Shown here: positions 1-31,650 of the stretch, in pieces | How the letters are laid out: each line of letters begins with the position of its first letter | How positions within the stretch are numbered: the first letter of the stretch is position 1 | IMG/VR virus record: IMGVR_UViG_3300048597_000271 | Span: 1-31,650 of that record | Source: a virus | Reading direction: 5' to 3' (one strand) | DNA: 31,650 bases | Made by a program: the position numbers and the translations under genes | The notes under the pieces: generated by a model | What the model saw: only the letters and a program-made list of their open reading frames with translations | Told to the model about the DNA's origin: nothing | Database searches by the model: none

Positions 1-33
1 GCCATCTTCGTTTCACCATCAGGAGGATGCACC

Positions 34-486
34 ATGACCCGTCTGTACGCCCTCACGTTCGTTCTCGCCCTCGCTCCCGTCTCGACAGCCGCGGAAGACG
101 CCCTCGATGAAGTGAACGCAGCACGGGCCGCCCGCGGCCTTGCTCCGTACACGCGCGACCCCGGGCTCACGGCCGCCGCACAGGCCGCGGCAGACTACCG
201 TGCCCGGAATCGGATCGCCGGGCACGTCTCCGGCGGTGCGGGCGACTTCGCCTTCCTGCCCGCCGGGTCTTGGGCGGACGCGGCTGGGTGCGGTGCGCTC
301 GCGCCGTCTTGGGGATGGGGTGCGTGTTGCACCTACGACGCCTACCAGACCGCCGGGGCGGCCGTGACCACGGGATCGGATGGCCGTCGCTATATGCACC
401 TGTTCGTCCGGGGCGGAGCGGGGGCGGGGGCTTCGTCGCAGGTCAGTCATTACCCGAGCCGCTCCCGTCGCGTTTTCCGTCGCTGA
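34..486 (+). CDS. Secreted CAP/SCP-domain protein, small
   Basis: This encodes 150 residues. Residues 1-20 form a signal peptide with a hydrophobic stretch and a likely cleavage after STAA. Next comes a short CAP-like region that opens with an EVNAARAARGLAPY motif, as in SCP/CAP extracellular proteins, and contains a G-H-V segment and a GxCxxY-type segment near residues 96-102. The start is supported by AGGAGG at 21-26, seven bases before the ATG. The last 20 residues are arginine- and serine-rich and do not look like the family, so the C-terminus may be degenerate. The function of bacterial CAP proteins is mostly unknown. It lies upstream of htpG on the same strand, outside the phage block, and is read as a host gene. 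Confidence 0.7.
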   Translation: MTRLYALTFVLALAPVSTAAEDALDEVNAARAARGLAPYTRDPGLTAAAQAAADYRARNRIAGHVSGGAGDFAFLPAGSWADAAGCGALAPSWGWGACCTYDAYQTAGAAVTTGSDGRRYMHLFVRGGAGAGASSQVSHYPSRSRRVFRR

Positions 487-573
487 CGCGGACCGACGGC
501 ACATTTGCGGAGGAATGCCGCTGCGGGTTTGCGATTCTAAAATGAGCGCGAACCCGTATCGGAGCCATCGCAA

Positions 574-2439
574 ATGTCCGTCGAAACGCTCGAATTCAAG
601 GCCGAACTCAAGCAACTGCTCCACCTCATCACGCACTCGCTGTACTCGGACCGCGAGATCTTCCTCCGCGAGTTGATCTCGAACGCGTCCGACGCGATCA
701 ACAAGGTGCGGTTCGATTCCCTCGCCCATGCCGAGAAACTCGAAGGTAACACCGATTGGAAGATCCGAATCGCGCCGGACAAGGATGCGAAGACGCTCAC
801 CATCTCAGACAATGGCATCGGCATGACACGGCAGCAGGTCATCGACCTGCTCGGCACGGTGGCGCAGTCCGGCACCAAGGCGTTCCTCGAAGCCGCGAAG
901 CAGGCGGGCAAGGCCGGCGACTCGCCCGGCCTTATCGGCCAGTTCGGCGTCGGCTTCTACTCCGCGTTCATGGTCGCGGACACCGTCACCGTCATCACGC
1001 GCAGCCTGGACGGCCCGCCGGCCACGAAGTGGGTCTCGGACGGCCAAGGAGCCTACACGATCGAGGAAGTCGAGAAGCCCGGCCGCGGCACGGACGTGAT
1101 CTTGCATCTGAAAGAGGATGCCGCCGAGTTCTTGGATGAATGGAAGCTTCGCTCGCTGGTGAAGAAGTTCTCGGACTTCATCGAGCATCCCGTCGTCATG
1201 GATGTGGAGGAGGAAGCGGACGGCAAGAAGGAGACGAAAGAGGAGACGCTCAACTCGCGGAAGGCGATCTGGCTGCGCAACAAGAGCGAAGTGAAGCCCG
1301 AGGAATACCAGGAGTTCTACAAGCAGATCACGCACGAGAGCGACGCCCCGGCCGCGACCATCCACTACGCCGCGGAAGGGAAGACCGAATTTAAGGTGCT
1401 CTGCTTCATCCCGGCCAAGAAGCCGATGAGCATGGACTGGGAAGAGCCGACCGCCGGGCTCAAGCTGTATGTGCAGCGCGTGCTCATCATGGACCGCTGC
1501 GAGCAACTGCTGCCCTTCTACCTGCGCTTCGTGAAAGGTGTGGTCGATTCCGCGGACCTGCCGCTGAACGTGTCGCGCGAGATTCTTCAGCAGAACCCGC
1601 TCTTGGACGCGATCCAGAAGAGCGTGGTGAAGAACATCCTCGACTCGCTCGCCGGGCTGAAGAACTTCGAGTACGAGAAGTACCTCGCGTTCTACAAGGG
1701 CCTCGGTTCGGTGCTCAAGGAGGGGCTCACACGCGACTGGAGCAATCGCGAGAAGATCGCCGATCTGCTCTTGTTCGAATCCGCGAACACCGAGCCCGGC
1801 AAGTTCACCACCCTCGAAGAGTACGTGTCCAAGATGCCGGAGGGGCAGACGGAGATCGCGTACCTCATCGGCGACACCGTCGAGCAGTTGCGGCGTTCGC
1901 CGTACTTGGAAGCGTTCAAGGCCCGCGGGCAGGACGTGCTGCTGCTCTCCGATCCGATCGATGAGTTCGCAATCCCGCAACTCGGCGAGTACAAGGGCAA
2001 GCGGCTCCAAGCCGCGGACCGCGCCGAGACGAGCGCCTCGGATGCGGACATCCCCGACGACGTGAAGCAGAAGTTCGCCTCATTCCTGACCGCGGCGAAG
2101 GAGAAACTGCCGGAAGTGTCCGATGTGCGGCTGTCGAAACGACTGACCGAGAGCGCGTCCTGCCTCGTGGCGGATGCGATGGGGATGAGCGCCCACATGG
2201 AACGGATCATGGAACGCTTCGGCCGCGGCGAAGGCGCCTCGAAACGCATCTTGGAACTGAACCCGTCCAACCCCGCGGTGGAGGCAGTGCGGACTCTCCA
2301 CTCAAAGGACGCGTCCGACCCGCGTTTTGAGCCGTACCTGCGGTTGCTCTACGAGCAGGCCCTGATCGCGGAAGGCAGCAAGGTGCCGGATCCGTCCGCC
2401 TTTGCGAAGCGGATCAACGATTTGATTGCGAAGGGATAA
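574..2439 (+). CDS. htpG: Molecular chaperone HtpG (bacterial Hsp90)
   Basis: This encodes 621 residues, close to the usual HtpG length. HtpG is a cytosolic ATP-dependent dimeric chaperone. The N-terminal GHKL ATPase domain shows E33 and N37 in the RELISNASDA segment, the ATP-binding DNGIGM loop at residues 79-84, and the GQFGVGFYSAF glycine-rich lid at about 122-132. The middle domain contains the KGVVDSADLPLNVSRE segment with its conserved catalytic arginine region. The C-terminal dimerisation domain follows. The start follows CGGAG about ten bases upstream. I see no clear promoter in the 87 bases after the CAP gene, apart from an AT-rich stretch near 535-543. It is a host gene and ends about 190 bases before the terminator shared with the phage operon. 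Confidence 0.97.
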   Translation: MSVETLEFKAELKQLLHLITHSLYSDREIFLRELISNASDAINKVRFDSLAHAEKLEGNTDWKIRIAPDKDAKTLTISDNGIGMTRQQVIDLLGTVAQSGTKAFLEAAKQAGKAGDSPGLIGQFGVGFYSAFMVADTVTVITRSLDGPPATKWVSDGQGAYTIEEVEKPGRGTDVILHLKEDAAEFLDEWKLRSLVKKFSDFIEHPVVMDVEEEADGKKETKEETLNSRKAIWLRNKSEVKPEEYQEFYKQITHESDAPAATIHYAAEGKTEFKVLCFIPAKKPMSMDWEEPTAGLKLYVQRVLIMDRCEQLLPFYLRFVKGVVDSADLPLNVSREILQQNPLLDAIQKSVVKNILDSLAGLKNFEYEKYLAFYKGLGSVLKEGLTRDWSNREKIADLLLFESANTEPGKFTTLEEYVSKMPEGQTEIAYLIGDTVEQLRRSPYLEAFKARGQDVLLLSDPIDEFAIPQLGEYKGKRLQAADRAETSASDADIPDDVKQKFASFLTAAKEKLPEVSDVRLSKRLTESASCLVADAMGMSAHMERIMERFGRGEGASKRILELNPSNPAVEAVRTLHSKDASDPRFEPYLRLLYEQALIAEGSKVPDPSAFAKRINDLIAKG

Positions 2440-2596
2440 CCGCAAAGCGGAGTCCCTGAAATCGAGCGTGGAAGTTGCCGAGCCTCCACGCTGAAGAGTT
2501 GATGCGGTCAGTGCGCGTTACAGGACTTGAACAACGCGCCCACGGCGGAAATTGTATGAAACAGGGCCTTCCGTAACCCCGTGAACCGTGCCAAGT

Positions 2597-2611
2597 GTGT
2601 GCCTGGCACAC
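2597..2611. repeat. Short perfect inverted repeat
   Basis: GTGTGCC and GGCACAC are separated by one base. It sits in the 240-base gap between htpG and the phage genes, about 20 bases before the terminator hairpin. It could be a protein-binding palindrome or part of a dispersed repeat. Its role is unknown. Apart from this palindrome and the terminator, I see nothing in the gap. Confidence 0.5.
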
Positions 2612-2632
2612 GTCGGCGGTCAAGACGAAAAC

Positions 2633-2657
2633 AGGGGTCCGGAAACTCCGGACCCCT
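2633..2657. terminator. Bidirectional intrinsic terminator between host and phage operons
   Basis: The two arms, AGGGGTCCGGA at 2633-2643 and TCCGGACCCCT at 2647-2657, form a perfect 11-bp stem with a three-base loop. Read on the - strand, the hairpin is followed by TGTTTTCG. Read on the + strand it is followed by a weaker T-rich stretch. It lies where htpG (+) and the leftmost phage gene (-) converge, which is where a shared terminator is expected. Confidence 0.75.
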
Positions 2658-2679
2658 ATCGTTGTTCTTCGGCGCGATC

Positions 2680-2865
2680 TTACAGCCCGATCAGCATCTT
2701 GATCAGCTTCACGATGTCGGGCCCGTGGAGCAACAGCCACGCGAGAATCTGCCCGTCTCCGATCTTCCCGACGGCTTCCTCGGCCGCAGACGCTTCGCTG
2801 CCTTGTTTCACGAGTTCCGCGACCATTTCGGCGCGGGCCTTCTTGATTCGATCCCGAAGCTTCAT
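2680..2865 (-). CDS. Small phage protein with amphipathic C-terminus, unknown function
   Basis: This encodes 61 residues starting MKLRDRIKKARAEM. AGAGGTG lies a few bases before the ATG and decides this start over upstream alternatives in the same frame. The N-terminal half is charged and helical. The C-terminal half (about residues 38-61) is rich in leucine and isoleucine and ends in KLIKMLIGL, possibly membrane-associated. It is the last gene of the leftward operon, just before the terminator, beside the proteases and holin-like gene, so a role in lysis or exit is possible. I do not recognise the family. Confidence 0.6.
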   Translation of the reverse strand: MKLRDRIKKARAEMVAELVKQGSEASAAEEAVGKIGDGQILAWLLLHGPDIVKLIKMLIGL

Positions 2866-2993
2866 TGTGCACCTCTGGAAGAGGGGATTTGCAGAAGCGT
2901 TCCGGCCGGTCGGGTGAGTGCCTCTCCCCTCACCACACCCGGCCCGGCCGGAAGCCACTCGGGGAGCGAAACCCGAGTTCGAACGATGGGCGA

Positions 2994-3263
2994 TCAAGGC
3001 GGTTTGCTGGTCCTCGGCTCCCGCGGTCGAGGGCGGCACCTGGTCGAGGTCCTCGGCCTTGGCCGCGGCCTTGAGGTCACCTGGGGCGGCGGGTGACCAA
3101 TCCAGTGCGGGACGGTCGGTTCAGGTGGCGGCTCGAGTTCGGCGAATTCCTCGGCGAACGCGATCACCGCGGCCCCGGCACGGGCGAGCGATTCGTTGAA
3201 CGTGTCGAGCGCGAGAAGAATCTCGGTCGAGGTCGAATCGCTCGTGTTCGAAGAGAACATCAT
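2994..3263 (-). CDS. Hypothetical phage gene, probably frameshifted near 3097-3104
   Basis: This frame starts at tandem ATG codons after a GAGGGCGCAGGG ribosome site and reads 89 residues. Residues 1 to about 50 look like a normal protein with mostly G or C third positions. The remainder turns into an Arg/Pro-rich string typical of out-of-frame GC-rich DNA. The neighbouring frame, open from 3120, then carries the coding signature (segment GDLKAAAKAEDLDQ) and runs on toward the 61-residue gene at 2865. The switch coincides with a TGGATTGG near-duplication at 3097-3104. Either this is a broken gene or a sequencing indel, or two overlapping genes. Function is unknown. Confidence 0.45.
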   Translation of the reverse strand: MMFSSNTSDSTSTEILLALDTFNESLARAGAAVIAFAEEFAELEPPPEPTVPHWIGHPPPQVTSRPRPRPRTSTRCRPRPREPRTSKPP

Positions 3264-3279
3264 CCCTGCGCCCTCGAGG

Positions 3280-4353
3280 TCACCGTCGACGGCCGCGGAC
3301 GGTCGGCTTGCACACCCCGCCGGGGCAGTTGCTCACCGCCGGGGCGGCGACGGGCGCCGGTTCCTTCACCGGCGGCGGTGTGGGCGCGGCCGGGAACAAA
3401 CTGAACGTCTTCGCGATCGCGGCGCTGATTCGGCGGGCGGCGATTCGGTCCTTGAACCGCTTGAACAGCCCTTTCCGTTCGAGCACCTGCACCGTGAAGG
3501 CGTGCACCGTGTCGAGCCGTTCCGCACCGCCTCCCCAATGCACGGCGACAAGCTGCCCGGCTTGGTTGAAGATGCCCGCGCCCGAGTCCCCGTTCACGGT
3601 GTTGATCGAGGTCCGCTGGATCGGATTCCCGGCCGTGGTCTGCCAGCCGTCCGCGGCGAGCGTCCGGCCGGTCTTGTGGAGCGGCGTCGTTCCGTTCGTG
3701 TCGGCCGCGCCGAACCCGTAAAGCTGCACGGCTTCACCCGCGGCCGGGATCGCGGCGGCGAACTCGACGGGGCGAAGCTCGGCCACCTCGAGCACGAGCA
3801 ACGCGAGGTCCGGCCCGTGAACGTTGATCAGTTGCGGCCCGGCGTCGGTGACGGTGCTACCCTCGAGGAACTTGGCAGGCGAAATGTACGGCTTCCCCTC
3901 GAACCAGTACGTCACGGATGTGGGACGTCCGGCCTGGGCGACGTGGGCGTTCGTCAGGATGAGCGTCTTGCCGTTCTCGGCGGCGATCGCGGTTCCCGTC
4001 CCTGCCGCGGTGCGGCCTCCCCCGATGTCCTGAGTGACGTACACGACGGAATGGGCGAGCGGCGCGGCCTTCACTTGGTCGAGGTCCTTCACCGCGGGCG
4101 GCACGTCGGCCACGGCGAACGTTCCGCGGACTTCGGGCGGTTCGGCGGCGAACGACGGCACCGGCGCCAGCATCGCGACCACGGCGACGATGACGATGGA
4201 TGTCAGCCATTTGCGACCGGCGTTCACCACCACGCTGAGCACCGCGCCGATCGTCGGCCCGTAGGGTCCGAAGTCCCCGAACGGCAGTTGCGCGAGATAC
4301 GTGAGCGCGGCACCCGCCGCGGCGATGAGGGCACCCTTGCCCACACTGATCAA
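3280..4353 (-). CDS. Membrane-anchored trypsin-like serine protease
   Basis: This encodes 357 residues from a TTG start. The catalytic triad of a chymotrypsin-fold protease is visible: H137 in LTNAHV, D182 in GPDLALLVLE and S257 in GDSGAG. Two hydrophobic segments precede it: about residues 7-24, then about 51-70, which ends like a signal peptide (PSFAAE). The first 50 residues resemble a small two-helix, holin-like phage protein, so the gene may be a membrane module fused to an exported protease. The C-terminus is proline-rich and ends with a CPGGVCKP motif. The start is uncertain: TTG at 4353 has GAGG about 15 bases upstream, and a GTG lies three codons on. It sits with a cysteine protease and a holin-like gene at the end of the late operon, which suggests host lysis or envelope processing. 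Confidence 0.85.
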   Translation of the reverse strand: MISVGKGALIAAAGAALTYLAQLPFGDFGPYGPTIGAVLSVVVNAGRKWLTSIVIVAVVAMLAPVPSFAAEPPEVRGTFAVADVPPAVKDLDQVKAAPLAHSVVYVTQDIGGGRTAAGTGTAIAAENGKTLILTNAHVAQAGRPTSVTYWFEGKPYISPAKFLEGSTVTDAGPQLINVHGPDLALLVLEVAELRPVEFAAAIPAAGEAVQLYGFGAADTNGTTPLHKTGRTLAADGWQTTAGNPIQRTSINTVNGDSGAGIFNQAGQLVAVHWGGGAERLDTVHAFTVQVLERKGLFKRFKDRIAARRISAAIAKTFSLFPAAPTPPPVKEPAPVAAPAVSNCPGGVCKPTVRGRRR

Positions 4354-4407
4354 CGATTCATCTGAGGTCCTCGAACAGGGCAGGAAACGGAATTCACCCG
4401 AGCGGGT

Positions 4408-5232
4408 TCACTCCGACACCGCGGGCGGCTCCTGGTCGCGCGGATCGTCCAGCGCGGATCGGAGAAGCCAGAAGCGATGATTCCGGACGGATTCGCGGAG
4501 GTGTCGGTTCCACTGCAGGAACGTTCGCGCGACGTGATCACCCCACGAACCGTATTGGTCGAAGTCGATCGCGTACGTGGTCGGGTTCAATCGCAGGTCG
4601 TCGATTCCAACCGCATGGTTGCCCGGCCCGTTGTCGCCGGTGCACACCCCGTCACCGTCGACGCGTTCGTACCGGCCGGAGCGGTCCACCTGCACCGCGA
4701 CCACCGGGAACCACCCGAGAAGAATCCCGGTCGCGAGTTCTTCCTCGGTGTCCACCGGAATCGGCTCGAACCCGATCTGGTTCTTGCGGTCGGCCTTGGC
4801 CTCCGCGCTGATCTGCCGCGTGAAGATGTGATCCCACGGAACGAGTTCTTCGGTCGCGATGCCGCGGGCAACCACTTCCATTCCGTTGACGAGCGAACTC
4901 CCGGCGTCCCGGTTGCCGTTCATCTGCGAATAGGCGTCGGCTCCGCTGCACAGCACCTTGCGGCCGGTCTTCACGTAGATCGAGCGAGACAGGCTGCGGG
5001 CGGTCGCATGGCCGTTACACGCGTTCGTGGTGCGCTGGTTGCTGTTCCACGACAAATCGAACAGCTTGCGGCGACCGTAGAACGAAGGCTTTCCGGCGAG
5101 CTTGGAACGAATCTGGTCGAGGGTCAGCACCTTGAACGGCACGGCCGGGCCACCGACGGGGAACTCTTCGGGCACGTTGCACCCGAGGCCGAACTCGTCG
5201 CCGGTGGTCGCGATGTGTAGGTCCTGGCTCAC
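4408..5232 (-). CDS. Papain-like (C1-type) cysteine peptidase
   Basis: This encodes 274 residues. Q66 and C72 in the segment QRTTNACNGHA have the papain spacing (Gln19/Cys25). H206 lies in GPGNHAVGID, a typical C1 histidine motif. The motif that would be NSWG in papain reads GSWG at 228-231, so the usual catalytic Asn is not obvious; D225 or Q226 may replace it. No signal peptide is seen. The start is GTG, six bases after a strong AAGGAGGT (5239-5246), and overlaps the stop of the upstream gene as GTGA. Related peptidases are known in phage late regions, but their role is unclear. Here it lies between a secreted protein and a trypsin-like protease. Confidence 0.75.
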   Translation of the reverse strand: MSQDLHIATTGDEFGLGCNVPEEFPVGGPAVPFKVLTLDQIRSKLAGKPSFYGRRKLFDLSWNSNQRTTNACNGHATARSLSRSIYVKTGRKVLCSGADAYSQMNGNRDAGSSLVNGMEVVARGIATEELVPWDHIFTRQISAEAKADRKNQIGFEPIPVDTEEELATGILLGWFPVVAVQVDRSGRYERVDGDGVCTGDNGPGNHAVGIDDLRLNPTTYAIDFDQYGSWGDHVARTFLQWNRHLRESVRNHRFWLLRSALDDPRDQEPPAVSE

Positions 5233-6146
5233 TGGCGAACCTCCTTCTCGAGGGCGACGATTTCAGCGGTGGACTTCGGGCACGGCACGGCGCGGATGAC
5301 GTTGCGATTCGGCCGCGACGGGTCGACCACGATCAGCGCCGGAAGGCCCGGCGCTTGCCGGATCACGTTTCCCGAGGCGTCCGTCTGGTCCTGCGTTGCG
5401 GCTTTCACGTAGCCGAGCTTCTTGGCGTTGGGCTCGTTCTGGTCGAAGGGCTTGAACTGGTTTCCCGCGGCTCGCTGGCGGTCCCAGAAGGCCGAATCGT
5501 TGATCACCGCGGCGGTGTCGACGTCGAGGGAATCGTTCTCGTACACGATCACGAACCACAGCGGGCCCGTGGGTTTCGGCTTCGGAGCGGGGTTCGGGTC
5601 CGGCGGTACCGGCGGCGGCGTGGGCTTGGGCGGCGGCGCGACTTCCTTCTTCCCGTCGTCCGGCGGTGGTTGCGGTCCCTGTCCGGCGTCCACCTCGACG
5701 GCCTGCCGTTCGGCCTTGGCCTCGTCGGTGATCCCGGCCGGAACTGCGATCAGTTCGGCTCGCCCCTTGGCACCGGGAGCGGCCTCGACGATCGCAAGGA
5801 ACTTCTGCGAGTAGGTGCGCGTCTCGATCTTGCCTTTCGAGTCGAGGAACTTCCCGCGGATCTTCACCGGGCCGGTCTCGCGGGTGATCGTCACGAGCGG
5901 CGCCGGGCTGGCGAACAGAAGAAACGGTTCGTCGTGCGGAATCACGTACACCGTGTCACCGGTGAGCGTCAGGGCGGCACCGGGAACGGGCCGCGGCATG
6001 GGCGGCGGGTCGAGCGCGGGCGGCACGAGCGGGAACTTGAAGGGCGGCGGCGCGGGCGGCGTTCCATCCGATCGCGGGATGGGAGGAGCGGCCGAAGCTG
6101 CGGCGAGCGCGGCGAAGAACACGAGACATGCGAGTAAGCGCTTCAC
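5229..6146 (-). CDS. Secreted proline-rich protein with a possible thioredoxin-like C-terminus
   Basis: This encodes 305 residues from GTG at 6146, chosen because GAGG lies five bases upstream and the signal peptide KRLLACLVFFAALAAASAA follows at once. After cleavage come a proline-rich stretch (about residues 22-57), a beta-rich domain, and a second Pro/Lys linker at about 160-195. The C-terminal domain of about 110 residues contains LPALIVVDP, loosely like the cis-Pro region of thioredoxin-fold proteins, but no CxxC motif is visible, so it would not be a redox enzyme. The stop overlaps the start of the cysteine peptidase, which suggests joint production. The function is unknown. Confidence 0.6.
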   Translation of the reverse strand: MKRLLACLVFFAALAAASAAPPIPRSDGTPPAPPPFKFPLVPPALDPPPMPRPVPGAALTLTGDTVYVIPHDEPFLLFASPAPLVTITRETGPVKIRGKFLDSKGKIETRTYSQKFLAIVEAAPGAKGRAELIAVPAGITDEAKAERQAVEVDAGQGPQPPPDDGKKEVAPPPKPTPPPVPPDPNPAPKPKPTGPLWFVIVYENDSLDVDTAAVINDSAFWDRQRAAGNQFKPFDQNEPNAKKLGYVKAATQDQTDASGNVIRQAPGLPALIVVDPSRPNRNVIRAVPCPKSTAEIVALEKEVRQ

Positions 6147-6187
6147 GGTCACCTCGAGGGGTAGGTGTGTGGGGCGAGTGGAGAACC

Positions 6188-6544
6188 TCAGAGCGGCGGC
6201 GGTGCTTTGGGTCCGATGAATCGCCCGAGCCATTCGCGGAAGCTCGCGCCCTTGATCCAATCCAAGGCGAGCGTGAGCAGCAGGAACCCGGCCGCGCCGG
6301 TGGCGAACGCGCAGGCGATTCGCTGCGTTTCGACATGCACTGCGGCCGCGTCAGCAATGGCCGGTCCACAGAAGACGCCAACGGCCATCCCGCACAACGC
6401 GTCGGCAATCCTTCTCGCGACCGTGTCTGCGGATCGATTCACTGCAGCACTCGCGGCTCCTCCAACGATCGATGCCGCGGTCATGGCGTGATCATCCGGA
6501 AGAATGGGCATAGGTCCGCACCGCCAAGGGGCTTTGCGGTCCAT
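6188..6544 (-). CDS. Holin-like small membrane protein
   Basis: This encodes up to 118 residues. Two hydrophobic segments are visible at about residues 53-70 and 76-97, followed by a charged tail that ends in GPKAPPPL. The size, the two membrane helices and the position beside the protease genes fit a class II-like phage holin, but no family was recognised. Start choice is open: ATG at 6544 has GAGGA very close; ATGs at 6511 and 6484 are alternatives and would leave the membrane part intact. Confidence 0.5.
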   Translation of the reverse strand: MDRKAPWRCGPMPILPDDHAMTAASIVGGAASAAVNRSADTVARRIADALCGMAVGVFCGPAIADAAAVHVETQRIACAFATGAAGFLLLTLALDWIKGASFREWLGRFIGPKAPPPL

Positions 6545-6564
6545 CTTCCTCGGGGTTCGAATCG

Positions 6565-6591
6565 CGAGAACCCGCCTTCCGGTGGTTCTCG
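6565..6591 (-). terminator. Intergenic stem-loop, possible terminator
   Basis: CGAGAACC (6565-6572) pairs with GGTTCTCG (6584-6591) around an 11-base loop. It lies between the end of the tail-tip gene at 6628 and the holin-like gene. No T-run follows on the - strand, so it may be an attenuator or processing hairpin rather than a strong terminator. Confidence 0.35.
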
Positions 6592-6600
6592 GGAAGAAGT

Positions 6601-6622
6601 GCTAGCTGCTAGCGGGTTCCGG
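6601..6622. repeat. Copy A of a dispersed palindromic repeat
   Basis: GCTAGC-T-GCTAGC at 6601-6613, followed by GGGTTCCGG. The 22-base unit reappears in inverted orientation at 25096-25117 with two differences. Both copies are in gaps between phage genes on the - strand, directly downstream of a stop codon. Confidence 0.6.
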
Positions 6623-6627
6623 CTCGG

Positions 6628-7566
6628 TCATCCGATGTGCGAGAAGTGAATGGGCCCGGCGAGTGTCGGTGACCCGGACACGATCTTGTAAACCGGCGCG
6701 ATGCTCAGGGGGTAATCCCCGGCCAGGCGTAACACGCTGGCCATGACCGCGAAGCCGTTGGCGCTGTCCGTGGCGTACGAGTTGAACCCGGGGAAGAGCA
6801 CGAGCTTCGACGCAGCGGCCGCAAGGTCCGGCGTTGCGTAGCTGGTCGGCCATGATCCGATTGCGAAACGGAAGGTCGTCACCCCCGCTGTCACCAGAAC
6901 GAAGTTCGAGAAGTATAGGCGCGATGCTTCGGCCAAGGATTGTTGGGTGTCCCATTGTGCGCCCGTGATGGTCAGCCACCCGCCAACGGTCTCGGTTTGG
7001 CCGGAGTTCAGCCGGATGATCGGTGAAGCGGCCGCGGCCCCTCCAAGCATCACCTGCGCGAGCTTCAACCCGGTCCCGGATTCCTTCCAGAGAATCGGCA
7101 CTCCCTGTGTCGCCGAACTCACCAAACAGTCGACAATCCCCGCGCTCACCGTGGCGAATCCGTGTGATGCGTCCGTCACGTCGACCCAGACCACGGCGGG
7201 CCCGGTGGTCACCACGTCCCCGATTCCTCCCACCGGGATTGCCTCGCGCGTGATGAAGAACGGGCGTCCGTCTTCGGCGGGCGCGATCGCGTTGAAGATC
7301 GGCGCGTCCGCAGCTTCGAGCGGCACCGCGGCGGGATCGACGGGGCTCGATGCCGCGTCCGTCTGCACCACGCTGAACGGTTCGAGCGCGTAGGTGAGGG
7401 CGTTGAAGACCTGCACGGGCAGCGGAACGGCCGGGGTGCTCGGCGTCTGGTTCTCGTCCAGCTTGCGGCGTGAGTAATCCTGCCCGGCTTTCTGCAGGCC
7501 GTTGAACGTTCGAGCGCTCAGCTTGAGCGTGCGGCCCTGCAACTGCGGTTGGAACGGATCGGCCAT
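6628..7566 (-). CDS. Probable phage tail-tip/structural protein, unknown family
   Basis: This encodes 312 residues, starting MADPFQPQLQG. No catalytic motif or signal peptide is seen. The sequence is rich in Ala, Val, Thr and Ser with a predicted beta character, and contains an aromatic-rich stretch with FNALTYALEPFSVVQ, which suits a virion protein. The ribosome site is weak (GAGACG), and the gene starts three bases after the previous stop, so it may rely on coupling. It is the last of the run of virion genes before the lysis-like cluster. Confidence 0.6.
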   Translation of the reverse strand: MADPFQPQLQGRTLKLSARTFNGLQKAGQDYSRRKLDENQTPSTPAVPLPVQVFNALTYALEPFSVVQTDAASSPVDPAAVPLEAADAPIFNAIAPAEDGRPFFITREAIPVGGIGDVVTTGPAVVWVDVTDASHGFATVSAGIVDCLVSSATQGVPILWKESGTGLKLAQVMLGGAAAASPIIRLNSGQTETVGGWLTITGAQWDTQQSLAEASRLYFSNFVLVTAGVTTFRFAIGSWPTSYATPDLAAAASKLVLFPGFNSYATDSANGFAVMASVLRLAGDYPLSIAPVYKIVSGSPTLAGPIHFSHIG

Positions 7567-7569
7567 AGA

Positions 7570-7794
7570 TCACGTCTCGAGGTTGGGCCGGATCACGGCG
7601 GGCATCAGACGATGGGCAAGCGAGCAGAAGCGGCGGGCGAACCATGCGGCGACCTTGGCGCGTTCCCCGCGCCAGCGGCAGTAGATCACGAGCGCGAGCG
7701 TGATCTGTGCGGCCGTGGCTGCGGCCTTGCACCGACACCACCAGTAGGCGGCGTACGCTTCGGCGCGGATGGATTCGAGGTTCTCGCGGATCAT
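7570..7794 (-). CDS. Small Arg/Ala-rich phage protein, unknown function
   Basis: This encodes 74 residues. The middle (about residues 24-40) is moderately hydrophobic with an ITLALVIYC segment, flanked by basic residues, so a single membrane or amphipathic helix is possible. Four cysteines and four tryptophans are present. The ATG overlaps the previous stop as ATGA, so translation is coupled. I do not recognise the family. Confidence 0.5.
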   Translation of the reverse strand: MIRENLESIRAEAYAAYWWCRCKAAATAAQITLALVIYCRWRGERAKVAAWFARRFCSLAHRLMPAVIRPNLET

Positions 7795-8150
7795 GTGAGA
7801 CTGTACCCGTAGTTGACGATCACTTCTTGCGACCCAGCTGAATTGTCGTCGGTGTCGTCCACGCCCGTGGTGACGCGCATCGCGATCCCGGCCGAGAAAG
7901 CGAGTCCGTCCTGTGGAAGCTGGATCACCGCACCGCCTGCGCTCCCTGCGGTTCCCGCGCCGGGCACGGGGTAGACTTGGACCGGCGTGTCCGTCGAACT
8001 CGGCCTTCCGGCCTTGTCATAGAGCTTGACGTACCGCGCGGCCGTGGAGCGGTTGAACACGCTCAAGCTGCCGAGATTCGCGGGCGCGGTGGTGATCCGC
8101 GTGGGGTCACCATGCGGCAGGCCGGGGGCGACAAGTTTACCGGGGATCAT
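7791..8150 (-). CDS. Small phage structural-like protein, unknown function
   Basis: This encodes 119 residues starting MIPGKLVAPG. AGGAG lies seven bases before the ATG and decides this start over a much longer open frame upstream. The sequence is beta-rich, with segments RYVKLYDKAG and IAMRVTTGVDD, similar in style to small fibre-associated or decoration proteins that present a beta-sandwich. It lies between the 321-residue PKD-containing protein and a 74-residue gene in the tail-tip cluster. Confidence 0.6.
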   Translation of the reverse strand: MIPGKLVAPGLPHGDPTRITTAPANLGSLSVFNRSTAARYVKLYDKAGRPSSTDTPVQVYPVPGAGTAGSAGGAVIQLPQDGLAFSAGIAMRVTTGVDDTDDNSAGSQEVIVNYGYSLT

Positions 8151-8164
8151 GGCATTGCTCCTAG

Positions 8165-9130
8165 TTATCCGACACCCGTGAGCGTGAGGCTTCGCGAAGC
8201 GGATTGAGCGGCGGCAACGGTGATTTGCGTGCCGTTCGCCGTCGCGCTCCCGCCTGCGTTCGTCGCTGTGAGTCGCGTGTTCCATGTCCCGGCCCCGAAC
8301 GTCGAGCCGGTTACCGTCGGATTCTGCAGAGTGGAAAACTGCGTCCAGCTTCCGCCGCTTGCCGACTGATATTCCCATGACCACCCGGTTGGCGATCCTG
8401 TCCACGTTCCCGATGAGAACGTGAAACTGGTTACGGGTCCACCGGAAGCGGGTGAGCATGATGGCGCAACGCTATTCGATGGAGACGAGGTTGGGATGAT
8501 CTCGAACGCCATCGCAGCCCAGTAGTTGGCCGCACTGTTGACCGTCCACCCCATTGCCATCGAGGAGCCTGTCGATGAGGCGTATTCCGCGCCACCACCG
8601 TACGCGCCTGGCCCCGAGGTTCCTGCCCACGCCTGCGTTAGCCCGGCCACGATTGATGACGTGCTGTAGTCGGACACGAACGCGCCGTAAGCGATGCGTC
8701 CGCTAGTAGTGCTTGCAAGCGTGACTGTCGGGGCGGTCGACTGACCGCCGTTGTTCGCGCTTGTCACCGACCCGTTCGGCGTCGTCGTATCCGCGCCGGT
8801 CCACGTCGTTGCTCCGGCCCGACCGTAGCTGCCGCCGGAAAACGTCACCGCGACCGTTTGCGCCCCGCTCGGCGGGTTGGTGAGTCGGAAGGTTTCTACT
8901 TTGCCTTCTTTGCCCGCGCCCTGAAATCCGTTGCTTGTGGCCGATCCGATGGAGGTCATGGATTGACCGCCATAGGTGACGCCGGACACCGTGCTCGGAT
9001 TAGTCGGGTACCCGGTCCAACTGACTGTCACAAAGACGCAGTTTGGAGTTCCAACGGGCGTGTGCGTCCAGCTTACGCTAGATAGTCCTTCAAAACCTGA
9101 ACTGGATGCTGCATCGAATGCCGCCCCCAT
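8165..9130 (-). CDS. Fibre-like virion protein with C-terminal PKD/Ig-like domain
   Basis: This encodes 321 residues starting MGAAFDAASSSGF, with CGGAG five bases before the ATG. Residues 1 to about 225 form a Ser/Thr/Gly-rich beta domain (segments VTYGGQSM and AFEIIPTS at its end), like viral or bacterial jelly-roll adhesion modules. Residues about 230-315 resemble a PKD/Ig-like repeat: FSSGTWTG, WSWEYQSASG, NTRLTATNAGG. Such domains usually mediate carbohydrate or surface binding. The context is the tail-tip region. The start lies two bases after the stop of the 154-residue gene upstream. Confidence 0.6.
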   Translation of the reverse strand: MGAAFDAASSSGFEGLSSVSWTHTPVGTPNCVFVTVSWTGYPTNPSTVSGVTYGGQSMTSIGSATSNGFQGAGKEGKVETFRLTNPPSGAQTVAVTFSGGSYGRAGATTWTGADTTTPNGSVTSANNGGQSTAPTVTLASTTSGRIAYGAFVSDYSTSSIVAGLTQAWAGTSGPGAYGGGAEYASSTGSSMAMGWTVNSAANYWAAMAFEIIPTSSPSNSVAPSCSPASGGPVTSFTFSSGTWTGSPTGWSWEYQSASGGSWTQFSTLQNPTVTGSTFGAGTWNTRLTATNAGGSATANGTQITVAAAQSASRSLTLTGVG

Positions 9131-9132
9131 GA

Positions 9133-9597
9133 TTACTCCGGAATGGCGACCACGATTTGGCTCAGCAGCGAGCGAAGAGACTGCACCGAAGCTGCACTGA
9201 CCTCCGCCGGTGTTGTCGTTCCGTCCGTGTTCCACACGCTGAGAATCGGCACCGTTTTGTTCCCGTCCGTGAGAGACGGCGCGGCCGCTTTTGCGGCTGA
9301 AATCACCTGCTCGATCAACGCTGACACACCTGCGAGCAGCACCAGAAGCGATCCGGTCTCCCAACCCGGTTGACCGGCGAATTGGCGATCCGCTTCCGCA
9401 GATACGGCGGAATCACCTGCGAACACTGCGGCGCGGGTCGCGATTTCGCGGTACTGTCTGGCCAGATTCACGAGTTCCTGTGTTTGCACTGGCTGGCCGT
9501 CGCCAAAGCGTTGAACGTAATACGCCGACGAGTTCCTCGCTTGCTGTGCAAGCGCGAGAACCGTTGTCAGTTTGGTTTGCACTGAAACGAGCGGCAT
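9133..9597 (-). CDS. Phage protein of unknown function
   Basis: This encodes 154 residues, mostly alpha-helical in character, without cysteine or catalytic motifs. The start is well supported by AAGGAGA six bases before the ATG. It lies between the 121-residue beta protein and the fibre-like protein in the tail-tip cluster, so a structural or chaperone role is likely. I do not recognise the family. Confidence 0.6.
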   Translation of the reverse strand: MPLVSVQTKLTTVLALAQQARNSSAYYVQRFGDGQPVQTQELVNLARQYREIATRAAVFAGDSAVSAEADRQFAGQPGWETGSLLVLLAGVSALIEQVISAAKAAAPSLTDGNKTVPILSVWNTDGTTTPAEVSAASVQSLRSLLSQIVVAIPE

Positions 9598-9609
9598 GGA
9601 ATCTCCTTT

Positions 9610-9975
9610 TCAGTCGTTGTTTGCGTACGCGCTCGGCGTCACGGTGATGAATCCCCACACGAGCGTAGCGGGCTCTCCTCCGGCAGTGCGCTGCACCTGC
9701 CACGAATACACCTTGTTCGTCGGCGGCGTCGTGCTCTCATCGGCCGGAACCGGCCCGGCGACGGCCGCATAGGTGCGAGCGGCTGCGTCCGTGATCGTCA
9801 CCGTGGCAGGAACGCTTGTCGGCGCGTCGGTGTCCCAGACGACTTCCCCGGCTTCGTTCCACCCAACGAATCGCAGGCTCGCACCGGCGAGCGTGTCCAC
9901 GGCGTAGATCGTCCCGAAGAACTCGAAGCTCTCCGAATCGAACACCTCGTCGCGGTATGGTGCGCGCTGCCTCAT
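9610..9975 (-). CDS. Small beta-rich tail-tip protein, unknown function
   Basis: This encodes 121 residues starting MRQRAPYRDEVFD. The ATG overlaps the stop of the large repeat protein as ATGA and is preceded by GCGAGGAC, so coupling is likely. The sequence contains ATVTITDAAARTYAAVAG and YSWQVQRTAGG segments that look like a fibronectin- or Ig-like beta sandwich. The frame stays open far upstream of this ATG, but that part is antisense-like Arg-rich noise across the repeat gene. Confidence 0.6.
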   Translation of the reverse strand: MRQRAPYRDEVFDSESFEFFGTIYAVDTLAGASLRFVGWNEAGEVVWDTDAPTSVPATVTITDAAARTYAAVAGPVPADESTTPPTNKVYSWQVQRTAGGEPATLVWGFITVTPSAYANND

Positions 9976-11966
9976 GTCGTCCTCGCAAGGTTCCCGTCGT
10001 GCTGGAACCGCGGGATTCCGCGCCCGTTGCACCGGAACCGACGCATTCCGGGGAAGTACAGGGGCTTCACCCCGGCCGCACTCGCGAACGTCACGGCTTG
10101 GCCTGCTGCGGCGCGAACGGCACCACCGGCCCCGATCGGCGCGGAGAAAGCGACGGTTCGGCCAGGCCCGGCGAGTACCATGCCCGCGGCACCGCGCAGG
10201 ATCGGCATCGCGACGACGCGGCCACGTGCGGCCATGACCGCCGAGGAGCGGCCGTAGTCGAGGCCCGCGGCGTAGCTGATTCCCGCGCCGCCGAGTCGCT
10301 GCCCGGCCCCGCCGGTGTGCCGTGCGATCGTCACCGTGCGACCGGTGGCACCCGCGGCCAGTGCAGGCGGCGCTGGCGAGCGGGAGACGGACGCCGCGGC
10401 TCCCGGTGCCCCCCGCTGTGCTCCGGCGGCCGCGGCCTCGCGAGCGATGCACACCGCGGAACCCGCACCCGGGCGAAGAGCACCGCCCGCGGCCGAGAGG
10501 ATCGACACCGTGCGGCACGCCCCCGCGGCTTTTGCCGCGATCGCGAGCGAACCTCCCGCGGTCGGGATCGAAACGGCCCGGCCTGCACCGCCGAGGCGCA
10601 TGCCACCGGCCGCGGCTCCACGCGCGGCACTGTAGGACACCCCGACGCCCGAGCGGATCGCGGTCACCGTGGCCGCGATCGATTCGATGCCGCGGACAGT
10701 TCCCGTGGCTCCGGCGCGAACGCTGGCCGAGGCGGGCGTGCGAGCGGCGGTTGTGCTCTGTCCGGTGACACCGGCACGAATCACCGCAGGCGAGATTCCC
10801 CGAGCGATTCCCCCTGATCGTCCGACACCCGCCGCGGCCTGGACGAATGCGGCCGGAGCGACGACGCGAGCGATGGCCACCGTTCGACCGCTCCCGCCGC
10901 GGCAGAGCGCGTAGGACGCTGCTGCGGTGCAGACGGTGCGGGAGCCTCCGGCCGCGGAACGGATGATGGCGGGCGGCGATGTTCCTCGCGCGGCTCCCAG
11001 TGCCGTTCCGATGCCGTCCAAAACGGCTCCGGCGAGTGTCGAAGGGGTCGCGAACGGCCAAGTGACGCCGGGCGAACTCTTCTTCGCGGCGGCGATCGCG
11101 GCAGGCGTCCCGATACCGACGGTTCGACCGGCCGCGGGCTTGGTGCAAGCACCGGGAGCGGATCCGCGGGCTAAGCCGAGCGACACACCGACCACTGAAA
11201 CAATCACTGGGCTGGACAGGCGAGCGATTCCGAGCCCTGTCCCTGCGGCGGGCTTCGTCGCGGCCATCACGCTGGGCCCGCGAGCAATACCGAGTGCGGT
11301 TCCCGTCACGGAGACGGTGACCGGCGGGATTGTGTACGTCAGAACCACCTTGCCCGCGGCACCCGCGCCCGAGTTCGATCCGGTGCTTGCGCCGCCGCCG
11401 CCGCCGCCCGGCGTTGATCCTGCGGTGTTGGCATTCCCACCGGCCCCGCCGCCCGTGACGGCCGAGCCTCCGCTTGTGCCGCTGCCGTTGTTCCCGTTGC
11501 TTCCCGTCCCGGCTGATCCACCGCCGCCGCCGCCGTTTGTCGTGCTGTTGCTGGCTCCAGTGCCGCCGGTGTAGGTGACGGCTCCGCTGCCGCCCGTCAC
11601 GCTTCCTGCGCCACCGGACCCGCCCGCGCCGCCGGTGTATCCGCCCGCACCGCCGAATCCGCCCGGTGCTTCCGCTTTGTCAGTGAGGTTGCCGAGGAAG
11701 ATGGAATTCCCGCCATTGCCGCCGGGCGACACGCCGGATCCAGCCGTACCTGCTGTTCCCACGGTGACGCTGTAGCTGTTCCCGGGCGTCACGGTGAAGG
11801 TGGCTGCGGCATAACCACCGCCGCCCCCACCACCGCCGCCGTTGGTCGTTCCGTCATCGTCGCCACCGCCAGCGCCGCCGCCCCAGCACTCGGCCAGCAC
11901 GCTCGTCACGCCGGTTGGCGCGGTCCACGTGTAGGAGCCGGGCGTGCTGTAGGTGTCAACGGACAC
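9972..11966 (-). CDS. Fibre-like protein: glycine-rich domain plus about 20 tandem 20-residue repeats
   Basis: This encodes 664 residues from GTG at 11966, which has GAGGTGG at good spacing; a GTG nine bases further upstream lies inside that ribosome site. Residues 1 to about 210 are a glycine-rich domain of the kind seen in phage fibres: a YTWTAPTGVTSVLAECWGGG opening, glycine tracts, then a beta end (KVVLTYTIPP). Residues about 215-640 are about twenty degenerate repeats of roughly 20 residues with a core G-x-x-x-T/S-V-x-I-A-R-G-x-x-P-A-x-x-x-x-A-A. The last 25 residues are basic (MRRFRCNGRG). Such proteins usually form the receptor-binding or fibre part of a tail. The repeat family was not recognised. 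Confidence 0.7.
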   Translation of the reverse strand: MSVDTYSTPGSYTWTAPTGVTSVLAECWGGGAGGGDDDGTTNGGGGGGGGGYAAATFTVTPGNSYSVTVGTAGTAGSGVSPGGNGGNSIFLGNLTDKAEAPGGFGGAGGYTGGAGGSGGAGSVTGGSGAVTYTGGTGASNSTTNGGGGGGSAGTGSNGNNGSGTSGGSAVTGGGAGGNANTAGSTPGGGGGGASTGSNSGAGAAGKVVLTYTIPPVTVSVTGTALGIARGPSVMAATKPAAGTGLGIARLSSPVIVSVVGVSLGLARGSAPGACTKPAAGRTVGIGTPAAIAAAKKSSPGVTWPFATPSTLAGAVLDGIGTALGAARGTSPPAIIRSAAGGSRTVCTAAASYALCRGGSGRTVAIARVVAPAAFVQAAAGVGRSGGIARGISPAVIRAGVTGQSTTAARTPASASVRAGATGTVRGIESIAATVTAIRSGVGVSYSAARGAAAGGMRLGGAGRAVSIPTAGGSLAIAAKAAGACRTVSILSAAGGALRPGAGSAVCIAREAAAAGAQRGAPGAAASVSRSPAPPALAAGATGRTVTIARHTGGAGQRLGGAGISYAAGLDYGRSSAVMAARGRVVAMPILRGAAGMVLAGPGRTVAFSAPIGAGGAVRAAAGQAVTFASAAGVKPLYFPGMRRFRCNGRGIPRFQHDGNLARTT

Positions 11967-12002
11967 GAATTCCACCTCGAAGGTTCTTCACGGGCTCCCC
12001 GG

Positions 12003-12018
12003 CCGGTCATCCGACCGG
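12003..12018. repeat. Small hairpin in a short intergenic gap
   Basis: CCGGTC and GACCGG flank an ATCC loop, in the gap between the gene ending at 12031 and the repeat-protein start at 11966. It could be a weak terminator or a processing hairpin. No T-run follows on the - strand. Confidence 0.25.
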
Positions 12019-12030
12019 GGGCGAATCGAA

Positions 12031-12717
12031 TCAGAACTCCGTGATGGTCGTTCCCGTGGTCAGTTGCGGGGTGACCGCGATGCCGCCGCCCATGGTCAAC
12101 GGGGTGACCTTGTAGGCGATGAACTGGCCGTCCGCACTGATGTTCACGGCGCTGCCGCCGCTGCTCGTCGACAGTTGGAGTTGGTTTCCGCTGACGTTGA
12201 TCGCGTAGTACAGCGTGCCGCTGGTCAACCCGGTCGGGAGCGAACCGCCGGGCGGGGCGAACACCGCGATCCGGTCATTGTTGGCCACGCCGGTGATCCC
12301 GGGCAGTGTGAGGTAGTCCGTCGAGGCAAGCGCGGTGCCCATGCCCTGATACGTCCCGAGCGGACCCGAGAACAGGATCTTGCCCGTGCTGCTGGACGCC
12401 GTTCCGATCGACCAAAACGAAATCACGTCGGTGTCACCGACGGCACCGGCGGGGAAGCTCACCGTCGCGGCGAGCGTCACGGCTTGGCCGCTCACCGTGA
12501 ATCCGCCGGAGGTGCGGGAAACGGCTTGTCGCGCGTAGTTCGTGTACGCGGTTTCGCTGGTTGTCTGACTGCCACCGGCGCCCGGATCGGCGGTGTGCAG
12601 CGCGGCGTACAGGCTCGTGAGCGGACTGCTAGCGGCGTTGTCGGCGATGTTCGCGATCGCGGTGGCGTTGAACCACAGCTTGAGCATGTCATTGATGAAC
12701 GTGTTGCCCTTGGCCAT
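12031..12717 (-). CDS. Phage tail fibre-like protein (Gp80-like)
   Basis: This encodes 228 residues. The N-terminal part has the pattern of a common phage family: an opening helix (FINDMLKLWFNATA), then SLYAALHTADPGAGGSQTTSE and YARQAVSRTSGGF, which resembles the YVALFTAAP...GGGYAR pattern of Gp80-type tail proteins. The C-terminal part (about residues 130-228) is a glycine- and threonine-rich beta region. The start has AGGAGG nine bases upstream. It follows the 420-residue PKD-bearing protein in the tail-tip cluster. The family assignment comes from the remembered pattern and was not searched. Confidence 0.6.
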   Translation of the reverse strand: MAKGNTFINDMLKLWFNATAIANIADNAASSPLTSLYAALHTADPGAGGSQTTSETAYTNYARQAVSRTSGGFTVSGQAVTLAATVSFPAGAVGDTDVISFWSIGTASSSTGKILFSGPLGTYQGMGTALASTDYLTLPGITGVANNDRIAVFAPPGGSLPTGLTSGTLYYAINVSGNQLQLSTSSGGSAVNISADGQFIAYKVTPLTMGGGIAVTPQLTTGTTITEF

Positions 12718-12736
12718 GGCTGCGGCCTCCTGCTGG

Positions 12737-13999
12737 TTAGGAAACGGTGATGTAATTCACCACGGTTTTGAAACTCGACCCCGCGCCGTTCTCCACAGTC
12801 AGGGAGACCGTGTACACACCGGGAACCAAGTAGGTTTTCACCGGATTCTTGATCGTGCTTGTCGTGCCGTCGCCGAACGTCCACAACCACGTGAGCGGCG
12901 TTCCCGTGCTCAGGTCAGTGAACGCGACGGTGAGCGGGTGCATGCCGCCCGTTGGCGATCCAATCCAGTTGCACACTGGCGGATTCAGCCGCAGCGTGTT
13001 GAGGTCCGCGGAACTGTAGATCTGTTCCACGTAGGCCGCGCGCGGCACTTGCAAGGTGATTCCGTTCAGCGGTGTCGGTGCGTACGTGCACCACAGGTAT
13101 TCCCACGCCTTTTTGTCGATGGTGAGGTCCGGCGAAACGGGAACGTTCGTGAGGTTCTCACCGGCGGCGAACTTGTGTGTGAGCGTCCAATAGTTGTTCG
13201 GTTCACACTGGCCGGTCATGCCCATGTAGAGCACTTCCCCGGCTTCGAATCCCTTCCACGGGGCGTCATTGGTTTTCGCGACGGCGGCGCGGACCGTTCG
13301 CAGGAACGAAAGCGTCACCGGGTACGTCTTCACGGTGATCGAGAACTCGAACTTCGGGACGAACCTGTCTGTTCCCTCTACGCGGTCTTTCGTCACCCCG
13401 ATGGCTTGCCGGTAGTCCGGAACGGCCGTGGTCCAGAATCGACCGCCCGAGGTTCCCGCGGCCGCGGGCGACGACGACACCACCCAATACCCGTTGTCGA
13501 TCGATCCGATGGTGTACGTGCCGGTGGTCCAGCCGGTTCCGCCGGTCACTGTGAACTGTTTGCCGACGTCGGTGCTGGTCGGTGCGAATGTCCCTTCGGG
13601 CCGAACCTTGAACGCGCTGCTCGGGTGCATCGTCAGGTTCACCCCGGTGGCCTTGCTGCGCACCGTGGCCAAGCTCTGCGTGATGTGTTGCGTTCCCGCG
13701 GTGATGTCCACCGCGTAGGACGGCCCCAAGGCCTCGTCGTCGTCTTGGTTCTCCGGGGCTTCGGGAATCCGGAACTCGTACATCACTTCGCACAGCCACA
13801 CCCCTCCGCCGAGCGGATCGGCCTTGTGGCTGGAGTACGGCAGGCCGTCGAAGATCGTCCCGGCTTCGAGGAGCAGGCCGTTCTTCACGAGCACCTCGTT
13901 CATCGAGCGCAGCGCAACCCATTCGCGGCGCAACTTCGCTTCGGTGAGCGAGCCGACCACTTGGCGGGATTTCTGCGTTTCGATGAACACAAGCGACAC
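12737..13999 (-). CDS. Tail-tip protein with C-terminal PKD domain
   Basis: This encodes 420 residues from GTG at 13999, with AAGGGG seven bases upstream. Residues 1 to about 335 are an unrecognised tail-associated domain. Residues about 340-418 are a clear PKD domain: PLTVAFTDLSTG, WLWTFGDGTTS, YLVPGVYTVSLTVEN. PKD domains are beta-sandwiches often used for binding polysaccharide or surface proteins. It is the first gene after the tape measure, a position used for distal-tail or baseplate proteins, so it probably sits at the tail tip. Confidence 0.75.
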   Translation of the reverse strand: MSLVFIETQKSRQVVGSLTEAKLRREWVALRSMNEVLVKNGLLLEAGTIFDGLPYSSHKADPLGGGVWLCEVMYEFRIPEAPENQDDDEALGPSYAVDITAGTQHITQSLATVRSKATGVNLTMHPSSAFKVRPEGTFAPTSTDVGKQFTVTGGTGWTTGTYTIGSIDNGYWVVSSSPAAAGTSGGRFWTTAVPDYRQAIGVTKDRVEGTDRFVPKFEFSITVKTYPVTLSFLRTVRAAVAKTNDAPWKGFEAGEVLYMGMTGQCEPNNYWTLTHKFAAGENLTNVPVSPDLTIDKKAWEYLWCTYAPTPLNGITLQVPRAAYVEQIYSSADLNTLRLNPPVCNWIGSPTGGMHPLTVAFTDLSTGTPLTWLWTFGDGTTSTIKNPVKTYLVPGVYTVSLTVENGAGSSFKTVVNYITVS

Positions 14000-14011
14000 G
14001 AACAGCCCCTT

Positions 14012-15880
14012 TTACGTGAGCACGATTCCGCCCGGTTTCTCCAGCAGCTTCGCGACGCCGTCAGCAGTCTTCGCGGTGTTGGACTGGATGTTCATTTGCG
14101 CGTCGAGTTGGCGTTGGCCAACGTTGTCCCCGTACCCGAGCGCCTGCTGAATCGACGCGCCGCTCATTGTCCCCTTGGCCAGTTCGCTCAGCGCAGCAAA
14201 GCTCGGCAGGCGATCCTTCGGCGCGGTTGCGTCGAATAGGTCCTGTTGCCATTGGTCTTCGAGCGCCTGCTCTTTTTTGAGCCGAGCCTTTTCCCGGAGT
14301 CCATCGAGTTGCTTCCGCAACCGTTCGGCTTCGGCCTTCGCTTCGGCGCTGTCATCCTTGCGGGCCTTGTCGCGGGCCTCCTGTTCTGCCCGTGCCACCC
14401 GTTCAATTTCATCGATCCGCTTCTTCCGCTCTTCCTCGCCCTCGGCCAGTTTCCGTTCCACGTCCTCGGGGGAGAGCGTCAGCCCGTCCATCAGTGCTTT
14501 CGCGCCGACGATTTGAGCGGAGTTGACGCCGAGGGCGTTCGTGAACTCAAGGAAGGCGATGTACTTTTCGAGCCCCCACTTCAACACGCTGGTCAGCGAT
14601 TCGCCGATGTTCTTCCGGATGTCCTGCCCGAGCTTGATGAAGACGGACCGCAGCCAAGTCACCGCGTCATTCATCGCGAGCTTCAAGAGCTTCGCGGCGT
14701 CGTGCCACCCGTCGACGAAGAACCCCTTGAACGTGTTCCATTTATCCGTGAGCCAGGAGAACAACTCTGCGAACGCGGCCTTGAGGCCCACGGACGCGAT
14801 TTCACCGGCTAAGGCCATGTCACCCGCGGCCATGGCATCGTCTACTCCGTCGAACACCTCGACGAACGCACTTCCGAGCCTCTTGACTTCTTGGGCAAGC
14901 TGCGGGAACAGGCTGATTCCGGTCTCGGTCTTCGTGAGCAGGAAACCGATTCCGACGGCAGCGGCTCCGATTGCAATCGCCCACGGCGAAATGAGCGAAG
15001 CTGCAACTGTCGCGGCCGCGCCAAACGCGGCGACGGCGAGTCCGCCAACAAGCACTACGGAGGCAACGGCGGCAACGGCAACGATCACATGGCGGTTCAT
15101 CTTGATCCATTCCCGCACGTCGCCGAGAGCACCGCGAATGCTTTGCCCGATCGACGTGAAGCTCGCACCCGTCGGCAGAAGGGCCTTTCCTACTTCGAGG
15201 ATGGTCGATTTCGTGGCGAGCATCGCGCGGTTGTATTCCTTCTGAATCTCCATCGCTTGCTTGGTCTGCTCGCCGTTCATCACGTCGCCGTTCTTTTCGG
15301 CCGCGGCGCGGTATTCGTCGAGCCCGGCCTTGCCCTTCCTCAGCACGGGCAGAAGCGATCCGAGACCGAGATCGTTGGCGGCTCGTGCTTGGTCGCGGGC
15401 GTCGGCAATGGCTTTGATTCGCTCCGCGATGATGTCAAGCTGTTCGTCGAGGCCTTTCCCCATGAAATCCCGGGCGGTCCCGAGGGACTGCAGGTTGTCG
15501 AGAAGAAACCCGTTGGAGTCGGCCGCGCTGCTGATCTTCTGGCCGAGCGATTCCATCGCGGCACCGAACTCCTCGGCACCAACTCCACCCTGGGCGAACG
15601 CGCCGCGGAGCCGGGAAACCTGTTCAACCGTGCCGCCAAGTTGTGTGGACAGCTTCGAGATGTCGGCCCCTTCCTCGACGGCGGCGGCGAAGACCTTGGT
15701 GAGCGGGGCAAACACCGATCCGCCAACTGCGGCCGCAGACCCGCCGACCGTCGCGAAGAACTTGCCGAACGCCATCACTCGCTTCTTTGCGGCTTCGATC
15801 GCGGCGTTGAGCTTGGACGGATCGGCGAACATCTCGACGAACGCTCTGCCTGCTCGAATTGCTCCAGAAGGTCCCGCCAT
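14012..15880 (-). CDS. Tail tape measure protein
   Basis: This encodes 622 residues. Evidence includes the length, the helical Ala-rich composition, the N-terminal region typical of tape-measure proteins (residues 20-140, with AAKKRVMAFGKFFATVGGS and a SRLRGAFAQGGVGAEEF segment), hydrophobic membrane-like segments at about 264-315, and a charged coiled-coil region at about 470-545. It directly follows the chaperone frames, the standard order in long-tailed phages. Using about 0.15 nm per residue, the tail would be near 90 nm, an estimate only. GAGGTGAA precedes the ATG. No lysozyme or peptidase domain is evident within it. Confidence 0.88.
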   Translation of the reverse strand: MAGPSGAIRAGRAFVEMFADPSKLNAAIEAAKKRVMAFGKFFATVGGSAAAVGGSVFAPLTKVFAAAVEEGADISKLSTQLGGTVEQVSRLRGAFAQGGVGAEEFGAAMESLGQKISSAADSNGFLLDNLQSLGTARDFMGKGLDEQLDIIAERIKAIADARDQARAANDLGLGSLLPVLRKGKAGLDEYRAAAEKNGDVMNGEQTKQAMEIQKEYNRAMLATKSTILEVGKALLPTGASFTSIGQSIRGALGDVREWIKMNRHVIVAVAAVASVVLVGGLAVAAFGAAATVAASLISPWAIAIGAAAVGIGFLLTKTETGISLFPQLAQEVKRLGSAFVEVFDGVDDAMAAGDMALAGEIASVGLKAAFAELFSWLTDKWNTFKGFFVDGWHDAAKLLKLAMNDAVTWLRSVFIKLGQDIRKNIGESLTSVLKWGLEKYIAFLEFTNALGVNSAQIVGAKALMDGLTLSPEDVERKLAEGEEERKKRIDEIERVARAEQEARDKARKDDSAEAKAEAERLRKQLDGLREKARLKKEQALEDQWQQDLFDATAPKDRLPSFAALSELAKGTMSGASIQQALGYGDNVGQRQLDAQMNIQSNTAKTADGVAKLLEKPGGIVLT

Positions 15881-15883
15881 GCT

Positions 15884-16608
15884 TCACCTCGTGAATCCCG
15901 CGATCTTCGGTTCCCACTGTCGCGAGAGCGCTTTCAGCCCGGCTTCGAGTTCAGCAAACGCGAGTGCGGATTCCGCCTCTTCATGCTTGGCGCTTCTCGG
16001 CTTCCCGTCTTCCCGGTATCGCTTCGGAATGAGGTCGATCACATTCGGCCCGGTTCCACCCATGGCCTTGTTGATCATCATTCCCAGCGCGAGCGTATGG
16101 TTCCAAGCAAGCTTCTGGTTCCCGTCGAACATCTGCTGAACTTGCCGCAGTGTCAGCCCGCGGGGGTCGATGCCGACGACTCCGGCGAGTTCCCAGGCGT
16201 ATCCGAGAACATCGAACGGAGGCCCTTCTCCATCACCTCGTTCGACTTCTCCGTCATCCTCTGCATCGCCCGCGGCAGGTTCCTCTTCATCGCTTCCCGG
16301 CCGCGGGCTTTCGGGAAAAAATCCGTCATCCCGAGCAGCATTGCGTGCGTGGCGGCGTCCAGCGCTTCACCGTCCAGAGTTCGAAGGAACTGCTCCTGCG
16401 TGACTCCGGCGGCGGTCGCCTGCGGCTCGCAGATGAGCCAAATGGCGTCCACGATCTTGAGCGTGTCCGAGAACATCACCTCGGCGAGCTTCTCGCCGTC
16501 GGTGAAGATGTGAGCCAAGTCGATCCCGGTCTCGCGCTTGATGTCGCCGAGCAGCCCGATCGTCAGGTTCACCTTCCACTCGTGCGGTCCGGCCTTGAAC
16601 GCTGGCAT
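15884..16608 (-). CDS. Tail assembly chaperone, -1 frameshift product (GT-like)
   Basis: Two frames overlap upstream of the tape measure. The first (16608 to 16153) is the G-like protein. The second is one base back and stays open from the slippery heptamer to the stop at 15884. Shifting at T TTT TTC (16321-16315) would give 98 residues of the first frame plus 143 of the second, 241 in all. The fused part contains DVLGYAWELAGVVGIDPR and LTLRQVQQMFDG, which resemble the T domain of lambda-type GpGT chaperones. This product and the short form together help the tape measure fold and recruit tail tube protein. An ATG at 16132 could give an 82-residue fragment, but it has no good ribosome site. 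Confidence 0.8.
16153..16608 (-). CDS. Tail assembly chaperone, short form (G-like)
   Basis: This is the unshifted 151-residue protein, starting MPAFKAGPHEW, with GAGGTGAAAG upstream of the ATG. It resembles small tail-assembly chaperones in length, in its beta-like start and helical middle (LLGDIKRETGIDL, FLRTLDGEALDAATHAMLLG), and in its position between the tail-completion gene and the tape measure. Most ribosomes should make this form, and a minority the frameshift product. Confidence 0.75.
   Translation of the reverse strand: MPAFKAGPHEWKVNLTIGLLGDIKRETGIDLAHIFTDGEKLAEVMFSDTLKIVDAIWLICEPQATAAGVTQEQFLRTLDGEALDAATHAMLLGMTDFFPKARGREAMKRNLPRAMQRMTEKSNEVMEKGLRSMFSDTPGNSPESSASTPAG
16315..16321 (-). 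promoter_or_regulatory. -1 ribosomal frameshift slippery site
   Basis: On the - strand the codons read gat ttt ttc ccg, which contains the canonical X XXY YYZ heptamer T TTT TTC, in frame. Slipping back one base would keep both tRNAs paired (TTT, TTT). The -1 frame is open from there to 15884 with no stop. A GC-rich stretch (CCCGCGGCCGGG) follows and could form a small stem. Confidence 0.75.
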
Positions 16609-16619
16609 CTGCTTTCACC

Positions 16620-17057
16620 TCAGCGGATCAGGTTCTTGAACTCACCCGCGGCGTTGCCCTTCTCGGCGTCGAATGCGGGGAGCGTGTGCGGGTGCCGTTG
16701 TTCGATCTTCGCGGGGGCCACGCCGGGCCCGATCGGGGAACGGAACTCGGCGGGTCCGATCACCACCGACTTGTTGACCGGATCGAACGCGAAGAGCGTC
16801 AGTTCGCGGAGCGGGCTTGCGTTCTGCACCTTCTCCACTCCCTTGACCTTCGATTTCCGCTTGAACGCTCCCCGGTGAACGAACGGCGGCTGTCCGGGTG
16901 CGGCGGATGTCCCGAACGGCTTGTATTTGAGGCTGTTCTTGTCGCGGCGGCGGGTGTACGCGCCGAACTTCGAGAGCGCGGAACGGATCGCAGGCGGCAC
17001 TTTGTCGGTGACCGCCTTGGTGTCGAAGAACGTGACTTTCACACCGCCGATGTTCAT
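16620..17057 (-). CDS. Tail-completion/minor tail protein, HK97 gp10-like motif
   Basis: This encodes 145 residues. The segment SAAPGQPPFVHRGAFKR matches the P-G-x-P-P...G-x-L/F pattern of HK97 gp10-like tail proteins, which connect the head-tail interface to the tail tube. The N-terminal half has a basic region (RRRDKNSLKYK). No good ribosome site is seen before the ATG; it starts just after the stop of the tube protein gene, so translation probably depends on reinitiation. The order tube, this gene, chaperone is unusual for gp10-like proteins, which normally precede the tube, so the assignment is tentative. Confidence 0.55.
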   Translation of the reverse strand: MNIGGVKVTFFDTKAVTDKVPPAIRSALSKFGAYTRRRDKNSLKYKPFGTSAAPGQPPFVHRGAFKRKSKVKGVEKVQNASPLRELTLFAFDPVNKSVVIGPAEFRSPIGPGVAPAKIEQRHPHTLPAFDAEKGNAAGEFKNLIR

Positions 17058-17060
17058 GGG

Positions 17061-17531
17061 TTAGATCGCGGTCATCACCGGGGCCCCGGCCACCACCTTC
17101 ACCGAGTACGGCGGCAGCGTGCTCGGCGTCGGCATGAACTTGAGGTCTTCGTAGATGGCGTTCTGCAAGCCCTGGTCTTCCCCGGCCTCGGTCACTTGGC
17201 ACTGGAACCGCGAGCCGTAGCACCCGTTCGTGGTGCTCGGGCCGTTCAACACCATGATGTCGATGATGGTGTCCGGGCTGAACGCGGCGTCCATGATCGT
17301 GGTGATGTTCGCGTCACCCGTCACGAACTTGAGCTTCCCGGTGATGGACAGGTCCCCGAGCGTCTTGGCGATCATCTTGGCCGCGCTCTCGCGGCTGTTC
17401 ACCTCGGCGGTATCCCACGCCAAGCCGCGCATGAGGTCGGAGAATTGGGGAACCTCGCTCCACGTCGGTGAGACGTCCGAACCCGTGTTGAGGTAGAACT
17501 TCGCGTTTCGTCCCAAGCGTCGACCGGTCAT
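17061..17531 (-). CDS. Major tail tube protein
   Basis: This encodes 156 residues starting MTGRRLGRNAKFYLN, after GGGAGGG, with an ATGA overlap with the previous stop. It shows features of siphophage tail tube proteins: a short N-terminal arm, a central beta segment SITGKLKFVTGDAN, and a C-terminal beta part. It sits directly before the tail-completion and chaperone genes. Many copies stack to form the tube, and the tape measure sets the length. Confidence 0.7.
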   Translation of the reverse strand: MTGRRLGRNAKFYLNTGSDVSPTWSEVPQFSDLMRGLAWDTAEVNSRESAAKMIAKTLGDLSITGKLKFVTGDANITTIMDAAFSPDTIIDIMVLNGPSTTNGCYGSRFQCQVTEAGEDQGLQNAIYEDLKFMPTPSTLPPYSVKVVAGAPVMTAI

Positions 17532-18058
17532 AGCGAAACCCTCCCTCGGGTGTCCGTGTCTTCCACGAACGGGAACTCGGCCCAAGCCCAGAACGCTTTG
17601 TGCTGCAGGAGAACGTCTCGATCGACGATCACCTGCACCGACGCGTTTTCCTCGAGGGCGGGCACCACTTCATCGAGGAGAACGCACTCTGTCTGATTCG
17701 CGAGCGGGTTGAAGATGGTGTTCTGAAACCACGTCACCCGTTCATCGACCCATGAATTCGGCGGCGTCTTCGGGTCCTCTTCGCTCTCGGGGATGTACCG
17801 TTCCACCACGAGAACCCGGAACTTGTAGTTCCGCTGCTGGTCGTTTCGCGTGATCAGGTCCGCGCTGTACGCGTCGGGCGCGGGGATCACGTACACCTGT
17901 CGGCCGTTGAGAAGCTCGCTTTCGTCAACGTCCTCGGTCAGGTTGATTTCCGGGATCCACGAACGCGTGCATCCGTCGGCCGTTCCCCGGTCGGTCCAGT
18001 TCGTGAGGATTAGCGCGGCCGCGGCATCGCACACGGCCAGAATGCGAGCGTTCGCCAT
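17528..18058 (-). CDS. Tail terminator/neck-like protein
   Basis: This encodes 176 residues. Terminator-like features include its position directly upstream of the tube gene, a beta-alpha pattern with a helix near residues 1-20, and beta segments YKFRVLVVERYIPE and ASVQVIVDRDVLL. It was not recognised by a named motif. No strong ribosome site precedes the ATG, which lies four bases after a stop; coupling is likely. Proteins here close the tail end facing the head. Confidence 0.5.
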   Translation of the reverse strand: MANARILAVCDAAAALILTNWTDRGTADGCTRSWIPEINLTEDVDESELLNGRQVYVIPAPDAYSADLITRNDQQRNYKFRVLVVERYIPESEEDPKTPPNSWVDERVTWFQNTIFNPLANQTECVLLDEVVPALEENASVQVIVDRDVLLQHKAFWAWAEFPFVEDTDTRGRVSL

Positions 18059-18062
18059 GGGA

Positions 18063-18320
18063 TCAGGACTCGATGGTCGAGGCGCCCGGCGTCGTCGCGG
18101 TCGGTTCGCTCACGCCGAGGAGCTTGCCGAGGTGAACGTCCCGGTGAACCTGCATCACGCAATCCGGGTTCTGCGTCACCTTCTGGTTCACGTGCGCGAG
18201 AAGCTCGTCCGTCGGCTTGTGGCCGTGCTCTTCGAGTGCGGCCTTGAGTTCGGCACCCCGCACCGTGACGAACGCACCGGGCGCGGCCTCGGCAGCTTCT
18301 CGAATCTTGCTGAGTGACAT
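18063..18320 (-). CDS. Small phage protein in the connector block, unknown function
   Basis: This encodes 85 residues starting MSLSKIREAAEAAPG, with GAGGTTCGA just before the ATG. A long open frame upstream is noise across the neighbouring gene; the ribosome site marks the real start. The sequence is helical, with a basic segment and a low-complexity Ser/Thr/Pro tail. Its position between the small connector genes and the tail terminator suggests a head-tail joining role. Confidence 0.5.
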   Translation of the reverse strand: MSLSKIREAAEAAPGAFVTVRGAELKAALEEHGHKPTDELLAHVNQKVTQNPDCVMQVHRDVHLGKLLGVSEPTATTPGASTIES

Positions 18321-18334
18321 TCGAACCTCGGGGG

Positions 18335-18577
18335 TTAGGTGTTCGGTTCCCATTCGAGGAACACGCGCCATCGGTGCGGCCCGCCGTCCGCTCGCACACC
18401 ATTCACCCGCAGTGTGCCCGGCGCGTGTCCGTCGATTTCCTGTTCGTTCGGCTTCCCGAGTTCGGCCTCGAGAAGCTGCTTGACGTCGCGGAGTTCGCGG
18501 TTGTCGACCCGCAACCGGGAAACGAGCGTTCCCTCGGTCGTCGTTTTCGTCTCGCGAATCGCAAGTCCGGCGGTCAT
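18335..18577 (-). CDS. Small connector-region protein, unknown function
   Basis: This encodes 80 residues starting MTAGLAIRETKTT, with its ATG in a 4-base ATGA overlap with the upstream stop. Strand-like segments (GTLVSRLRVDNREL, HRWRVFLEWEPN) suggest a beta protein. It lies in the run of short genes that in siphophages encodes head-tail connectors. Confidence 0.5.
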   Translation of the reverse strand: MTAGLAIRETKTTTEGTLVSRLRVDNRELRDVKQLLEAELGKPNEQEIDGHAPGTLRVNGVRADGGPHRWRVFLEWEPNT

Positions 18578-18951
18578 ACGGGCCGTTTCCGTTTCGTGTG
18601 CACAAGCCACATTTGCCGTGTCAGGTCGAGGTACCGGGCGGGCGGCTCCCCGGTCGGCGTGGCGATTTCGAACGTCACCGGCTGGCCGTCGATCACCTCG
18701 GTGATCCGATCATCTTTGAGCGGTTGCACCTGTTTCCCGTCGATCACCAGTTCGGCGACGGCGAACACGTAATCGCGTTCGCCCCACACCACCGAAGCAC
18801 CCGGCTCGTCCGTGTTCCGCGCGAACATCGTGTTTCCAAGCCACGCGCGGAGAGTGATTGCTTTCGTTCCGCGGCTGTACGTCACCTCTCGCCCGTCGGA
18901 TTCCCGCTTGCGGGCGATCAGCGCCGCGGCTCCGTCGTCCAGCAGTCCCAC
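18574..18951 (-). CDS. Head-tail connector-like protein
   Basis: This encodes 125 residues from GTG, preceded by GGGGTGA. The sequence has a helical N-terminus (MGLLDDGAAALIARKRE) followed by a beta-rich body, a pattern seen in small connector or stopper proteins. It is in the right location: after the capsid genes and before the tail terminator. Confidence 0.5.
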   Translation of the reverse strand: MGLLDDGAAALIARKRESDGREVTYSRGTKAITLRAWLGNTMFARNTDEPGASVVWGERDYVFAVAELVIDGKQVQPLKDDRITEVIDGQPVTFEIATPTGEPPARYLDLTRQMWLVHTKRKRPV

Positions 18952-18954
18952 GGC

Positions 18955-19245
18955 TCACCCCTGCGGTGCTTCGGTCAGTTCTGGGCTTGGGTCGGGGAAC
19001 GGGAACGGGGCGTAGATCGCGCATTCCGGCACGCCGTTGATCGTGGCGGGCAGGCATGCACTGAAACCGTCCGGGGCCACCTGGACGCTTCGGTCCGTGC
19101 GGTTGATCAGGATCCGCCGCGGGTCCGTCTTCCCGCTGAGGACATCCGCGAACAGGGCCAGCAGGTTCGCGAAGGATGCGTCCTGCTGTTCGATCCGAAC
19201 GGCTTGACGGCCGATGCGTGCATAGAGGTCTGCGGTCGGGTCCAT
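18955..19245 (-). CDS. Phage protein of unknown function
   Basis: This encodes 96 residues, with a helical N-terminal half (YARIGRQAVRIEQQDASFANLL) and a Pro-rich C-terminus (FPFPDPSPELTEAPQG). The start has ACGAGGAAAG before the ATG. It is the first of the four short genes after the capsid-decoration gene. The stop is three bases before the next start. Confidence 0.55.
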   Translation of the reverse strand: MDPTADLYARIGRQAVRIEQQDASFANLLALFADVLSGKTDPRRILINRTDRSVQVAPDGFSACLPATINGVPECAIYAPFPFPDPSPELTEAPQG

Positions 19246-19281
19246 TGTCTCTTTCCTCGTAAGAGTTCCTCCTCAAATGCA

Positions 19282-19359
19282 CGTGAACGGTAGCCGGTGA
19301 GGAACCGGATTTCGGTCATGGCCGGGATGCGCGCCCGGCAGCGACCTACACCGTTCACG
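19282..19359. other. Structured intergenic element with nested inverted repeats
   Basis: Outer arms CGTGAACGGT (19282-19291) and ACCGTTCACG (19350-19359) enclose two hairpins, CCGGT-GAGGA-ACCGG (19294-19308) and GCCGGG-7 bases-CCCGGC (19321-19339). The whole could fold like a three-arm junction of 78 bases. It fills the gap between the decoration gene and the first connector gene. No tRNA consensus was found. Confidence 0.35.
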
Positions 19360-19406
19360 GCCCGGTCGAAAACCCTCCCCCTCGGGGGCCTCCGACCTGG
19401 CTCCGA

Positions 19407-20738
19407 TTACAGCGGGGCGAGACCGCACACCACCTTGCAGTTGGCAAGGCTGCTCATGGTCCCGGCGACCACCACACCCAGACGATCACCAGCGGCGAAC
19501 GTCAGGCTCGCAATGGTCGAAATCAGCGTGCCGCTCACCACCGTGTTGGTCGTGCCGGATAGCGACATCGTGCCCGTGAGGAGCGCGGTACCGGAACCGG
19601 CTGCGGTGGTTCCGGTGAGTTTCTCGACGGTGAGCGTGCCGCTCGAGCTTGCGGTCGAGAAGAACGCTTTCACGCTCTTGAGGATCATGGCGCGGTTGGC
19701 GACGAAGATCGCACGGCTGGCGTCGGTCGCGCTGAGCGACTCCTGCACGAAGATCATGTTCGCGTCACCGTTGACGCGGAATTCGCCGGGCGTTCCGGTG
19801 CTCACCGCGGTACCGGGCACCAAGTTCACGTGCCCGCCCGCGTTGGTGCCGCCCGCACCGTTCCCGGCCGTGATGGTCACCGAGGCACCGTTCGCGCTCG
19901 TGGCCGAGCCGACACTGATGTTCACCGCGCCCGCAGCACCGGACGAAGCGCCGCCTGCGCCCGAGGTGATCGTGATGGCACCACCGGCCCCGGTCGCACC
20001 ACCGGCACCACCGATCAGGCCGGAGGCACCACCGGCACCGGAGCCGTTGCCCGCACCGCCGGTCGAGGTGTTGGCCCCGCCGACGCCGTTGCCGTTGGTC
20101 CCGGCTCCGCCGACGGACGACACCGCGCCGCCGTTCCCGGACGTCGCGCCGCCCGCGCCGCCGGTGATCGTCACCGCGCCGCCCACCCCGGTGATACCGG
20201 GCGTGCCGCCGGTGATCGTGATGGCGCCGCCCGCGTTGCCCGCGGTGCTCGACGTGCCGCCGGTCAGGGCGATCGCGCCGCCTTGAGCCGCCGATTGGCC
20301 GTTGATGCCGAGCGACGAATCGGAACCGGTGATGTCGTCGGCCGTGACGCTCCCCGCGATGGTCGCGGTACGCTTGGCCGCGGACAGCTTGGTCCGCACG
20401 TAGTTCACACCCGTGGCGGCGTCCTTCGTGGCGAAGCCCATCAGCACGTTGCCGCTTGCCGTCGAGGTAGCGCAGCCCGTTCCCGCGGTGCCGAGCAGCG
20501 GGTTTCCGGTGGCGTTCCAGTAAACCGCATCGCCCGCGCTGAACGTGCTCGAATCCTTCGGCACGTCGTAAATGTTCACGCCGTCGAGACTGTTCAGGCC
20601 GGGTTGGTTCGGGTCGCACGGGAGCACCACGAACGGGATGCTGCCCATGACGTACACGTCACCCGGGTTGCGGGTGGTGGTGGTCGGGTCGGGGATGCTT
20701 TCACCCGACTGGATTTTGAGGCACGGGGTCTGCGCCAT
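19407..20738 (-). CDS. Capsid decoration protein (DUF2190-like) fused to a glycine-rich repeat domain
   Basis: This encodes 443 residues. Residues 1 to about 130 look like a DUF2190 decoration domain: NPGDVYVMGSIPFVVLPCD, a VPKDSSTFSAGDAVYWN segment, and a GFATKDAATG segment. Residues about 150-315 are about ten glycine-rich units of 15-17 residues with the core G-G-A-I/V-T-I-T-G-G, the kind of pattern that can form a beta solenoid. The C-terminal 120 residues form a separate beta domain (GTLTVEKLTGTTAAGSG and TFAAGDRLGVVV). DUF2190 proteins trim the outside of capsids; the rest may be a surface spike. It sits directly after the major capsid gene, the expected place. GAGGA precedes the ATG. 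Confidence 0.7.
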   Translation of the reverse strand: MAQTPCLKIQSGESIPDPTTTTRNPGDVYVMGSIPFVVLPCDPNQPGLNSLDGVNIYDVPKDSSTFSAGDAVYWNATGNPLLGTAGTGCATSTASGNVLMGFATKDAATGVNYVRTKLSAAKRTATIAGSVTADDITGSDSSLGINGQSAAQGGAIALTGGTSSTAGNAGGAITITGGTPGITGVGGAVTITGGAGGATSGNGGAVSSVGGAGTNGNGVGGANTSTGGAGNGSGAGGASGLIGGAGGATGAGGAITITSGAGGASSGAAGAVNISVGSATSANGASVTITAGNGAGGTNAGGHVNLVPGTAVSTGTPGEFRVNGDANMIFVQESLSATDASRAIFVANRAMILKSVKAFFSTASSSGTLTVEKLTGTTAAGSGTALLTGTMSLSGTTNTVVSGTLISTIASLTFAAGDRLGVVVAGTMSSLANCKVVCGLAPL

Positions 20739-20808
20739 GGCGTTGGTTCCTCAGACGGGTGAATCGAGTGGTTCGAAACAAAGCCCGGTTTCGGCGTGGG
20801 CGGCGCCT

Positions 20809-20836
20809 GCGCGGGCCGGAGTTCACCGGCCCGCGC
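20809..20836 (-). terminator. Strong stem-loop after the capsid gene
   Basis: GCGCGGGCCGG (20809-20819) and CCGGCCCGCGC (20826-20836) form a perfect 11-bp stem around AGTTCA. It lies 12 bases past the capsid fusion stop, before the decoration gene. A second small hairpin CGAAAC/GTTTCG (20774-20793) follows on the - strand. No clear T-run is present, so it may slow or protect mRNA rather than end it. Confidence 0.5.
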
Positions 20837-20847
20837 GTGTTTCGCGA

Positions 20848-23271
20848 TCACGATCCGGCGGACTTCACGCCACCGCGGAAGTTCTGCATGCTCACGCCGA
20901 TGCCGCCCCAGCCACGCATCGAGATTCCGAGCATGTTGAACTGCCAATCCTGCCCGGCGGTCTGGATCTGCGGCGTCATCTGGCCGTTCAGCGCGGCCAA
21001 CTGGATCACCGGCATCACCGAGGGGTTGGCGAGCAGGTACCACGCCGTGGTGGAGTACCCGGTGTAAGCCGCGTTCGAGAGATAACGCGACATGACGGGC
21101 TTGAATCGGCCCTTCCAAATGTTCGTGTTGGCCTGCTTGGAAGCGGCCGCGGTGCTCGCGAGTCCGGCCATGACGATGAACTGCGCGTTCATCAGTTCGA
21201 TCGCGTTCACGTCCAGTTCGGAGGGGTAGAGCAGAATCTCGGCATCGACGCCGAGGGGCTTCCCGGCCGGGTCGACCTGCTTGTCGAACAGCAGCTTCGC
21301 GGCCTTGATGCCGTCGCTGGTCAGCGTCGAACCCGCACCGCTGCTGAGGTTCGAGTTGCCGCTCTGCGTGCCGAGCGTGTGCGCGGCGGCGAAGAAGTTG
21401 GTGCTTCCGCCTTCGTCGTACCCGGGGTTGAGGAACTTGGTCCACACCAAGTCGTTGACGCGGAGGCCCCACCCGCGGCCGAGCATCATGGGAAGCTGGC
21501 CGAACGCGCTCAAGTCGTCGTTGATGATGTACTGCAGGTCCAACGTGAGCATGCGGGCCTGCAACGCGGCTTGGTTCGCGTACGGGTTGTCCCCGACGGT
21601 CGCGTGCTGGATCGTTCCCGCGGGGCTGAGCGGTTGGAACTGGAAGTCCCCGAAGAGTTGCACGCTCTTCGTCGGCTTCAAGTCCTTCACCGGCAGCACG
21701 TGGCAGATGTCGAGGTAGGCCTGCTCGGTGAACATGTACCCTTGCAGCAGGAACTTGTTCTGCACGTTGGCGAGCGTGGCCGGGGTGTTGACCGTGCTCG
21801 GGCCGTCGGCGCGAATCGCCCCGCTCAGGTACGCGGCCACTTCACCCCACGCGCCCGGATCGTTGAACGTGGCCGGGCCGCGGTAGCCGTTGTTCGCGGC
21901 CAGCATCGTGAGAAGCTGCTGCAGGCCGAGGCGACCGCGGAACCGGGTGTGCGCGGACTGCCGCACCTGGTCGGTGTAGCGTGCGTTCAGTTCGGCCGTG
22001 ATGCGGCGTTCCTCGCGCTCCGACACGCGGCGGCGTCCGTCTTCCCCGTGGGCGTAGAAGTCCTTGTCGAAGAGCTTGAAGTCCGGCAGCGCGTCGAACA
22101 CCGCGGCCTCGAGCACCGCGCCGTTGAGGATCGGCTCACCGGGGATGTGGACATGCGGCCCGCCCGCGCTGTTCGGCCGGGCTTGGCGAAGCGCGTGCAG
22201 TTCGACCTTGTTCGGGCTCCATCCGGCTTCGATCGCGTGCGCGATCAGGTCCACCGTCTGGCCGTTCACCTCGACGGTGAAATGGTGTCCCGGATTCGCG
22301 GCGGTGAACTTCATCATCCGCGCGTGAATCTCGTTCTGGCGGCGAACCTCGGCGGCGGCGGCGGCGCGAGCGGCCTTCACGCCGTCCTGGACACCCGCGG
22401 CCGCGGCGGCGCGGATGGATTGCCCGGATTTCCCGGCCTTCGCTTTGGCCTTGGCCTTCTCGGTGTCGGTCTCGCTCGGTTCGCCTTCGGCGTCGACTTC
22501 CGAGTCCTCGGAATCGTCGTCCGCGGCCTCCGTGTCCGTGTCCGTGTCCTCGGCCATGCACTTTTTGAGGTTGGCCTTGGCCTCGTCGTCGCTCATCTTG
22601 TCGATTTCCTCGTCCGAGAACTTCGACCCGGCGAGCTTGAGCATGGCTTTCGCGTTCATCTGGCGGGCTCCCTTTGAAGCGGCGACGGTCGCGGACGTGT
22701 TACCGTCTGCGCCTAGTGGAACGAACGAGATTTCACCGAGTTCCGTCACTCGGCTGATGGTGCACGGGCCGCGGTGAAGCTCCCCGTTCACTTCGAGTTC
22801 CTCTCCGGCCTCGAGGAACTCCGTGACAACCGGCTCGGCGCCGATCGACAATTGCCACTTGAACCCGTTCTTCGCGGGCGTGGTCACCTTCGCGGTGTGG
22901 TGCGGCTCTCCGCTGAACACGCCTGCGATCAATATTCCCTTGTCGGGCCCGTCCTTCTTGACGGTCACCGATTCCGTGTGTCCGACGATCTGCTCGTGAT
23001 CGTGCTGCCGAAGAACGGGGCGTTGCTGGTCCGGGATCCGCACACCTTCGAGATCGACGATCAGGTCTCCGTACCATCCGCCGGGCCGCATGCTGGCCCC
23101 GGTGTACGCGTTCCCGGCGAACGTCCCGAGCTTCTTGCCTTCCGCGGGCTCGCCCTGGATCTGGCATTCGATCCCGGCCGCGGCCGTGAACGGCTTGCGT
23201 TCGGCCTTCGCATTCCGCGCGGCGGCGCGGGCGGCTTTGTTGGCTCGGATTCGCCAGTTCTTCCGGCTCAT
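20848..23271 (-). CDS. Prohead protease / major capsid protein fusion
   Basis: This encodes 807 residues. Residues about 60-190 resemble a phage prohead protease: the RQHDHEQIVGHT segment (H90/H92) and WQLSIGAEP (S142) fit a His/Ser active site. Residues about 205-330 form a charged, Ala/Glu-rich scaffold-like linker. Residues about 380-807 form the capsid domain, with a Mu gpT-type look (DLDLQYIINDDLS-like segment, ELMNAQFIVMAG). Such protease-MCP fusions are known, and the protease normally removes the scaffold. The start overlaps the portal stop as ATGA (23271). An internal ATG at 22659 could start the scaffold plus capsid part alone. Confidence 0.82.
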   Translation of the reverse strand: MSRKNWRIRANKAARAAARNAKAERKPFTAAAGIECQIQGEPAEGKKLGTFAGNAYTGASMRPGGWYGDLIVDLEGVRIPDQQRPVLRQHDHEQIVGHTESVTVKKDGPDKGILIAGVFSGEPHHTAKVTTPAKNGFKWQLSIGAEPVVTEFLEAGEELEVNGELHRGPCTISRVTELGEISFVPLGADGNTSATVAASKGARQMNAKAMLKLAGSKFSDEEIDKMSDDEAKANLKKCMAEDTDTDTEAADDDSEDSEVDAEGEPSETDTEKAKAKAKAGKSGQSIRAAAAAGVQDGVKAARAAAAAEVRRQNEIHARMMKFTAANPGHHFTVEVNGQTVDLIAHAIEAGWSPNKVELHALRQARPNSAGGPHVHIPGEPILNGAVLEAAVFDALPDFKLFDKDFYAHGEDGRRRVSEREERRITAELNARYTDQVRQSAHTRFRGRLGLQQLLTMLAANNGYRGPATFNDPGAWGEVAAYLSGAIRADGPSTVNTPATLANVQNKFLLQGYMFTEQAYLDICHVLPVKDLKPTKSVQLFGDFQFQPLSPAGTIQHATVGDNPYANQAALQARMLTLDLQYIINDDLSAFGQLPMMLGRGWGLRVNDLVWTKFLNPGYDEGGSTNFFAAAHTLGTQSGNSNLSSGAGSTLTSDGIKAAKLLFDKQVDPAGKPLGVDAEILLYPSELDVNAIELMNAQFIVMAGLASTAAASKQANTNIWKGRFKPVMSRYLSNAAYTGYSTTAWYLLANPSVMPVIQLAALNGQMTPQIQTAGQDWQFNMLGISMRGWGGIGVSMQNFRGGVKSAGS
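22657..22675 (-). promoter_or_regulatory. Possible internal ribosome site and start within the protease-capsid gene
   Basis: AAAGGGAG (22675-22668) lies eight bases before an in-frame ATG (22659), residue 205 of the fusion. Starting here would give about 603 residues: scaffold linker plus capsid, without protease. This recalls nested scaffold starts in other phages. It is not shown to be used. Confidence 0.45.
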
Positions 23272-24761
23272 GCGGCGTTCGCGGCCTCCGGCTCGGGTTC
23301 GGTCGCGGTGTCCGACACGGTGCGTTGCACCACGTCACCGAACTTGAGGTCGAGCTTGGCAAGCTCCTCGGCCTCGGTGTGAAGCTGCTGCAGCACGTCG
23401 CGCCAGTCCTTGCCCTTCTGGGCCCAGAACTCCGACAACGTGAGTTGGCCGTTCGCGATCAGGAGCGCGTTGGCCTGGGCGTCGACAAGCGGGTCGAGGC
23501 TCGAGAACGCGGGCCAGTGCCACGCGTGCGGCGGCAGGCGGAATCCGTCGTATGGCTGGATCAGGCCGCAGAGCACGGCCTCGTGGTACCACGCGGCGAA
23601 GATCTTCCGCAGAACCACGCGTTCGCATTCCTTGCGCTCCACCGAGAGCGTTTCCCGGTAGTTGATGTGATCCAGCTTCGCGCTCGAGAAATTGAACTTC
23701 TGGCTCGAACCGAGCGCGAGGTTGAGCGGGTAGCTGAGCGGCCGGATTTTCTCGGACAGGCACTTCTCGGAGAAGTCCCCGTACGTGGTGGTCGGGTGCT
23801 CCGGCTTCAACTGCTGCATCTTCGCGCCGGGCGGAAGGAACGCGCCTTGTCCGCGGTTCAGCGCGACACGTTGGAACGGCCGGTATCCCTGCTCGGCCGC
23901 GTCCGTCCCGGTGTTGGCCGTCCCGAACTCGGTCTCGAACACGGCGGCGTAGTCCGCGGAAATCTGCACGTTCTGCAGGACGGCCTTGCGGAAGCTGCGA
24001 AGCTCGGCGGCGACGTCCAGCGACGGTGTGAGCACCGGCACGCCTCGGCACTGGCCGGGCCGGAACTTCGGGAACCAGTGAACCACGAACTCGGCCGCGA
24101 TGTGCTTGGCGGCCAGCGGGTTCAGTTCCGGGAAATAGAAGTCGCCCGGGTGAGCGTTCAGGATCGTGTACTTCGTCGGCCGCTGCGTGATCGGGTGGAG
24201 CGTGATTCCGTCGACGAACATTTCCTGAACGTTCTGCGGTGCGGGCGTCGTCACCTGGTCGGCTTCGATGTCGACCGGGTAGAGCTTCACCTTGCTTTCG
24301 AGGTCCTCGACGGTGCGGAAGACAAGGAATCCCTCCCCGTCGATGGTCTTCGCGAGCTTGCACGTGCGGAGCTTCTCGGTCAGGTCCACCTCGTGGGCCC
24401 AATCGAGGAACTTGGCCTCGACGTCGCGGTTCCACTTCGCGTTGTCGGTCGTGATCTGCAGCGTGGGACCGTGCGAAATGAGGTCGTCCGCGTTGTTGTT
24501 CGTCACCCCGAAGAGCCAAGGGTTGTTGGCGGTTTCGTACCGCGATCGCATCCGCAGCACACGCCGGACGGCGAAGCTGTTTGCGGCCTTGGCACTCAGG
24601 TAATCCGTGTTCCACCAGTTCCGTTGGTTCTCGGCGCTGGTTTGGGCGTTGTCGTACTGGCCCAGAAGTGCGTTGGTACCCGGTGCTCCGAACGTGCCGC
24701 TAGGCGCCGCGGCAGGCCGGGCGCTTCCGAGACCGAACAAGCTCTTGGCCCACTGGAACAC
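23268..24761 (-). CDS. Portal protein, lambda type
   Basis: This encodes 497 residues from GTG. It resembles lambda GpB-type portals in length and in several segments: RSRYETANNPWLFGVTNNN (a typical R-x-R...NP-x-x-x-G block), a GFRLPPHAWHWP segment, and a terminal helix rich in acidic residues. The portal is the dodecameric ring for DNA entry, to which the terminase docks. It lies between the small gene at 24765 and the capsid fusion. GGAGG lies about ten bases upstream of the GTG. Confidence 0.85.
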   Translation of the reverse strand: MFQWAKSLFGLGSARPAAAPSGTFGAPGTNALLGQYDNAQTSAENQRNWWNTDYLSAKAANSFAVRRVLRMRSRYETANNPWLFGVTNNNADDLISHGPTLQITTDNAKWNRDVEAKFLDWAHEVDLTEKLRTCKLAKTIDGEGFLVFRTVEDLESKVKLYPVDIEADQVTTPAPQNVQEMFVDGITLHPITQRPTKYTILNAHPGDFYFPELNPLAAKHIAAEFVVHWFPKFRPGQCRGVPVLTPSLDVAAELRSFRKAVLQNVQISADYAAVFETEFGTANTGTDAAEQGYRPFQRVALNRGQGAFLPPGAKMQQLKPEHPTTTYGDFSEKCLSEKIRPLSYPLNLALGSSQKFNFSSAKLDHINYRETLSVERKECERVVLRKIFAAWYHEAVLCGLIQPYDGFRLPPHAWHWPAFSSLDPLVDAQANALLIANGQLTLSEFWAQKGKDWRDVLQQLHTEAEELAKLDLKFGDVVQRTVSDTATEPEPEAANAA

Positions 24762-24764
24762 GGG

Positions 24765-25004
24765 CTAGAGGCCTCCGGCGTTGTTGAACATCGACGGGAG
24801 CGTGCCGACGGCCGAAGCACCGGCCGGAATCAGTTGCACATGCGCGATCCCTCGGTGTGCCAAGCCGTTCGCGGCCACCTGTGCGCCGTGCTGAGCGGCC
24901 TTGATCAAGTCATCGATGCTGCGGCCGGTCGCGCTCTGCTGCCCGGCGCTCGAGGCGATGGGCTGGCGGGCCTGGGCGTCGATCACGTCGTTGAGGTCGG
25001 CCAT
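24765..25004 (-). CDS. Small phage protein between terminase and portal, unknown function
   Basis: This encodes 79 residues, helical, starting MADLNDVIDAQARQ. In lambda-like phages a small head-completion protein (gpW) occupies this position, and the size is similar, but no gpW motif is recognised. The stop is three bases before the portal start. There is no strong ribosome site. Confidence 0.5.
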   Translation of the reverse strand: MADLNDVIDAQARQPIASSAGQQSATGRSIDDLIKAAQHGAQVAANGLAHRGIAHVQLIPAGASAVGTLPSMFNNAGGL

Positions 25005-25095
25005 GGTGGACTTCTGAACGTGCGGAATGCGCGGCTCAGTTGTCCAGCGTGCAGAGGTGCGGGCGCGGGCGGAAGTGGGGAACGAACAAAGTGTC

Positions 25096-25123
25096 GCGGA
25101 ACCCGCTAGCTGCTAGCGGATTC
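25096..25123. repeat. Copy B of a dispersed palindromic repeat
   Basis: CCGCTAGC-T-GCTAGCGG (25103-25119), with flanks GAAC and ATTC that extend the fold to a 12-bp stem with one wobble on the - strand. It matches the copy at 6601-6622, inverted, at 20 of 22 bases. It lies in the 142-base gap between the zinc-ribbon gene and the small gene upstream of the portal. Confidence 0.65.
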
Positions 25124-25146
25124 GTTGCTCGGGCTGCTCGGGATGT

Positions 25147-25446
25147 TCATACGGTCACCGATTCGAGCTTCTCGGAGGTCATGGACTTGTTTCCGCAGTG
25201 AAGGCACTTGCGAACGCGGACGGTGACCGCGGATCGGTGCCACACCCGGTACGATCTCAGCCGCACGTCCCCGCACTTCCGGCAGCAGATTCCCGGCGTT
25301 TCGGCCGGTGTCATCGCGGTTTGTGTCGCGCACGCGGTGCACACGCGAACGCGGACGCGCTTCCCGTCCGGCATGGTCTGGGCGGGGTAGTGGTGCAGGC
25401 GGTGAGCTTGGCAGGTGTCACAGTGAATTCCACTCGGAGCGGACAT
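25147..25446 (-). CDS. Double zinc-ribbon protein
   Basis: This encodes 99 residues starting MSAPSGIHCDTCQ. Four CxxC knuckles form two likely zinc ribbons: C9-C12 with C36-C39, and C55-C58 with C81-C84. The linker is basic (RVRVRV, VWHRSAVTVRVRK), suiting DNA or RNA binding. AAGGA lies eight bases before the ATG. It follows the large terminase gene. A role in packaging or transcription control is possible. I do not recognise a named family. Confidence 0.65.
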   Translation of the reverse strand: MSAPSGIHCDTCQAHRLHHYPAQTMPDGKRVRVRVCTACATQTAMTPAETPGICCRKCGDVRLRSYRVWHRSAVTVRVRKCLHCGNKSMTSEKLESVTV

Positions 25447-25457
25447 GCGGGAATCCT

Positions 25458-27590
25458 TCACAACACGGGAAGATCCTTCGCGGCTTTCCATAGCTCCTCG
25501 GCATCGATCGGGCGGTTCGGTCGCGGCGGCTCGGGTGCTCCGCTGCTACTCCACTTCAGCCCGTCGACACCGGCCGCGGCCGCGGCTTGGTACAGACAAT
25601 CGAACCAGTGGTTTTCGGGTCTCCCTGGGTGAAGTTCCCACTCATCGACCGTTCGGCTTCCCTCTGTCTGCCTCACCGGGAACTCGGCGGTGAGGTGATC
25701 GGCGAACATCGTGTGCACGGCCGGGTTCGCTCCGAATAGGTACATCGCGCCGTGTGTGCCCGGTTCACTTCGCAGCCGCTCGGCGATGAACGACTTCCAG
25801 TAGTTCGTGTCGAGGTTGACCAATCGGCCGCGGCCACCGGGAGCGGCTTTCAATTTCCACCCCGGCCCGGCTCGCTCGCCGGGATGCGGGTTCCATTCGT
25901 TGAACGGCGTCTTCTTGGCTCCGACGAATTGCCCTTTCGAGGGGATCACCACCGCGGCCGCGGCGGTCTGCCTTGCCCACTGGTGCACCGTGTCGGTGAG
26001 GTACCCGGAGTCGACGAGCGCCTTGCCGATTCGGGCCTCGTCGCCACCTCCGGCCCGCGGCCACCGGCGCCCGATTACGTCCTCGGCGATCTTCTCCAGC
26101 CCGGCATAGATCCGGGCCTCGAGCGCCGCCGTCGCGAAGACCTGCGAAAGCGGAACCGCGGGATCGGCCGCAGTGAACTGGCTGAGCGGTTGCTTCGGGA
26201 ACGTCCCGTAGTCGAGCACGTGCCCGCCGAACCGTTCATCCCACCCGCACACCAGCCAATAAAGAATCTCCTGCTGCACGTCGATTCCGCATGTGACACG
26301 TGTACATTCGGGCGGGAGTTCACCGCGGAGCACCTTGTTCAATTTCTGCATGACCGCGGTTCCGTCGATGGGCAACGCGCCGCCGGTCTTGTTGGTGTCC
26401 GCGATCGGAAGGCACTGATATTCCGCGGCGAATACTCGCGGGTTCAACAAGTAGATGTCCATCGCGTACTGCAACGCGCTGAGTTGGTCCGGGTCGAAAC
26501 GGGCCTCCCATGACGTCACCGCACCGCGGTCCATTTCCTCGCGAGCCGCTGTATAGAACGCATTGGCTTCCTCGCGAGTCGGTGGATCCTGTCGCAGTCC
26601 CTCGCGGAGAAGCTCGGCGTACGCGTCCCAGAGGTCGAGGCGTTCGGGCATCTGCGGGAGAAGCGAACACCGGCGTCCGTGCCAGTCCGGATTTCGGCCG
26701 CGGTCGAGGATGCGATCGACCATATCACCGGGTCGGATCGGCGTGCACGGCATAATCGCGGCGATCTTCGCGCCCGGACCGGCCAACCCGAGCACGGTTC
26801 CCTTCACCAACATTTCCCGCACGTCGTTTTGTAGTGGTGAACGTGCTGAGTCGTCGGTTTGCGGGTCGTCGATGATACATACATCGGGCCGGATTTTCTC
26901 ACCGTCCGCGGTGCGGCGTGTCAGTCCGCGAATTGATCCCGTCAACCCCTCGGACACCACAATTGAACCCGAACTCGGCGAACCGGGAATTGTGGGAAAG
27001 CGCAGCGTGTCACCTTTCCACTGGATTCGGGTTCGTTGGCCGTTGAGAAGTTGCCCGGCGGCGCGATGGTTGATTCCTTCGAGCCGAATCACGCAGTAAC
27101 ACAATTCCGGGAAGTCGTCGGCGAGCGCCGCGTTCGTCTCAATCTCACCCTTCACGTTGTCGAGCAGTTCGTCGGCCTTCCCTTGGGTCGCACCGAGCAG
27201 CACGAGAAAGCGGCGGTGTCCGTACGCGATGGCCCAGATTCCGGCCGTTTCGCAGAGTGTCGTCTTTCCGCTGCCGCGTGTCAGGCTCTCGGCCTGTTGC
27301 CCGCCTTCGAGGATGATCCGCTGCAGGTCACCAATGAAGTCGAGGTGATCGCGGCCCCACGGGAGCGGAAAGCGGCGGGGAAAATAGGTCGTGTTGAACA
27401 GCAGAAGATCGCGCTCGCATGCGGCGCGGCGTTCGGGGTTCTTCACGGGCGGAAGCGGCCCCACTTCACGGTGCTCCTGGCTTGCCTTCGAGTCGCGCCG
27501 GGCCTGTCCCTGTTTCTTCTTCGCGTAGGCCTCGCCCCTCGGCCGGGTCGCGGTCTTCGTCGTCTTCTTCTTCGCGGGGGCTTGGAACAT
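25458..27590 (-). CDS. Terminase large subunit, lambda GpA type
   Basis: This encodes 710 residues from ATG at 27590 (a TTG four codons upstream is less likely). It is a DNA-packaging motor with ATPase and nuclease parts. Numbering from that TTG: ATPase Walker A RGSGKTT at 109-115, Walker B VCIIDDPQ at 241-248. The nuclease domain (about 440-700) shows acidic sites in GIDVQQEILYW, DSGYLTDTV and DCLYQAA. A basic N-terminal tail (KKKTTKTATRPRGEAYAKKK) may bind DNA or the small subunit. It overlaps the small terminase gene by 125 bases in another frame. Confidence 0.9.
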   Translation of the reverse strand: MFQAPAKKKTTKTATRPRGEAYAKKKQGQARRDSKASQEHREVGPLPPVKNPERRAACERDLLLFNTTYFPRRFPLPWGRDHLDFIGDLQRIILEGGQQAESLTRGSGKTTLCETAGIWAIAYGHRRFLVLLGATQGKADELLDNVKGEIETNAALADDFPELCYCVIRLEGINHRAAGQLLNGQRTRIQWKGDTLRFPTIPGSPSSGSIVVSEGLTGSIRGLTRRTADGEKIRPDVCIIDDPQTDDSARSPLQNDVREMLVKGTVLGLAGPGAKIAAIMPCTPIRPGDMVDRILDRGRNPDWHGRRCSLLPQMPERLDLWDAYAELLREGLRQDPPTREEANAFYTAAREEMDRGAVTSWEARFDPDQLSALQYAMDIYLLNPRVFAAEYQCLPIADTNKTGGALPIDGTAVMQKLNKVLRGELPPECTRVTCGIDVQQEILYWLVCGWDERFGGHVLDYGTFPKQPLSQFTAADPAVPLSQVFATAALEARIYAGLEKIAEDVIGRRWPRAGGGDEARIGKALVDSGYLTDTVHQWARQTAAAAVVIPSKGQFVGAKKTPFNEWNPHPGERAGPGWKLKAAPGGRGRLVNLDTNYWKSFIAERLRSEPGTHGAMYLFGANPAVHTMFADHLTAEFPVRQTEGSRTVDEWELHPGRPENHWFDCLYQAAAAAGVDGLKWSSSGAPEPPRPNRPIDAEELWKAAKDLPVL

Positions 27591-27864
27591 GGTCTCTCGC
27601 AAGGTCGGCCAGCAGCTTCACCGCTCGGAGTGCTCCGGCATAGTCCGCGGCGTCGACCATCCGGCGGTAGAGGTCGCGGTACGCTTCAACACACCAACCC
27701 GTGATGACGTCCCGGTCGAAGTTGCTGGCGTTGATCAATCCGAGCATCACCGCGCCGAGAAGCTCGTGGGGGTCGTCACCGGGGAAGTGGTGTGCCACCG
27801 CCTCGCGGATGTCCTGTTCGGTTCCTCCGGCGATCACCCATTTGAGAACGTGGTTCACCTTCAC
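27466..27864 (-). CDS. Putative small terminase subunit
   Basis: This encodes 132 residues from GTG at 27864 (or 27858). The N-terminal half contains NHVLKWVIAGGTEQDIREAV, which looks like a helix-turn-helix element, then a helical region (VDAADYAGALRAVKLLADLAR). A charged, disordered tail overlaps the large subunit gene. A small terminase recognises DNA and feeds the large subunit, and the position fits. No strong ribosome site is seen, so coupling to the upstream gene is likely. The frame is open upstream to 28023, but that part lies inside the PLD-like gene. Confidence 0.65.
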   Translation of the reverse strand: MKVNHVLKWVIAGGTEQDIREAVAHHFPGDDPHELLGAVMLGLINASNFDRDVITGWCVEAYRDLYRRMVDAADYAGALRAVKLLADLARDHVPSPREEEDDEDRDPAEGRGLREEETGTGPARLEGKPGAP

Positions 27865-28399
27865 GGGGTCTGGCGGTCTCGCCGGTGTAACAGTTGACAA
27901 ACTGCGCCCCCTTCTCGAACAGTTCATCGATCCAAGCGCGGTGAAACTTGTGAACCTGCTCGGATCCGAACACGGTGAGTTGCTCGAGGTTTTGACACGA
28001 TCGCAGGTTTGCGGACGATTCAAGCGCGAGAACGCGATTCGGCCACTTCAACAGCAGCAGTTTCGCGTGAGTGCGAACTGACAGGAATTCTACTCGATCC
28101 TTCCGTTTCCCGAATTGCTCGGCGGCGAAGCGGTAGATGTCGGGCGAGAACCGGCCGGTGATCAGGATGTGAACCGCTTCATCCGGTCCGGGAAGCTCCC
28201 CGAGCGCCTCGGCCGCGCTCGCGGCCTGGCGGCTGTCCCGAACGTCGGCCTTGTGCTGGCGGGCCGTGCGGCGCGGCTCGGCGATGTGCGGACGCGCGAG
28301 CATTTCCCGTTCGGCCAGCTTCACTCCGCCGATCACGGGGATTCCACCGGCCGGAACGATGAACGGGTTGGGGGTCAGTTCGAGCATGGTTGATCGCAT
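27776..28399 (-). CDS. Phospholipase D-like (HKD) protein of phage
   Basis: This encodes 207 residues. The segment RTHAKLLLLKW with H111 and K113, followed by ALESSANLRSCQNLEQ (S129, N131, E139), matches the HxK...S/N-N pattern of a single PLD-like domain, and the N-terminal part has GRFSPDIYRFAAEQ. Such domains are nucleases or phosphodiesterases, and single-domain forms usually act as dimers. Similar genes occur beside terminase genes in phages. Its role there is not known. The start overlaps the previous gene by 25 bases. Confidence 0.6.
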   Translation of the reverse strand: MRSTMLELTPNPFIVPAGGIPVIGGVKLAEREMLARPHIAEPRRTARQHKADVRDSRQAASAAEALGELPGPDEAVHILITGRFSPDIYRFAAEQFGKRKDRVEFLSVRTHAKLLLLKWPNRVLALESSANLRSCQNLEQLTVFGSEQVHKFHRAWIDELFEKGAQFVNCYTGETARPREGEPRSQMGDRRRNRTGHPRGGGTPLPR

Positions 28400-28728
28400 T
28401 CCGCTCGCTTGCGTGCTTCAAAGTATGCGTCTCTGACCCACTGCGGAACCGCTCGTCCGTCCGCTGGATGATATCGGCCCTCCATCAGACCGCGGATCGC
28501 GGCGGCGCGAGCGGCCATAGCTTCAGACCACTGTTCCGGCGTGGCGCTTGGCCCCGGATGTGGCGTTTCAGGCATCGGTTCGCTTTGATCCTCTTCGTGC
28601 TGCCGCTCCATTTCCTCTTCGATGGCGCGTTCGGCGAGAATCTCGTCCGTGCAATCCTCGCACGTCCCGAACTTCCGGCGCGGGTCCGGATCGACGTAGG
28701 GGCGGCGGCATGAGAAGCATCGGGCCAT
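28375..28728 (-). CDS. Small CxxC zinc-binding protein
   Basis: This encodes 117 residues. Residues 4 and 7 (CFSC) and 23 and 26 (CEDC) would form one zinc knuckle. The middle is acidic and Glu-rich, and the C-terminal part is helical (AMAARAAAIRGLMEG). AAGGGTGA precedes the ATG. No function is recognised. DNA binding by the zinc ribbon is possible. Confidence 0.6.
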   Translation of the reverse strand: MARCFSCRRPYVDPDPRRKFGTCEDCTDEILAERAIEEEMERQHEEDQSEPMPETPHPGPSATPEQWSEAMAARAAAIRGLMEGRYHPADGRAVPQWVRDAYFEARKRAECDQPCSN

Positions 28729-28739
28729 GGTTCACCCTT

Positions 28740-28958
28740 TCACGTTTGGTAGCCTTTGAGCGATTCGAAAACGCTGAGCATTTCAACCGTGTCTCCCGCG
28801 ATCATCGCTTTCGATGCGCGGTCAAGGTCGCGCCGCATCATGCCAACGGCGAACCGACCGGCCAGACCGATTTCGAGGTAGGCCGGAAGCACTTCGTCGC
28901 GCACGCGGGCGATTTCTCGCGGCAAAGCGTCTCCGAGCGTGTCCACTGGCTGGCTCAT
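28740..28958 (-). CDS. Small phage protein, unknown function
   Basis: This encodes 72 residues, helical and Ala-, Arg- and Glu-rich (LPREIARVRDEVLPAYLEIG). AAAGGTTGA precedes the ATG. The stop lies inside an 18-base sequence that is repeated before the start of this gene and of the next gene downstream. No family is recognised. Confidence 0.5.
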   Translation of the reverse strand: MSQPVDTLGDALPREIARVRDEVLPAYLEIGLAGRFAVGMMRRDLDRASKAMIAGDTVEMLSVFESLKGYQT

Positions 28959-28961
28959 GGT

Positions 28962-29081
28962 TCAACCTTTCACCCTTGGGGTGTTACTGGTGGTTTCGAT
29001 CAGCTTCATGAGTTCATCGTGCGTCGGTGCTTCGAGTCTCACAACTTGGTCACCAGCACGGACTTCGTACGCGAACTGCAT
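28962..29081 (-). CDS. Short phage protein, 39 residues
   Basis: Starting MQFAYEVRAGDQVV, this reads as a beta-strand pair followed by a short helix (HDELMKLIETT). A start at 29081 avoids the noisy Arg/Ser-rich upstream part of the frame. The ribosome site is weak. It overlaps the next gene upstream by 32 bases in another frame, so coupling is likely. The gene is real by codon use but its function is unknown. Confidence 0.45.
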   Translation of the reverse strand: MQFAYEVRAGDQVVRLEAPTHDELMKLIETTSNTPRVKG

Positions 29082-29337
29082 CCCCGGCTTTGCGAACGAA
29101 TCGCGCGGCGTGCTTGGATCGAGCAACGCCAACAACGTCGAACGGGTTTGGCGATGTGAGCAAGGACGTTTCCGGGAGCGGAAGCCCTGAGTCGGCGAAG
29201 TACAGCGGTTCACCATTTCCGTGGATCTTGGTCCCGCAGCAACCACAAACCTTGTCGGTGATTAAGTGAAAAGCTCTGTTGCAATTCGCGTGGTCGAACT
29301 TTCGCCGCACATTTTCAACGGGAACGACGGTGATCAT
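29050..29337 (-). CDS. Small CxCC zinc-type protein
   Basis: This encodes 95 residues starting MITVVPVENVRRKF, decided by AAAGGAGA before the ATG. The middle has C19, then C31-G-C33-C34-G, a possible zinc or structural site, in a DKVCGCCGTKIHG segment. The rest contains an FADSGLPLPE turn. The C-terminal third (about residues 62-95) runs over the next gene. Function is unknown. Confidence 0.5.
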   Translation of the reverse strand: MITVVPVENVRRKFDHANCNRAFHLITDKVCGCCGTKIHGNGEPLYFADSGLPLPETSLLTSPNPFDVVGVARSKHAARFVRKAGDAVRVRSPCW

Positions 29338-29465
29338 TGTTCTCCTTTTTCGCGGAAGGAAGGATTCTCCGGCGGACGACATTTCCCTGTGGGGTCGGCA
29401 TCCTGCACCCGGCTCGGAAGGACCCAAAGGCCGGGAGGGAGTCCGATCGCACCCCGCGCCGGTTT

Positions 29466-30344
29466 TCAGGATTTCGGCTCGATCGGCGGGCCGTTCACGA
29501 GCAACACCTCGGGCGCGTCCACCTTGCCCGGCTTCCGGCTTCCCCCTTGCGTGATGAACTTCGGCGCGGTCGTGATCACCTTGCGCCAACCGGGGTACAG
29601 TTCGTCGAGCATCGGGTGTTCGTAATAGCTCACCACCGCGCGGGCCTGCTTGAGTTTGCACAGCGCGGCGGCGAGTCGTTGGTGATCCTCGGGCTTGAAG
29701 TCGTGAACGTACTGAGCGGATTTCACCAAGTAGGGCGGATCGACGTAGACGACGGTTCCTTTCTCGTCCCGTATCTTCTCCACGGTTTCGATGCCGCACT
29801 TAGACAGGATGAACACCGCGCGTAGGCGTTCATGCCACCATGGGAGCGAATCAACAGCATTCGTGAACCGCGTGGCGGGCGCTCCACCGGTCCCCGAGTA
29901 GCGAATCGCGAGCGACGTGTTCGAACCCTTCGTTCCACCAAAACCCGAGATTCCAAGCCAACCGTAAAGGAAATAGAAGTAGGCGCGATCGATCATTTCC
30001 GCACGGAACGTGAGCGGCGGCGGTTGTGTCTTCGTGATCTCGTTTCGGGCCTCGTTGTACAGTTGCTCGCACGGCAATGTCCGGAGCAACCGCCAGTGCA
30101 GGCGTGCGCACTGGTCTTCATCCTTGACGACGCGGGCGAAGTTCACCAAGTCACCGTGCAGGTCGTTCACCGTTTCCATTCTGGCTTCGGGCTTGGCGAA
30201 CAGCACGGCACACGAACCGCAGAACGGCTCCCAATAGGTCGAGTGCGGCCCGAACTCGGCGACGATGCGCGGCGCGAGCGTGCGCTTGCCACCAAACCAC
30301 GGTTGCAAGGCGCTTATCTTCATCTGCTCGGCGATGGCGGTCAT
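29466..30344 (-). CDS. DNA adenine methylase, D12 class (Dam-like)
   Basis: This encodes 292 residues. It uses S-adenosylmethionine to methylate N6 of adenine in DNA. Motif I is PWFGGKR (residues 16-21), close to the F-x-G-x-K signature. The catalytic DPPY is at 202-205. YWEPFCGSCAVLF at 37-49 and FLYGWLGISGFGGTKG in the middle also match the class. The ATG at 30344 overlaps the previous stop as ATGA. No restriction partner is nearby, so it may protect phage DNA or control phage genes. A second start at 30323 is possible. Confidence 0.85.
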   Translation of the reverse strand: MTAIAEQMKISALQPWFGGKRTLAPRIVAEFGPHSTYWEPFCGSCAVLFAKPEARMETVNDLHGDLVNFARVVKDEDQCARLHWRLLRTLPCEQLYNEARNEITKTQPPPLTFRAEMIDRAYFYFLYGWLGISGFGGTKGSNTSLAIRYSGTGGAPATRFTNAVDSLPWWHERLRAVFILSKCGIETVEKIRDEKGTVVYVDPPYLVKSAQYVHDFKPEDHQRLAAALCKLKQARAVVSYYEHPMLDELYPGWRKVITTAPKFITQGGSRKPGKVDAPEVLLVNGPPIEPKS

Positions 30345-30616
30345 TTCTTTGCCGCTTCCTTTCCGGCGTAATAGCCCTTCGCGTACGCGCGGAGTTCCGC
30401 GACGGTGCTGCGGATCTGCGCGTCCGGCTCGATGGTGAGCACGTACTGCCCGTTCTCCACCCGCATTGCGATCACCGGCACTTGCGGACGGTTCGCACCG
30501 GGCAGGCGGATTTCCACGAGCACGGGCACGGGAAGAAGCTCCTCGGCGAACTCCGCGACCGGTTTGGTTCGCGGGCCGCGAATGAGCAGGTTCTGCAAGT
30601 CGTGGGCGTGGATCAT
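30341..30616 (-). CDS. Small phage protein, unknown function
   Basis: This encodes 91 residues, with a beta segment (VPVLVEIRLPG, YVLTIEPDAQI) and a helical C-terminus ending KEAAKK. Its ATG overlaps the stop of a 14-codon micro-ORF as ATGA, and its own stop overlaps the methylase start as ATGA, so it is coupled on both sides. Confidence 0.55.
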   Translation of the reverse strand: MIHAHDLQNLLIRGPRTKPVAEFAEELLPVPVLVEIRLPGANRPQVPVIAMRVENGQYVLTIEPDAQIRSTVAELRAYAKGYYAGKEAAKK

Positions 30617-30657
30617 GCGGCACCAGCTTTCGCGGTCGGGAACTCGCTGTCTTTCAT
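30613..30657 (-). CDS. Micro-ORF, 14 residues, coupled on both sides
   Basis: It encodes MKDSEFPTAKAGAA. AAGGGAAG before the ATG is a good ribosome site. Its start overlaps the previous stop, and its stop overlaps the next start, both as ATGA. It may help ribosomes pass to the next gene, or encode a tiny protein. Expression is not shown. Confidence 0.4.
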   Translation of the reverse strand: MKDSEFPTAKAGAA

Positions 30658-30974
30658 GGCTTCCCTTCTGCCTTTCTTGGTTCGATGTGAAACACTCCGG
30701 GAATCTCGACAGTTCCTCCCCGAAGTTGCTTCACCAGTGCGGGGTGAACCACCAACCTCGGCCGCGGATCTTGGATCACGTACGCGCCGGGCTCGCTCAC
30801 CTCGTGGCCGAATCCGAAGAACCGACACCAGCGTTCCGTTTCAGGGCTTGGAACGTAGGTCCAGAATCGTTCAACCGGGTACACCCACCGCTTCACGAGT
30901 GCGAACTCGGAAACGTAAACGGGCATTCCCTCGAGCGGTCCCATGAACAGCTTTGCGCCGTGGCCCGTGATCAT
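30654..30974 (-). CDS. Small phage protein, unknown function
   Basis: This encodes 106 residues, aromatic-rich (RWVYPVERFWTY, ERWCRFFGFGHEV) and probably beta-rich. GGAGAAA precedes the ATG, which overlaps the stop of a 21-codon micro-ORF as ATGA. It was not recognised. Small proteins like this are typical of early or middle phage operons. Confidence 0.55.
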   Translation of the reverse strand: MITGHGAKLFMGPLEGMPVYVSEFALVKRWVYPVERFWTYVPSPETERWCRFFGFGHEVSEPGAYVIQDPRPRLVVHPALVKQLRGGTVEIPGVFHIEPRKAEGKP

Positions 30975-31036
30975 CGTTTCTCCGCGCGTTTACTGAGGAT
31001 CCCGGATTGAGCGGCCACACGTTCGGCGAGCGCCAT
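30971..31036 (-). CDS. Micro-ORF, 21 residues, between the RusA-like gene and the next gene
   Basis: It encodes MALAERVAAQSGILSKRAEK plus a final Arg. Its ATG overlaps the resolvase stop as TGATG, and its stop overlaps the next start as ATGA. Most third positions are G or C, as in nearby genes. The ribosome site is weak, and coupling is likely. Confidence 0.4.
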   Translation of the reverse strand: MALAERVAAQSGILSKRAEKR

Positions 31037-31539
31037 CACAAGCCGCTGTAGTCGGGTGCGTTCGGTCCTTCCCGAATCTCCACACGCACGAACGCACGGC
31101 CTTCGTCTTGGTTCTTGAAGTCGAGGGCGATTCCGTACAACCCGGCGGCGAGCGAATCACCCGGGATTACACACGCGCTCACCAGTGCATCGGTGAGCGG
31201 CTTCTCAATGTTCCCAAGGTCGCGGCCGGGGTTGAGTCCCGCGCCGCCGAACAGCGTGTAACGAATGCGGAACGGCAACAGCTTCACCGGCCTGAGCGAA
31301 CCGGCGAGAAGCGGAACCGCGGTCGCAATCCATTCGCGGTACTCGGGCGTCTTGAACCGGCCCGTTCCCTTCTTCCCGTTCATGAACAGGTGATTCGTTG
31401 AGGGCGGTAGCTCGAGGTCCGCGGCCTGCGTTCCGGCGGAAATTCCGGTTTTCCGTAATTGCGGAATTTCGACCCGAACGGGCGGGCCAACGCGGGCCGA
31501 ACCGTTTGCGAGCATCCGGCGAATCGCGGGGCTGAACAC
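31036..31539 (-). CDS. RusA-like Holliday junction endonuclease
   Basis: This encodes 167 residues from GTG, with GAGG seven bases upstream. It shows a LPPSTNHLF...FKTPEYREW block and RDLGNIEKPLTDAL...IPGDS, matching the RusA core (RDLDN..K...DAL...DDS). In E. coli RusA the catalytic acids are D70, D72 and D91. Here D107 and D128 are kept, but the second acid is G109, so activity may differ. RusA resolves Holliday junctions and is common in prophage replication blocks. Confidence 0.75.
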   Translation of the reverse strand: MFSPAIRRMLANGSARVGPPVRVEIPQLRKTGISAGTQAADLELPPSTNHLFMNGKKGTGRFKTPEYREWIATAVPLLAGSLRPVKLLPFRIRYTLFGGAGLNPGRDLGNIEKPLTDALVSACVIPGDSLAAGLYGIALDFKNQDEGRAFVRVEIREGPNAPDYSGL

Positions 31540-31588
31540 CTTGGAACCTCAGAGAGAAGCGGGGAATCCGTTCCCCTGGGTCGATAGA

Positions 31589-31650
31589 TCAGTTCGCGAC
31601 GGCCGCGGCTTTCCCGCGGGCCTTGGGTTTGCCGTTCTTGTGCGTCCCGT
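31589..31650 (-). CDS. C-terminal end of a gene continuing past the window
   Basis: The last 20 codons of a frame that ends in GKPKARGKAAAVAN and the stop at 31589. It is basic and Ala-rich, with G/C third positions. The rest of the gene lies outside the window, so no function can be given. The 50 bases between it and the resolvase start hold a ribosome site but no other feature I can name. Confidence 0.4.
   Translation of the reverse strand, partial: GTHKNGKPKARGKAAAVAN

Follow-up and report, generated by a model that had tools for sequence, protein, structure and literature searches.

A predicted lambda-type G/GT frameshift in the tail assembly chaperone gene of a group of uncultured phages

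In the model of tail assembly developed for phage lambda, many copies of G are made for each copy of GT, G is placed on the tape measure protein, and the T domain recruits the tail tube (PMC5009743). Tail chaperones made through a -1 frameshift form a wider class in the long-tailed dsDNA phages, as reported by Xu, Hendrix and Duda (2004; cited in PMC5009743 and PMC10885494). Here we describe a locus that very probably represents a lambda-type gene for a frameshifted G/GT tail assembly chaperone, located in a 31,650-nucleotide stretch of viral DNA (IMG/VR virus record IMGVR_UViG_3300048597_000271, positions 1 to 31,650; hereafter the window). The class is further characterised by a fused product made at low frequency and by the absence of both products from the virion. 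The sequence features that define the class are all present in the window, namely the slippery site, its phase, an open -1 frame, and a position before the tape measure gene (Table 1).

Table 1. Features of the predicted G/GT locus and its neighbourhood in the window
Feature	Coordinates	Strand	Basis or remark
gpA-like terminase	27602-25458	-	
Lambda-family portal	24761-23268	-	
Protease plus capsid protein	23271-20848	-	
Cement-like protein	20738-19407	-	
G-like tail assembly chaperone (predicted), 0-frame, 151 aa	16153..16608	-	sequence; 24 homologous relatives; AlphaFold; BFVD
Slippery heptamer T TTT TTC	16315..16321	-	sequence; conserved in 17/21 clusters
Possible stimulatory hairpin, 9-bp stem GCCCGCGGC/GCCGCGGGC	16268..16308	-	6 nt 3' of the heptamer; window z -3.2
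-1 extension, linker and T-like domain, predicted to be read after the shift	15884..16315	-	sequence; alignment of relatives; PF06223 in relatives
Tape measure protein, 622 aa	14012..15880	-	PHROG tape measure families, best E 1.1e-17
Tryptic peptide spanning the predicted G/T junction of the fused product, TLDGEALDAATHAMLLGMTDFFPESPRPGSDEEEPAAGDAEDDGEVER			

Within the 0-frame of the putative G gene, the heptamer lies 96 codons from the start and has the X XXY YYZ phase. Its first base (16321) occupies the third position of a codon in that frame, which therefore reads GAT TTT TTC CCG. Downstream of the heptamer, the first stop of the -1 frame is the TGA ending at 15884, and the joined product comprises 241 aa. 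The -1 frame likewise has no stop in the 17 codons upstream of the heptamer, back to a stop codon beginning at 16369. A Shine-Dalgarno-like sequence, GAGGTGA, is found just upstream of the G frame. The coordinates and phase of the heptamer, the open -1 frame and the 241-residue product had all been proposed in a first-pass annotation, and re-reading of the sequence bore them out. The same annotation had warned that a single-gene call would miss the longer product, and the ordinary ORF list indeed gives only one part of the extension, an ATG-started frame (16132-15884). By itself an open -1 frame means little, because the window has 65% GC and is full of spurious ORFs.

Since no library profile matched either half of the window's product, we turned to its relatives. 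A scan with the tape measure protein gave two contigs (L005 and L006), identical to each other across the G/T region, which are the nearest relatives of the window (tape measure about 50% identical). As in the window, GAT TTT TTC CCG is present and the -1 frame is open in both contigs, where it stops 27 nt before the tape measure gene. Viral contigs were scanned with an alignment of two sequences that covered only the T part (the -1-frame domain), yielding 32 loci that encode relatives. The scan patterns lay around FDVL and WELAG.VG, so that the slip site had no role in the selection of loci; picking loci by the T motif favours those whose T frame is open at the motif itself, and selects for neither the linker nor the slip site. 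Together with the window, the 32 loci form 21 clusters at 70% identity. Two Sphingomonas matches (L003 and L004) were discarded as spurious: they share only a short string, and the frame looks by eye like phosphoribosyl-AMP cyclohydrolase. A tblastn search of GenBank phages with the fused protein or the T domain of one relative gave no match, and the G/T sequence family was found here only in IMG/VR viral contigs.

The heptamer T TTT TTC joins the upstream 0-frame to the T frame in the correct phase in 27 of the 32 loci. By cluster, T TTT TTC is present in 17 of 21, T TTT TTT in one (L036) and A AAT TTT in one (L011), and two clusters have no canonical site. On the coding strand of a reduced locus set (215 kb), TTTTTTC occurs 21 times, 18 of them at the slip site; away from the slip site, its frequency in the related loci is about 0.014 per kb. 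The presence of T6C in phase and at the equivalent place in 17 of 21 clusters, against its rarity elsewhere, is conservation above chance. The heptamer, its phase and its distance are kept across the relatives. The G-start distances were partly fixed by the way we picked starts, taking the one closest to 97 codons; they are independently supported by the earliest start of the open frame and by the aligned starts. Homologous 0-frames were identified in 24 relatives. The G frames can be aligned along their full length; F97 of the DFFP motif does not vary, and M1 and W11 hardly do. In the T-frame alignment, WELAG.VG..P is invariant. The conserved SPESSAS end of the 0-frame is the WELAG core read out of frame and is therefore uninformative on the conservation of the G C-terminus.

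The first-pass annotation had proposed looking for the same open -1 frame in related phages, and it is present in L005 and L006 and in other relatives; the stop that would have counted against its proposal was sought and found in none of the 32 loci, all of them selected by the T motif. Its central idea of a lambda-like frameshift gains from the conserved heptamer, phase and distance and is qualified by three loci (L007, L008 and L010) from which the canonical heptamer is absent. Where the heptamer is expected, L007 (position 1367) and L008 (position 538) have C TCT TTC, and L010 has T TTT TCC (position 5845), with the same G and T frames. In these three loci the frames would be joined either at a slip site that is weaker or by a different mechanism.

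Codon-position differences were calculated for one sequence pair, the window and L006. In this pair, the differences per codon position are 0.45/0.28/0.51 in the 0-frame before the slip. In the -1 frame past the G stop they are 0.35/0.27/0.39, so that the constraint on the second position follows the change of frame. Within the overlap, the third position of the 0-frame changes less in the same pair (0.27). This effect is modest and comes from a single pair, but its direction is the one expected for dual coding.

An alternative source of the fused product is transcriptional slippage, in which RNA polymerase would add or drop a base on the six-T run and the altered mRNA would be translated normally. 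The T6 run followed by C3 at the site, and the T7C4 in L036, recall the short T runs followed by C on which such slippage is known, for example T5C5 (PMC5009743). However, the A AAT TTT of L011 is a tandem-slip site free of a long homopolymer, the X XXY YYZ phase holds throughout, and the shift in the same gene of other phages has been described as ribosomal (PMC5009743); we consider polymerase slippage highly improbable. We give almost no credence to two separate proteins made in the absence of any frameshift, that is G and a T-like protein started from the ATG at 16132. The methionine of this ORF is conserved in many relatives, but a start there would drop the invariant WELAG.VG..P core, and no Shine-Dalgarno-like sequence precedes it. 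Moreover, between the slip site and the core the T frame has no ATG, GTG or TTG in the window or in any relative except L005-L008 (28 of 32), and the conserved heptamer would be purposeless if the proteins were separate. A single gene broken by sequencing error or mutation, for which adjacent frames meeting at a homopolymer would be the typical pattern, is in practice already refuted by the relatives: the two-frame arrangement, mostly with the same heptamer, recurs in 32 other contigs that come from many samples.

In the favoured reading of a ribosomal -1 shift, the majority of ribosomes would translate the 0-frame to its end and produce the 151-aa G protein, and a minority would move back by one base at T TTT TTC, with the two tRNA-Phe re-pairing from TTT-TTC to TTT-TTT. 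The slipped ribosomes would continue in the -1 frame and produce a GT protein of 241 aa. On the lambda model, G would coat the tape measure protein, whose gene follows immediately, and GT, the less abundant of the two, would recruit tail tube subunits through its T domain. The data show the sequence, its phase and conservation, the gene order and, by way of relatives, the relation of T to lambda T; we infer the shift, its frequency and these chaperone roles.

The hairpin located downstream of the heptamer may stimulate the shift in the window. Its stem arms are also present in L005 and L006, and strong hairpins near the slip site were also found in L013, L025 and L035. In L007, L014, L019, L030 and L031, the stretch after the slip site folds no better than shuffled sequences, and a family-wide hairpin was not supported by the family mean z of -0.8. 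The hairpin is a plausible aid to the shift in the window and not a family feature. The lambda site is not known to require a hairpin. A combined proposition, that the 9-bp hairpin is a true stimulator in the window's subfamily and that the branch of L007, L008 and L010 joins its frames by another kind of slip, appears doubtful to us.

The profile search of both halves against tail assembly chaperones, which the first-pass annotation had recommended, gave nothing above threshold in Pfam or PHROGs for the window's own G and T halves. Among the relatives, PF06223 (Phage_tail_T, lambda gpT) matches 13 of 24 -1 extensions (E up to 0.1); the best match has E 2e-5 and 25.3 bits, just under the Pfam gathering cut-off of 25.9, and the window's own T copy was unmatched in this search. 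As the window's own halves have no direct profile match, the previously noticed resemblance to the T domain holds only via relatives, whose sequences support a relation of the T half to lambda gpT. The proposed G-like chaperone identity was approached through structure prediction. The AlphaFold model of G (pLDDT 85.9) was compared with BFVD by Foldseek, and its top matches carry the names tail assembly chaperone or tail tube protein, with probability of 0.95-1.0 yet weak E of 0.015-0.09. Four of the ten best matches are named tail assembly chaperone (probability 0.95-0.99, E 0.015-0.08). By its predicted fold, the G half is most similar to annotated tail assembly chaperones. Both protein-family comparisons, of T with PF06223 and of G with the chaperone fold, are positive but fall short of strict thresholds. 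The T-domain model (pLDDT 73.6) had no match in BFVD, the PDB structure comparison returned only common helical arrangements with Z at most 5.0, and PDB sequence searches found nothing.

The gene order around the locus is given in Table 1, in the direction of transcription. Between the cement-like gene and the G frame there are small frames that have no profile matches. The tape measure frame starts 3 nt past the T stop, in agreement with the position first proposed for the chaperone frames, and in most relatives a similar frame directly follows T. At L007:1798, L010:6270, L025:3841 and L032:6278, the longest frame found just past the T stop is small and by eye lipoprotein-like, not a tape measure. 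In L006, a frame assigned by eye as tail-tube-like lies two genes before G. The capsid gene of the window encodes an 807-aa fusion, with a 4-nt overlap between its start and the stop of the portal gene; the N-terminal part is prohead-protease-like (PF04586, weak; phrog_3244), and the C-terminal part is a capsid part (PF25209, E 1.4e-20). Downstream of the tape measure gene, the window encodes two possibly host-binding proteins, one ending in a PKD domain (12737-13999, PF18911) and a glycine-rich, tail-fibre-like protein (9972-11975, PF21722, phrog_863).

Altogether, these data support a G/GT frameshift in uncultured phages of a group barely recognised by Pfam and PHROGs. With the family alignment and the slip-site signature, annotations would be corrected in some 33 contigs, whose longer product is missed when a single frame is called as the gene. 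The general view of tail assembly is unchanged; frameshifted chaperones are already well known. The locus resembles lambda gpG/gpGT in having two overlapping frames immediately ahead of the tape measure gene, in a T extension related to PF06223 through relatives, and in the putative low-level -1 shift at a slippery heptamer. It differs in the heptamer itself, which is G GGA AAG in lambda and T TTT TTC in the window, in a G protein that has no sequence profile match, and in the possible 3' hairpin near the site. The family stands apart from the wider class of frameshifted tail chaperones in its absence from GenBank phages by tblastn and its poor coverage by Pfam and PHROGs, whereas it shares with that class its position, its two-frame organisation, and a slippery site kept despite low protein similarity.
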